A stretch of 50,704 nucleotides of DNA from Deltaproteobacteria bacterium (GTDB lineage: Bacteria > Desulfobacterota > Desulfarculia > JACQYL01), in the NCBI GenBank assembly GCA_016208165.1, contig JACQYL010000027.1, positions 1 through 50,704 of the forward strand, given 5' to 3'. The first letter of the stretch is position 1. The number at the start of each line of letters is the position of its first letter. Below are positions 1 through 50,704 of this stretch, piece after piece. Under the pieces are notes generated by a model that searched no databases, was not told the origin of the DNA, and saw only the letters and a list, made by a program, of their open reading frames with translations. The position numbers and the translations under genes are program-made.

Positions 1-133
1 GACTCAAACAGATACAGAAATGGAGGCTTGCGGCTTATCTACGCCACGTACTCAAAGGCAGAAGGTTGGGTACAGTCTCACAAGCCTCCCCACCCGGGTA
101 GCTAATCCGGATGGTTTAAATATAATATACAAG

Positions 134-236
134 GTTGGGTTGAGCAAAGCGAAACCCAACAATTTCGAGCACATAGGCCGCTGGATGCCGTGTCATAGGA
201 CACGTTGGGTTACGCTCGCGTTGCTCGCTAACCCAA
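134..236. repeat. Pair of GTTGGGTT palindromic repeats
   Basis: Two stem-loop repeats share the same arms. The first has GTTGGGTT at 134-141 and AACCCAAC at 153-160. The second has TTGGGTT at 205-211 and AACCCAA at 230-236. Between them lies a separate palindrome, CGTGTC/GACACG (189-204), and a further GTTGGGT half-copy is at 65-71. They lie just downstream of the leftward sulfur operon, so they could fold at the 3' end of its transcript. Arm reuse suggests a dispersed REP-like family. I see no gene in 1-247. Confidence 0.6.
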
Positions 237-247
237 GGTTTTCTTGA

Positions 248-421
248 CTACCACCAGGAGATGTTCTTGTCGTTTTCAAAAACGAGGCGGATGATTTTTG
301 TGTAGTCCGGCTCGCCCTCGTACATCTTTTCAACCGTGGTTTCGTTACCTTCGGAGACGGCGTCCATCAACTTTTGGGTGGTGTCATCCGGCTCCGACTT
401 GAGTAGATGCAACAGTTTCAT
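248..421 (-). CDS. Small conserved-looking protein at the end of the sulfur-relay operon
   Basis: A 57-residue protein starting MKLLHLLKSEPDD and ending ENDKNISWW. The start is supported by a GAGGGA Shine-Dalgarno motif about 6 bases upstream, and the gene begins 12 bases after the stop of the DsrE-like gene at 434-724. It is acidic, with no cysteine, signal peptide or membrane segment. It is the last gene of an operon of TusA, DsrE-like and YedE proteins, so a role in sulfur transfer is inferred from position only. I recall similar short proteins with a C-terminal WW in such clusters, but I assign no function. Confidence 0.75.
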   Translation of the reverse strand: MKLLHLLKSEPDDTTQKLMDAVSEGNETTVEKMYEGEPDYTKIIRLVFENDKNISWW

Positions 422-433
422 GAGGTCCCTCGT

Positions 434-724
434 CTAGAACGGAATGATCAGGTCCATTTCTTTGAGCTTTTGGCCCAGTTCATCCATGGTGATGGGCTGG
501 AAGCCGTTCTCGATGTTCTTGGGGTGATTCGAATAATAGACGCAATCCATGTCTTCGAGCCATTCGAGGTTCTCTTTCATGGCTTCCGTCATGTCCACTT
601 CGTGATCCAGGACAAAGGTGTGCACCCAGAAATTCTCGACGGAGAGTCCCAGGCTCGAGCGAACGCCTTCCCAGTCGTTCTTCTTCTCCCGGATGATGAA
701 TGCTACGTGTTTGATGTCTTCCAT
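434..724 (-). CDS. DsrE-like small protein
   Basis: A 96-residue soluble protein. Its length and alternating hydrophobic strands (HVAFIIRE near the start, [12 protein letters not shown] in the middle) suit the DsrE/DsrF-like fold, whose members pass persulfide sulfur in relays with TusA. It has no cysteine, so it cannot itself carry a persulfide and may be a structural subunit of a hetero-oligomer with the neighbouring DsrE protein. The start follows a GGGGGA motif. It lies 16 bases after the 741-1052 gene. Assignment to the DsrE superfamily is by fold impression and context, not by a diagnostic motif. Confidence 0.65.
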
Positions 725-740
725 TACATTCGTCCCCCGT

Positions 741-1052
741 CTACATCACGACATAGCGGTCGCATTCTTCGATCATGGCCCCATTTCTGGCTTGCGTGGC
801 AAAGCCTGTTTCGGGGACCCCAGGGGCCGGTTTTCCTTTCAACCCCTGAGCTTCGTATCCTACGTTGCACAGCGACAGATTGGCTTTCGTCTTTGACAGT
901 TCAATGAACTCGGGAACCTGGGTGAGCAAGACGCCGGTATGCGTCAGGAACACATTAACGTCGATACCTTCTTTTTCCGCCGCTTTGACCAGGCCGATGA
1001 CGTGGCGCAAGTACTTGTCTGAACGGACGAGAATGCCCAATGTCTTGGCCAT
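741..1052 (-). CDS. DsrE family sulfur-relay protein
   Basis: A 103-residue DsrE-family protein: an N-terminal strand ([17 protein letters not shown]), the segment [10 protein letters not shown]-like at about 30-42, and a cysteine in [12 protein letters not shown] near residue 82. This placing of a cysteine in the loop before the last third is typical of DsrE-like sulfur carriers. Strong AGGAGG ribosome binding site. It follows tusA by 10 bases. Expected role: accept sulfane sulfur from TusA or the reverse, in the cytoplasm. Substrate direction cannot be read from the sequence. Confidence 0.85.
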
Positions 1053-1062
1053 GCGATCCTCC

Positions 1063-1302
1063 TTAACCTACCTTGAGGTAAAAACGAATGAATCCCTCGT
1101 CCTCTTTGGTTCCCAGCAGTTGGTGCCCGCCCTTTTTCACGAATGCGGGTATGTCGTTTTTGGTACCGGGATCGGAGCTGAGGAGTTCCAGGATCTCTCC
1201 GGATTTCATCTTCTGCATGGCCTTTTTCGTTTTCAGAATCGGCATGGGGCAACTCAGCCCACGGCAGTCCAGCGTTTCGTTCGGCTTAATGTCTTCCGCC
1301 AT
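1063..1302 (-). CDS. tusA: TusA/SirA-like sulfur carrier
   Basis: A 79-residue TusA-family protein with the hallmark LDCRGLSCPMPILKTKKA; Cys18 of the CPxP motif is the persulfide-carrying residue. The rest (GEILELLSSDPGTKNDIP, then GFIRFYLKV) fits the two-layer alpha/beta fold. It has an AGGAGGT ribosome binding site. Family knowledge: TusA proteins deliver sulfane sulfur between cysteine desulfurase or rhodanese donors and acceptors such as DsrE. Here it sits between a YedE-type transporter and DsrE proteins, implying that imported or generated sulfane sulfur is handed through this operon. It could serve dissimilatory sulfur metabolism or cofactor/thiomodification. Confidence 0.92.
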   Translation of the reverse strand: MAEDIKPNETLDCRGLSCPMPILKTKKAMQKMKSGEILELLSSDPGTKNDIPAFVKKGGHQLLGTKEDEGFIRFYLKVG

Positions 1303-1408
1303 TATGTGTACCTCCTAGTAAATGATCTATTTTGACCCGAAGAGGGTCCGGCATGGCAGCCCTGTTCTCACATGCGGACTTCGCCGCCGGGACCCGTTCA
1401 TCCGACCG

Positions 1409-2587
1409 TTAGAAAACTGTAAATTTGTCCGTCTCCTCGTTCCAGGTGACCAGCAGATAATAAGCGATCACAACGGCCAGAAGGAGAAGAAAAGCCCATA
1501 CATAACCCATGGATGCCGGCAGGAACACGGACAGTCCGATCCTGTTGACGAGCCCCGTGACGTTGAGAAACTTGGAAAAAAGCGAACCGACCAGGGTGAA
1601 CGCGATCAGGGCGCACATGAGCTTTACGTGGCCTTCGCCGACCCGCCAAAGTGTTCCGCTGCCGCAGCCTCCGGCCACCACCATGCCGACGCCGAAAATG
1701 ACGCCCCCAAGGAGTCCTCCGAGCCAGAAGCGGTTCATTATATAGGCGCTTTCCGGACGGAAGCCGTTCCACTTGATGAGAGCGAATCCGACGATGCTGA
1801 TGAGGAGACTGACGGCGATGGCGCGTCCCATCACGCCTTCACCCGTCATGAACGGGTCTCGAAAGCCGCGAACAAAGCAAAACCGCGTCCGCTGAATCAC
1901 CAGACCGAAGGCCATTCCGAACAGAAGCAGTCCTCCCAGGTTGATAAAGGCTCGTTTGGAGTACATGTAGGCCATGAAGATGCCTGCGGCGAACACGAGA
2001 ACACCGATCCACGGTTGAGTCACTTTCCAGTCAAACTTGCCCTCCGTGGAGCCTTTGGAAACCGTCGCTCCGGATTTGGCCGGGAACTTCTCGAGTTCCC
2101 AGAGCAAGTACCTCAGACCGAGGTAGGCTCCGGCCAAGAGGCCCACCATCATGGCCAAGCCGCTGGCGGAAAAAGCGCTCACGGACGTATAGAATCCGCC
2201 CACGTTGCACCCGCCGGCAAGGCTGGCCCCTACGCCCATGAATGAACCGCCCACGAATCCCTTGATAATCTCGAGTCCGGGCGCCATGCGTATGGCGAAC
2301 TGTTTCGAAAGCAATGCGGATCCCAAGGCGCCAAATACCAAACCGAAACTCAGGATGGATGAGGTCGATAAAACAGGATCCAGACCCGGCGTGCCGTACA
2401 GCCCGAGGGAGCTGAATACCCAGTCACCCCAAACGCGAATTCCGCCGAACACGCCCCAAGGCCTGTCCCACGCGAAACATAGCACGCTTAAAATCCCGAT
2501 CCAGATGCCGCCTGTCATAGGAGGCCATTGTTCAGCAAAAACGAGATCGTATCCTTCTTTGAACTTCTGTTTCATAACACCCGACAT
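1409..2587 (-). CDS. YeeE/YedE family thiosulfate-type transporter
   Basis: A 392-residue polytopic membrane protein of the YeeE/YedE (TsuA) family. It shows the family cysteines in two pseudo-symmetric halves: AGGCNVGG (Cys127), TRFCFVRG (Cys237) and GGCGSGTLWRVGEG (Cys308). In characterised TsuA, such cysteines bind thiosulfate along the channel. GGAGG lies about 6 bases before the chosen ATG. It is encoded directly before tusA (106-base gap) and 15 bases after the TPR-protein gene, so transporter and carrier are co-expressed. Substrate could be thiosulfate, or another sulfur or selenium compound. Confidence 0.92.
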   Translation of the reverse strand: MSGVMKQKFKEGYDLVFAEQWPPMTGGIWIGILSVLCFAWDRPWGVFGGIRVWGDWVFSSLGLYGTPGLDPVLSTSSILSFGLVFGALGSALLSKQFAIRMAPGLEIIKGFVGGSFMGVGASLAGGCNVGGFYTSVSAFSASGLAMMVGLLAGAYLGLRYLLWELEKFPAKSGATVSKGSTEGKFDWKVTQPWIGVLVFAAGIFMAYMYSKRAFINLGGLLLFGMAFGLVIQRTRFCFVRGFRDPFMTGEGVMGRAIAVSLLISIVGFALIKWNGFRPESAYIMNRFWLGGLLGGVIFGVGMVVAGGCGSGTLWRVGEGHVKLMCALIAFTLVGSLFSKFLNVTGLVNRIGLSVFLPASMGYVWAFLLLLAVVIAYYLLVTWNEETDKFTVF

Positions 2588-2602
2588 GCGAGGCCTCCAG
2601 AG

Positions 2603-3061
2603 TTAACAACCTTCATCTTGACCAATCTTGAACTTGGGCGCCGGCTGGGGGGCAGCGGGAGGAGCGGCAGGCGGCTGAGGAGCAGCCGGAGCAGTCATGG
2701 TTTCCTTTTCCGACGCACCAGGCGCGAGAGCAGGAGTTTCGGCGGGCTGGGTCGGACGAACCATGTATTTGCCTTCTTTCTTCATCTGGTCCGCAGCAGC
2801 GTAAAACGAGGCCAGGTCGTACCAGTTCCATGGTTTCGGGTTGTATGGGTCCGTCTGCACGGCGGTCTGAAAGTAGTATTTCGCTTCCTCGTAGCGAGCG
2901 CGATCGAGGGCGTCTTTTCCATAGCGGATCAGCAGGGCGCATTTCTCTTTGTCCACCTTGTACGTTTCGGCCTCCTGGGCTCGAGCCTGGAATTCGAACA
3001 ACACCGCTCCGCAGGCTAAGGTGAAGCAGAACAGAAGCACCAGCGCAACCTGTTTCTTCAT
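2603..3061 (-). CDS. Secreted TPR protein leading the sulfur operon
   Basis: About 152 residues from MKKQVALVLLFC. I chose this ATG because GGGAGG stands 7 bases upstream; an in-frame start 15 bases earlier would break that spacing. Residues 1-28 form a signal peptide with a hydrophobic core. One TPR-like helix pair follows (YGKDALDRARYEEAKYYFQ, then DPYNPKPWNWYDLASFY). The last third is a Pro/Ala-rich linker, and the protein ends in DEGC. It is first in the operon behind the promoter at 3110-3138. It is probably periplasmic; function unknown. The terminal cysteine is unusual and could be functional, given the sulfur context. Confidence 0.8.
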   Translation of the reverse strand: MKKQVALVLLFCFTLACGAVLFEFQARAQEAETYKVDKEKCALLIRYGKDALDRARYEEAKYYFQTAVQTDPYNPKPWNWYDLASFYAAADQMKKEGKYMVRPTQPAETPALAPGASEKETMTAPAAPQPPAAPPAAPQPAPKFKIGQDEGC

Positions 3062-3109
3062 AAGTGGTCCTCCCAAAAGATAAAAAGTGCGTTTTTCAAA
3101 CAGTGAGTT

Positions 3110-3138
3110 ACTATAAACATCGCCAGGGAGAATATCAA
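3110..3138 (-). promoter_or_regulatory. Sigma-70 promoter of the sulfur-relay operon
   Basis: On the minus strand TTGATA (3138-3133) and TATAGT (3115-3110) are separated by exactly 17 bases, a near-consensus housekeeping promoter. Transcription would begin near 3103, giving a leader of about 40 bases before the ATG at 3061. Confidence 0.7.
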
Positions 3139-3222
3139 GAGGGGTTTGTGAAAATGGGAAAGCAAGAGGTTTTGGCGCGCGGAGACGTCAAACTTGAAAT
3201 ACCCAGGGGCGCGCCTGCCTTT

Positions 3223-3355
3223 GAGGCCGTCTCATAATTTCAGAAACGTCCTTCCGGACGAATGCAGCAAGATCCGGAGTCCAGGCGATCCCGGATCCTG
3301 GCTCGCGTCCCGTTTTGCGGGGCGTGGCCGGGATGACGAATTATGAAACAGTCTC
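3223..3355. mobile_element. MITE-like element, 133 bp with terminal inverted repeats
   Basis: The left end (3223-3239, GAGGCCGTCTCATAATT) and the reverse complement of the right end (3339-3355, GAGACTGTTTCATAATT) match at 14 of 17 bases, and all three differences are transitions. The interior holds no gene and is GC-rich with further self-complementarity. It occupies the gap between the promoter of the sulfur operon and the end of birA. Size and ends suggest a non-autonomous miniature element; no target duplication is clear. Confidence 0.6.
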
Positions 3356-3431
3356 GTTTGCCGGAAGCCCGGCCCAACGCCTGAATGAGCGGGTACTTGT
3401 TTCGATGCCGGTGCGAACGTCGGCGGCGCGT

Positions 3432-4442
3432 TCAAGCCTTGAGGCGGAGACTGAGATCTCCGCACAGCACTCGATGCTGCATTCCGCTCTCATCCTCGAG
3501 AATGAGGGCGCCTTCGTCGTCTATGGTGAGGGCCCTACCCAAAAGGGCCTGATCCGCCGAACGAACTTCCACCTGCCGTCCGATGACCGTAGAGTAGGAG
3601 TTCCAAAGCGCTTTCAGTCCGTGGTCTTCTCCCCGGATTAATCTGTCATACCACACGTCCATGCGGGACAGGATTTTTCCCAGGAGTTCGAGCCTGGAAA
3701 CGGTATGGCCCACCTCGGCCCGGACGCTCGTGGCCACATTCCGGATCTCGGGATACTCTTCCGGATCCATGTTCACGTTCAGTCCGATGCCTACCACCAC
3801 GTATTCCACGGCTTCTCCTGCGACGGAGAATTCCGTCAGCAGGCCGGCCAATTTTCTAGGGCCCAAGTATACATCGTTGGGCCATTTGATGCCGGGATCG
3901 AGTGAAGTCAGGTCGCGTACCGCCTCCACTATGGACACCGAGGCGGTCATGTTCAGCCGGAACACTCTCTGGGGAGGGATATTGGGTCTTAAGACCATCG
4001 AGAACAACAGGTTGGCGCCCTTGGGAGACAGCCAGGTGCGATTCAGCCTTCCGCGGCCTCCGGTTTGGCTTTCAGCAACGACCAGGGCGCCGTCCCGGGC
4101 TCCCTCGATGGCGGCCTCCTTGGCCGTAAGATTGGTCGAGTGGAGCGAATCGAAGTACCGGATGTCTCGGGCGAGGATACGCGTGTCGGAATGACGGCGA
4201 ATCAGCGCCGGGAAGAGAAGGTCGGGCGTCCGAACGACGCGGTAGCCGCGCCTGGGCTCGGCCTCGATACCGTATCCCATCCGTATCAACTTCCGGATGG
4301 CCTTCCACACGGCGGTACGCGATATGCCCAAGGTCTCGGCCAAAACGTTGCCGGATACCGGCGCGGACCGATCCAGGAGGACCTCGATAATCTGCTCGTG
4401 TCGTTCCATATCTGGAATGCCTACTTGATTTGTTGAGTTCAT
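3432..4442 (-). CDS. birA: Bifunctional biotin--[acetyl-CoA-carboxylase] ligase / biotin repressor
   Basis: A 336-residue BirA with an N-terminal winged helix (VSGNVLAETLGISRTAVWKA, about residues 28-50) that binds DNA. The catalytic domain follows, with GGRGRLNRTW (biotinoyl-AMP loop) and KWPNDVYLG. The C-terminal SH3-like domain has LTIDDEGALILEDESG. It activates biotin with ATP and attaches it to carboxylase carrier lysines; as a dimer the long form can repress biotin genes. The first ATG (4442) lacks a strong ribosome site, and an internal ATG at 4409 is possible. It is divergent from the NifX-like operon. The HTH implies biotin-responsive regulation, though no bio operon is in the window. 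Confidence 0.93.
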   Translation of the reverse strand: MNSTNQVGIPDMERHEQIIEVLLDRSAPVSGNVLAETLGISRTAVWKAIRKLIRMGYGIEAEPRRGYRVVRTPDLLFPALIRRHSDTRILARDIRYFDSLHSTNLTAKEAAIEGARDGALVVAESQTGGRGRLNRTWLSPKGANLLFSMVLRPNIPPQRVFRLNMTASVSIVEAVRDLTSLDPGIKWPNDVYLGPRKLAGLLTEFSVAGEAVEYVVVGIGLNVNMDPEEYPEIRNVATSVRAEVGHTVSRLELLGKILSRMDVWYDRLIRGEDHGLKALWNSYSTVIGRQVEVRSADQALLGRALTIDDEGALILEDESGMQHRVLCGDLSLRLKA

Positions 4443-4481
4443 ATCAAGCCTTTTTGCGCGATCGGCGGGCTTCGTCGAGGG

Positions 4482-4517
4482 TGCATCCTGAAGTTTCCGC
4501 TATCGACACAGGATGCA
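4482..4517. promoter_or_regulatory. Inverted repeat TGCATCCTG/CAGGATGCA, possible activator site
   Basis: Perfect 9-base arms at 4482-4490 and 4509-4517 with an 18-base spacer, in the birA/nifX-like divergent region. The centre is about 135 bases upstream of the start predicted for the sigma-54 promoter at 4611, the usual distance for an enhancer-binding activator. A run of four T follows, so a stem-loop terminator is the alternative reading. Confidence 0.45.
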
Positions 4518-4610
4518 TTTTGCAACATCTCAAAAGGAATAAACATATGCCGTGTGAAAAAGTCCTTATAAAATTCATAGGTTGAGTCTTGATGAAGAAG
4601 CAGATTTTTT

Positions 4611-4626
4611 TGGCACATATGTTGCT
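4611..4626 (+). promoter_or_regulatory. Sigma-54 promoter of the NifX/NifU-like operon
   Basis: TGGCACATATGTTGCT matches the -24/-12 consensus TGGCAC-N5-TTGCW at every fixed position, with the invariant GG (4612-4613) and GC (4624-4625) at correct spacing. It is preceded by a T-rich run. Transcription is predicted near 4637, about 100 bases before the first ATG at 4736. Expression would need an ATP-dependent enhancer-binding protein. Confidence 0.8.
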
Positions 4627-4628
4627 CT

Positions 4629-4697
4629 GCCTGAGTGCGGCTCCGTTTCGGGAGCCTCAGGCGCTGGGACTGATGGGTATGAAATAACCCGTCCAGC
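4629..4697 (+). promoter_or_regulatory. Two stacked hairpins in the 5' leader of the NifX-like gene
   Basis: Hairpin 1 pairs GCCTGA (4629-4634) with TCAGGC (4657-4662), and inside it GGCTCC (4639-4644) with GGAGCC (4651-4656). Hairpin 2 follows without a gap: GCTGG (4663-4667) with CCAGC (4693-4697), and GGGT (4675-4678) with ACCC (4687-4690). If transcription starts at the sigma-54 site (about 4637), only the inner part of hairpin 1 is in the RNA, giving a 5'-terminal stem. Downstream AGGC (4715-4718) and GCCT (4732-4735) could pair around the AAAGGAG ribosome site. I do not recognise a known riboswitch. Confidence 0.4.
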
Positions 4698-4735
4698 GCC
4701 GGAATACGCCAAAAAGGCATAAAGGAGAAACGCCT

Positions 4736-5110
4736 ATGCAAGGAAAAGTTGCAATACCTTCAATGGCGCCGGGGGGACTGGACGCCGTTCGTTCCGGACA
4801 TTTTGGACACTGCGATGCCTTCACATTGGTTCACGTGGAAGGGGATTTCATCAAAGAAGTCCAGATCGTCGCCAACCAGGAGCACGTTCAGGGCGGATGC
4901 ATGGTGCCCGTCAATCTGCTCGCTTCTTATAGTGTGAATGCGATCATCGTAGGCGGTATCGGTATGAGGCCCCTCATGGGGTTTCGTCAGGCGGGCATCC
5001 AGGTCTATTTTGATGCCGAAGAACCTAACATTCGGCCGGTGGTCGAGCAATGGATGAAGGGGATGCTGCCCGAAATCTCGGACCAGCAGGTCTGCGGCGC
5101 CCACTTATAG
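4736..5110 (+). CDS. NifX/NifB-like dinitrogenase iron-molybdenum cofactor family protein
   Basis: A 124-residue protein of the dinitrogenase Fe-Mo cofactor (NifX/NafY-like) family. Signatures: GHFGHCDAFTLV at about 21-33, then VNAIIVGGIGMRPLMGFRQAGI in the middle, the conserved Gly-rich turn of the fold. Cysteines are in HC, GGC and near the C-terminus (QVCGAHL). AAAGGAG lies 8 bases before the ATG. Family members bind iron-sulfur or FeMo-type clusters and shuttle them. No nitrogenase genes are seen, so this is probably a general metal-cluster carrier. It is the first gene downstream of the sigma-54 promoter. Confidence 0.88.
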   Translation: MQGKVAIPSMAPGGLDAVRSGHFGHCDAFTLVHVEGDFIKEVQIVANQEHVQGGCMVPVNLLASYSVNAIIVGGIGMRPLMGFRQAGIQVYFDAEEPNIRPVVEQWMKGMLPEISDQQVCGAHL

Positions 5111-5255
5111 AGCCTTCTCTCGTCGCGGACGCGCCGTTTGTATCCTCGGGAGCGAAAAATTGGAATTGCAAACGCGGACATGAGGGGGTAGTTTTAGGTC
5201 CATGGGACTGATAGGTCTCGGCTGATTTCTCATAGGGACAAATGGATGGAAGAGT

Positions 5256-5693
5256 ATGGAGAGTGCAAAGAAGATGGACCCTGATATGGCCCGAATGCTT
5301 TCGGAAACCGGCTATTCGGATAAAGCGATCCGATACCTCGAAGATACGCCGGGCCTGGGGATTTTGGAGAACGCGGATCACGTCACGGATCTGGTGGGAC
5401 CCTGTGGAGACTCCATGAAATTGTCGCTGGACGTCGACGGGGGAATCATCCGTGACGCTCGAATTCAAGTTTTGGGATGTCCGGGAGCGATAGCGTCCGG
5501 ATGCGCTCTGGTCAGCCTGGCCAAAGGCAGGTCCATGGAGGATGCGCGGAAATTGACCATAGAGGACCTTTACGCGGAAGTCGAGAGGTTGCCGGAGAAG
5601 AAGATCCACTGCGCGCGTCTGGTCCTGAAAACATTGCACAAGGCGGTAGACGAGTACGTACAAAAGCAAACCGATAAAGGTGAACGGAAATGA
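5256..5693 (+). CDS. NifU/IscU-like iron-sulfur scaffold protein
   Basis: A 145-residue protein with the three cysteines of the IscU/NifU N-domain: GPCGD (Cys50), GCPGAIASG (Cys75) and KKIHCARL (Cys119), in their usual order and surroundings. It would assemble a transient Fe-S cluster in the cytoplasm for transfer. It lies 145 bases after the NifX-like gene and overlaps the next gene by ATGA (5690-5693), suggesting translational coupling. No cysteine desulfurase is adjacent. The extra N-terminal 30 residues before the domain are short compared with full NifU, and there is no C-terminal Nfu domain. Confidence 0.9.
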   Translation: MESAKKMDPDMARMLSETGYSDKAIRYLEDTPGLGILENADHVTDLVGPCGDSMKLSLDVDGGIIRDARIQVLGCPGAIASGCALVSLAKGRSMEDARKLTIEDLYAEVERLPEKKIHCARLVLKTLHKAVDEYVQKQTDKGERK

Positions 5694-6049
5694 AAATCGC
5701 CGTATCGTCGAAGGGTCCGGATATCACATCCGAGGTAGATCCACGATTTGGCAGAGCGAAATACATACTCGTGGTGGAAACGGACTCCGGTGAAGTGGAA
5801 ACGCTGGACAATTCGAAAAACGCCGATGCTCTCAGAGGGGCGGGTATTCAAACGGCCGCCTGGGTGGCGGATCGGGGCGCCACCGCACTGATCACGGGTC
5901 ACTGCGGCCCCAATGCCTTCGAGGTGTTGAAAAAGGCGGGGATCAAAGTGGCCAACAATGCAAGCGGAACGGTCAAACAAACCATCGCTGATTTCCTGGA
6001 CGGGAAGTTGCCCGTGGCCGATAAAGCGGACGTGGAAGGCGGATGGTAG
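5690..6049 (+). CDS. Second NifX/NifB-like cluster-carrier protein
   Basis: A 119-residue member of the same Fe-Mo cofactor-binding family as the gene at 4736: MKIAVSSKGPD start, DPRFGRAKYILVVE at about 17-30, and the C-terminal GHCGPNAFEVLKKAGIKV typical of the family. It overlaps the scaffold gene by four bases. The two NifX-like proteins flanking a NifU-like scaffold suggest a small metal-cluster assembly or delivery module. Its single cysteine (GHCGP) may ligate the cargo. Which enzyme receives the cluster is not evident. Confidence 0.9.
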   Translation: MKIAVSSKGPDITSEVDPRFGRAKYILVVETDSGEVETLDNSKNADALRGAGIQTAAWVADRGATALITGHCGPNAFEVLKKAGIKVANNASGTVKQTIADFLDGKLPVADKADVEGGW

Positions 6050-6146
6050 CCGGCGACCCCGGTACATCCATGAGACCCCTCCCCTATCCGGATCGGACGC
6101 GGAGGGTATCAATCGGTCACAAGAGAATCCGCCGGCAAACTGCCGT

Positions 6147-6587
6147 ATGCGAAAATCGGTTGACGAAATCGTTATGAAGAAAACTCCGGAGATTCGGGTT
6201 CTGGTAGTGGAACCGAATCGAGATATTGCGGACTGGATGATGCCCGTGCTGGAAGACCGCGGCTACGGGGTGGACTTCTGTACTCAGGCGGACGAAGCCG
6301 TTCAACGTATACGGAACAACAGGTACGACCTGGTGCTGGTTCACGATGAAGTCGAGATATGGCCGGGGAGAGATCTTGTGAAGGAAGTGGTCCGGGTTTC
6401 TCCTTTTACCTGTTGTGGTGTGATCACCGACATGGATGCGAACGAAATTCACGACCGTATGGAAAGCCTGGGCATCGTGGGCCACGTGGGGACGAAGCCG
6501 GACCCGGAGACGTTGAACACCCTTTTGGACGGTTTCGAGTCCATCTGGAAATTAACCGTTCCCACCGCGGGTTCGTTGGCTCGCTGA
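6147..6587 (+). CDS. Stand-alone receiver-domain protein
   Basis: About 146 residues, essentially one response-regulator receiver domain: IRVLVVEPNRD (the usual acidic pair is replaced by E and D), YDLVLVHDEV with the phospho-acceptor Asp, VIT at the switch Thr, and GTKPD with the conserved Lys. There is no output domain. No ribosome site clearly decides between ATG 6147 and ATG 6174. It is the last gene after the NifX/NifU/NifX genes, about 100 bases downstream. It may be a single-domain CheY/Spo0F-like relay protein, perhaps linked to sigma-54 control of the operon; that link is a guess. Confidence 0.75.
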   Translation: MRKSVDEIVMKKTPEIRVLVVEPNRDIADWMMPVLEDRGYGVDFCTQADEAVQRIRNNRYDLVLVHDEVEIWPGRDLVKEVVRVSPFTCCGVITDMDANEIHDRMESLGIVGHVGTKPDPETLNTLLDGFESIWKLTVPTAGSLAR

Positions 6588-6856
6588 GACTGAATCCCTT
6601 CCGTATCACCCCCCTTCATTGTTTATGTTGATCTCGGCGATCCCGGGAATTTTCCTCTTGCTCCGCATACACCGCGCCGGGACGCAGTAACGGAAAGCCC
6701 CTTTTGAATCCCCTGCTAAGTATTTTCCACGCCAACCAACTTCCTTTTTTATAAGGATTCTGTGTCCGCGGGAACGAGCGGTGTGTTAGAATGTTTGATT
6801 ATGCAGGATAAGACCGGAAGAATGCATTTCCAATGACTAAAAGGAGGGCGAGGCTC

Positions 6857-7183
6857 ATGTCGGAGAAAGGCATGCCCAAGTGGTTCGACACCATACGGAC
6901 AAGGCACAAAGCGTATATGGAAGCGGTTGAAGAACTAGGCAAGGCGGCGCACAAGGAAGGGCCCCTGAATGAGAAGACCGCCCACCTGATTCAACTGGGC
7001 GCTGCTACGGCCTTGCGATCCGAGGGCGCGGTCCACAGTCATGTCCGAAGGGCGCTCCAATCTGGAGCCTCCCCGGACGAAATCCGCCATGCCATTATTC
7101 TGGTGACCAGTACGATTGGATTTCCCACAGTGTCGGCTGCCTTGAGCTGGGCGGAGGATGTAATCACGTCTCAAGGAAACTGA
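6857..7183 (+). CDS. Carboxymuconolactone decarboxylase/AhpD-like family protein
   Basis: A 108-residue protein starting MSEKGMPKW; AAGGAGGG at 6841-6848 fixes this ATG rather than the upstream one at 6833. It has the CMD/AhpD helical core: LNEKTAHLIQLGAATAL, then EGAVHSHVRRALQSGASPDEI, then HAIILVTSTIGFPTVSAALSWA. The catalytic CxxC of AhpD is absent (EGAVHSH instead), so thiol peroxidase activity is unlikely, as in many members of this branch. It is monocistronic. Actual substrate unknown. Confidence 0.88.
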   Translation: MSEKGMPKWFDTIRTRHKAYMEAVEELGKAAHKEGPLNEKTAHLIQLGAATALRSEGAVHSHVRRALQSGASPDEIRHAIILVTSTIGFPTVSAALSWAEDVITSQGN

Positions 7184-7610
7184 GTCCAAAAGCCGAACTT
7201 GCGAAAGGCCGTTGTCGGTCGATTCGCAGGCCTCGCCTTGGGGCTGCGAGGGATCGCTTTCCCTCTTTTAATCAGGAAAAGGAAGAGATTTCATCCACTC
7301 TCGGACGCGCAGGCGGAGAGGTCTCATTCCGCCGAGGGAAGTCTTGAATGATCTCCCTTGGACCTTGTCCGGATTTCCTATTGAACCCCTTTCAGGTCGC
7401 CGCCGCTCCCCGAGCCGACTCCCGGGTGAGGGGTTTTCCGAAAAGGGTGGGGCGCCTCCCGCAGAGAGGTCGTACAGGCAGCTTTCGGAGGGGTGCTTCT
7501 CGCCTGCCGATCCATCGCCGTTCGTCACCGGTAACCTTCCGTTTTTGCATGTCTACCGATCCGATCCGGAGATCTGCCGCGAAGAACGATGGACAGGTGC
7601 GTGGCAAGAA

Positions 7611-7626
7611 ATGAATGGCCATTCAT
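7611..7626. promoter_or_regulatory. Perfect palindrome ATGAATGGCCATTCAT, TetR-type operator
   Basis: A 16-base perfect palindrome about 90 bases upstream of the thiolase remnant and followed by a TATAGT box (near 7639). TetR-family fatty-acid regulators commonly bind TGAATG-centred palindromes of this form. The rest of 7184-7714 shows no convincing gene on either strand. Confidence 0.55.
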
Positions 7627-7714
7627 GCCAAGTTCCGCTATAGTATGCATTTAAGTCTCGAAACATCCTCTCGAATTTGAAGATAGTGTTGAAGCGATGG
7701 TAAAGGAGGATTTA

Positions 7715-8027
7715 GTGAAAAAGAAGACAGATATAGTTTTGGTGTCGGGCGCGCGAACCCCCATAGGAAAGTTCGGCGGCGGCCTGGCCGCACTCCGTGC
7801 ATTTGAATTGGCCGGATCCGGCATGCGAGAAGGCCCTCGGTCTCAACCGGGACATTGTCAATGTGAACGGTAGCGGAATCGGTCTCGGCCATCCAGTGGG
7901 ATGCACCGGAGCGCGAATCATGATTTCGCTTCTTAGTGAAATGAGCAGAAGATCAAACCAATTGGGCCTGGACACGCTCTGCGTGGGAGGAGGCATGGGA
8001 GCGGCTGTTATCCTGGAGGCGGAATAG
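7715..8027 (+). pseudogene. Thiolase (acetyl-CoA acetyltransferase) with its middle deleted
   Basis: AAAGGAGG and a GTG start (7715) open a clear thiolase N-terminus (IVLVSGARTPIGKFGGGLAA). After about 32 residues the homology stops and the frame ends at TAG 7871-7873. In another frame from about 7817, the last part of a thiolase continues: ACEKALGLN, VNGSGIGLGHPVGCTGARI and LCVGGGMGAAVILE, ending at 8027. That is about 30 N-terminal plus 70 C-terminal residues of a usual 390. The active-site Cys region is gone. A single deletion of roughly 0.9 kb with loss of frame explains it. The intact ribosome site and operator upstream suggest recent decay. Confidence 0.88.
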
Positions 8028-8069
8028 CACTGCACTCGACCGCAACGTGTTCGATGCAGCATCTGATGG

Positions 8070-8099
8070 AAACGTGGTCCGGTGAACCGGAGCACGTTT
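8070..8099. terminator. Strong inverted repeat after the thiolase remnant
   Basis: Arms AAACGTG-g-TCCGGT (8070-8083) and ACCGGA-g-CACGTTT (8086-8099) are complementary except for one G-G mismatch. The arm ends in TTT. It may be a weak terminator of the former thiolase gene or a protein-binding palindrome. Confidence 0.4.
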
Positions 8100-8350
8100 C
8101 AGGCGTCTCCGACGCCGAAGACGTCATCCTGGTTATTAGGAAAAGAGGATCGGGGAAGAAACGAGTAGCCTTCGAGTGAACGGCTTTCCTTCGCCGGGGG
8201 TTCACGTGAATACGTGCGACCTTTGCCTGCAGCGGCGGAGGCGTTCTTCCCTGTTCGTCGAAGGGGTGTTGAACATCCTCGAGTGAAGACAAAGGTTGTA
8301 CTCGGTGAGATGAATGTCCTTCAACATGGTGAGAACCCGAGGAGGAGATC

Positions 8351-9028
8351 ATGCAAGGAATGAAGGTGGATCTTGCAGGTAAGGTGGCTGTGGTGACAGG
8401 AGGAACCCGCGGTCTGGGAAAAGCCCTGGCGCTGGCCTTAGGCCGTTCGGGAGCCAAGGTGGCTGTTTTCGGTCGCAAACAGGAAAATGTGGACGCCGCC
8501 CTGGAGGAATTTCAAGCCGCGGGCATCGAGTCGATGGGCATGACGGCCAAGGTGGGGGACACCCAACAGATCTCGGAAGTGTTCGCGGCGGTTAGGGAGA
8601 GGTTACAAGGTATAGACATACTGGTTAACAATGTGGGAATGAACATTTTCACGCCCATGGTGTCGGAAGCGGACGAGAAGCTTTGGACCAAGACGATCGA
8701 GACGAATCTTACAGGCGTCTTCCTCTGCACCAAAGAGGCGGTAAAATCGATGAAGGAACGCGGGGGAGGCAAGATCGTCAATGTGTCCTCCATTGCCGGC
8801 CAGAGGGCCACATTCGGTCTCGGCATCTATTGCGTCGCCAAAGCGGGCGTGGATATGCTGACCAAGGTTTTGGCCAAGGAATTGGCCGCCTCGAATATAC
8901 AGGTAAACGCCGTTGCCCCGAGCGTCATTCGGACGGATTTCAGCAAACCGATGTGGAGCAATGAAAACACCCTCAAACAGATACTGCAAACCCGCCCTCG
9001 CCCGCAGGCTGAACGAAAGCGGGCATGA
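8351..9028 (+). pseudogene. FabG-like short-chain dehydrogenase, 3' end replaced
   Basis: GAGGAGG precedes ATG 8351. The protein has a TGGTRGLGKALA nucleotide-binding motif, NNVG, the catalytic Ser (VNVSSIAG) and a YCVAK catalytic Tyr/Lys pair, and VNAVAPSVIRTDF. After TLKQILQT (about residue 214) homology ends abruptly, followed by 11 unrelated residues (RPRPQAERKRA) read from a glycosyltransferase sequence in the wrong frame. About 30 C-terminal residues, which close the substrate pocket and dimer interface, are missing. It was probably a 3-oxoacyl/3-hydroxyacyl-CoA reductase-type enzyme. It may still be translated but is unlikely to be a normal enzyme. Confidence 0.85.
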
Positions 9029-10016
9029 AGTGCATATGCTCGCAAGCCGGTGGAAGTCCGAGGGTGAGAACATCCGCTTCCATCGTGTCGCGGCGCCCCG
9101 TGGACCGGCTTTTCTTCAGATTCTCTGGTTTGCGATGGCTTGTAAACGATTGACGTCCGGAAATGAGTATGACATTGTCCACAGCTTCGAGAGGACGTTG
9201 GGACAGGATGTCTACAGGGCGGGAGACGGGTGCCACAAAGAATGGCTGATTCAGAGGGCGAAAGCCGATCCTGCCCTGAAACGTGTCTCGTATGGATTTA
9301 ATCCACTCCATCTGACCTATCTGTATTTGGAAAAAAGGCTTTTTTCCGAGCCGGCCCTAAAAAAGGTCATCGCGAACTCGAACCGGGGCAAGGCTGAGAT
9401 TATGGCTCACTACGGAGTGGACACCCGCAGGATTCGGGTGATTCACAATGGTTTCAATCCCGACTTGTTGGACGCGCCCTCTGAACCTCTCTCCGTCGGA
9501 AACCCAGCGGATCGCTTCGCCTTGTTCGTGGGTTCCGGTTATGAACGAAAGGGCCTTGCCACGGCCATCCAATGTCTGGCTCTACTGGGGGATTCGCGAG
9601 TTAAGTTGCTGGTGGTGGGGAAAGATCGTCCCGGCAGATTTGAAAAGCTCGCTTCACGATCAGGAGTGGCGGACCGCGTGCTGTTTTGCGGACCTCAAAA
9701 GAACGTAGCGCCCTTTTACAGGCGCGCGAGGTGTTTCATTTTACCCACCCTCTATGAACCTTTCAGCAATGCTTGTCTCGAGGCGGCGGCCTTTGGGTTG
9801 CCGGTGGTGACCACCCGGATGAATGGTTTTTCCGAACTCATCAAAGAAGGCGTAAACGGGTACATACTCGAGAACCCGCTGGACATCGCGGCGGCGGCAA
9901 CCGCACTCGAGAGCGCGATCGAGCAGGGTAGAGTGGCGCCGGGCGAGTTGCCTACGCTGGAGGAAAACGTCAGGAGCACGCTGGAAATTTACGAGGAGAT
10001 CCTCGAAAGCACATGA
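8994..10016 (+). pseudogene. Family 4 glycosyltransferase (WaaG-like) lacking its N-terminus
   Basis: The recognisable GT4 sequence begins at ALARRLNESGHEVHMLA, normally about residue 25-30; the usual first strand and GGAE-type loop are missing, replaced by the out-of-frame SDR tail. The rest is complete: YDIVHSFERT, VIANSNRGKAEI, RVIHNGFNPD, FVGSGYERKGL, and the donor-binding FILPTLYEPFSNACLEAAAFGLPVV. It resembles LPS core glucosyltransferases (WaaG/RfaG). No ribosome site serves it; the first in-frame ATG inside the homology is 9036, 8 bases after the SDR stop, so coupled re-initiation is conceivable. It overlaps the next gene by ATGA. Confidence 0.85.
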
Positions 10017-10765
10017 AGACGCGTTCGGTCCGGGTGCCCATATTGTACTATCACCGTGTGGACGAGGGACTTCACCCGACCAAGGGAGTGTCTCCTTCGG
10101 CTTTCGCGGAACAGATGCGATGGTTGAGCATCCGCGGGTACCAAACAATATCCTTTCGCGAGTTGGCGGCGTTCTTTGACGAGCAAGGCGTTTTACCGCC
10201 CAAGCCCGTCATGGTCACGTTTGACGACGGTTATCTGGATAACTATCGAGTTGCCGCCCCCATTCTGAAACAAAACGGTCTTACCGCAACTATTTTTCTT
10301 GTTTCCGATTTTATCGGGGAAAGAAGCAGTTGGATTTCCGACCCCGACCAAGTGGTCCCTCTGATGAATCGGGACCAGGTTCGGGAGCTGCACAAGGAAG
10401 GTTTCTCCTTCGGTTCCCACACGTGCCGGCATAGTTGTCTGGTGCGCGTGCCTCCCGAGTCAGCGCGGGAAGAGATCTTCCGATCCAAGCAAGACATCGA
10501 GAACGTACTGCAGGCCGAAGTGGACGGCTTCTGTTATCCGTATGGCGATTATGACGAATCTTCGGTCGAAATGGTCCGTGATGCGGGCTACAAGGCCGCC
10601 CGTGTGGTACATACGGACAACCGGCATGCGAAAAAGGACCTGTTCACGCTTCATTGCGTTAAAGTCAACGGCGCGATCAAGTTGTTGAAATTCGCCTATT
10701 ACCTTACCGAATGGTACCATCTGGAGAGTTGGCGGGAGCGACGTCGAAAAGGGTGCGCGTCATGA
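10013..10765 (+). CDS. Polysaccharide deacetylase (NodB-type carbohydrate esterase 4)
   Basis: A 250-residue NodB-fold protein. It has VPILYYHRV near the start, the metal/catalytic motif VTFDDGYLDN (Asp-Asp), the metal-binding SHTCRHSCL (His-x3-His), and FCYPYGDYDESSVEMVRDAGY near residue 170-190. There is no signal peptide, so it would act in the cytoplasm on a lipid-linked or nucleotide sugar precursor. ATGA overlaps on both sides place it in one operon with the glycosyltransferases. Likely role: deacetylation of an N-acetylated sugar in LPS core biosynthesis. Confidence 0.9.
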   Translation: MKTRSVRVPILYYHRVDEGLHPTKGVSPSAFAEQMRWLSIRGYQTISFRELAAFFDEQGVLPPKPVMVTFDDGYLDNYRVAAPILKQNGLTATIFLVSDFIGERSSWISDPDQVVPLMNRDQVRELHKEGFSFGSHTCRHSCLVRVPPESAREEIFRSKQDIENVLQAEVDGFCYPYGDYDESSVEMVRDAGYKAARVVHTDNRHAKKDLFTLHCVKVNGAIKLLKFAYYLTEWYHLESWRERRRKGCAS

Positions 10766-11982
10766 AACACGTCGCCATGATCGGACCCGAGCTGACCCCC
10801 ATCCCCCCCATACGAGGCGGAGCTACGGAGAACTGGATAGAGAATGTGTGCCGGCGAATGGGCCGGTATCGTTGTACGGTGTACAGCCCCACCGATCCGG
10901 AGTTACCCCGTCGCGAAACCAGAAACGGAGTGGACTACGTCCGGATCGCTTCGGGACGACTGAGTCGCAGGGTGGCTGAGTTGTTTCACCGGCCGGACAA
11001 CCGATACGTCAAACGAGTGTTGAACCATCTGGAGAAAACGAAGCCCGATCTGGTCCATGTTCAGAACAGACCCTTAATCGCGGCTCACCTGCGCCGTTAC
11101 CTTCCCTCCCAAGTGCCCATCATTCTACAGATGCACAACCTGTACAATTACCTTGGCAAGTATGAACGTCCCGAGGGTGAGTGGTCCATTCCCGTCGATC
11201 TCTTTCTGGCGGTCAGCCGATTTGTTCTAGAGCGGGAGCGGGATCGGCTGGCAAGGGGTGCAAAGCGGTTAGCGGTCTTGCCCAACGGCGTTGACACGGA
11301 CTGTTACTCGCCTTCCGGAAAAGAGGAGCGAGTTCGCGAACTGAGACGGAGGTACGGGCTCGATGGGAAACGGGTCATACTCTATACGGGGAAGCTGCGG
11401 GAAAACAAAGGAGTCAGCGTCCTGTTTCAAGCCATGCGAACCGTTTTCCAGAGCGATGCCTGCAAGGACGTGATGCTGCTGTTGGTGGGCGGCACGCATT
11501 TTGGCAGGAATCGAGCCGATCGTAAGACGGATTATTACAGGCGCCTGATGCAGATGATCTCGAACCATGAACATCGGGTCGTAATCACGGGGTTCGTCCG
11601 ACCCGATGAAATGCATTTCTACTACGGCCTTGGAGACCTCTGCGTATGCCCTTCCCAGCTGGAAGAGGGATTTCCTTCGGTTCTGCTCGAAGCCATGGCG
11701 GCGCGACTGCCGGTCGTGACGACTCGTCTGGGAGGTATCCCGGAACTGGTCTCCCACGAAAGAACGGGCATACTCATGGACAGCGCCGACGATTCGAACG
11801 AACTGGCCGTGCGAATTTTGGAGTTGCTCGCACGCCGGGATGAATGCCTGCGTCTGGGCGCAAATGCGAGGGAAGAAGTGGTCCGGAATTTCTCATGGCC
11901 CGTGGTGGCTGAAAAAACGGAATCTACCTACGACGAATTGATGGAAAGCAAGAAGTGGGACTCTGGAACAAGACCGTTCTAG
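10762..11982 (+). CDS. Glycosyltransferase family 4
   Basis: About 406 residues starting MKHVAMIGPELTPIPP. I chose ATG 10762 for its four-base overlap with the deacetylase stop. GT-B fold: N-terminal RGGATENWIENVCRR (acceptor loop), LVHVQNRPLIAAHL, then AVLPNGVDTDCYSP, VILYTGKLRENKGV, and the donor-site LEEGFPSVLLEAMAARLPVV with the E-x7-E pattern, followed by GGIPELV. It transfers a sugar from a nucleotide donor to a lipid-linked acceptor at the inner face of the membrane. Context suggests LPS core. Exact sugar unknown. Confidence 0.9.
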   Translation: MKHVAMIGPELTPIPPIRGGATENWIENVCRRMGRYRCTVYSPTDPELPRRETRNGVDYVRIASGRLSRRVAELFHRPDNRYVKRVLNHLEKTKPDLVHVQNRPLIAAHLRRYLPSQVPIILQMHNLYNYLGKYERPEGEWSIPVDLFLAVSRFVLERERDRLARGAKRLAVLPNGVDTDCYSPSGKEERVRELRRRYGLDGKRVILYTGKLRENKGVSVLFQAMRTVFQSDACKDVMLLLVGGTHFGRNRADRKTDYYRRLMQMISNHEHRVVITGFVRPDEMHFYYGLGDLCVCPSQLEEGFPSVLLEAMAARLPVVTTRLGGIPELVSHERTGILMDSADDSNELAVRILELLARRDECLRLGANAREEVVRNFSWPVVAEKTESTYDELMESKKWDSGTRPF

Positions 11983-13100
11983 CGGGTACTCGAGCTTATT
12001 TCAAACGTCAAGTGAAGAAAAGGCCGCTGATTCCGCTCTCCTGTCGCAACTTGGATTCGATACGGCGAATTCTGCTCGTTTCGAATACCGCCATAGGGGA
12101 TACTCTCCTTTCCACGCCTGCCATACGGGCCGTGAAGAAGTCCTATCCGGACCGCCATGTGGGACTGGTATGTGACGCGCGCTACCAGTCGCTCGTGCAC
12201 CGTAATCCGCATATCGATCAGATTCATCTGTCCAGAAGCAAGTTTTACGGTATGAAAAGCCTGATCCGGGAACTGCGGGACGTCGGCTACGACGTCGCCG
12301 TAATTCTACACGGGAACGATCCGGAGTCCGTTCCCATGTGCTATCTCGCGGGAACGGAAACCATCATCGGTATGGGCACCAGCAAGTTCAGGTTTCTGAC
12401 GTCCGACCCTGTCGATATCGTGGATCCGTTTCTGCACACCATCGAACGAAGGTTGGAACTGGTCCGACGCATAGGGGCGGAGGCTCACGGCGTCCACATG
12501 GATTTGGTGACTTCGCCGGAAACGGATGTCGCCGCCGCCGAGATCGTGAGACGTCACCTTGGGAACATAAAAGGACCGCTGGTTGGGCTTCATCCGGCCG
12601 GCTCCGGCTCCTACAAGTGGTGGCCCTGGAAACGGTTCGTCGAAATCGCCGACCGCTTGACGGCGGAATACGAGGCCGGCTTCATTGTATTCTGTGGCGC
12701 CCGGGAGGCCGATTTGGGCGACAGCATCGCTCGGGCCATTCGTGCTCCTTCTTTTGCCACCAACGGTCTCTATGACCTTTCCGTTGTAGCGGGAATGCTG
12801 AAACAGTGTGACTTGCTCGTAACCACCGACAGTGGGCCCATGCACATGGGGTTCTCTCTCGAGGTGCCTACCCTGGCCCTCATAGGCGCGGACCACCCTG
12901 CTCGCATCGGACCATACAGGGTTGGTCAGGTCGAAGTGTTGTATCGGAAAGAGGAGGTGTGCGCGGAACCCAAGTGTACGAATCGGAAGTGCCCGGACAA
13001 CGTGTGCCTCAAGGCCATTGAAGTGGACGATGTGTGGGAACGGATTTCGACTCGTTTTCGAGCGATTCTGAACAATGGTCGGACGAAGGAGATTCTTTGA
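11955..13100 (+). CDS. Glycosyltransferase family 9 (ADP-heptose:LPS heptosyltransferase-like)
   Basis: About 381 residues from a GTG overlapping the end of the previous gene by 28 bases. GT9 signatures: ILLVSNTAIGDTLLSTPAIRA near residue 40-60, GLHPAGSGSYKWWPWKRF at about 210-228, and TTDSGPMHMGFSLEVPTLAL near 295-315. It resembles WaaF/WaaC, which add L-glycero-D-manno-heptose to the inner LPS core. The C-terminal tail has four cysteines (CAEPKCTNRKCPDNVC), a pattern seen in GT9 members that may bind metal. It is last in the LPS operon. Donor specificity is inferred from the family. Confidence 0.88.
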   Translation: MGLWNKTVLAGTRAYFKRQVKKRPLIPLSCRNLDSIRRILLVSNTAIGDTLLSTPAIRAVKKSYPDRHVGLVCDARYQSLVHRNPHIDQIHLSRSKFYGMKSLIRELRDVGYDVAVILHGNDPESVPMCYLAGTETIIGMGTSKFRFLTSDPVDIVDPFLHTIERRLELVRRIGAEAHGVHMDLVTSPETDVAAAEIVRRHLGNIKGPLVGLHPAGSGSYKWWPWKRFVEIADRLTAEYEAGFIVFCGAREADLGDSIARAIRAPSFATNGLYDLSVVAGMLKQCDLLVTTDSGPMHMGFSLEVPTLALIGADHPARIGPYRVGQVEVLYRKEEVCAEPKCTNRKCPDNVCLKAIEVDDVWERISTRFRAILNNGRTKEIL

Positions 13101-13177
13101 TATCTTTTCCTTGATTTTCGAATCTCATTTGAATAGATAGGAGGGCGGTACAGGGAAACAGCATCAGGAGGTGAGTT

Positions 13178-13723
13178 TTGAGTTCGCCGCGCGTTCCGCC
13201 TCCGGCCAAGCTTGTGGCGAGTATCCTGGGGAACGCTGATGAAAACATACTGAAGGCCGGAGAGCAACTCGAAAAGGAATTCGGCCCTGCCGATTTCGTC
13301 AGCGATGTTGGTCCGTTTGAGTGGACGGATTATTATTCATCGGAAATGGGCGCCCCGCTGGTCCGAAGGTTTTTTTCTTTTGATCGGCTCGTGCAGGCGG
13401 ATCGGCTGCCCGAAATTAAATGGCTGACGAACGATCTCGAACAAGCGCTTTCCCTTTCGGGAAGAAGGACCGTCAATATAGACCCGGGCCTATTGACGCA
13501 GGGAAGCTTGGTTTTGGCCACGGGCAAGGAACGCGCCCATAGGATTTATCTTGGCAGGAGCATTTTTGCGGATTTGACATTAATGTATCAGAGTAAATCA
13601 TATCACCCTCTCCCTTGGACTTACCCCGATTACGCTCGCGAAGAGGTTATCACGTATATGAACCGCATCCGCAGAACGTACGGACAGCAGCTAAAGGCTC
13701 TGAGAACGGTTTCCGAATCATGA
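13178..13723 (+). CDS. DUF4416 family protein
   Basis: About 181 residues from a TTG start; AGGAGGT at 13165-13171 sets it. The sequence, with FGPADFVSDVGPFEWTDYY, INIDPG-like (VNIDPGLLTQGSLVLATGK), IYLGRSIFADLTLMYQ and PWTYPDYAREEVITYMNRIR, fits DUF4416, a family common in deltaproteobacteria and often found beside yicC. Molecular function is unknown. It overlaps yicC by ATGA and belongs to the yicC-remA-gmk-rlmB group. Confidence 0.85.
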   Translation: MSSPRVPPPAKLVASILGNADENILKAGEQLEKEFGPADFVSDVGPFEWTDYYSSEMGAPLVRRFFSFDRLVQADRLPEIKWLTNDLEQALSLSGRRTVNIDPGLLTQGSLVLATGKERAHRIYLGRSIFADLTLMYQSKSYHPLPWTYPDYAREEVITYMNRIRRTYGQQLKALRTVSES

Positions 13724-14595
13724 AAAGCATGACCGCGTTTTCACGAGAATCCGTTTTATTGGACGGAGTCGAGTACACACTCGAGATTCGTACGGTAAAC
13801 GGTCGGTTTCGGGATATTTCAGTTCGTCTTCCTTTCCATTTGAGAGAGCTGGAGGACCAGATCCGGCAGGCGGTCAGCACGCGGATTGATCGCGGCAGGA
13901 TTCAGCTTTCGCTGACCTCGGCAGGCCTGGAAACGAATAAACCAAATCTTCAGGTCAACTTGGGACTCGCCCGGCAGTATCTGGACGGATTCGCCCTGCT
14001 GAGAAAAGAATTGCAAATTCCGGGCGACATCGACCTTGCTTTGTTCGGGCGTCTGAAAGACATTTTGGTAGTGCAGCCCCCCGAAGAAGATTTGGAGAGG
14101 GTTTGGGAGAGCCTGTCCGAGGGTTTGAATCGGGCGCTGGACTCTATTAACCGGATGCGATTGCGGGAGGGGCAGACCATTTCCGAAGATCTGTCACACC
14201 GCGTGCAGATGATCTCGGACCTTACGGAGCACATCAAAGGGCGTTCGGAAGTAGTTACGCGTGTCTATGTCGAGAAAATGACCGAACGCATTAAAGAGCT
14301 TACCAGCGGTCTCGAGGCGGACAAGGACCGTATCATCCAGGAAGCGGCCTTTATGGCTGAAAAATGTGACATCACGGAGGAAGTGGTTCGAATCGGAAGT
14401 CATGTCCGCCAGTTCAAAACTCTGATGAATCGTGAAGAGCCCTCAGGGCGAAAACTCGAGTTTCTTATTCAGGAGTTGCATCGTGAAATCAACACGATCG
14501 GCTCGAAAGCCCAGGATGCGGAAATTGCTCATTGGGTCGTGGACGCTAAAAGTGAAATTGAGAAGTTACGCGAACAAATCCAGAATGTGGAATAG
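13720..14595 (+). CDS. YicC family endoribonuclease-like protein
   Basis: A 291-residue YicC protein: MKSMTAFSR start, [20 protein letters not shown], a long helical middle ([15 protein letters not shown]), and the C-terminal [19 protein letters not shown] followed by [21 protein letters not shown]. Family members are RNA-binding endonucleases or RNase modulators. ATGA overlap with DUF4416 and the following remA and gmk genes reproduce a widely conserved gene order. The start is fixed by the overlap. Confidence 0.93.
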
Positions 14596-14609
14596 CTAGG
14601 AGGAATACG

Positions 14610-14879
14610 ATGGCTGGCCGGCTTTTGAATATCGGTTTTGGAAATTCTGTTGTGGCGGATCGAGTTGTGGCTATAGTGGCGCCCGGTTCTGCGCCTATGA
14701 AGCGATTGAGAGAAGAGGCCAAGAAGGAGAAACGCCTGGTGGATGCGACCCAGGGACGAAAGACACGTTCCATTGTCATAACGGATTCGAATCATATCGT
14801 GCTTTCCGCCGTCCAGGCTGAAACCATTGCACAGAGGTTTAACAACGATCTGTTGAAGATGGCTGCGGAAGAGGACTAA
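14610..14879 (+). CDS. DUF370/RemA-like regulator
   Basis: An 89-residue RemA/DUF370 protein with [25 protein letters not shown] and [27 protein letters not shown]. In Bacillus, RemA activates matrix genes by binding DNA; in Gram-negative bacteria the gene lies between yicC and gmk, as here, and its role is not clear. TAGGAGG precedes the ATG. The stop overlaps the gmk ATG by one base. Confidence 0.92.
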
Positions 14880-15484
14880 TGTCCCTCAAGGGCTGTCTAT
14901 TTATCGTCTCGGCTCCCTCGGGAGCCGGGAAAACCACGTTGTGCCGCAGATTGATTGAGGCCGTGGACAAACTCGAGTATTCAATCTCGTATACTACACG
15001 AGAGAGGAGATCGGGAGAAGTCGAAGGGGTCGACTACCACTTCGTCTCAAAAGAGGAATTCGAGAAACTGATCAAAATGAATGCCATGGCGGAGTGGGCT
15101 TGCGTGTATGGCGAGCACTACGGAACACCCAAATCTGCCGTTGAAACGGTTCTTGACCAGGGAAAGGACCTCTTGGTGGACGTAGACGTTCAAGGAGGGG
15201 CTCAACTCAAACGGCTTTTCCCGGACGCGATTCGCGTTTTTGTGTTGCCTCCTTCCTTGGAAGAACTCGAGAATCGACTCAAAACTCGGGGACGAGACGA
15301 TCCTGACGCTTTGGCCCAAAGGCTGGCTACGGCGAAGGAAGAAATTGAGGCCGCCCCTGAATACGATTATGCCGTGGTGAATGAACAGCTTCACGAAGCC
15401 TTGGGTTGTTTGGTCTCCATCGTTACAGCCTGCCGATGTCGAGCAAGAAGAAATCTGGATCTCATTTCCAGCCTGACCCGCTGA
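14879..15484 (+). CDS. gmk: Guanylate kinase
   Basis: A 201-residue GMP kinase (ATP + GMP to ADP + GDP). P-loop SAPSGAGKTT at residues 11-20, GMP-binding YTTRERRSGEVEGVDYHFV, AEWACVYGEHYGTPKSAVE, VDVDVQGGAQLKR, and lid region RLKTRGRDDPDALAQRL. It is complete, with a C-terminal tail slightly longer than usual that overlaps the rlmB start. Essential nucleotide metabolism; operon position after yicC/remA is conserved. Confidence 0.96.
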   Translation: MSLKGCLFIVSAPSGAGKTTLCRRLIEAVDKLEYSISYTTRERRSGEVEGVDYHFVSKEEFEKLIKMNAMAEWACVYGEHYGTPKSAVETVLDQGKDLLVDVDVQGGAQLKRLFPDAIRVFVLPPSLEELENRLKTRGRDDPDALAQRLATAKEEIEAAPEYDYAVVNEQLHEALGCLVSIVTACRCRARRNLDLISSLTR

Positions 15485-16263
15485 AGGAACCCTCTGAGAC
15501 GGAGGAAGTCGTCTGCGGGTCCCACCCGGTATTGGAAGCGCTTCGCTCGGAATCAAACCGTCTTCAAAAAATATACATTGCGTATGGAAGGCAAGGCGCG
15601 AGCATATCGAGAATTCGCGCTCTGGCCAAGCAAGCCGGCGTGTTGGTGACGGAGAAAGATCCCGCCGAATTAAACCGACTGGCGACTGGACGGAGCCATC
15701 AGGGCGTGGTGGGAATAGTTCGCCCCTTTGAAGCGGCGTCGCTTGACGACATGCTCCGGCTGGCGAAGGCCAAATCCGAGCCGCCTTTGATCATCGTTAT
15801 CGACCGCATTCACGATCCGCAGAATTTGGGATCCCTCATCAGGACGGCTAATGGCGCCGGGGCGCACGGAGTCATCGTGTCCCTGCGCGATTCGTGCCCC
15901 ATTACCACGACAGTGAGCCGAGTTTCCGCAGGCGCACTGGAGCACACGCTGGTCGCCCAAGTGTCGAATCTGGTCAGATCGGTTGAGCGCTTGAAAGAAT
16001 CGGGGCTTTGGGTGTACGGAGCTGCGCCCGAAGCCGACACCATCCTTTACGAAATAGACCTCGCATCACCGGTTGCTTTGGTCATTGGAAGTGAGGGAAA
16101 AGGGATTCGACCCCTTTTGAAGCGATCCTGCGACGCGCTTTTTCGGATTCCGATGTACGGTCGAGTGGCATCCCTGAATGCTTCGGTCAGCGGAGCCATC
16201 GTTTTGTTCGAGACTCAAAGGCAGAGATCGGCTTCACGAAAATCATCAACAACTCGTGCGTGA
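15436..16263 (+). CDS. rlmB: 23S rRNA (guanosine-2'-O-)-methyltransferase RlmB-like (SpoU family)
   Basis: About 275 residues from ATG 15436 (a TTG at 15406 is also in frame). An N-terminal substrate-binding domain (VCGSHPVLEALRSESNRLQK) is followed by the SPOUT knot: IVIDRIHDPQNLGSLIRTANGAG, VALVIGSEGKGI and RIPMYGRVASLNASVSGAIVLFE. These are the three SpoU motifs that bind S-adenosylmethionine. It probably methylates a ribose in 23S rRNA or tRNA. It overlaps the gmk 3' end by about 50 bases, suggesting co-translation. Confidence 0.92.
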   Translation: MSSKKKSGSHFQPDPLKEPSETEEVVCGSHPVLEALRSESNRLQKIYIAYGRQGASISRIRALAKQAGVLVTEKDPAELNRLATGRSHQGVVGIVRPFEAASLDDMLRLAKAKSEPPLIIVIDRIHDPQNLGSLIRTANGAGAHGVIVSLRDSCPITTTVSRVSAGALEHTLVAQVSNLVRSVERLKESGLWVYGAAPEADTILYEIDLASPVALVIGSEGKGIRPLLKRSCDALFRIPMYGRVASLNASVSGAIVLFETQRQRSASRKSSTTRA

Positions 16264-16396
16264 TACCGAAACTGCGTTGGGATACCATATCCGCGGCAGG
16301 GACCGATGCGCGATCTGTTTCAGGCGCAAGAGCCGCCTAATGCCCATGACGGGTGCCCTTCCGACCTGCTTTCTGTAAGAGGCATAACGGACTGCA

Positions 16397-16413
16397 GGCG
16401 CACGCAATGCGCC
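16397..16413 (+). terminator. GGCGCA/TGCGCC hairpin between rlmB and the ABC exporter
   Basis: A perfect six-base GC-rich stem with a five-base loop, followed by TTT. It ends 14 bases before the ABC exporter ATG. It is either a weak terminator of the upstream operon or a leader hairpin; another stem (AGGCG/CGCCT) is near 16322-16338. Confidence 0.35.
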
Positions 16414-16427
16414 TTTGAAGGATCCCT

Positions 16428-18134
16428 ATGACAGCGAAGGTCTGGAGATATTGTTCAAAGTTCTATAGGGGTTCTCTCGGGGCCTTACTCTCGAGTATCG
16501 GCCTTTCAGTGATCCAGTCCATAATGGTGCTCCCCATCGCCTTCCTTGTTCGCCAGATATTTGATCGCATTATACCCTCAGGTGATATCGATAAGTTAGT
16601 GATTACAGGTGTGGGGGTTATGCTGCTGACGCTCGGGAGCGCTGCCGTCGACCTGATGACTCGATACACGTTTCTTCGCGTCACCAAAACGGCCATCCAA
16701 CGGTTCCGCGACGAACTTCTGAAGCGGTTTTACACGTTTTCTCAACAGTACCACAGCAATGTCGATCGTAAGAAGCTGCACGCGTGTATCGTTCAGGATA
16801 CCGAACGGCTGGACGCGATGGGCAATGCGGTCTTCGCAGAATTGCTGCCCGCGCTTACGGTCGCTCTCGTGCTGAGCGGAGTGTTGATCTATCTGAATTG
16901 GGTCCTGTTTTTGATGTTGGTCGGCGTCGGGCCATTTTTGCTTTACGCCAGCAAGGTTATGAGCAAGAAGCTCAAAAAGAGGGTTCGCGCTTTCCGTGAA
17001 TCTTTTGAAACCTTCAGCAAAGGGATCCTGTTTGTGCTCCAGATGATGGTGCTCACTCGAATTCAGACAGCCGAAGAGTTTGAGCTGGATCGCCAGAAGC
17101 AGCATTTGGAGGAGTTAAGGCTCACGAGCAGCGCCATGGTTTGGCTGCGATCCGCCTATACCATAGTCCATCAATCCATGGTGGCCTCAACCGGGATTCT
17201 CGTGCTGATCGTGGGTGGATGCGCCGTGGCTTACGGGGCTATGACCCTCGGTGAATTGCTTTCCTTTTACGTGGCGGTGAGCTTGTTCAAGGGATATCTC
17301 AGAAGCATCCTGGCCGCCGTGCCCGCCATCATCGCGGGCAACGAATCACTGGTAACGCTCTACGAGCTTCTGCATCTGGACGATTATACGCCCTACCACG
17401 GCGCCAAGAAGATCGCGTTCAAGGGAAATGTCGTTCTGGATTCGGTCCATTTCAGGTACAAGAAGGCGCCCACCCTCCAGGATGTCAACCTATCCATTAA
17501 TCCGGGAGAGATCGTGGCTCTGGCGGGCCCCAACGGGGCGGGCAAAAGCACTATTGTGAATCTGATTCTCGGGTTCTACCGTCCTGAAAAGGGGGCCGTT
17601 CTGGCGGATGGATATCCGTTGGACGAACTGGACATCGAACATTTGCGGCGCCATTTAGGCGTCGTAACGCAAAATCCATTGTTCTTTCCGGGGACGATAT
17701 ATGAAAATCTGACTTACGGGTGTCAGGACGTGGACGAGGGAGCACTCATCCAAGCGTCGAAACTGGCCACCTCGGACGGGTTTATTCAGAAACTTCCCGA
17801 GGGATACGATACGATGGTCGGGGAAAACGGATTGCTCATGTCCGGCGGTCAAAGCCAACGTATCGCCATCGCGCGCGCTCTATTGCGCCGGCCCAAGCTC
17901 CTCATCCTGGACGAACCCACCAATCATCTGGATGAATCCTCCATGCGTCAACTCCTGCACAATCTCAAAATGCTGGAAGGTCACCCTTCCATTCTGCTCA
18001 TAAGCCAAAATGAAACCGTGATACGCGAAGCTCAAAAGGTCTATGCTTTAAAAGACCAGCATGTGGTCCTTGTGAACCAGGACGGACCCGCCAAAGAGTG
18101 CTTTTCCCTCTATCAGAGTTCTTCGGAACTTTAG
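16428..18134 (+). CDS. ABC exporter, fused permease and ATPase (MsbA-like)
   Basis: A 568-residue half-transporter. The membrane domain (about 1-320) has six predicted helices, including SIMVLPIAFLVRQIF and LVLSGVLIYLNWVLFLMLVG. The ATPase has Walker A GPNGAGKST (about 366), the Q-loop (VVTQNP), signature MSGGQSQR and Walker B LLILDEPTNHLD. The usual H-loop His is replaced by Gln (LLISQNE), which may slow hydrolysis or imply a heteromeric partner. AAGGA lies just upstream. It functions as a dimer exporting a lipid, peptide or polysaccharide across the inner membrane; substrate unknown, with neighbours suggesting envelope glycans. Confidence 0.92.
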   Translation: MTAKVWRYCSKFYRGSLGALLSSIGLSVIQSIMVLPIAFLVRQIFDRIIPSGDIDKLVITGVGVMLLTLGSAAVDLMTRYTFLRVTKTAIQRFRDELLKRFYTFSQQYHSNVDRKKLHACIVQDTERLDAMGNAVFAELLPALTVALVLSGVLIYLNWVLFLMLVGVGPFLLYASKVMSKKLKKRVRAFRESFETFSKGILFVLQMMVLTRIQTAEEFELDRQKQHLEELRLTSSAMVWLRSAYTIVHQSMVASTGILVLIVGGCAVAYGAMTLGELLSFYVAVSLFKGYLRSILAAVPAIIAGNESLVTLYELLHLDDYTPYHGAKKIAFKGNVVLDSVHFRYKKAPTLQDVNLSINPGEIVALAGPNGAGKSTIVNLILGFYRPEKGAVLADGYPLDELDIEHLRRHLGVVTQNPLFFPGTIYENLTYGCQDVDEGALIQASKLATSDGFIQKLPEGYDTMVGENGLLMSGGQSQRIAIARALLRRPKLLILDEPTNHLDESSMRQLLHNLKMLEGHPSILLISQNETVIREAQKVYALKDQHVVLVNQDGPAKECFSLYQSSSEL

Positions 18135-18207
18135 CATTTGCTCGACCGAGCAGACGAGGACCTAGGTATTTGATGTCTTGATCTGTTCAGGAAGGCGTGA
18201 GGTTTAC

Positions 18208-19392
18208 GTGGAACCGGTAAACGACATGGGAAATCTGTGGCCGACAGCAACGCAGGTGTTGCTGCTTCAAGCGTCACTTATGAAAGGGGAGAATGCCGTT
18301 GAGTCATGGGAGAAATGGAAGGCGAGCACGGATCTCAGGGATGTTGATGCAGGATCCCAGCGCCTGTTTCCTTTAGTATACTCCAACTTGGTTTCGCAGG
18401 GCCTCCGCGATCCGGTGTTGAGCGAATTCAAAGAAACTTGGTTGGGAACATGGTACGAAAACAGAATGATGCTCCAGCAATTAGCCGATCTTCTCCGCCT
18501 TTTTCACGGGGCGGGGATCAGGACGCTGGTACTCAAGGGAGCGGCCCTGACGGTCCTCTATTACGAGGATTACGGCGTTCGTCCCATGTGCGACGTCGAT
18601 GTGCTGATTCCGACGGATAAGGCGGCTGTTGCCCTAAAACTCCTGAAACGGTCGGGCTGGACAGCGGAATCGAATCCGTCGGCGCCGGAACGACTGATAC
18701 CGGTTCGACACTCGCTCGGTTTCAAGGGACCCACAGGTTTGAATGTGGACGTGCATTGGCACCTGTTGCTCGAGTGTAATCAAGCCGACGCGGATCTGTA
18801 TTTTTGGCAAGATCCGAATGCAATACAAATTGACGGAGTGACCTCTTTTGCGCTAAATGCTACCTGTCAGCTTTTACATATTTGCGCGCATGGAGCTGCG
18901 TGGAGCAAGGTGCCGCCGCTTCGTTGGATAGCGGACGCCGTTACCGTGATGCGCAAGTCGCCAGTCGAAATCAAATGGAAGAGTTTAGTTCACTTGGCTC
19001 AGACACGATCCCTGGTTCTGCCGTTAAGAAAGACGTTGAAGTATTTGCGAGCCAATTTTGACGCACCCGTTCCTGTTTTTGTGATCGATCAACTGGAGGC
19101 TCTGCCCGTTTCGAGGCTGGAACGCATTGGGGCTAAGGTCAAGACACGTCCGCCGGACGACATCCATCCACTGCTCAGCTTTTGCTACAACTACCATCTG
19201 TTCTTGAGGTCGTCGAACCCCTCCGGATTTCATGACACATTCGTTGGGTTTACAAACTACCTCAAACATTTCTGGGCGCTGGATCGCCTCAGTCAGGTCC
19301 CTTTGCATGCGATTGGCAAAGGATTGAAACGAGCCTGGTCGAAAATGGTCTATCAAAGGGCTCAACGCAGGAGCCTCGACAGGCATGCATAG
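18208..19392 (+). CDS. Uncharacterised nucleotidyltransferase family protein
   Basis: About 394 residues. I prefer GTG 18208 (GTGAGG a few bases upstream) over TTG 18178; ATG 18223 is also possible. The core LVLKGAALTVLYYEDYGVRPMCDVDVLI carries the nucleotidyltransferase Asp-x-Asp pattern of the NTP_transf_5-like family, and NVDVHWHL gives a later acidic/His strand. These proteins often sit near ABC exporters and glycan or peptide-maturation genes, as here. Reaction and substrate are unknown. Confidence 0.75.
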   Translation: MEPVNDMGNLWPTATQVLLLQASLMKGENAVESWEKWKASTDLRDVDAGSQRLFPLVYSNLVSQGLRDPVLSEFKETWLGTWYENRMMLQQLADLLRLFHGAGIRTLVLKGAALTVLYYEDYGVRPMCDVDVLIPTDKAAVALKLLKRSGWTAESNPSAPERLIPVRHSLGFKGPTGLNVDVHWHLLLECNQADADLYFWQDPNAIQIDGVTSFALNATCQLLHICAHGAAWSKVPPLRWIADAVTVMRKSPVEIKWKSLVHLAQTRSLVLPLRKTLKYLRANFDAPVPVFVIDQLEALPVSRLERIGAKVKTRPPDDIHPLLSFCYNYHLFLRSSNPSGFHDTFVGFTNYLKHFWALDRLSQVPLHAIGKGLKRAWSKMVYQRAQRRSLDRHA

Positions 19393-19429
19393 CTGTTTAT
19401 TGCCGATATGACGCGTAGATGGAAGGTTT

Positions 19430-19662
19430 TCAGGCCGCGATTTTCCGGATTTCCCAAGAGATGGTTTTCTCAAGGTTGTGCGCCGTCACACCGCCCTGAA
19501 GTCGCGAATCTTTCGGATGGCTTCTTCCGCGGTGAAAGGGTGGTGTTGCTTCCGCCCGAGGATAGCGAGGATCTTGAGCAACCTGTCCCATTCGCACGCG
19601 TATCGTGTGATCCGTGTAACAAGAAAGGGGGCTTGTCCGATGGCTCGGAAGCGAGTTGACAC
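19430..19662 (-). pseudogene. Frameshifted remnant of a small unknown gene
   Basis: On the minus strand a frame from GTG 19662 reads about 58 residues, including LLKILAILGRKQHHPFTAEE and AIRKIRDFRAV, and stops at 19486-19488. Shifting frame at GGGCGG just before that stop continues as VTAHNLEKTISWEIRKIAA, ending at 19430-19432. The joined product is helical and charged with natural composition, unlike the plus-strand frames across the same stretch. One short indel explains the break. I do not recognise the family. Confidence 0.5.
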
Positions 19663-19740
19663 CGTTCGGACGGGTAGTGAAACGGGAAGGATCTATATGG
19701 ATGTGCGACTGATTGGAAGTATGGGAACCGAGTAACCGCC

Positions 19741-20913
19741 ATGACCAAACCCCGGCTCTTTTTCGTCACATTGGAGGATTTTCAGAGAACTACGGGACAG
19801 TGTAGTCGATTGTTGTCCCTGCTGCCTCACCTATCCCGACATTTTCAAGTGACGTTGGTGGGCCGGAAGGGAGCCTCAATTAATGCCTTGAAAGAGGTTA
19901 TCCACCGCCATATCGCTTTGCCCACTCCTGCGGGGATGAGACCTGCGCGGTATTTTTCCCATCCGTTCGGACCGATTCGGCTGGGATTGCTCGCATCGGC
20001 TCTGGCGCAATTGCCTTCGCAGGATTCTGTAATCTACGCCGATTCCATACTGTTGGCTCACATGGCTTCCTATTCGCCTCATCGCAGACTGGTTTGCGAG
20101 ATCAACGGCATCATTTCGGAGGAATTTCGGATGAAGATGCCGATCCGCGGGGGCGCACTGCATCCGCTCATGTGTTATTGGGAGCGCAAAGGCATCCAGA
20201 GAGCGGACCATCTGGTGGTTGTGAGCCCCGGGATAGCCACCTATTTGTCTTCGCTGACCCCCGGAGTCGAAGAAAAGATTACTATTTTGGGGAACGGCGT
20301 AGACCCGCTTTTGTTCTCCCCAGCCGGCGACGGCAACGGAATGCGTATGGACTTAGGATGGGACGAGAATCCTGTTGGAGTCTTTGTTTCCACGTTTCAG
20401 GTTTGGCATGGTGCTGAGAATCTGCTAAAGGCGACTTCCTACGTGTTGAAGAAAAAACCTGATTTTCGGCTGTTGTTGGTGGGGGATGGTCCCGAAAGGA
20501 GACGTTCGGAACGACTCGCTCAGAGTCTGGGAATCCGGGAAGCCGTACACTTTACCGGAACCGTGGTCCCCGAATCGGTTCCCAAGTGGATCGCCGTGGC
20601 GGATGTGGGCCTGTATTTCCCTGTCTTTGTGAGGAATCGAGCCGGGTTCCTGTTCGATCCCATGAAATTTTATGAATACATGGCCATGGGGAAGCCCGTG
20701 GTGTCGATTCGTGTGCCCAAACTGGGGGATGCGGTTATCTCGGCACGCGCGGGAATTTTAACCGACCCGACGCCGGAAGCGTTCGCGAAGGGCTTGTTGA
20801 ATGTATTGGACGATCCGGAGGCTTTGAAGGAAATGGGCCTTCGCGGCGCCGAGTTGGTGAGGAGGGATTTCTCGTGGTCTTCGATTGCCGATCGGATCGC
20901 GGAGGTGTGCTGA
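19741..20913 (+). CDS. Glycosyltransferase family 4
   Basis: A 390-residue GT-B enzyme. N-terminal domain: LFFVTLEDFQRTTGQCSRLL, YADSILLAHMAS. Rossmann half: LVVVSPGIATYL, ILGNGVDPLLFSP, FVSTFQVWHGAENLL, LLLVGDGPERRRSERLA, and FDPMKFYEYMAMGKPVV as the donor-phosphate segment. It belongs to capsule/LPS-type transferases. It is separate from the 9-13 kb LPS operon and near the ABC exporter and nucleotidyltransferase-like gene, so the three may act on one envelope glycan. Specificity unknown. Confidence 0.87.
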   Translation: MTKPRLFFVTLEDFQRTTGQCSRLLSLLPHLSRHFQVTLVGRKGASINALKEVIHRHIALPTPAGMRPARYFSHPFGPIRLGLLASALAQLPSQDSVIYADSILLAHMASYSPHRRLVCEINGIISEEFRMKMPIRGGALHPLMCYWERKGIQRADHLVVVSPGIATYLSSLTPGVEEKITILGNGVDPLLFSPAGDGNGMRMDLGWDENPVGVFVSTFQVWHGAENLLKATSYVLKKKPDFRLLLVGDGPERRRSERLAQSLGIREAVHFTGTVVPESVPKWIAVADVGLYFPVFVRNRAGFLFDPMKFYEYMAMGKPVVSIRVPKLGDAVISARAGILTDPTPEAFAKGLLNVLDDPEALKEMGLRGAELVRRDFSWSSIADRIAEVC

Positions 20914-21054
20914 TCTTGGCCGGAGGAAGCCGCATTGGGTTGGCGCAGGGTATGGGGCTCTCTCATGAGCGCGTTGGGGACTTCCCGGGCTGATGTAAAA
21001 AGAAGACGGATCAAGGTACAACGGACAGCGGGAATAAAACACGGAATAGAAGCG

Positions 21055-21084
21055 TTGACAGGATTGTCCTTTTTGAGGTATACT
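21055..21084 (+). promoter_or_regulatory. Sigma-70 promoter of the trp leader
   Basis: TTGACA (21055-21060) and TATACT (21079-21084) with an 18-base spacer: a consensus -35 and a one-off -10. The predicted start is 21090-21092, coinciding with the leader ATG at 21091. The only ribosome-site-like GAGG (21075-21078) is inside the spacer and would not be transcribed. Confidence 0.8.
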
Positions 21085-21090
21085 AGTATT

Positions 21091-21144
21091 ATGTTTTTTG
21101 CTGCTAATAAAATAAATGAAAACTGGTGGTGGCCCTTCTGGTGA
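21091..21144 (+). CDS. trpL: trp operon leader peptide
   Basis: Encodes MFFAANKINENWWWPFW: 17 residues with three consecutive Trp codons (21124-21132), a fourth at 21139-21141 and a stop at 21142-21144. This is the classic attenuation leader. When charged tRNA-Trp is scarce the ribosome stalls on the WWW run and masks the first stem strand, so that the antiterminator forms. The ATG lies at the predicted transcription start, so translation may be leaderless. The peptide itself needs no function. Confidence 0.92.
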   Translation: MFFAANKINENWWWPFW

Positions 21145-21211
21145 GGGCTGCTGCGCATAAATAAACAATATCGCCGCGGACGCCCTCACAGGGGTCCGCG
21201 GCTTCTTTTTT
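21126..21211 (+). promoter_or_regulatory. Tryptophan transcription attenuator with all four strands
   Basis: Strand 1:2 is an 11-pair stem, 21126-21136 with 21144-21154, overlapping the Trp codons and including G-U pairs. Antiterminator 2:3 is GTGAGGGC (21141-21148) with GCCCTCAC (21182-21189), eight perfect pairs. Terminator 3:4 is GCCGCGGAC (21173-21181) with GTCCGCGGC (21194-21202), then TTCTTTTTT. Pairing 2:3 excludes both 1:2 and 3:4. It ends 69 bases before the TrpD-like ATG. Confidence 0.92.
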
Positions 21212-21212
21212 G

Positions 21213-21253
21213 AACCGCGGGCAAAAGCAACATTCCCCGCGGTTTTCGTTTTT
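21213..21253 (+). terminator. Second terminator-like hairpin behind the trp attenuator
   Basis: AACCGCGGG (21213-21221) pairs with CCCGCGGTT (21236-21244), followed by TTCGTTTTT. It shares the palindrome CCGCGG with both arms of the attenuator terminator (four copies at 21174, 21196, 21215 and 21237), so arms can exchange partners. Confidence 0.7.
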
Positions 21254-21280
21254 AGACCTTCTGCCCGGGAGGAACATCAC

Positions 21281-22345
21281 ATGACCAATGTTATTCAGAG
21301 GCTGATTGAGGGCCGAAACTTGACGGAAGAAGAAACGTTCGAAGCGGTGACCGAGATGTTGGACGGAACAATGGGACAGGCTGCGGCTGGGGCGTTTCTT
21401 TACGCCCTTCGAACCAAGGGGGAAACGGACGACGAGTTGATTGGAGCGTTGAAGGCGTTCAGGCGGATCCTTCCGGAGGCGAAACCGGTTCCCCGTCTGC
21501 TCTCCATGGACCGACAGGAAATCCAACTGGAATCGGAGACGCGCTCTCGTGTGATGGAACATGAATCACGAACCCGCACGTTTAACGTGTCCACAGCTAC
21601 GGCTTTCGTGGTGGCCGGATCCGGAATGCGGGTGTTGAAAAGCGGTATGGCCCCAGCCTCGGACTACTGCGGCAGTGAAAACGTACTGAAGGCCTTACGG
21701 ATTAGCCTGAATGTGTCCATGAGTCAGGTGATCCGTTTCGTGGAAGACGTGGGGTTGGGTTTCCTGTACGCGGCTAACGGAAAGATGCGGCCCCTATACC
21801 GCCTGCTGGATCAATTGGGTTTCCGGACCGTATTCAACATCGTGGGACCTCTGGCCAATCCCGGAGGTGCGGAGACCTTATTTCTGGGAGTCTACGAGGC
21901 CGAACGTACTGAAAAGACCGCTTCTCTGTTACTGAAGCTGGGCGTTCAACGCGCGGGCATCGTTTACAGTGAGGATTCCCTGGACGAGATGAGCATATGC
22001 GGGGAAACACGGATTACGGAGCTGGAGAACGGACGGTTGCACACGTACACGGTAGTGCCGGAAGATTTCGGTCTCAAGAGGGCTCTCCCCACGAATGTTC
22101 AAGGCGGAGACGCCGGTGAAAACGCGCGTATCATTCGTTCGATCCTGGATGGGGTTCCCGGGGCGCCGGCGGATTTAGTGCTCCTGTCCTCGGGGTTCGC
22201 CTTGTACTTGGGAGGACGAGTCGGCGCCATCGAAGAAGGCATTGAATTGGCCCGAGAGGCGATTCGGACCGGTAGTGCGGCTAACGTCTTGGAAGCATTA
22301 ATGAAAAAAACTGGGGAAGAAGGCTTCGTTCGAAAAGCGATTTAG
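21281..22345 (+). CDS. TrpD-like protein lacking the PRPP-binding motif
   Basis: A 354-residue protein of the anthranilate phosphoribosyltransferase family: helical N-domain, TFNVSTATAFVVAGSGM, FNIVGPLANPGGAE and DSLDEMSICG align with TrpD throughout. However, the PRPP loop GTGGDG is MEHESR (92-97), KHGNR is KSGMA (120-124), and the FAPxxHPAMKHV segment is YAANGKMRPLYRLL. Loss of the glycine loop argues against normal phosphoribosyl transfer. GGGAGG precedes the ATG. It is the only trp-type gene here, yet it is controlled by a full trp attenuator. It may be a divergent TrpD2-like enzyme, a nucleic-acid or ligand-binding paralogue, or a decaying gene with an intact frame. Confidence 0.85.
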   Translation: MTNVIQRLIEGRNLTEEETFEAVTEMLDGTMGQAAAGAFLYALRTKGETDDELIGALKAFRRILPEAKPVPRLLSMDRQEIQLESETRSRVMEHESRTRTFNVSTATAFVVAGSGMRVLKSGMAPASDYCGSENVLKALRISLNVSMSQVIRFVEDVGLGFLYAANGKMRPLYRLLDQLGFRTVFNIVGPLANPGGAETLFLGVYEAERTEKTASLLLKLGVQRAGIVYSEDSLDEMSICGETRITELENGRLHTYTVVPEDFGLKRALPTNVQGGDAGENARIIRSILDGVPGAPADLVLLSSGFALYLGGRVGAIEEGIELAREAIRTGSAANVLEALMKKTGEEGFVRKAI

Positions 22346-22360
22346 GCTGAAACCGGTGAA

Positions 22361-22522
22361 TCAAAGCTCGCGCCTGCGCAATGTATCACACAGTTGGCTC
22401 AGAACGTTAGCAAGAATGTAAACCGAGCAGCGCTTTTCGAAGTCATTCCACCAGGCGCATTGCTCTTCCTTGCATCCTTCGAATTCCTCCGGTCTGGAAA
22501 TAACGGGGCACACTTTAATCAT
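22361..22522 (-). CDS. Small cysteine-rich protein
   Basis: A 53-residue protein starting MIKVCPVISRPEEFEGC. Cysteines at 5, 17, 22, 32 and 45, with two tryptophans after the third (EEQCAWWNDFEKRC), suggest a small zinc- or iron-sulfur-binding fold. AAGGA lies 8 bases before the ATG. It converges on the TrpD-like gene with 15 bases between stops. I recall similar short CAWW proteins in deltaproteobacteria but know no function. Confidence 0.7.
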   Translation of the reverse strand: MIKVCPVISRPEEFEGCKEEQCAWWNDFEKRCSVYILANVLSQLCDTLRRREL

Positions 22523-22628
22523 TGGTACGGTCCTTCTTGCGGTTCAACGTTGTAACGGCATCCTTTGCACTAAAGGCGGCATCGAGACCGGTCATCTCGC
22601 CCTCCCCTCCCCTCTCTTCGACTTCATT

Positions 22629-22979
22629 TCACAAGGAAGGGCGGGCGTTCGCACGATACTTGTCGTTGCGGTGATCTCCTACTTCCCGTCGTTCTTTCGA
22701 GGCCTGAACATGAGCCCAAGCGGATACCCGGCGTCCAACCCATGAAGACGTCCGCCGATTGTATTGGAACGATCCTCCACTTGGATCGTACACTCGCCAC
22801 AAATAATAGGGAATGTACCCGAATTCTTGTTCAAACACAACCTGTTTGACCAAGCATCGCGGTTGTTCAGCCCCGGTCAACCTGAAACGATGCCCATTGG
22901 TCGACTTTAGGTCGATGCGTTTCCGGAATCCGAGATCCTGCCCGATTCCGGTCTGTAACGACGACTGCGAGGCCTGCAC
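22629..22979 (-). CDS. Doubtful hypothetical frame, possible decayed gene
   Basis: A GTG-initiated frame of about 116 residues with some natural-looking sequence in the middle (VVFEQEFGYIPYYLWRVYDP). No ribosome site fits the GTG. The same frame continues upstream across a TAA into a further open stretch (about 25 residues ending EPEQKAC), as expected of a gene interrupted by a stop. The rest of 22523-23753 has no convincing gene apart from the small frame at 23221-23361. Confidence 0.3.
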   Translation of the reverse strand: MQASQSSLQTGIGQDLGFRKRIDLKSTNGHRFRLTGAEQPRCLVKQVVFEQEFGYIPYYLWRVYDPSGGSFQYNRRTSSWVGRRVSAWAHVQASKERREVGDHRNDKYRANARPSL

Positions 22980-23220
22980 TTGAACCGATCTGAAAGCCTT
23001 CCGCTTTTAGCAAGCTTTCTGCTCCGGCTCAAGAACGATTTCGTTTCCTTCCGGCCCTGCTTGCGCAGTCGGCCTATTCGCTTCCATTCACCGTACTTTC
23101 CAAACCGGCCGCCCATGAATAACCATACCCTCTTCTTGCGAGCATATCGGCTTCGCTGTTGTGGGATCGCCTGCTCGGATACCCTTATTCAGCCTACTAA
23201 TTAATACCTTCCGGCGCGAG

Positions 23221-23361
23221 TCAATTCAATTGGATCCTGTCGAAAAAAGTCGCTTCCAAGTGCAGGGAATCAAGGGCCTTCGATTCCGTCTCCGGAAATG
23301 CGCATTCACGAGTCAACGGAAGGCTCCGTTTAACTCCTTTCTGACCCCATTTTTTCTTCAT
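23221..23361 (-). CDS. Possible 46-residue protein
   Basis: An ATG with TAAGGAG about 6 bases upstream opens a frame of 46 residues beginning MKKKWGQKGVKRSLPLTREC and ending FDRIQLN. There is no recognisable domain. The ribosome site is the main argument for it, in an otherwise empty 1.2-kb stretch. It could be the 5' end of a decayed gene. Confidence 0.3.
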   Translation of the reverse strand: MKKKWGQKGVKRSLPLTRECAFPETESKALDSLHLEATFFDRIQLN

Positions 23362-23753
23362 GGTGTCTCCTTATTGCTTTCATAAGCTGATAAACCGGAA
23401 CGGTTCATTGTTTTTTGACAAAAACAGATGCAGGGGAAAAACAGGATCGAGAAGTCCGCACCCGACGGAGCAGCTTCCGGAACTCAATTCCAACGGCGGC
23501 GGGCATGATATCGGTCCGGTAACCGGATCGTCGTCCGGCGGCTACCCTGGGTTAAGGGGAGCTTGAGTCGAAAAAGCAACCCGGAGGCTTGTCGTGAGGC
23601 CGAGGCGTCATAAAGTCGCAGGTCAAGAGTCCATCGGATACCGTCGATGAGCCTGTGCCGTGCGCAGATTCCTGTGTTTGAGGACAACCCCTATGAAAAA
23701 GCTCCTGAAATGTGGTATAAAAAAAGAAATCTTATCAAGAAAGGGGAACAGCC

Positions 23754-24524
23754 ATGAGGAAGACGATTGTGTCATCGGTGTGTTTGTTTCTTCTGCTCTC
23801 CGTGCTGTACTGGCAACCCTCTACCTGCACTGCCTTCGAGATTGGCGCCAGGGGAAACTTCTGGATAGCGGATATAACCGGCAACCTTCAAGGCAACAAC
23901 GGCGCCTCAGGCACGGTTCTCGACTTCTCGGACGATTTGGATATGGGGTTCCACGGAGTTCCGTTCGGAGAGGCTTTTGCCGGCCTGGGCCGCCATCGTT
24001 TCACACTGGGCGTCACCTACTATGACCAGGAGGGGTCCAAAGACGCCGGGAAGGATGTGGTCTTTGGCAAAACAACGTTTCCCGCCGGCACGGAATTGAG
24101 CACCAACTTCCAGTGGGCCATGTTGGAAATGGAATACGCTTTCACTTTGCTCGACCTGGAAAACGTTCTGGCGGGCTTTTCCGTGGACGCGTTCCTGGCC
24201 GGGCGTTACCAAACGGGCCAGATCAGCATAGAAGGCGGCGGGCAAAGGGCTACTCGCGCCATCTCCTGGTTCCGGCCGATGGGCGGCGTCGGCTTGCATC
24301 TGGGATTTCTCGCGGATATTCTTGAGTTTCGAATGAAAGCCGGCGGCATCTTGTTGTCTGAAGAGCATATGATCGATGCGCTCGGTGAGCTTTCACTGAC
24401 GCCGTTTCCATTCATGGACATTGCTGTGGGTTACCGCTACCTCAGTATTAAAGTGGATTCGAACGGTCTGGAACAAGACTACGATCTCATGGGGCCCTAT
24501 GCGGGCTTGACTTTGAGTTTCTGA
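23754..24524 (+). CDS. Outer-membrane beta-barrel protein
   Basis: A 256-residue protein with a signal peptide (KTIVSSVCLFLLLSVLYW, cleavage near residue 28). Alternating amphipathic strands follow (for example RHRFTLGVTYYDQEG, FQWAMLEMEYAF, FMDIAVGYRYLSIKV), and it ends in LTLSF, the C-terminal Phe typical of outer-membrane barrels. AAAGGGG lies upstream. Length fits an eight-strand barrel. The secreted subtilase starts 34 bases downstream, so they are probably co-transcribed. Function unknown. Confidence 0.82.
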   Translation: MRKTIVSSVCLFLLLSVLYWQPSTCTAFEIGARGNFWIADITGNLQGNNGASGTVLDFSDDLDMGFHGVPFGEAFAGLGRHRFTLGVTYYDQEGSKDAGKDVVFGKTTFPAGTELSTNFQWAMLEMEYAFTLLDLENVLAGFSVDAFLAGRYQTGQISIEGGGQRATRAISWFRPMGGVGLHLGFLADILEFRMKAGGILLSEEHMIDALGELSLTPFPFMDIAVGYRYLSIKVDSNGLEQDYDLMGPYAGLTLSF

Positions 24525-24558
24525 GTCCCATTTGGCGTTTCAGGAAAGGTGTTTGATC

Positions 24559-27500
24559 ATGAAGGTTAAGAAGTGGGTCTCTCTAGCTGTCCTGGTCTTT
24601 CTGACCACGATACTGTTCACCGGCGCGTCGGAAGCGGCTTTTGACGGGATATGGAAGAACGTTCGACCGGACACGCCGAACCCTACCATGAACTACTACA
24701 TCCAGACCTATACGGAAGGGTCGGCCGTTGTCATTGTCACTCCCGACTTGAGCACCTTCTATGTATTCCTGGACGAAAACTATTCGGACGGAATCGATGT
24801 AGACAGCATGGAAGGAGCGGGCCACCATTTGGCGATCGTTTTTTTCGACCAGGGCGAGGGGCGCGCTACGCTCTCGATTTCGGGTGAGACTCCCGAATCG
24901 TCGTCCTCGATATTCAAATGGTACGGCAGTCCGGTGTCGGGGGGCCTGAACGGCATCTGGAAGGACGCGGAATTGAGTGAAGGCGGAGTTGTCAACATGT
25001 TCTTCCAGAACTACGACACAGGGTCCGCCATAGCGATCATTACATTCGATTTGGTGCGCTTCTACACGTTTATCGACGACACGTTCGTGAATGATTTCGC
25101 CGCACCGGACCTGTCCGGCTCAGGGGCATCGTTGACCATCACCTTCACGACCCCCACAGAGGCGGCTACGGTCTTGACGCTGCCCGCATCGGAAACGGGT
25201 AAGGCTCAGAGTGAGACGCTGTTCAAGTGGTTTGCCGCGCCGGGAGCCACCTTACTCCCGCCCGACGGCAATGTCGTCGGAGATCTGACCATACCGCAAG
25301 ATTCCTTTGCGGACGAAGATACGAACGATCCTTTCCAACAGGGCGACAACGATTCCATTCCTTCGGCGCAGAGCATCTCGATTCCATCCACCGTGGGGGG
25401 GTGGGCGTCGGGTTTCGACGAGTTCCAGTTCGACGAAGACTACTACGGGCTCGGGCTCACGGGACAAGCCATTACGATTACGTTAGTCGTGTCGGCTCCG
25501 GAGAGCCTCAACCTGGACCTGTATCTTGTGGATGAGTCAGGAGAAAATATTACTCCGCCATCAACAGGCACTGGGAAGCTGGAACAAATCGTCACCGGCA
25601 ATCAGACGGGAAATGCGTATATCAGGGTAACGCCCGCGGCAGGGGCCGGACTGTCGTCGAATTATACGCTGGTGGTGGGGCAATCCTCGAGCGCGAGCAA
25701 ATCGGCCCCCATTCCGGCGGATGCCGAGTTCGTGCCCGGCGAGGCGGTAGTCCGTTTCAAGGAAGGCTATCTGCTCCAGGCGGCGATCGCGGGTCAGGCC
25801 GGTTTTCGGGTCAAGGCCGGCGCATTCGGCGCCGGTCCGCTCCTTGTCACGATAACCACCGTCAATACCGGCGAAAAGAAGCAATTGAGTTCTTTGGACA
25901 AGAATCGGGCCCGGGAGGAAACCATTGCAGCTATTTATCTGTTGCGCGCCCGAAAGGATCTGCTTTGGGCCGAGCCGAACTATATTCGCCGTCCGGCCTT
26001 CACTCCCGACGATTCTCTGTACGCACGCCAGTGGCACTATCCGCTGGTGAATCTTCAGGGTGCATGGAACACCACGAGAGGCAGCAATCAGGTCATTGTC
26101 GCCATCCTGGACACCGGCGTTCTCTCGGGCCATCCGGATTTCGATCCCCAGCGATTCGTCCAAGATCACGGTTATGACTTCATCAGCGACTCGGTTTCCG
26201 CCGGCGACGGGGATGGGTTGGATTCCGATCCTGAAGATCCGGGCGACAAAGACGGAAGCGGGGTCTCTTCTTTTCATGGCACGCACGTCGCCGGCACGGT
26301 AGGAGCCTGGACCGACAATGGCGTCGGCGTTTCCGGCGTGGATCATCGCTGCCTGCTGATGATCCTCCGTGTGCTGGGCAAAGAAGGGGGCACGGACTAT
26401 GACATATACCAGGCCATGCGATACGCGGCTTCGCTGTCCAACGATTCAGGAAGCGTACCGGAGCAGCGCGCGGACGTCATCAACATGAGCCTGGGGGGAC
26501 CGGGAATTTCTTTTCTGCTTCAAAGAGGCGTGAATGAGGTGCGCCAGGCCGGTGTGGTCGTTGTCGCGGCGGCCGGAAACCAGAATCAGGACGCCGACAA
26601 CTTTGTTCCGGGCAGCCTGAACGGTGTCGTGTCCGTGTCCGCTGTTGACCTCAACAAAGAGAAAGCGTGGTACAGCAATTTTGGTGACTCGGTGGACGTT
26701 GCGGCGCCGGGGGGCGACACGTCCGTGGACATAGACGGTGACGGATATCCCGATGGCGTGCTTTCCACGCTGGGAGACGACTCGATATCCGGGTCCATCC
26801 GATACACGTACGCCTGGTATCAGGGGACTTCCATGGCCACTCCCCACGTGGCGGGGGTTCTTGCGCTGATGCAGGCCGCCTACATGGCCGCCCACGACGG
26901 GCAACGGTTTACACCAAGCGATTTCGATAATTGGCTTGCCGGAGGGCTCCTGTCGCTGGACCTGGGCGTCCCGGGGCACGATATGGTCTACGGGTATGGG
27001 CTCCTGGACGCTGCTAAGGCCGTGGAACACGCTTCAGGAGGCGGTGTCGCTTCTCCGCCGATCCCTGCAGCCAACCCATCCAGCCTCAACTTCAGCAATG
27101 ACAAGACGGCTTTGCTGCTCACTGTGATCAATGTCGGCGGCAGCGACCCGTCCGGTCAGTTTAACTTCTCTGTGACGACCGACCCCACTACCTGGTTATC
27201 CGTCAGCAAATCGGAAGGAACGGCGGGTTCTTCAACACCCTCCGATGCGGAAGTCACGGTGACGGTGGATCGAGCACAGGTGTCGGATGGGACCTATACG
27301 GGAAAGGTGATCATCTCCGCCGACGCGCCGGCGGAGGGTGACGTTGAAGTGCCGGTGATCATGATAAAGCAGCAGGCCGCTTCGGCTCAAGGAGACGTCG
27401 GGCCGGTCTATGTGCTGGTGATCGACCCGAACTCCTTTACGACCTCCCATCAGCAGGTGGTCTTCAAGAAAGATGACTATTCGTACGCGTTCACCAGTAT

Positions 27501-27777
27501 CCCGGCAGGCGCCTATTTGCTGGCGGCCGGCACCGATCGCAACGGAGACGGCTTCATCGATGACGAAGGAGAAGCCTTCGGATTTTTTCCGCTGTCTTCC
27601 TTGCCGGAGCTGGTGGTGATTGGAAACCATGAATCCACGCTCGCGAATTTCCCGGTCAACGAGCTGGTTGACTTGTCGGACGCTGCAGCGTCTGTATCCG
27701 AACACCCGGCGATCGATACGCCGGCCGGCTATAAGCGAGTCGGAGCTTCGCCGACAGGAACCGTCCAAGCGAATTAG
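24559..27777 (+). CDS. Secreted multidomain subtilisin-like serine protease
   Basis: About 1072 residues from ATG 24559 (GGAAAGG upstream; a TTG at 24532 is less likely). Signal peptide at 1-28. Two tandem ~95-residue repeats follow, starting FDGIWKNV and LNGIWKDA and ending FKWYG/FKWFA. Next is a pre-peptidase C-like domain (DYYGLGLTGQAITITLVV), a propeptide-like segment (FVPGEAVVRFKEGY), then the S8 domain with the triad AILDTGV (Asp ~517), FHGTHVAG (His ~576) and GTSMATPHVAG (Ser ~758). An Ig/BACON-like domain and a C-terminal domain with DRNGDGFIDDEGE, a calcium-type loop, complete it. It is exported; whether it crosses the outer membrane is unclear. Confidence 0.93.
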   Translation: MKVKKWVSLAVLVFLTTILFTGASEAAFDGIWKNVRPDTPNPTMNYYIQTYTEGSAVVIVTPDLSTFYVFLDENYSDGIDVDSMEGAGHHLAIVFFDQGEGRATLSISGETPESSSSIFKWYGSPVSGGLNGIWKDAELSEGGVVNMFFQNYDTGSAIAIITFDLVRFYTFIDDTFVNDFAAPDLSGSGASLTITFTTPTEAATVLTLPASETGKAQSETLFKWFAAPGATLLPPDGNVVGDLTIPQDSFADEDTNDPFQQGDNDSIPSAQSISIPSTVGGWASGFDEFQFDEDYYGLGLTGQAITITLVVSAPESLNLDLYLVDESGENITPPSTGTGKLEQIVTGNQTGNAYIRVTPAAGAGLSSNYTLVVGQSSSASKSAPIPADAEFVPGEAVVRFKEGYLLQAAIAGQAGFRVKAGAFGAGPLLVTITTVNTGEKKQLSSLDKNRAREETIAAIYLLRARKDLLWAEPNYIRRPAFTPDDSLYARQWHYPLVNLQGAWNTTRGSNQVIVAILDTGVLSGHPDFDPQRFVQDHGYDFISDSVSAGDGDGLDSDPEDPGDKDGSGVSSFHGTHVAGTVGAWTDNGVGVSGVDHRCLLMILRVLGKEGGTDYDIYQAMRYAASLSNDSGSVPEQRADVINMSLGGPGISFLLQRGVNEVRQAGVVVVAAAGNQNQDADNFVPGSLNGVVSVSAVDLNKEKAWYSNFGDSVDVAAPGGDTSVDIDGDGYPDGVLSTLGDDSISGSIRYTYAWYQGTSMATPHVAGVLALMQAAYMAAHDGQRFTPSDFDNWLAGGLLSLDLGVPGHDMVYGYGLLDAAKAVEHASGGGVASPPIPAANPSSLNFSNDKTALLLTVINVGGSDPSGQFNFSVTTDPTTWLSVSKSEGTAGSSTPSDAEVTVTVDRAQVSDGTYTGKVIISADAPAEGDVEVPVIMIKQQAASAQGDVGPVYVLVIDPNSFTTSHQQVVFKKDDYSYAFTSIPAGAYLLAAGTDRNGDGFIDDEGEAFGFFPLSSLPELVVIGNHESTLANFPVNELVDLSDAAASVSEHPAIDTPAGYKRVGASPTGTVQAN

Positions 27778-27793
27778 AACCGGGAGCGAAGGA

Positions 27794-28597
27794 ATGGGGA
27801 ACAACGATTATCGGATCGATTCCCATGTGCATCTGGATCGAATATTAGAGGGAGACCCGGCACGCGTTGACTGGATGATCGAGAGAAACCTTGCACCCAT
27901 CTCTTGGGCCTTCTCGGAGGGGCGCGACTCGTTTCAGGCGGTGCGATCCTATCTCGAGGAACAAAAGGAGTTGGTGCGGAGGCTGAACTTGCGGGGACTA
28001 CGATGCTACCACGTTGTCGGCATTCACCCCCGATGTATCCCGCCTGAAGCGGGATGGGACCTTCCTCCGGAGGTATTTCTGACCGACCTGTTTCTGCGCT
28101 TCCGGGAAGATCCGTATTGTCTCGGTGTTGGAGAAATCGGGCTGGAGACCGGGTCGGACCTCGAAATCGCCGTGTTCAAAGCCCACCTGAAGGCCCTGAA
28201 CTCTTACAGGGAAGGATGTGTTTGCGTTCACACGCCGCGAGAGGATAAGGTCCGAGTCATGCTTAAGGCGCTCGACATACTGGAACAGGCGGATCTGGAT
28301 CCGAACCGGATAGTCGTCGACCACCTCACTCCCGAAACCGTGGGTTCCGCGTTGGAGAGGGGATTCTGGGCCGGGGTGACCATGTCTCCCATCAAGTGCG
28401 GCCCGGAGGATGTTCTTGCCATACTGGATCGTTTTCCCAAGGCCAGGGAAAGAGTCATGCTGAACACGGATTCCAACCACGATTTTTACGAAGATTTGTT
28501 TCGTTTTGTCCATAGCCGGTCAACACGCCAAGACTGGGCCTATCGGATCGGATTTGAAAATACGGCTCGCTTTTTCGGTATACTGGATCGATTTTGA
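27794..28597 (+). CDS. TatD-like metal-dependent hydrolase
   Basis: About 267 residues. ATG 27794 follows a GGAG motif and lies 16 bases after the protease stop. TIM-barrel amidohydrolase with all metal ligands: DSHVHLDR (HxH), VGIHPRCIP, GVGEIGLETG (Glu), CVHTPRED (His), VVDHLTPE (His) and MLNTDSNHD (Asp). Typical TatD enzymes are Mg2+-dependent nucleases, but this branch may hydrolyse small molecules. The next gene, a nitrilase, begins one base after the stop, so the two probably act in one pathway. Confidence 0.88.
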   Translation: MGNNDYRIDSHVHLDRILEGDPARVDWMIERNLAPISWAFSEGRDSFQAVRSYLEEQKELVRRLNLRGLRCYHVVGIHPRCIPPEAGWDLPPEVFLTDLFLRFREDPYCLGVGEIGLETGSDLEIAVFKAHLKALNSYREGCVCVHTPREDKVRVMLKALDILEQADLDPNRIVVDHLTPETVGSALERGFWAGVTMSPIKCGPEDVLAILDRFPKARERVMLNTDSNHDFYEDLFRFVHSRSTRQDWAYRIGFENTARFFGILDRF

Positions 28598-28598
28598 T

Positions 28599-30158
28599 AT
28601 GACCGATTCGCTCAGAATCGCATTCGTGCATTTCGCACCCGAACATGGAAACAAGGAGAAGAATCTCGAGACCCTGCTGGCCCTGAACGCCGGGGCGGCG
28701 GAGAAGGGCGCCCGGATTCTCTTGAATACGGAGTTGGCCTGCAGCGGGTACACGTTCCGGAACCGCCAGGAGGTGGGATCGGTGACGGAGGAGATTCCAG
28801 GTTCGACAACGGACGCTTTCGCCGCGTTGGCCAGAAACTATGGCGCCTATGTGGCTTTCGGGATGCCTGAAACAACGGCTCTCACCAGGATGTATTACAA
28901 TTCGGGCGTTATGCTGGATCCTGCAGGGAATTTGGCGCTGCGTTACCGAAAAATTAACACTGAGATCCGATGGGCCTGTCCGGGCTCTCCCTATCAGAAG
29001 AACGTGGTTCGAACGCCGTGGGGACGGATCGGCCTCCTGGTGTGCTCGGACGCCTACCACAGTCTGATTCCGCGAGTTACGGCCCTGCGTGGGGCTGATC
29101 TAGTTCTGGTCCCCGCCAATTGGCCGACGTCGGGCCTTGATCCGAGGCGCATCTGGAGGGCTCGGGCCCGAGAAAACGGCTTCTACCTGGCGGTCTGCAA
29201 TCGGGGCGGTTACGAGCCTCATCTCGATGCTCGAAACTCGCACTCGGGTCTCTACACGCCGGAGGGCGAGGTCCTCATGGAGAACAGTGTGCCGGAATCC
29301 GGTGTGTTTCTCTGCGATCTTCCGCTGAAGCACGGACGCATCCGGCCCGGTGGCGTTAGAAAACTGAAACGAAAACGGAGGCCGGAACTGTACCATGACG
29401 TGTACCTGGACCTGAGATCCGTTCGCGACCTGACGTCTTTTTATGAACTGCCTGAACCCGGTCCGGTAACGTTTGCCGCGGTTCCTGTGCCGGGTTCGCT
29501 TGACCGATCCGAACTGTTGGAAATGGTTCACCGGAAACTGGGGGAGGTGTCCGGCAAAGTCGAAGTGGCCGTGCTGCCGGGGGCCCTCCTGCGATCGAGC
29601 CGTCTTTCGGAGACCTCGGAAATGTTCGACCGTTTCGAAGAAATGGCCGGCGAGTTCAACATGATGATCTGTTGGGGCCACGAGGAGACCCTGTCCGACG
29701 GCGTGCTACGATACGTGAACAAGGTTCGGCCCGGAGCCAAGACGGAGAGCCGCCGCGATTCACATTTTATAAAGGATGTTCGAAGGTCTCCGGGCTCGCT
29801 CTTGCCCGATCTGACGGATAACGGCGCCGCCAGAATAGGGGTCGGTTCCGTGGATGAATTCTTGCAACCGGAAGTATCCATATGCCTGTCTAAACTAGGA
29901 GCCGATTTCTTGCTCGGATGTGGAAACGGCTTCGACGCCGGTGATTTTGACATCTTGGCGACGCGTGCGTTCGATTACACCCATTTCGCGGCGGCCGGTT
30001 GGAATTGGGCTTTCGTGGCGTTGCCTCCGGTGGAACACACGACCTGGAGGACGGTGCTGGAAAAGGAGCGGCCCATCGTCGAGACTTTGGACACGAGCCA
30101 GGTGCGCGTGAAACGCTTTCAGGACCGCCTGGATGTGGGGCGGTTGCTCGAACCTTAA
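28599..30158 (+). CDS. Tandem nitrilase-superfamily protein with one active and one degenerate domain
   Basis: A 519-residue protein. Domain 1 (about 1-260) is a complete carbon-nitrogen hydrolase with the Glu-Lys-Cys triad: LLNTELACSGY (Glu45), RYRKINTE (Lys118) and GLLVCSDAYH (Cys149). Domain 2 (about 285-510) has the same fold pattern (VEVAVLPGALL, MMICWGHEE, ARIGVGSVDEFLQPEV, FDYTHFAAAGWNWAFV), but the Glu and Cys positions are Gly. It probably cleaves an amide or carbamoyl group; the second half may pair with the first like a pseudo-dimer. The gene's TAA coincides with the left end of the repeat at 30158. Confidence 0.85.
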   Translation: MTDSLRIAFVHFAPEHGNKEKNLETLLALNAGAAEKGARILLNTELACSGYTFRNRQEVGSVTEEIPGSTTDAFAALARNYGAYVAFGMPETTALTRMYYNSGVMLDPAGNLALRYRKINTEIRWACPGSPYQKNVVRTPWGRIGLLVCSDAYHSLIPRVTALRGADLVLVPANWPTSGLDPRRIWRARARENGFYLAVCNRGGYEPHLDARNSHSGLYTPEGEVLMENSVPESGVFLCDLPLKHGRIRPGGVRKLKRKRRPELYHDVYLDLRSVRDLTSFYELPEPGPVTFAAVPVPGSLDRSELLEMVHRKLGEVSGKVEVAVLPGALLRSSRLSETSEMFDRFEEMAGEFNMMICWGHEETLSDGVLRYVNKVRPGAKTESRRDSHFIKDVRRSPGSLLPDLTDNGAARIGVGSVDEFLQPEVSICLSKLGADFLLGCGNGFDAGDFDILATRAFDYTHFAAAGWNWAFVALPPVEHTTWRTVLEKERPIVETLDTSQVRVKRFQDRLDVGRLLEP

Positions 30159-30294
30159 CAGGCTGGTGAAGAACGCGATCTGCTGTCACGCCGACGGCGT
30201 GACGCTTCATCCCTCGTCACTGCGACGTACTCTATGTACGGCTCATTCCTCGGGATTTGCGCGCCTTGCATTTCATCGTTTTTCACCAGCCTGT
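30158..30294. mobile_element. MITE-like element, 137 bp, between the nitrilase gene and cobQ
   Basis: The ends ACAGGCTGGTGAA (30158-30170) and TTCACCAGCCTGT (30282-30294) are perfect 13-base inverted repeats; the match extends inward with one mismatch (GAACG versus AAACG). The interior has a GTCACGCC/GGCGTGAC palindrome and no gene. Size is close to that of the element at 3223-3355, but the ends differ, so it is a separate family. It starts inside the nitrilase stop codon and ends about 47 bases before the cobQ start. Confidence 0.75.
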
Positions 30295-30340
30295 AGCAAC
30301 CAGACTTTTTCACGGGCTGTTAAAGGAGGCGATCGGAGAG

Positions 30341-31834
30341 TTGGCTAAAAACGTGATGTTTCTCGGAACCGGATCGGACGTGGGAAAATCCATTGTCACG
30401 GCGGCTTTCTGCCGTATTCTCAGGAACAGGGGATACAGCGTTGCGCCCTTCAAGGCGCAAAACATGTCCAATAATTCATTCGTCACAGTGGAGGGCGGGG
30501 AAATCGGACGCGCCCAAATCGTTCAGGCCGAAGCCGCCGGGGTGTTGCCTTCCGTCCACATGAACCCGGTTCTCCTGAAGCCTTCTTCGGGGCTGGGCGC
30601 ACAGATCGTGCTTCAGGGGAAGGTGTTCGGCCAGATGGAGGCGGCGGATTATCACACGTACAAGAAAAAGCTCAAGGAAAAAGTACTTGAATCATATCAT
30701 GCCCTGGCTTCTCAATACGAGGTTATCGTCATGGAGGGAGCGGGCAGTTGTTGCGAAATGAACCTGAAGCGCAACGACCTGGTGAATTTCGCCATGGCCC
30801 GAAAGGTTGACGCGCCATGCGTTCTTGTGGCGGATATCGATCGCGGCGGTGTGTTTGCTCAGGTGATCGGCAGCACCCTGCTGATGACCCCAACGGAGAA
30901 AAGGCTCACCATCGGTTACCTGATCAACAAATTCCGAGGGGACGCCTCGTTGTTTGAATCGGGCATGGAATACATCGAAAAAAAGACCAAGAAGCCCGTC
31001 CTGGGATTAGTCCCCTTTTTCACCGATATCTTCGTGGACTCGGAGGATTCGGTCGCCGTTCAATGGGACAAACGCCGTTCCGGACCGGTGGAGAAGGACA
31101 AAATCAACGTGGCCGTGATTCGCTTGCCGGGCATATCCAATTTCACGGATTTGGAAGTACTCGAGCAGGAACCCGACGTGCGGGTTCACTACCTTCACCA
31201 TTCCAGGGACTTGCAGGATTTCGATCTGCTCGTTCTTCCGGGGACAAAGAACGTGGTGGAAGACGCCGTGTGGATGGATCGCGAGGGATTTTCGGACCGC
31301 GTGCGCCGATTCCAGGGACCTATATTAGGCCTTTGTGGGGGGTACCAACTGTTGGGCGCCGCCATCCTGGATCCGCTTGGCGTGGAATCGACCCGCAAGA
31401 GGGTGTCCGGGCTCGGTCTGTTGCCGCTGACCACCACGCTCGAAGGGAACAAAATCGTGCGGCGCGTGTTGGGAACACATCTGGATTTGGGGGAGGCTGT
31501 TCAGGGATACGAGATTCACATGGGACGAACCCGCCCTGATTCCGACGACGTACTCCCCATGTTGAGCATACGGGAGCCCGGAGGCGCCGGCGAATGGCGG
31601 GACGGATACATGTCCGGGGACGGCCGGATCCAAGGCTGCTACGTGCACGGTCTTCTGGATAAGCCCGGCTTCCGCGCGCGTTTTCTCAACAAACTGAGAC
31701 GATGCAAAGGCCTGGCGGAGCGAAAACCGGGAAAAGGGCGTCTGGGCAGATTTCACCAATACGATCGACTGGCCCGTCACTTCGAAGCGCACTGCGACAC
31801 GGACCGCATACTCGAGGCGATGGGATTGAGCTGA
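30341..31834 (+). CDS. cobQ: Cobyric acid synthase
   Basis: About 497 residues. I chose TTG 30341 because AAAGGAGG is at 30322-30329 and the upstream frame lies in the repeat; GTG 30353 is an alternative. The ATPase domain has NVMFLGTGSDVGKSIVTAAF and FKAQNMSNNSFV, with DIDRGGVFAQVIG for Mg2+. The C-terminal glutamine amidotransferase has LCGGYQLLG (nucleophile Cys) and YVHGLLD (His). It amidates the b, d, e and g carboxylates of adenosylcobyrinic diamide in B12 synthesis. No other cob gene or B12 riboswitch is seen nearby. Confidence 0.95.
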   Translation: MAKNVMFLGTGSDVGKSIVTAAFCRILRNRGYSVAPFKAQNMSNNSFVTVEGGEIGRAQIVQAEAAGVLPSVHMNPVLLKPSSGLGAQIVLQGKVFGQMEAADYHTYKKKLKEKVLESYHALASQYEVIVMEGAGSCCEMNLKRNDLVNFAMARKVDAPCVLVADIDRGGVFAQVIGSTLLMTPTEKRLTIGYLINKFRGDASLFESGMEYIEKKTKKPVLGLVPFFTDIFVDSEDSVAVQWDKRRSGPVEKDKINVAVIRLPGISNFTDLEVLEQEPDVRVHYLHHSRDLQDFDLLVLPGTKNVVEDAVWMDREGFSDRVRRFQGPILGLCGGYQLLGAAILDPLGVESTRKRVSGLGLLPLTTTLEGNKIVRRVLGTHLDLGEAVQGYEIHMGRTRPDSDDVLPMLSIREPGGAGEWRDGYMSGDGRIQGCYVHGLLDKPGFRARFLNKLRRCKGLAERKPGKGRLGRFHQYDRLARHFEAHCDTDRILEAMGLS

Positions 31835-31868
31835 ACGCCGGCCGGACCTTGTAAGGACGACATTATGA

Positions 31869-31884
31869 AGAGTTGTTCAACTCT
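31869..31884. promoter_or_regulatory. AGAGTTG-TT-CAACTCT inverted repeat upstream of the ArsR gene
   Basis: Perfect seven-base arms around a two-base centre, 20 bases before the ArsR ATG and 35 after the cobQ stop. Position and size suit autoregulation by an ArsR/SmtB dimer. The frame is not coding. Confidence 0.5.
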
Positions 31885-31904
31885 CAAACAACGGTCAAGT
31901 GAAT

Positions 31905-32285
31905 ATGGTTTCCCAGCGAGAAGAAGAAGAAGGATGCACGGACGAGATCTGTGAGGTCCGCGCCGTAGATGTGGATCGGGTGCGACGCGCGAGAACGGCT
32001 CTGCCGACGGAAAATGAAACCGGGCGGCTGGCGGAAACCTTCAAGATCATGGGCGACCCCACCAGAATCAAGATCCTGATGGCGCTTTCCGGCGAGGAAC
32101 TGTGCGTATGCGATCTTTCGGCCCTGCTGCGCATTTCCGAATCTGCGACCAGCCACCAGTTACGGTTGCTGAGAACGCTGCGGTTGGTACGAAACCGGAA
32201 AGAAGGCAAGATGGTTTATTATGCTCTTGATGACGACCATATTCTCGACTTGATTCAACAAGGCCTCATCCATGTGAGAGAATAG
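31905..32285 (+). CDS. ArsR/SmtB family metal-responsive repressor
   Basis: About 126 residues. Winged helix: ETFKIMGDPTRIKILMALSGEELCVCDLSALLRISESATSHQLRLLR, then the wing KEGKMVYYALDDDHI. Likely metal ligands are ELCVCDL in helix alpha-3 and an N-terminal pair in GCTDEICEV (Cys11, Cys16), the layout of CadC-type Cd/Pb/Zn sensors. It would leave its operator on metal binding. No metal efflux gene is adjacent; the preceding gene is cobQ and the next is convergent. The start could also be GTG 31899; no strong ribosome site. Confidence 0.9.
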   Translation: MVSQREEEEGCTDEICEVRAVDVDRVRRARTALPTENETGRLAETFKIMGDPTRIKILMALSGEELCVCDLSALLRISESATSHQLRLLRTLRLVRNRKEGKMVYYALDDDHILDLIQQGLIHVRE

Positions 32286-32504
32286 GGCGCATTTCGACCC
32301 GGATGTGCGGAAGCCCGTCACCCGGGTCTAAAGGCCCGCGGGATGAGTATCCCCTCAACCTCCCCCATGTCTGCATGGTCTGCCGGTGATCCGCCCTTGC
32401 CCGTACGCCCCCGAGTATGTGGACGCATCCTTTTTTCCTTGACGAGTCTCACGGCGGCTTTCAGTTGAATCGGCAGAGAACGCTAAAGAGAGATGTCATA
32501 AAGG

Positions 32505-32882
32505 TTACAGATCGAGTTTCCTCTTCAGTTTGGTAGCCACCTCGTTCAGGGGTCTACCCCCATCCAATTCCTGCATTGCTTTTCCCAGTACCTGTTCAAC
32601 ACTCCCAACGTCTCTGTTGACACTCATCCTACGTTTCGCGCCGGCTATCGTATACTTTTTTACCTCGAGGAGTTCTTTGATCTCCTTCAGGATCTCGACC
32701 TCTCTTGGGCCATACCGACGGTGTTTACCACTCGTCTCCTGGGTCGAAATGAAATCCGCGAACTCCTTTTCCCAATACCTCAACGTGCTCCGAGGGACGT
32801 TGAGCTGAGCGCTGACCTCGGATGATGTAAACTTCTTTTCCGGTTGGACGCGCAAGAGCAGGTGAATACCGGAAGTGAACAT
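32505..32882 (-). CDS. MerR family transcriptional regulator
   Basis: A 125-residue protein. N-terminal helix-turn-helix FTSSEVSAQLNVPRSTLRYWEKEF, then the wing KHRRYGPREVEILKEIKELL, typical of the MerR/CarA-like group. The following helix (KKYTIAGAKRRM) is short, and no cysteine effector motif is present, so a metal sensor is unlikely. GGGAGGTG stands 5 bases before the ATG. Such short MerR proteins often resemble the regulator near ihfA in deltaproteobacteria, but no ihf gene is adjacent. Targets unknown. Confidence 0.88.
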   Translation of the reverse strand: MFTSGIHLLLRVQPEKKFTSSEVSAQLNVPRSTLRYWEKEFADFISTQETSGKHRRYGPREVEILKEIKELLEVKKYTIAGAKRRMSVNRDVGSVEQVLGKAMQELDGGRPLNEVATKLKRKLDL

Positions 32883-33408
32883 TCCACACCTCCCTGTGTA
32901 GCCAGACCATTCATCGACATCGGTCCAGTTCCGGCAAGCCCATTCTACGCCTCTTAGCTTATGACACTAAACCTCCTCATCAAGCATAGAAACGTGTACA
33001 TGAGATTTACTAACTTCATCGGAATTGGGCCAAATAACTTTAGATTATTTTACACAAACCGTACCTTTTATGTCCATGTTGTTCAAAACACGAACAAGTT
33101 TGGCAGGAAGAAAGAAGGGATACCGCGGCTCACGAAATAATGCCGGCGCGCATTCAGCCGAAAGCCTTGGAAACTGTTCCTGAAATAGCGAAACGGTCTC
33201 GAAAGAACGATCTTGGGTCCTATTTGAATCGGTTTGCGAACTCTTTTCGCAGGCAGCCGCGCGGGGTGAGGAAATCGAGTAAGGGAAGGCGCGCCGCGCC
33301 CTACCTAGATCGAACGAACTCGCCCTTCTGAATGGAAAAAGATCCGATATCGCCTGAAGATCGGTAAATGGGCTGTTTGGCCTTGGGGCCGGGCGAAGGC
33401 GGCCGGGC
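32883..33408. other. Gene-free, AT-rich divergent/terminal region
   Basis: Between the MerR gene (leftward) and the end of the XRE-cupin gene. Bases about 32950-33120 are clearly more AT-rich than the surroundings and probably hold the MerR promoter. A rightward frame at 33140-33331 (63 residues, very basic, no ribosome site) is not convincing. I see no repeat or RNA gene. Confidence 0.4.
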
Positions 33409-34140
33409 TTAATGGGAAGGAGCGTACAATACCGCTAAAATGCGGGTGACTTCGCTCTGGTGGCATCTCACCAGATGGGGCACCGTGCTGTCGTAGTATA
33501 TGCAGTCTCCAGGATACAGCACGTGCCTTTCGTCTCCCAAGAGCACTTCCATGGCGCCGTCCATCACAAATATAAATTCCTGGCCGTCGTGTGTGGACCG
33601 CTCTTCTTCCACATCCGCAGGTTCGAGTGTGACCAGAAACGGCTCCATGTGCCGGTCTTTTTTCCCGGGCGCCAGGGACTCGTATGCGTATCCATAACGT
33701 TTCCCTTTCTTGGAGGCGTAGCGGCTGACAGGGCGTCTTTCATGCTTTCGCAGGATGGTGTACGGCTTGGATTCACCGCCGGTGATCAGATAGCCCATCT
33801 TCATGTCGAGGGCTTTACTCAGCTTGATCAGTACGCCAAGAGGCGGGGAAACCAGCTCTTCTTCGATCTCTTTCAGCAATTCCGTGGTGTAACCTGTTCG
33901 TGAGGCCAAGTCCTCGAGCGTCAATCCTTTCTGCTCCCGGACCTGCTTCACTCGTTCGCCTACCCGTTCCGCACGTTCCGGTTCCGACTTCTGCTTCGCG
34001 TAGGCGCTGATGTCGTCTAGGAAATCCCGGACTTTTTGCGGCTCGGAATACTCGTCGTAAGCGTTCAGGAACTCACCGTACGTGGAATCTTTCTTTTTGT
34101 CCGTCATACCTAGCCGTCCCGTTTCGATCTGAGGAATCAT
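33409..34140 (-). CDS. XRE-family regulator with C-terminal cupin
   Basis: About 243 residues. After a charged N-terminal part comes an HTH_XRE domain (VKQVREQKGLTLEDLASRTG, then TTELLKEIEEELVSPPLGVLIKLSKALDM, about residues 65-115). The cupin follows, with HDGQEFIFVMDGAMEVLLGD and YPGDCIYYDSTVPHLVRC, which would sense a small ligand or metal. The family includes regulators of amino-acid and CoA-ligase genes. The first ATG overlaps the upstream gene by ATGA; ATG 34107 is an alternative. Translational coupling links it to the cysteine-motif protein. Confidence 0.9.
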   Translation of the reverse strand: MIPQIETGRLGMTDKKKDSTYGEFLNAYDEYSEPQKVRDFLDDISAYAKQKSEPERAERVGERVKQVREQKGLTLEDLASRTGYTTELLKEIEEELVSPPLGVLIKLSKALDMKMGYLITGGESKPYTILRKHERRPVSRYASKKGKRYGYAYESLAPGKKDRHMEPFLVTLEPADVEEERSTHDGQEFIFVMDGAMEVLLGDERHVLYPGDCIYYDSTVPHLVRCHQSEVTRILAVLYAPSH

Positions 34141-34553
34141 TCCCGTTCCGTAGAAAAGAAACAGAAATCGATATCAAGATCCATAAGCTCCGCCACCATA
34201 AGCCGGCTGACGGTTTCCTTTTCAGTGCTGACGTACATTTTGTTCCGTTGGGTACGGTGCTCCACGAACTGAAACAAAAGCGTCTCCTCCAGAACGCCCA
34301 CGAAGCGTCTTCCTTCCCCCGCAGGCATAGACACCGTGTATATCCGGTCGCTCTGTTCTCGATCGATTTCCTTGAGTTCTTCCGACCATTCCTGCTCCAA
34401 TTGCTCCAAGAATTCTTCGCAATCGTTGATCCGCTTGCAGGTTAGGCAAAACCCATTGCATGGCCGTTCACCCAGTTTCTTTTCCCGATGTTCAGCCAGT
34501 GAGATAACCTTGGCGTGAACCTCTCTGGAAGGGACTGTTTCGTTGTTCTTCAT
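34137..34553 (-). CDS. Unknown protein with a Cys-x3-Cys-x2-Cys motif
   Basis: A 138-residue protein. At about 32-45 it has CNGFCLTCKRINDC, four closely spaced cysteines suggesting a zinc or iron-sulfur site. An acidic helical stretch (EEFLEQLEQEWSEELKEIDR) follows, then a beta-rich part (RIYTVSMPAGEGRRFVGVLE) and a C-terminal VAELMDLDIDFCFFSTE. There is no signal peptide. It is first in a two-gene operon with the XRE-cupin regulator and may be a redox or metal input for it. I know no named family. Confidence 0.8.
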   Translation of the reverse strand: MKNNETVPSREVHAKVISLAEHREKKLGERPCNGFCLTCKRINDCEEFLEQLEQEWSEELKEIDREQSDRIYTVSMPAGEGRRFVGVLEETLLFQFVEHRTQRNKMYVSTEKETVSRLMVAELMDLDIDFCFFSTERE

Positions 34554-34625
34554 ATTAGGTTGTTGTCCTCATGTGATATGGTATGTTAAAACTATTTGGC
34601 ACATTCTATCGCGTTTATATCGACC

Positions 34626-35213
34626 ATGAAAGAAAAAATTAAAAATATACTGGAGAACCGGCCGTGGAGGCGCATTGACGGCTCGACGGCTTTAACGCCT
34701 GCCGCCGTTCTCATCCCGTTGTTCTGCAAGGAGGGCGCCGTGCACGCGCTCTTTACGAGGCGAACGGACACGGTCCGACACCACAAGGGGCAGATCTCCT
34801 TTCCCGGTGGCGCGGTTCATTCGGAGGATCGGGATCTGGCGGATACCGCCTTGCGTGAAACATACGAGGAGGTAGGCATAAAACCGGAAGATGTAGAGGT
34901 TCTCGGCAAACTGGACCAGAGTCGTACCATTACGGATTATGTCATTACTCCTTTTGTGGGCGTCATTCCTCATCCGTACCGTTACGTGGTGAGCCCCATC
35001 GAGGTCGATGAAATCATCGAGGTGCCTCTGTCGTTCATTTTTGATGAATCCAACCTGGATTTCGGACCCTTCAACTTCGAAGGGGTGACGCTTTACAGAC
35101 AATATTATCGGTACGATGGAGCCGTCATCTGGGGAGCGACACTTCGAATCCTCGATCAGCTCAAGGAAAGCCTGGGTTCTCTGCTGACGAGAGACCAAAC
35201 GTGTGTCCCCTGA
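34626..35213 (+). CDS. NUDIX hydrolase, CoA pyrophosphatase-like
   Basis: About 195 residues. The NUDIX box GGAVHSEDRDLADTALRETY with EEVGI is intact (G-x5-E-x7-REUxEExGU). The preceding HHKGQISFPGG is the segment found in CoA-specific members (NudL/YeaB-like), which split CoA into 3',5'-ADP and phosphopantetheine. ATG 34626 is chosen; a TTG at 34596 is also in frame, and neither has a strong ribosome site. It is divergent from the Cys-motif/XRE operon. Confidence 0.88.
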   Translation: MKEKIKNILENRPWRRIDGSTALTPAAVLIPLFCKEGAVHALFTRRTDTVRHHKGQISFPGGAVHSEDRDLADTALRETYEEVGIKPEDVEVLGKLDQSRTITDYVITPFVGVIPHPYRYVVSPIEVDEIIEVPLSFIFDESNLDFGPFNFEGVTLYRQYYRYDGAVIWGATLRILDQLKESLGSLLTRDQTCVP

Positions 35214-35250
35214 CACCTCGGGTCCCTCCTGCTTTGGCAGTATGGGTCTG

Positions 35251-36057
35251 TTATTCTTCCTCGAGCCGATAGCCGTCCGCCAGAGGGGCTCCGTCCAGGT
35301 ACACGGCGCCGTTTTCGTCCAGGCCGAAGCGTCCTTGCGCGATCCAGAGGATGGTTTTGGGAAAAATCTCCCAATCACCGACCTCCTTCAGACGTTCCTG
35401 GTTTTCGGTCACGACTTTGTCCAACAGAGCTTCATCCTTTCGCAGTCTCTCGAGGTCGAGGGGTAACCGTACTTTTACCGGCCGAGATACGAGCAAAACA
35501 GGACCCGTGTCCACGCCCTCGTCCGTCCATAAGGTGGACGCCCTAAGAGCCGTTTCGCCCGCCAATATGGCGTCTCTGACAGCGTCGTCACCCACGAAAC
35601 GTCTGGAACCGTGGGCGCTCTTGATGGTGAGATCAGCAGGATGGACATTGACGCACCGGGGCAACGTGATGTAACTCATGTAACCTCCAAGAGCGACAAC
35701 GTCCACCTCGAAGGCCTCGACCAGTTTCTTGGCCGTCTCATCGTAAGCTTGCCGAGCCTCGAGTCCTTCGGAAGCGGCGACGCTGCGGCGCAGTCCCCGG
35801 ATGGTATGAAAGCGCCGGATATCGTAGCTGAAATATGGAACACCGGCGGCAAGAGCGATTTTTTCGCCTTGAGATCCGCCATCGCTTCGGTCGCTGAATA
35901 TGAACACCACTTCGAACGGGCATTCGTCCGTTTCGGCGCGCAATCTATGTTGCAGTCCCACTAACTTTGTGATGTTGGTGCCTGAACCGGACATAAAACC
36001 CGCTACGCGCATGGGCCTCTTTTGGGTCTTGGCGTCGAAAATGGGGGTTTGGGGCAT
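35251..36057 (-). CDS. Formyltransferase-family protein (PurN-like)
   Basis: About 268 residues from ATG 36057, which has AAAGGA 8 bases upstream. Rossmann-like formyltransferase fold: RVAGFMSGSGTNITKL at the N-terminus (PurN GSGTN loop), VDVVALGGYMSYI, CVNVHPADLTI in place of NxHPSLLP, and the C-terminal AQGRFGLDENGAVYLDGAPL. The catalytic Asn and His are kept, but the loop after them differs and an insertion (QGEKIALAAGVPYFSYDIRR) enlarges the domain. It may transfer formyl from 10-formyl-THF to glycinamide ribotide or a related amine. No purine genes are adjacent. Confidence 0.8.
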   Translation of the reverse strand: MPQTPIFDAKTQKRPMRVAGFMSGSGTNITKLVGLQHRLRAETDECPFEVVFIFSDRSDGGSQGEKIALAAGVPYFSYDIRRFHTIRGLRRSVAASEGLEARQAYDETAKKLVEAFEVDVVALGGYMSYITLPRCVNVHPADLTIKSAHGSRRFVGDDAVRDAILAGETALRASTLWTDEGVDTGPVLLVSRPVKVRLPLDLERLRKDEALLDKVVTENQERLKEVGDWEIFPKTILWIAQGRFGLDENGAVYLDGAPLADGYRLEEE

Positions 36058-36368
36058 AGGCGTGTCCTTTCCGTTCGAGACTGAGAAATCGGAGGCGGAT
36101 GCCGAGCCGCCGTTTCTGCGTGGGGTCAGGCTTATCTGAACGCCCAATATAAAGAAAGGGATAAACGCTTTCAACCTCTTGACCGTCGTTTATAGTAAAT
36201 AACACGGCTCGAGGGTTTCACGGACGACCCTCCCGGGCTCGATGTCGGAGCCGAGTCCTCCGTGGCTGAAAGACGGTGGCGCGATCAGGTTGAAGAACGG
36301 TTTGGTCGAATTCCTTTTCTAGCTGTCAGGACTCTCGGGAACGGCCATGGACTCGGCTTTCAGAAACG

Positions 36369-37124
36369 ATGTATTCGAACTACGAAAAAATGCTGGGTAG
36401 ACTGCCTACCTGGGTTTTGGTCTTAGCAGCGGGCGCCGTTCTGCTGGCATCGGCCTACACATTCGACATATCATGGACCGTGGTTATAATCTGCGGAGTC
36501 TTTGGACTCATGGGGCTGGGCTCGAGGTCCATTCTCCCGTGGATGCGCGAAGCGGGGGTCACACCCAATCAGCTCACCATCGCAGGGTCTCTGCTCTCGC
36601 TGGCGGCCGCGGTATGCTTTGCCGCCGGGTGGACGCCGGCGGGGTGCCTGTTAACAATTGCAGGCGCCGCACTTTGCGACGTTTGGGACGGTTTACTATC
36701 CCGAATGTACAATCTCGGAACTCGATTCGGGAGTGTACTGGATTCGGTTCTGGACCGATTGTCGGACGGTTTCATTTTTTCCGGCGTGGCGTTTCGTCTT
36801 CTGGCCGATGGCGAGTTCTTTTCCGGGATATTGGCCCTATACGCTACGGTGACGGCGCAGGTGGTGAGTTACTCGAGGGCTCGAGCCGAAACGCAAATCG
36901 CCTCGTGTGAGGTCAGTCTGTTGGGCGGGCGACCGGAACGACTGGCGTTGCTGATCTATTTCGGACTGATCGGACACTGGCTGCCGGGTCTGATGTTGAT
37001 TTGCCTGTTTCAATCTCTGACCATCATCAGGAGGATGGTATTCACGTACCGACAGCTCAAGGCTGACATCAGAGCCAAGGAAAGGGCGACGAGATGCCCG
37101 CCGGAGTGGAAACCTACGGAATAA
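36369..37124 (+). CDS. CDP-alcohol phosphatidyltransferase family membrane protein
   Basis: A 251-residue integral membrane enzyme with about six hydrophobic helices (WVLVLAAGAVLLASAYTF first). The signature D-x2-DG-x2-(A)R...G-x3-D-x3-D is present as CDVWDGLLSRMYNLGTRFGS followed by VLDSVLDRLSD; Ser replaces the usual Ala before Arg. It condenses a CDP-alcohol lipid or CDP-diacylglycerol with an alcohol. The RPERLALL segment on a later loop is often seen in inositol-phosphate or archaetidyl-type members. Substrate uncertain. Monocistronic. Confidence 0.87.
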   Translation: MYSNYEKMLGRLPTWVLVLAAGAVLLASAYTFDISWTVVIICGVFGLMGLGSRSILPWMREAGVTPNQLTIAGSLLSLAAAVCFAAGWTPAGCLLTIAGAALCDVWDGLLSRMYNLGTRFGSVLDSVLDRLSDGFIFSGVAFRLLADGEFFSGILALYATVTAQVVSYSRARAETQIASCEVSLLGGRPERLALLIYFGLIGHWLPGLMLICLFQSLTIIRRMVFTYRQLKADIRAKERATRCPPEWKPTE

Positions 37125-37344
37125 AAACGGTTCCCTGAGCGCCGGTGACCGTGGAACCCGATGGTGCGGCCAGGTTATGCGCCTCCGCGCATCGGGGTAC
37201 GATGTCGACCGAATCGAGGCAGCGGTATTCTTTTTGTTGAGGGTCCGGATGCGGCTCACTTGACTTTTTCACTTGGTAAAACCAACATTAGTATGTATAT
37301 TACTCGATGCAAGAAAATTTTTTCACAATCAAGGAGAACATCAC

Positions 37345-39465
37345 ATGCTGGATGCGGCATTAGCTATAGGCGGTTTGGGACTTCTGGCAGGCTTGGGACT
37401 CAGTGTCGCTTCGAAGCTCTTTTACGTATACGTGGATCCGAAGATTCTCGAAGTAGAAGAAGCCCTGCCAGGAGCTAACTGTGGAGGATGCGGCTCCGCC
37501 GGCTGCAGCTCCGCGGCCGTGGCTATGGTAAGCGGCACGCTGGCGCCCAACGCGTGCGTGGGAGGCGGACCGAATGTGGCTAAAGCGGTGGCGGCCATCC
37601 TCGGATTGGAAGTCTCTGCAAAGGAACCTGAAATCGCCGTCCCCGGATGTAAGTACGGTCTCGACAGGGCGGACCTCAGGTTCAAGTACAGCGGGGTCAC
37701 GGACTGCAGGGCCGCCATTTTAATGGGCGGAGGCGCCAAGGAATGCACTATCGGTTGCCTCGGGCTAGGCACCTGCGCTCGCGAATGCCCTTTCGGAGCC
37801 ATTACTATGAGCGAGTCGGGTCTGCCTGTTGTCAATCTGGACCTCTGCACGGGCTGCGGAACCTGCGAACGTGTCTGTCCCAAGCATATCATCAAACTGA
37901 GTTCGGGTTCCCGTCGCTTGAAACACCTGTATCAGACGGACGAATGCACGGCTCCGTGTCAACGGACGTGCCCGGCCGAGATCCGAATTCCCGATTACAT
38001 CCAGGCCATAGCTCAGGGCGATTATCGGAAGGCCGTGGAAATCATCAAGTATAACAACCCGTTTCCGCTGGTGTGCGGGCGTATTTGCCCCCATCCGTGT
38101 GAATATCAGTGCCGCCGGGGACTGGCCGATCAACCGATCAGTATCAATCATTTGAAACGGTTTGCCGCGGAGTACGAAATGAACAGCGGCGAACGGATCG
38201 TCCCTGCGGGCCTACCGAGCACCGACAAACGGGTCGCCGTTATCGGCGGCGGCGCCGAGGGATTGAGCGCCGCGTACTTCTTGACGCGGTTGGGGCACAG
38301 CGCCACGGTATATGAGGCCCAACCACAACTCGGAGGCTTGCTCCGGACCGTGATCGCGGATTACAGGCTCCCCATGGATGTCCTGGACTGGGAAATCGAA
38401 GGAATTCTGCAATCCGGCGTGACAGCTAAAACGGGAGTCAAGATGGGACGGGATTTCGATTTGCCGGATCTGCTGAGAGAAGGTTATGACACCGTTGTCC
38501 TGGCTGCCGGCGGATGGGACAGCCTGATGCTGCGCGAAAAAACACATTTGGAAGAGATTGTTCCCGGAAACATGTTGCTGATGCCCTTGACGATGGCCCT
38601 GGCGGCCGGATCGCTTGACATACCCACAGGATCCAAAGTGGCGATCGTCGGTGACTCTCGCGCTTCCCTGAACATGGCCGTTATGCTGGCGCAAGACGGT
38701 AAGAATCAAATCACCATGATCTGCCGGAAAACCGAGGAAGAGTTGGCCTCTTTGGGGTTTGATCTGGCGGGGGCGACGAGCGCGGGAGTGAGGTTCGAAT
38801 TCGCCGGCGTTCCCACCGGCCTGATAGGCGAAGGAGATGCTCTGACAGGATTGGAGATCATGAGGATACGGCCGGCCGACGAGGGAACTTCTCCGGATAC
38901 GCGGCCTCGCCTGAAAGCGAGGTCGGAACGGGTCATCGAGACGAACCGGATCATAACGGCCATTGCTCGATATCCGGAACTGATCTTTGTTCGAACCGAC
39001 GCCCCTGAAAAAGCAGATGGAGAGACTGAAGAAAAACCTTCGGACCGGCCCATTAAATGGCGTACCATAGACGCGTATAAAACGGCTTCGCCTCAAGGAC
39101 AGATTGGAATGTTCGACACCGGCGCCACCGTCAGCGATTACAAATCGCTGGTCGAGGCTATCGGCGCCGGACGCAAGCTCGCGCGATCCGTGGATCGGTA
39201 CTTAAAAGGTCTTCCGGTCGAATGGCCTGAACTGGCGATCAAGCCAAGTTCGTGTCTTCAGAACATACAGCAGTTACAAGACGTTCTACCGGCGCCTCGA
39301 AAGCGGCTTCCCGATTTGGGAGCTGAAGAGGATGGATTCAGTTTTACACATGAAGATCTCAAGTTGACCCAGGAGATGGCGAAAGAGGAAGCGAAGCTTT
39401 GCCTGAACTGTGGACTGATCTGTTACGAACGGAGTCGTGACGAAAACGAGATGGAGGCGGCCTGA
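37345..39465 (+). CDS. RnfB-like ferredoxin fused to a GltD-like flavoprotein
   Basis: A 706-residue protein; AAGGAG lies 9 bases before ATG 37345. Residues 1-28 form a membrane helix. RnfB-type cluster: Cys46, 49, 54, 71. Two 4Fe-4S sets follow: Cys134/138/144/148 and 168/171/174/178. From about 198 it is GltD-like: CTAPCQRTCP, PFPLVCGRICPHPCEYQC, FAD-binding VAVIGGGAEGLSAAYFLTR, and a second dinucleotide site, VAIVGDSRAS. A C-terminal CLNCGLIC may hold another centre. It could pass electrons between NAD(P)H and ferredoxin at the membrane. No other rnf gene is present; the next gene is its likely partner. Confidence 0.9.
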   Translation: MLDAALAIGGLGLLAGLGLSVASKLFYVYVDPKILEVEEALPGANCGGCGSAGCSSAAVAMVSGTLAPNACVGGGPNVAKAVAAILGLEVSAKEPEIAVPGCKYGLDRADLRFKYSGVTDCRAAILMGGGAKECTIGCLGLGTCARECPFGAITMSESGLPVVNLDLCTGCGTCERVCPKHIIKLSSGSRRLKHLYQTDECTAPCQRTCPAEIRIPDYIQAIAQGDYRKAVEIIKYNNPFPLVCGRICPHPCEYQCRRGLADQPISINHLKRFAAEYEMNSGERIVPAGLPSTDKRVAVIGGGAEGLSAAYFLTRLGHSATVYEAQPQLGGLLRTVIADYRLPMDVLDWEIEGILQSGVTAKTGVKMGRDFDLPDLLREGYDTVVLAAGGWDSLMLREKTHLEEIVPGNMLLMPLTMALAAGSLDIPTGSKVAIVGDSRASLNMAVMLAQDGKNQITMICRKTEEELASLGFDLAGATSAGVRFEFAGVPTGLIGEGDALTGLEIMRIRPADEGTSPDTRPRLKARSERVIETNRIITAIARYPELIFVRTDAPEKADGETEEKPSDRPIKWRTIDAYKTASPQGQIGMFDTGATVSDYKSLVEAIGAGRKLARSVDRYLKGLPVEWPELAIKPSSCLQNIQQLQDVLPAPRKRLPDLGAEEDGFSFTHEDLKLTQEMAKEEAKLCLNCGLICYERSRDENEMEAA

Positions 39466-39481
39466 ACCGGGTCGAGCGGAT

Positions 39482-40261
39482 ATGAGCGAAGCAGCGGATA
39501 TGAGTCAAACAAAGCAGGCGATCATAGCACGGGTCAAGCAGCTGTTGGAGGAGAAACGAATCCAGGCTTTCCTTGGTCTAAAAAACGACGAATATGGAAA
39601 AGTAGTGCCTTACTGGTTCCAGGACCCCTCGGAACTGGACGACCTGTCGCTCGGGGATCGGAATCGGGCAGGGGATGTCCGGTATCCGTTAAACCTGATC
39701 CTGAGAAGGTTTATGCGATCCCATCCGTTCGGCACGTTCGGCGTTCTGGTGAGGGGATGCGACGAGCGCGGGGTGCTTCGGCTTTTTCAAGCCAACCAGC
39801 TCGACCCGAAAAGGGTGATCATGATTGGAATCGCGTGTCCATCGGACTTGGCCGAGGCCTGCCGGTGCAATAAGCCTTACCCGGATGTGGTTTCCGAGGA
39901 AGAAGTGGTGGACGCCGGGGATTACTCGGACGATCCGTTGAAAGAGCTGAGTTTGAGCGAGCGGATGGCCTACTGGAGAAACGAGTTCAACCGGTGTATC
40001 AAGTGTTATGGCTGCCGCGAGATCTGCCCCATGTGCTTCTGCTACGAGTGCACGTTGGACTCGGATGAACATCTCTCGACGGGAGACATCCCGCCGGAAA
40101 ACCCCTTCTGGCATATGACCCGGGCCATTCACATGGTGGATCTCTGCATTGAATGCGGCCTGTGTGAAGAAGTCTGCCCCGCAAACATTCCTTTGCGAAC
40201 CTTCTATCGGGAAACCAAAGAAATGCTCAGTCAGCCCTTACGAAAGCAGGCCAGGGCCTAA
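39482..40261 (+). CDS. Iron-sulfur protein partner, FrhB/FdhB and 2x[4Fe-4S] type
   Basis: About 259 residues from ATG 39482, 16 bases after the flavoprotein stop. N-terminal half resembles the FrhB/FdhB beta-subunit family (VLVRGCDERGVLRLFQANQ, MIGIACPSDLAEACRCN). The C-terminal part has CIKCYGCREICPMCFCYEC, a Cys-rich set wider than a standard cluster site, and CIECGLCEEVCPANIPL. It would carry electrons between the flavoprotein and an acceptor in the cytoplasm. ATG 39500 is an alternative. The pair forms a two-gene operon ended by the terminator at 40271. Confidence 0.87.
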   Translation: MSEAADMSQTKQAIIARVKQLLEEKRIQAFLGLKNDEYGKVVPYWFQDPSELDDLSLGDRNRAGDVRYPLNLILRRFMRSHPFGTFGVLVRGCDERGVLRLFQANQLDPKRVIMIGIACPSDLAEACRCNKPYPDVVSEEEVVDAGDYSDDPLKELSLSERMAYWRNEFNRCIKCYGCREICPMCFCYECTLDSDEHLSTGDIPPENPFWHMTRAIHMVDLCIECGLCEEVCPANIPLRTFYRETKEMLSQPLRKQARA

Positions 40262-40270
40262 CGAGAACCG

Positions 40271-40309
40271 AAAGACACGTCGGGGAAATGAGTTCCCCGA
40301 CGTGTCTTT
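40271..40309. terminator. Bidirectional rho-independent terminator
   Basis: A perfect 17-base stem, AAAGACACGTCGGGGAA (40271-40287) and its complement (40293-40309), with a five-base loop. A/T tracts at the stem base serve both strands: the rightward electron-transfer pair and the leftward acetoacetyl-CoA synthetase gene, whose stop is at 40360. Confidence 0.9.
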
Positions 40310-40359
40310 GATATCGCGGTTTAAGGCTTCAATCTCGATGCCCGACTAGATCTGATGCG

Positions 40360-42312
40360 TCAGCTCTTTAACTCGGGCAGTTCCTTATAAAGATCCAACG
40401 CTTCCGGGTTGGCCAGTGCGTCTCGGTTGGTTACCGGCCGGCCGTGAATGACGTTTCGGACGGCCAGCTCCACTTTCTTCATGTTTATAGTGTAGGGGAT
40501 GTCCGCGACCCGGATGATTTTGGCGGGTACGTGCCGGGGGCTCGTGTTGACACGAATGGCGGTTCTGATACGGGCGAGAAGCTTGTCATCGAGTTCGTAG
40601 CCCTTGTTCAATTTTACGAAGAGAACCACCCTTACATCGCTTTCCCAATCCTGTCCCACCACAATACTGTCAGCTACTTCCGGCATGGTCTCGATCACGC
40701 TGTAAATGTCCGCGGTGCCGATGCGGACGCCTCCAGGATTCAGGGTTGCATCGGAGCGGCCGTAAATAACGATTCCCCCCTGATCGGAGATTTCAATGAA
40801 GTCTCCGTGACACCAAACGCCGGGATACTGTCGGAAGTAAGCGTTCAAGTATTTCTCTCCTTCCGGATCGTCCCAAAAGTAGATGGGCATGGAGGGGAAC
40901 GCCGCCGTGCAAACGAGTTCTCCTGTCCGGTTATACACCGGCCGGCCTTTTTCGTCGTAAGCGAAGACCTTCATGCCCAGGCAGCGGCACTGGATCTGTC
41001 CGGCATAGACCGGCCCAATGGGATTGCCGGCCACAAAACACCCGTTGATGTCGGTGCCGCCCGAGATGGAGGCCAAATGCACATCCGGTTTGATGTCCCT
41101 GTAAACGTACTCGAAGCCCTCGGCCGGCAGGGGAGATCCAGTGGAAATCACGGCTCGCACAGAAGAAAGGTCATATCTCTCGCCGGGTTTTATCCCCGCC
41201 TGGTCGATGGCGGTAAGATAGCGGGCGCTGGTGCCGAAGACCGTGATTTTTTCCTCCTCCGCCAGCTTCCAAAGTGTTTCGGGGTCGGGATGGAATGGGG
41301 AGCCGTCATAGAGCATGGCCGTGTTTCCAACGCCTAGGGAGCAGGCCACCCAGTTCCACATCATCCACCCGCAAGTGGTGAAATAGAAAAGGATATCTTC
41401 CCGCTTCAGGTCACAGTGAAGAATCTGTTCTTTGAGTTGGTTCAACAGGACTCCGCCCTGGCTCTGAACCATGCACTTCGGTTTTCCCGTGGTGCCGGAT
41501 GAGTACATAACGTATAGCGGATGGCTGAAGGGCAGTTGTACGAAGTCGATTTCGAGACCTGCGTCCGGAGCTATGAAGTCGTTCCAGTTTATGGATCGCG
41601 GCAGGCCGCCGATGTCGGGCTCTTCGTTCACATAGGGGACCACCACCACTTTTTCCGTGGCGGGCAGTTCCTTCAGAATCCCGGACATGCGTTCGATCGA
41701 ATCGAAGGTCTTGCCATTATAAAAGTACCCGTCAGCCGTGAAAAGGACTTTGGGTTCAATCTGGCCGAAACGGTCCAACACCCCTTTGATTCCAAAGTCC
41801 GGCGAGCAGGAGGACCACAGGGCGCCCATGCTGGTGGCGGCCAGCATGGCGACAACAGTTTCAGTCATGTTGGGCATGAATCCCGCGACCCGGTCGCCTT
41901 TCCGCACGCCGGCCTCCTTGAGGGACTTGGCCATGCGGGCCACCTGGTGGTAGAGTTCCCTGTAAGTGATGCTCGTTGAAGGCTTGGCCTCGCTTTTAAA
42001 AATCAGGGCAACTCGGTCATCACGGTAGCGTAATAGGTTCTCGGCGAAGTTCATCTCGGCGCCATCGAACCACCGGGCCCCCGGCATCTTGGCGACGTCG
42101 TCGACTACCCGGTCATGCTTGCGGGAATGTATGACGCCCAAGAACTCCCACCAGGCATCCCAGAATTCGGGAATGGCTTCCACGGACCACTGCCACAATT
42201 CCTCGTAGGTCTCTAGCTTCTTGCCGCAACGCTCGTTTACGAAACCGATGAAGCGGGTCATATTTGCCCGGGCAATCTGCTCTTCCGTGGGTGTCCACAA
42301 CGGTTTGTCCAT
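40360..42312 (-). CDS. Acetoacetyl-CoA synthetase
   Basis: A 650-residue AMP-forming acyl-CoA ligase matching acetoacetate--CoA ligases in length and architecture: an N-terminal ACAS-type extension (FIGFVNERCGKKLETYEELW), the AMP loop YVMYSSGTTGKPKCMVQSQG, ISGGTDINGCF, WCHGDF and YGRSDATLNPGGVRIGTADIY. It ends with the catalytic-lysine region PYTINMKKVELAVRNVIHG. It converts acetoacetate, ATP and CoA to acetoacetyl-CoA. It is encoded 14 bases after the kinase-like gene, and fits with the hydroxybutyrate-dehydrogenase-like SDR upstream. Confidence 0.93.
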   Translation of the reverse strand: MDKPLWTPTEEQIARANMTRFIGFVNERCGKKLETYEELWQWSVEAIPEFWDAWWEFLGVIHSRKHDRVVDDVAKMPGARWFDGAEMNFAENLLRYRDDRVALIFKSEAKPSTSITYRELYHQVARMAKSLKEAGVRKGDRVAGFMPNMTETVVAMLAATSMGALWSSCSPDFGIKGVLDRFGQIEPKVLFTADGYFYNGKTFDSIERMSGILKELPATEKVVVVPYVNEEPDIGGLPRSINWNDFIAPDAGLEIDFVQLPFSHPLYVMYSSGTTGKPKCMVQSQGGVLLNQLKEQILHCDLKREDILFYFTTCGWMMWNWVACSLGVGNTAMLYDGSPFHPDPETLWKLAEEEKITVFGTSARYLTAIDQAGIKPGERYDLSSVRAVISTGSPLPAEGFEYVYRDIKPDVHLASISGGTDINGCFVAGNPIGPVYAGQIQCRCLGMKVFAYDEKGRPVYNRTGELVCTAAFPSMPIYFWDDPEGEKYLNAYFRQYPGVWCHGDFIEISDQGGIVIYGRSDATLNPGGVRIGTADIYSVIETMPEVADSIVVGQDWESDVRVVLFVKLNKGYELDDKLLARIRTAIRVNTSPRHVPAKIIRVADIPYTINMKKVELAVRNVIHGRPVTNRDALANPEALDLYKELPELKS

Positions 42313-42326
42313 GACACTCGTCCTCG

Positions 42327-43151
42327 TTAGAAGGTTAGCGCTGTCGTGGCCAATCGGTCTTCCACTTCGCTCACCCCTTTGAAATTCCTGGCAATTTTGA
42401 GTACTTTTTCTTTCACCATCTTGTCGCCGACATGGCCTGTGATGACCATCACCGACGGCTTCGGGGAGGTTACCTCGATGGGCCGGTAAGCGTCCGCGCC
42501 CACTTCTTTCCGGATGGCGCTCTCAAGCAGCTTCGCCTGAGCCTGCCGTTGGAGAAAGGCTTTCACTTCGCTTCTATTGGGTGGCGGTATCATCATTTTT
42601 GCGGCGTGCTGAATCAGTTCCGCGCCTTGCTCGACGGTCATGGCCGCCGTGTTCAGCACCATGTCGTACAGGGACCAGTCCGAGAGGTCCCGGTGGTAGA
42701 TCTGTTGGATCAGGGCGCGCCTCTGATGACCATACTTGTGGACGAAATCCTCGGCCTGTTCCCTTTTCATATTCTGATCTTTCGCGACTCTGTCCACCCG
42801 GATGTCGAGGGGGGCCACGACTCTCACCTTGACGACCCCGGGGACCCCGGACAATACGATTTGGGCCCCTCGCCCGAGGATGACGACATTGCCTCTCGCG
42901 GCCACGTCGTAGTTGAGCGACTCGAACAGGCTGGCGTAAGCCAGATTGTTGAGAAAGAAGCGTTCCCAAAAACTCTTGGGTATTTCCCGTTCGTACAGCC
43001 GGCAGGCGTCCTTGAAGTCCGGATCGCAGGCGTCGGCCAATTCGTGGGCCTTCTCCCGTCCGATAAGCTCGTAGTTCAACTTCTGGGCCGTCAAGGCGGC
43101 GATTTCATCGCCGTAGCTTCCCACCTGTCTGGATACAATCACTACTCCCAT
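42327..43151 (-). CDS. Cytidylate kinase-like protein with BON domain
   Basis: A 274-residue protein. Residues 1-195 fit the cytidylate kinase-like family: VIVSRQVGSYGDEIAALTAQ (degenerate P-loop, no Lys), LNYELIGREKAHELAD, VVILGRGAQIVL, VVAPLDIRVDRVAK and DMVLNT. The C-terminal 70 residues form a BON domain (VMVITGHVGDKMVKEKVLKI, SEVEDRL), usually a lipid- or ligand-binding unit of secreted proteins, here with no signal peptide. AGGAGG precedes the ATG. The domain pairing recurs near CoA-ligase/TRAP genes, but its role is unknown; it may be regulatory. Confidence 0.85.
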   Translation of the reverse strand: MGVVIVSRQVGSYGDEIAALTAQKLNYELIGREKAHELADACDPDFKDACRLYEREIPKSFWERFFLNNLAYASLFESLNYDVAARGNVVILGRGAQIVLSGVPGVVKVRVVAPLDIRVDRVAKDQNMKREQAEDFVHKYGHQRRALIQQIYHRDLSDWSLYDMVLNTAAMTVEQGAELIQHAAKMMIPPPNRSEVKAFLQRQAQAKLLESAIRKEVGADAYRPIEVTSPKPSVMVITGHVGDKMVKEKVLKIARNFKGVSEVEDRLATTALTF

Positions 43152-43546
43152 GAGTCCTCCTTGATGAATTCGGCTTCGGAAAACCCCCGGCGCTCTCGGG
43201 GTCGGTCGCCTCAGCCGGACCGGTATCAGCCGTGGTCGGGTTGCCCAAGGGGGTCGTCCGAACGGGATCCGTTACGGGTTCACCCCATCAGGAGCCTGGT
43301 GGTCCGGTGCTGATCCTCGCACCGGATGGGATCGTAACGAGATCGTTCTCGCATGTCCAGCCCGGAATGCACAAAAACTCGTCCCGAGGCGGCGGCAGGA
43401 TGATCCCGGCCCGCAGCGCCCCTCAGGAGGCCTTTCCTCGGCAAGTCCGGAACGGTATTCTCTTCAGCAGGGGCGGGCCGGACGGTCGCCTCCAGGGAGT
43501 CGCGCCCTCTCGTCACTCGTTCCGGCCCGCTCCCGTTACGAGATTC
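43152..43546. other. Gap between the TRAP operon and the kinase-like gene
   Basis: 395 bases, GC-rich. On the minus strand there are open stretches (one reading ALRAGIILPPPRDEFLCIPG) but with no start codon or ribosome site, so I call no gene. No terminator with a T-run is evident after the dctM stop. Confidence 0.35.
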
Positions 43547-44878
43547 TCATTTTATCAGCACCGATGGGAGCCAGGTGATGGTCTCCGGCCATATGACGAC
43601 AATGATCAGCCCCACCTCCATGAGGTGCCAGAACGGGAAGGCGCCAAAATAGATTTCCGCCGTGGTCACTTCCGGCGGAGCTACGCCCTTCAGGTAGAAC
43701 AGCGCATATCCGAAGGGAGGGGTCAGAAAAGAATCCTGCAACATCACGGCTACGGTTACAATGAACCATAGTTTGTCGAAACCCAGCTCCGCGGCGATGG
43801 GCAGGAAAATTGGGAAAGTGATGAGAACGATTCCGATCCAGTCAATGAACATGCCCAAGATGAAGTAAACGACCATCATCACAATGAAGGTGCCCCACTT
43901 GCCCAGGCCGAGGCCCAGGATCGTGTCCTTGACCACATCGCCTCCGCCGGTGCCGATGAAAACACCCGTGAAGCAACTGGCGCCGACCAGGATGATGATC
44001 ACCATGGAGGTAGTGCGGGCCGTGTTGACCACGGCGTTATAAAGACCGCGCCACGAGAACTTGCCGTAAACGACCATCATCATGAAGGCCAAAGCGGCGC
44101 CCACTCCCGCGGCCTCGGTGGGCGTGGCCCATCCCAAGAACATGGATCCGAGCACCCCCAATATGAGAATCATGGGGGGAACCAGAGACTTGGTCACCAT
44201 GAGGGCCAGCGTTTTTTTCGAAACCGCCGCTCGCTCTTCCCGGCTGACGGCCGGACCGGCCTCAGGCTTGAAATAGCATTTGATCAGGATGTAGAGGATG
44301 TATAGCGCCGACAAGATCAGGCCGGGGATAATGGCCCCGGCGAACAGCTTGCCTACGCTGACGGTCGGTACGCCGGACTGATCGGACATGACCACCAGCA
44401 TGATACTGGGCGGGATCAGGATTCCCAGGGTGCCTCCGGCGCAAATGAGGCCGGCCGCCATCTTGTGCTCGTAGCCGTATTTGAGCATGACCGGCATGCC
44501 CAGGAGCCCCATGGTCACCACCGAGGCGCCGATGATGCCGGTGCAGGCCCCAAAAAGGGTGGAAACGACCACCACGGCGATGCCGATGCCTCCCCGCACC
44601 GGGCCGAACAGGTGGCGCATGGTATCGAAAAGATCTTCGGCCACCCCCGATTGATCCAGGAATTGGGCCATGAAGATAAACAGGGGGATGGCCACCAGAA
44701 TATAGCCGTCCATAACATCGTACGTACGGTTGATGAACATGTAGAAGGACGCCGATCCCCATCCGAAGTAACCGAACACGACCGCCAGGCCGCCCAGAAC
44801 AAAGGCCAGAGGGTGCCCCATGAAAAGGCCGATCAGCAACCCCGCGAACATTCCTATGGCAATAACTTCGGGTTCCAT
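43547..44878 (-). CDS. dctM: TRAP transporter large permease
   Basis: A 443-residue DctM with about 12-13 membrane segments. Family features: GMFAGLLIGLFMGHPLAFVLGGLAVVFG at the start, ACTGIIGASVVTMGLLGMPVML, LGILIPPSIMLVVM (conserved IPPS) and LGMFIDWIGIVLITFPIFLP. It forms the Na+-coupled translocation unit with DctQ and takes substrate from DctP. GGGGAGGA precedes the ATG, and it overlaps the DctQ stop by one base (TAATG). Confidence 0.96.
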   Translation of the reverse strand: MEPEVIAIGMFAGLLIGLFMGHPLAFVLGGLAVVFGYFGWGSASFYMFINRTYDVMDGYILVAIPLFIFMAQFLDQSGVAEDLFDTMRHLFGPVRGGIGIAVVVVSTLFGACTGIIGASVVTMGLLGMPVMLKYGYEHKMAAGLICAGGTLGILIPPSIMLVVMSDQSGVPTVSVGKLFAGAIIPGLILSALYILYILIKCYFKPEAGPAVSREERAAVSKKTLALMVTKSLVPPMILILGVLGSMFLGWATPTEAAGVGAALAFMMMVVYGKFSWRGLYNAVVNTARTTSMVIIILVGASCFTGVFIGTGGGDVVKDTILGLGLGKWGTFIVMMVVYFILGMFIDWIGIVLITFPIFLPIAAELGFDKLWFIVTVAVMLQDSFLTPPFGYALFYLKGVAPPEVTTAEIYFGAFPFWHLMEVGLIIVVIWPETITWLPSVLIK

Positions 44879-45387
44879 TATTCCTCCCCTCTGACCGCGA
44901 GCATGACACTTCGAAGGAAAGTGGCCAGACCTTGCAGCAACAGCATACCGGCCGTGACCGGGATCACCGACTTGATATACGGGACAATCGGCAAGGCGGC
45001 CGAGCCGCTGGTTTCATTCTGTGCCCAGGATGTGGCGGCATAGATCCATCCTTGCTGCAGCATAATGAAACAAAAGGGAAAGAAAAAGATCAGATAGGTG
45101 ATGATGTCCAGGATTCCCCTGACCCGAGGCGAAAACCGGCCGTACACCAAATCGATGCGCACATGCCCATGATGGAGAAGGGTGTAGGCGGCCACCAGCA
45201 TGAAATGGGGACCGAAGAAGAGCATGGTGATTTCCGGCGCCCAGATGTGGGGAGATCTTAAGAAATACCTCGCTATGACTTCGTACACCACCATGACGGT
45301 GAGCGGTACGATCAGCCAAATGAACAGTCTGCCGCTCCACTCGCTCAATCCGTCGATCATCCGCAGAATCTTTTGCAAGGCCAGCAT
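44878..45387 (-). CDS. dctQ: TRAP transporter small permease
   Basis: A 169-residue DctQ protein with four membrane helices (LFIWLIVPLTVMVVYEVIARY, MLFFGPHFMLVAAYTLLHHGHVRID, IITYLIFFFPFCFIMLQQGW, VTAGMLLLQGLATFL). The WAPEITMLFF/HHGHVRID pattern is family-typical. I chose ATG 45387 for the AGGGAAG upstream; longer in-frame extensions lack one. It pairs with DctM in the membrane. Confidence 0.93.
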   Translation of the reverse strand: MLALQKILRMIDGLSEWSGRLFIWLIVPLTVMVVYEVIARYFLRSPHIWAPEITMLFFGPHFMLVAAYTLLHHGHVRIDLVYGRFSPRVRGILDIITYLIFFFPFCFIMLQQGWIYAATSWAQNETSGSAALPIVPYIKSVIPVTAGMLLLQGLATFLRSVMLAVRGEE

Positions 45388-45415
45388 GTTTATATCTTCC
45401 CTGTTTATTTGTGCC

Positions 45416-45445
45416 GGGGCCTCGCCGGTAAAACTTCGAGGCCCC
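45416..45445 (-). promoter_or_regulatory. Intercistronic hairpin between dctP and dctQ
   Basis: GGGGCCTCG (45416-45424) and CGAGGCCCC (45437-45445) form a perfect nine-base stem with a 12-base loop in the 77-base gap. No T-run follows on the minus strand, so it more likely protects the dctP mRNA 3' end, giving excess binding protein over permease, than ends transcription. Confidence 0.65.
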
Positions 45446-45464
45446 AATCCGGTTATTTGCCCAT

Positions 45465-46580
45465 TTATTTCAGTGCGTCCAGAACCTTGTCCACGTAGGC
45501 CGGGTGACGGCCGAAACCGAACTCGCCGGACATATCCCGCCAATCTTTGTATTGCTTGAGGTAGAGCATTTGAGATTTAAGGATCTTGGCGTAGGCCTCG
45601 GACTCTTTGGCTGCTGAAATGCAATACTGGCCGGCCAGATCTTCCAGCTTCTTGATGCTGGCGTCGTCCAGGGTGACAATCTCGATGCCTTTCTGTCTGA
45701 ATTTCTCGATCGCCCGGGCGGAGTCGGCCTCGTAAAAGGCCGTGGCCTTGACTGCGGCCGCCTGGCAGGCGTACTTGAATATGGCCTGGTATTCCTTGGG
45801 CAGCGCATTGAAGGCCTCGAGATTGACCATCACACCCAGCTCGGAAGAAGGCTGGAACCAGCAAGGCACGCTCCAGTATTTGGTGATCTCGGCAAAGCCC
45901 ATCTCCCAGTCGATACCCGGACTGCTGAATTCGGCCCCATCGAGCACGCCCCTCTCCATGGCCAGATAGATCTCGCCGCCGGCCATCTTAACCGGTGCTG
46001 CGCCGAGTTGCTCGAGGATCCAGATGGTGGCCCTTGACGGCGTCCGGAGCTTGAGTCCTTTGTAATCGTCTATGGTTTTGATGGGACCCGTTTTCGTGGT
46101 GGTGCGGAAGCCCGATTCCATGGGGGTGGCGCCCAGGCAGAAATAGGTCATTCCGTACTTGCCGAACAGCTCTTGCACCAGCTCGAGACCATCGAATTGA
46201 TACAGCCAGATGATATAGTCCATGTTGGTGAAGCCGAAGGGAAAGGAGCCCAGAAAGTCAAAGGCCGGATCCTTGCTCGCCCAGTACGACGGCCAGTCTC
46301 CGGCCGCCTGCACGGTGCCCTTGGAGCAGGCGTCAAACACTTCGAAGGCTCCCATCAAAGATCCGCCGGGGAAGTACTGGATATCGAAATTGCCCTCGGT
46401 CATCTCTTTGACATACTTGACGAGTTCCTTCTCTCCATAATAGAGGTTGATAGCAGGAGACCAGGTCGAGGTCATCTTCCACTTGATCTTGTCGGCCGCG
46501 AAGGACGTGCCCAATGCGCCAAAAATCAAGCTCCCTGCCAGCACCACGATGAACAGCATGCACCAAATACTCTTCTTCAT
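45465..46580 (-). CDS. dctP: TRAP transporter solute-binding protein
   Basis: A 371-residue periplasmic DctP. Signal peptide at 1-28 (CMLFIVVLAGSLIFGALG), mature start near ADKIKWKMTSTW. Substrate-binding signatures: GTVQAAGDWPSYWASKDPAF, DDYKGLKLRTPSRATIWILEQLGAAPV (Arg clamp for a carboxylate) and EIYLAMERGVLDGAEFS. The conserved Arg implies an organic-acid ligand, possibly the acid activated by the adjacent acyl-CoA synthetase. It is 68 bases downstream of that gene, probably in its operon. Confidence 0.95.
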   Translation of the reverse strand: MKKSIWCMLFIVVLAGSLIFGALGTSFAADKIKWKMTSTWSPAINLYYGEKELVKYVKEMTEGNFDIQYFPGGSLMGAFEVFDACSKGTVQAAGDWPSYWASKDPAFDFLGSFPFGFTNMDYIIWLYQFDGLELVQELFGKYGMTYFCLGATPMESGFRTTTKTGPIKTIDDYKGLKLRTPSRATIWILEQLGAAPVKMAGGEIYLAMERGVLDGAEFSSPGIDWEMGFAEITKYWSVPCWFQPSSELGVMVNLEAFNALPKEYQAIFKYACQAAAVKATAFYEADSARAIEKFRQKGIEIVTLDDASIKKLEDLAGQYCISAAKESEAYAKILKSQMLYLKQYKDWRDMSGEFGFGRHPAYVDKVLDALK

Positions 46581-46648
46581 GCGTTGCTCCCCCTTTCACA
46601 TAGAGGTATGATTTGGGTTAATGTGCATCAAAGGGTATTGACAGCCTT

Positions 46649-48292
46649 TCACCTCCTTTCAGCCGCTTTCTTTTCCAGTTCTCGGTTCCGTAAATCCCTT
46701 CTTTTGATCTTACCGGTGGCCGTTGTGGGCAGTTCGTCTACGAATTCCAGTTCGCGCGGATATTCGTGAGCCGCCAACCGCGTTTTGACAAACCGCTTGA
46801 TCTCCTCGGCCAATTCCGGGTTCGGGTGAACACCCGATTGGGGAAGGATAAAGGCTTTGACGATTTCGCCCCGAACCTCATCGGGAGCTCCGATTACCGC
46901 GGCCATGGCCACGGCCGGATGTTTGATAAGACATTCCTCGATCTCGGCCGGCCCGATGCGGTATCCGCTGCTCGTGATCAAATCGTCCGATCGGCCCACG
47001 AACCACAGGTAGCCGTCCTTGTCTTTCCGGGCCAGATCGCCGGAGAGATACCATTCCCCTCTGAACTTCCCCTGGGTGGCTTCGGGATTACGCCAGTACT
47101 CCAAGAACATGACGGGATCGGGCCTTTTTACGGCGATTTCGCCCACCTGATCCGGCGGCATCGGGTTGCCCTGTTCGTCGATGACTTCCACCGCGTGGCC
47201 CGGAATGGGCAGACCCATGGAACCGGCGCGGACCTCCATGATGTCGGCGCAGTTACCCACCACCAGGTTTACTTCGGTCATGCCGTAGAATTCGTTGATG
47301 GTGAGGCCCATGGTCTCACGTCCCCACTCGAGGAGCTCTTCTCCCATAGGTTCTCCTCCCGAGCCGATGGTTCGCATGTCGTACTCGTGACGTTGGCGGG
47401 GGTGAGATACCTGCCGCATCATTTTCAGGGCGGTGGGGGGCAGGAAGGAGTTGCGAACGCCGTACTTGGCGATGATATGAAAGGCATACTCGGGGTCGAA
47501 CTTTCGCGCACGGTGGGCTACTACCGGAATTCCGAAATGCCACGAGGGCAGCAAAACGTCCAGAAGCCCTCCGGCCCAAGCCCAGTCGGCCGGTGTCCAG
47601 AACAGGTCCCCTTTCCGGGGGAAGAAATTGTGGGGGAACTCGACGCCCGGCAGGTGCCCGAGAAGAGTTCTGTTAGCGTGCAACGCTCCCTTGGGGGGCC
47701 CGGTGGTTCCGGATGTGTAGATCAGCAGGGCCGGGTCCTCGGCTCTGGTTACCACCGGATCGAATCGGCTCGAGGCCTTCTCCAGGGAGCCCCAGAAGTC
47801 CAAGACGCCGTCCGGGATTTCTCCTCCGGACTGGATGATTACCTTTAGACCGGGGAGTTTGTCTCTGATGCCTGAAAGCTTCTCGGCGTTGACTGCATCG
47901 GTGATGACTGCTTTGGTTTCACTGTTGCCCAATCTGTACTCGAGGGCTTCCGGGCCGAACAGGGTGAAGAGCGGGACCGCGATGGCTCCGAGCTTGTATA
48001 CCGCGATGTGCGCCAGTCCGGTTTCGGGGCGCTGGGGAAGCAGGATGCCGACCCGGTCCCCGCGTTCTATGCCGTGGGCCTTCAGCACGTTGGCCAATCG
48101 GTTGGACAGGAGCTGCAGGTCCCAAAAGCTGTACTTGTCCACCGCCCCCGTTTCGTCCTCGTAAATCAAGGCCAACCTGTAGCGTTCTTCGGCCCACTTG
48201 TCGCAGACATCGACGCCGATGTTGTAGAATTCGGGCATCCCCCACCGGAAAGCGCTGTAGACCTCTTCGTACGTGTTGGCTGGCTTAAGCAC
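46649..48292 (-). CDS. Acyl-CoA synthetase (AMP-forming), medium-chain/acetate type
   Basis: A 547-residue ANL-superfamily ligase. LLIYTSGTTGPPKGALHANR (AMP loop), WTPADWAWAGGLLDVLLPSW, NEFYGMTEVNLVVGNC, YLSGDLARKDKDGYLWFVGR and the hinge YRIGPAEIEECL. The catalytic Lys is in TATGKIKRRDLRNRELEKK. It resembles ACSM-like/propionate- or butyrate-type synthetases more than acetoacetyl-CoA synthetase. It probably activates the acid imported by the adjacent TRAP system. AAAGGAGA precedes the ATG. Confidence 0.93.
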   Translation of the reverse strand: MLKPANTYEEVYSAFRWGMPEFYNIGVDVCDKWAEERYRLALIYEDETGAVDKYSFWDLQLLSNRLANVLKAHGIERGDRVGILLPQRPETGLAHIAVYKLGAIAVPLFTLFGPEALEYRLGNSETKAVITDAVNAEKLSGIRDKLPGLKVIIQSGGEIPDGVLDFWGSLEKASSRFDPVVTRAEDPALLIYTSGTTGPPKGALHANRTLLGHLPGVEFPHNFFPRKGDLFWTPADWAWAGGLLDVLLPSWHFGIPVVAHRARKFDPEYAFHIIAKYGVRNSFLPPTALKMMRQVSHPRQRHEYDMRTIGSGGEPMGEELLEWGRETMGLTINEFYGMTEVNLVVGNCADIMEVRAGSMGLPIPGHAVEVIDEQGNPMPPDQVGEIAVKRPDPVMFLEYWRNPEATQGKFRGEWYLSGDLARKDKDGYLWFVGRSDDLITSSGYRIGPAEIEECLIKHPAVAMAAVIGAPDEVRGEIVKAFILPQSGVHPNPELAEEIKRFVKTRLAAHEYPRELEFVDELPTTATGKIKRRDLRNRELEKKAAERR

Positions 48293-48524
48293 GATGTCTC
48301 CTTTGGAAGCAAGCTCTGAGAAATGTTGGTTGAACAGTCCTCCCCTATCTCCAAGTTAGGCCGGCTCGGCGGCTAACGCATAATGAAATGACGCCGACCC
48401 GAACTTTTGCTCATTCACGGTACGGTTCAGGACGGAAGCGGGCTCTGCGTAGGTGCTTCTTGAATCTTACTCCCTCGGGGACTCGCTGACAACGCTATTG
48501 ATACAAGGGATACGGCTCTGATAG

Positions 48525-48821
48525 TCAGGCTTCCCGGCTTCTCAAATAGTATTTATTATCTTCCGTTCTCACGATAATTCCAACGGATACCAAGGACTTC
48601 AACGCGTTACGACGGTAGTCCTTGAGCCCGAATCTCAACCAGGCCGCATGTGCGTAAGGAAGTTCCGTGGCTGAAAAGAGATCCAAGGCCCGCTTTTCTT
48701 TCAGCTCTTCGATAATGGAAGTTGCGGCCTTGTGCTGCCGGCGCGCCGTGGCCAAGCGGGTGAGAAAGTAAACCAGGATGAGAAAAACGAACGCTAATAC
48801 GAGCTTGACGGATTCCATCAT
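48525..48821 (-). CDS. Small single-span membrane protein
   Basis: About 98 residues. One N-terminal membrane helix (VKLVLAFVFLILVYFLTRLA) then a basic cytoplasmic segment and a C-terminal part that looks like a winged-helix fragment (FGLKDYRRNALKSLVSVGIIVRTEDNKYYL). Tandem ATGs at 48821 and 48818 make the start slightly uncertain; GGAAAG is upstream. It lies between the SDR and the acyl-CoA synthetase genes, separated by over 100 bases from each. Function unknown. Confidence 0.7.
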   Translation of the reverse strand: MMESVKLVLAFVFLILVYFLTRLATARRQHKAATSIIEELKEKRALDLFSATELPYAHAAWLRFGLKDYRRNALKSLVSVGIIVRTEDNKYYLRSREA

Positions 48822-48933
48822 GTCTCGATCTTTCCGGTATGCCGGGGGCTCCCCCACTTCACCCTTTGCGGAACGGGCGGATGAAACAGCCGGGCTTCAG
48901 GCGCGTCCGAACGTCCCGGCTCGCGGTCCGTAA

Positions 48934-49797
48934 CTATTGGCCCGGCGGCCTGGCCTCGCAATACGTGAGCACCATGCCCCCATCGAACAGCAAATCGCCG
49001 CCCACAAGGTATTTGGCAAATCTGGAAAAGCCGAACATGAACAGATTCGCCACTTCGATGGGGCTCATCATTTCCTTCAATCGGGAGCTTCCCATCATGA
49101 CATCCCGTACCACCTGTTCATGGCTAATGCCGCGTTTTTTCGCCTGTGCGGGTATTTGATTGAGGGCCAAGGCCGTTCTCACAAATCCGGTGCTCACCGT
49201 AAATGAGCGGACTCGTCCATCACCTTCCGCGGAAATGGACTGGGCCAGCGCTCTAAGTCCGAACTTGGTAATATTATACGACGATTTGCAGATCGTGGAT
49301 ATGTGAGCATGCACCGAGGCCATGTGTCCGATGACCCCGCGCCCGTCCTTCGATCGTTTCATGTGAGGAATGGTTAATTTGGAAAGATAGAATGGAGCGC
49401 GCACCATGATGCTTTGCATGAGATCGTATTTTTCAATCGGGAAATCTTCGACATAATCGATGTGCTGTATGCCCGCCACATTGACCAGATACCTGATTGT
49501 ACCCATTTTGGCCGCCTCGGCAACAGCGTACTCCATTTCTGAATCTTTGGTGAGATCCGTTTTGATGAAGATCATCTGCCCGCCCATTTCCCGGGCCATC
49601 TTGACGGTGTTGTTTCCTTCTTCCTCGTTAACATCCAGTCCGACGGTCATCAGATTGTTGGCGGCCGCGGCAATGCACGCGGCTCGACCGATTCCGCCGG
49701 CCGCCCCCGTTATGATGCATACATGGTCGGGATTGAAGTCCGGGTCATCGAGAAAGAGGATGTCTTCCCTTGCAATCGTCGGCTCGGCAATCTCCAT
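48934..49797 (-). CDS. 3-hydroxybutyrate dehydrogenase-like short-chain dehydrogenase
   Basis: A 287-residue SDR. After a 25-residue lead comes CIITGAAGGIGRAACIAAA (NAD(P) loop), then NVAGIQHIDYVEDFP, MASVHAH (catalytic Ser) and SSYNITKFG (Tyr and Lys). VSTGFVRTAL and LLFDGGMVLTY close the domain. Similarity to D-3-hydroxybutyrate dehydrogenase fits with acetoacetyl-CoA synthetase in the block (3-hydroxybutyrate to acetoacetate to acetoacetyl-CoA). The long N-terminal lead is unusual for BdhA. GGAGCCCC precedes the ATG. It has its own sigma-54 promoter at 49851. Confidence 0.82.
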   Translation of the reverse strand: MEIAEPTIAREDILFLDDPDFNPDHVCIITGAAGGIGRAACIAAAANNLMTVGLDVNEEEGNNTVKMAREMGGQMIFIKTDLTKDSEMEYAVAEAAKMGTIRYLVNVAGIQHIDYVEDFPIEKYDLMQSIMVRAPFYLSKLTIPHMKRSKDGRGVIGHMASVHAHISTICKSSYNITKFGLRALAQSISAEGDGRVRSFTVSTGFVRTALALNQIPAQAKKRGISHEQVVRDVMMGSSRLKEMMSPIEVANLFMFGFSRFAKYLVGGDLLFDGGMVLTYCEARPPGQ

Positions 49798-49850
49798 GGT
49801 GGGGCTCCTTTGCTCGAAATTGGCTGGAAGGACGTGACGCTATAAGAGTA

Positions 49851-49866
49851 AGCAAATGTCGTTCCA
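49851..49866 (-). promoter_or_regulatory. Sigma-54 promoter of the dehydrogenase gene
   Basis: On the minus strand TGGAACGACATTTGCT matches TGGCACG-N4-TTGCW at all positions but one (A for C at the fourth base), with GG (49865-49864) and GC (49853-49852) correctly spaced. The start is predicted near 49840, 43 bases before the ATG at 49797. The divergent gene at 50064 encodes a sigma-54 activator. Confidence 0.8.
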
Positions 49867-49999
49867 GTCCGGGTCTTTTCTGTACTTTTCCTCGTGATCC
49901 CGAAGCAGGAGACATGTAAGAAACCGAAATCACGGTTAAAACGGTTTTGTGTTTCACGTGCGGGGGATCCGTTTATCCTTGCCTCCGCCGATACGGAGC

Positions 50000-50017
50000 T
50001 GGTAGAATATGCTACCA
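50000..50017. promoter_or_regulatory. TGGTAG-N6-CTACCA palindrome, candidate activator-binding site
   Basis: Perfect six-base arms (50000-50005, 50012-50017), about 165 bases upstream of the start predicted for the sigma-54 promoter and about 45 bases before the activator ATG. A partial copy, GGCTAC, follows at 50022-50027. The placement suits an enhancer for the adjacent activator and possibly its own control. Confidence 0.5.
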
Positions 50018-50063
50018 AATTGGCTACATGTATCATAATTCATACAAATCCGGGAGGACGCGA

Positions 50064-50704
50064 ATGACCCGAGAGCCACAACAATTGCCCCCCGTGCCCG
50101 AGCCCATCATAGAACAGGACGAGACAACCACCCCCATCGAGCAACAACTCCTGCAACGGCTCAAAATGTCCGACCTCATTCTCAACAGCATTTACAACGG
50201 CGTGATTGTTACCGATGCCGAAGGATACGTCACCCACTTCAACGAGCCGTACGGGCGGTTCTTAGGAGTGGATCCAAAAGAACAGGTCGGTAGGCATGCT
50301 ACCGAAGTGATCGAAAACACTCGCATGCACATTGTGGCCAAAACCGGTAAACCGGAAATAAACGTCACCCAGCGGATCAAGGGACGAGACATGGTCGTGC
50401 AGCGCATTCCCATTAAGGAGAAAGGAAAAGTCATCGCCGTGTACGGCCAGGTGATGTTCAAAAATGTCCGAGACGTCCGGAATCTGGCCCGCAAGCTGAA
50501 ACTTCTGGAATCCAAAGTCAAACTGTATGAAAAGGAACTCAGCTCACTGCGTTCCACGCGCTATACGTTTGAAAGCATAAAAGGAATCAGTCCGGCCATC
50601 GTTGGGTTGAAGAGGCAGGCGCTCAAGGCGGCGGACACGAACCTGCCCGTGTTGATCAGCGGCGAGTCGGGCACTGGCAAGGAATTGTTCGGCCAAGCCA
50701 TCCA
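50064..50704 (+). CDS. Sigma-54-dependent transcriptional activator with PAS domain (cut by window end)
   Basis: The first 213 residues are visible. GGGAGGA precedes the ATG by 6 bases. A PAS domain spans about 35-150 (MSDLILNSIYNGVIVTDAEG, then GRFLGVDPKEQVGRHATEVI), followed by a coiled coil (RKLKLLESKVKLYEKELSSL). The start of the AAA+ domain has LVLISG-like VLISGESGTGKELFGQAIH, the Walker A. The GAFTGA loop and C-terminal HTH are beyond the window. It would sense a signal through PAS and activate sigma-54 RNA polymerase, plausibly at the divergent dehydrogenase promoter. It is not a receiver-type NtrC. Confidence 0.93.
   Translation, partial: MTREPQQLPPVPEPIIEQDETTTPIEQQLLQRLKMSDLILNSIYNGVIVTDAEGYVTHFNEPYGRFLGVDPKEQVGRHATEVIENTRMHIVAKTGKPEINVTQRIKGRDMVVQRIPIKEKGKVIAVYGQVMFKNVRDVRNLARKLKLLESKVKLYEKELSSLRSTRYTFESIKGISPAIVGLKRQALKAADTNLPVLISGESGTGKELFGQAI

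Follow-up and report, generated by a model that had tools for sequence, protein, structure and literature searches.

A tryptophan attenuator with two predicted terminators precedes a stand-alone TrpD-like gene with a degenerate PRPP site

Why should a complete tryptophan attenuator precede one TrpD-like gene, standing alone, whose product lacks the PRPP motif of its family? The question was raised by a locus on the + strand (21055-22345) of the window, i.e. the whole stretch of 50,704 nt analysed here. On the strength of sequence, folding and comparison with relatives, we infer that this locus is a one-gene Trp regulon. No close downstream partner gene was found, the next same-strand ORF found beginning 1.4 kb after the TrpD-like gene.

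A putative sigma-70-type promoter (21055-21084, + strand) opens the locus, with a -35 box TTGACA at 21055-21060, an 18-nt spacer and a -10 box TATACT at 21079-21084, matching the consensus at 11 of 12 positions. TTGACA-type boxes were present upstream of the leaders of most relatives as well. ORF reading and staged folding placed a leader peptide of 17 codons, MFFAANKINENWWWPFW followed by a stop codon, at 21091-21144 (+ strand). The peptide ends in NENWWWPFW before the stop, and its Trp codons lie at 21124-21132 (three consecutive, at the start of strand 1) and at 21139-21141. Folding of the same strand predicted a 1:2 hairpin at 21126-21154 (21126-21137 with 21143-21154), a 2:3 antiterminator at 21138-21192 (21141-21148 with 21182-21189, extended by 21151-21155 with 21175-21179) and a 3:4 terminator, T1, at 21173-21211 (21173-21181 with 21194-21202, an inner 4 bp, and the U-tract TTCTTTTTT at 21203-21211). 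A Shine-Dalgarno sequence GGGAGG was read at 21267-21272 (+ strand), with the ATG 8 nt downstream.

When the leader was folded in stages without masking, the 1:2 hairpin and the 3:4 terminator formed. With strand 1 masked, which mimics a stalled ribosome, and strand 4 not yet made, the 2:3 pairing formed (-24.0 kcal/mol), and with a ribosome placed on the leader stop codon T1 alone formed (-26.5 kcal/mol). The fold of the leader region beat all 200 of 200 dinucleotide shuffles (z = -3.85). By folding, 2:3 and 3:4 are mutually exclusive and 3:4 is an intrinsic terminator; the Trp codons are clustered in a leader peptide behind a promoter, and the arrangement recurs in relatives, upstream of 24 of the 26 stand-alone genes and of the majority of the trp operons read in the phylum. 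The preliminary description had reported a complete Trp attenuator, with leader peptide, 1:2, 2:3 and 3:4 pairings and T-tract, and staged folding, the shuffles and the leaders of relatives all bore this out. As to its extent, the leader peptide and first terminator stood, but the peptide starts at 21091 (21055 being the first base of the -35 box) and a second hairpin at 21212-21245 had been missed. At the gathering threshold, an Rfam scan of the leader matched none of the known leader families; the loose threshold gave matches at chance level. The count of TGGTGGTGG alone was rejected as a rare marker, with 6 occurrences within the window; what exceeds chance is TGGTGGTGG inside a leader ORF with competing structures, recurring in 23 other stand-alone copies.

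The second terminator, T2 (5:6), was predicted at 21212-21255 (+ strand) from folding and leader comparison, pairing 21212-21221 with 21236-21245 ahead of a U-rich tail. Folding showed the 3' arm of T1 in the window to be complementary to the 5' arm of T2, and the resulting 4:5 pairing (21194-21222, + strand; 21194-21201 with 21215-21222), predicted from folding and comparison, would block T2 and is possible only with strand 4 free. When strand 3 was made unavailable, strands 4, 5 and 6 of the window folded with the 4:5 helix and not with 5:6. Tandem terminators, another example being L029:3772-3810, were found behind 23 of the 24 leader peptides of stand-alone genes and in the majority of the trp operon leaders read in the phylum, and the 4:5 pairing was found in each of the 26 tandem leaders tested. 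The 4:5 energy was -18.3 kcal/mol within a leader as against -14.9 kcal/mol between leaders of different species (0/20,000 permutations), and in the same 26 leaders 4:5 beat the control pairing 3:6, which mere duplication would favour equally (-18.3 versus -13.9 kcal/mol; Wilcoxon p 5e-5); these probabilities are optimistic because related leaders are non-independent, and some of the complementarity may reflect the likeness of T1 and T2, whose stems are similar. An unconditional T2 would leave these operons hardly expressed, and T2 is therefore read as conditional.

From these pairings we infer a relay attenuator, which would adopt 1:2/3:4/5:6 in the Trp-replete state (off) and 2:3/4:5 in the starved state (on). 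With charged tRNA-Trp plentiful, the leader peptide would be completed and T1 would form, and any polymerase escaping T1 would be met by T2. With Trp short, the ribosome would stall at WWW, 2:3 would form and strand 4 would be freed to pair with strand 5; both terminators would thus be prevented and the TrpD-like gene transcribed. The leader shares with the E. coli-type Trp attenuator a Trp-codon leader peptide, the exclusive 1:2, 2:3 and 3:4 pairings and a U-tract, but adds a second terminator, the 4:5 pairing and a single target gene outside the trp operon; the relay would extend Yanofsky's classical scheme by a further terminator that acts conditionally. Two adjacent intrinsic terminators are also known from the leader-peptide attenuator of the macrolide resistance gene ermK (PMC4335068), which differs from the window in its antibiotic-induced stalling, its resistance gene and its lack of an amino-acid signal. 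Neither Trp leaders with tandem terminators nor a trpD standing alone under Trp attenuation turned up in the literature searched, which included few subscription journals.

The gene behind the leader (21281-22345, + strand) encodes a protein of 354 aa, assigned by profile, alignment and structure model to the TrpD fold with a degenerate PRPP site. It scored 259.9 bits against TIGR01245, the NCBI trpD equivalog model (cut-off 199.05). The structure model, made from an alignment of the window protein with 10 TrpDs from genome contigs, had a mean pLDDT of 80, with residues 78-97, around the replaced loop, under 50 and the least certain part; against the best-matching crystal structure of anthranilate phosphoribosyltransferase (AnPRT), Foldseek gave a TM of 0.84 when normalised to query length and 0.94 when normalised to target length. 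GTGGD is the signature of the AnPRT family and binds PRPP (PMC5537072, PMC9835598). Alignment to intact relatives showed MEHESR at the position of the PRPP loop GTGGDG (residues 92-97; 21554-21571, + strand), KSGMA at that of KHGNR (residues 120-124; 21638-21652, + strand) and NGKMR in place of HxAMK. The TIGR01245 match and the alignment upheld the earlier claim of a lone TrpD-family gene altered in just these two motifs and in the HPAMKHV region (NGKMR). The anthranilate Arg of helix 8 (Arg164/Arg193) is replaced by Leu in the window protein; the 14 other degenerate members compared retain it. AnPRT (TrpD, TIGR01245) and the window protein share the fold, the length and full-length similarity, with about 35-44% identity to TrpDs of the phylum, and also the DE pair (metal-binding D235-E236 in LDEMS; 21983-21988, + strand), FNxST and GPLxNP. 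Unlike AnPRT, the window protein lacks GTGGD, KHGN(R) and the Arg164 equivalent; its gene stands alone, and its family persists without a Trp pathway. Just before the loop, the protein carries DRQEI (residues 77-81; 21509-21523, + strand), an insert of the DR(D/E)EI type of a TrpD subgroup. A single lost residue of the PRPP site is not necessarily fatal, as yeast Trp4-S121A, a Mg-site mutant, still works in vivo (PMC12750150).

The same genome was searched for a complete trp operon with a canonical trpD, and one was found on contig C13 (trpE-G-D-C-F-B-A, with GTGGDG and KHGNR in its TrpD), so that the window gene is not the sole trpD. The leader of this operon, MMTNMLHNLNNWWWPCYIGGVCR, is of the NxWWW type as in the window and is followed by two terminators. 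The genome thus has two predicted Trp attenuators, one for the trp operon and one for the lone gene. Of five sites of AAYTGGTGGTGG in the genome, only those of the window and C13 leaders sit in a leader-like context and are followed by a terminator. A third TrpD-like gene, on C86 (L030:5211-6323, - strand), was rejected as a family member, being distant and of a different lineage with GTGSD; it carries KKGAQR, scores above the trpD model cut-off and adjoins an alcohol-dehydrogenase-like gene.

Relatives were sought in the class of the window, in a sample of the phylum and in two more classes; the family counts below come from a sampled set, in which many genomes are split into numerous contigs, and should not be taken as rates. 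The TrpD subgroup with the DR(D/E)EI insert before the PRPP loop has both operonic and stand-alone members. Outside trp operons, 26 stand-alone trpD-type genes were found, 24 of them with a Trp-rich leader and terminator directly upstream; no such pair was found directly upstream of L090 and L117. The PRPP motifs are damaged in 21 of the 26: 16 are strongly degenerate, including the window gene and L117 (same class, KSGAR), and five are mildly to clearly degenerate (L090-L093 and L165). The remaining five (L154, L155, L158, L159 and L164) are intact or nearly so; G503 and G513 are genomes with stand-alone copies of the intact kind. In operonic members the motifs are whole or close to it, with single changes in a few: L096, L103 and L149 (GTGGSG) and L097 (GMGGDK), presumably working TrpDs, have another residue for the Asp or the Thr of GTGGD.

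All 15 strongly degenerate members compared lack the GTGGD loop, and in every one of them the metal-binding D and E, the Asn and Ser of FN.S, Pro178 and four insert residues (D, R, E, I) are unchanged. In strongly degenerate members H107 is mostly Tyr and N109 mostly Arg or Lys, with Lys106 mostly kept, and one subclade shares a new set (H107 to Tyr, N109 to Arg/Lys, GPL to DPL). What stands at the loop position varies among degenerate members (MEHESR, KDFSGE, DDKANG, LNEARTR). The leaders of L086 (NGWRWRKN; WRW) and L122 (INWRRWRKN; WRRW) have fewer Trp codons, with Arg codons instead, which may weaken Trp control.

We tested 16 genomes with degenerate copies for trp genes. Nine have trpC together with an operonic trpD with intact motif. 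In the other seven (G365, G069, G403, G106, G350, G198 and G331) no trpC, trpA or other TrpD was found, and six of these seven genomes are 93-98% complete. Trp auxotrophy is likely in all seven, which have nevertheless retained a TrpD-like gene controlled by Trp starvation, and a product of AnPRT would be a dead end in their Trp pathway because trpC and trpA are absent. The canonical trpD elsewhere in the window's genome, the family-wide loss of the loop and this persistence without a pathway agree with the earlier view of a Trp-regulated protein unlikely to be the standard enzyme. A Trp-starvation-controlled TrpD in apparent auxotrophs hints at a new function of a textbook enzyme and offers a direct route to seek it. 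The family is also a likely source of misannotation: the NCBI trpD equivalog model matches the window protein and all 12 family members scanned, and pathway reconstructions may therefore credit auxotrophs with trpD.

Between related degenerate copies dN/dS was 0.13-0.25, as compared to 0.05-0.14 between operonic copies; constraint on the degenerate copies is somewhat relaxed yet clear, and they are under purifying selection. No stops or frameshifts were found in any family member, in a similarity search that is biased against badly broken copies. In a tree of 57 proteins, the best topology required 8 changes between operonic and stand-alone location, 4 of them forced by starred branches, and 5 changes between intact and degenerate motif, long branches (the window's included) being placed with little certainty and the bootstrap not yet fully stable. 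Stand-alone copies left the trp operon several times. The family spans several taxonomic families, with one subclade spanning three. The window branch measures 2.0 changes per column and its frame is open, about 20 stops being expected in this ORF per 0.5 neutral substitutions per site; purifying selection is read from the family and not from the window gene itself, because its protein stands alone at the end of a long branch. The alternative offered earlier, a very recent functional drift, does not fit a family in several taxonomic families under purifying selection, nor a long window branch with an open frame.

What, then, does the protein do? On balance we lean towards the window protein being an AnPRT-derived pseudoenzyme, induced by Trp starvation, which would have lost PRPP catalysis and been kept for a second function, most likely a non-catalytic one. 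Such a paralog would keep the fold, DE, FN.ST and DR.EI, and would have lost the GTGGD loop and, in the window, the anthranilate Arg. It would no longer make phosphoribosylanthranilate and would be selected for its second function under Trp starvation; loss of AnPRT activity is deduced because GTGGD is the PRPP signature of the family. The putative new Trp-linked role of the preliminary description is kept as the best reading. Our guess is binding, either to a partner or to some ligand from aromatic metabolism. A non-catalytic role is likewise preferred, as a guess, by analogy with the eudicot plant TSB-like pseudoenzyme, a Trp-pathway paralog which has lost essential residues and has a regulatory job (PMC12727527), although TSB-like is derived from tryptophan synthase beta and activates a known partner. 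Catalytic and degenerate members carry the same insert, and we speculate that the second function predates the loss of catalysis. More tentatively, and with somewhat less confidence than for the window protein, TrpD may repeatedly exit the trp operon with its attenuator, lose PRPP binding and be retained, also by auxotrophs, as a non-catalytic effector of Trp starvation under a two-terminator relay; part of this pattern could be relocation of a working trpD, because L155, L159 and L164 look catalytic.

Among the other explanations we weighed most heavily a repurposed enzyme acting on another ribose-phosphate donor or acceptor, for example phosphorylase-like or in salvage, which would need DE and not the PRPP loop. 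The kept DE and FN.ST are compatible with retained ligand binding and hence with catalysis on another substrate; DE, FN.S and mostly Lys106 persist though the loop is lost, a subclade has its new conserved set, nucleoside phosphorylases share the fold (PMC9835598), and weak matches to thymidine/AMP phosphorylase were obtained. However, the loop position is unconserved across the family, unlike a new active-site loop, and the phosphorylase models score far below their cut-offs, which makes this reading rather unlikely. That stand-alone trpD copies merely arise often and then rot appears more doubtful still. A gradation from intact (L155, L159, L164) through mild (L092, L093, L165) to severe, a dN/dS above that of operonic TrpDs and the leaders with fewer Trp codons (L086, L122) would all suit decay, whereas the unbroken frames, a dN/dS far below 1, a subclade across three taxonomic families and the keeping of promoter, leader and both terminators, even without a Trp pathway, would not.

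An AnPRT that still works with unusual loops would explain the score above the equivalog cut-off, and in the seven trp-less genomes the protein is the only TrpD-family match. Yet those genomes have no trpC or trpA, the nine others have trpC and an intact operonic trpD, and GTGGD, His107 and Asn109 are gone, as is Arg164 in the window, so that we regard this as very improbable. Least probable of all, to the point of deserving hardly any weight, is a nucleic-acid-binding protein like TrpD2/YbiB. The precedent lies in the same fold, likewise with the PRPP motif absent; TrpD2/YbiB is, however, DNA-binding (PMC9835598) and basic, with under 20% identity stated to AnPRT against the 35-44% found here. 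Membership of the window protein in TrpD2/YbiB was rejected, the YbiB model NF006005 giving 40.1 bits against a cut-off of 185. The window protein is acidic, its predicted pI of 5.26 speaking mildly against DNA binding, and 15 of 16 members have a pI of 5.3-6.8, near that of operonic TrpDs.

The surroundings of the stand-alone genes were also compared. A conserved operon partner was rejected, since the downstream genes vary by lineage (thiolase, DUF362-like, adenine-deaminase-like and aro, as named by sequence reading). We also discarded the reading in which the TrpD-like gene of G403 and G331 leads an aro operon, since a promoter-like sequence and an aromatic-rich leader precede aroF itself; in both genomes tandem terminators also lie behind this leader. 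Within the 300-390 nt that separate the TrpD-like gene from aroF in L088 and L081, a Phe/Tyr-rich leader (MMIKGFGRVFYFSFYYLFVMVCPQGWG in L088), a promoter-like sequence and tandem terminators precede the aro operon. These aro leaders extend the proposed relay design beyond Trp. In the window itself, sequence reading gave a small secreted or membrane-type protein (23754-24524, + strand) followed by a subtilisin-like secreted protease (24532-27777, + strand), both unrelated to the TrpD-like gene.
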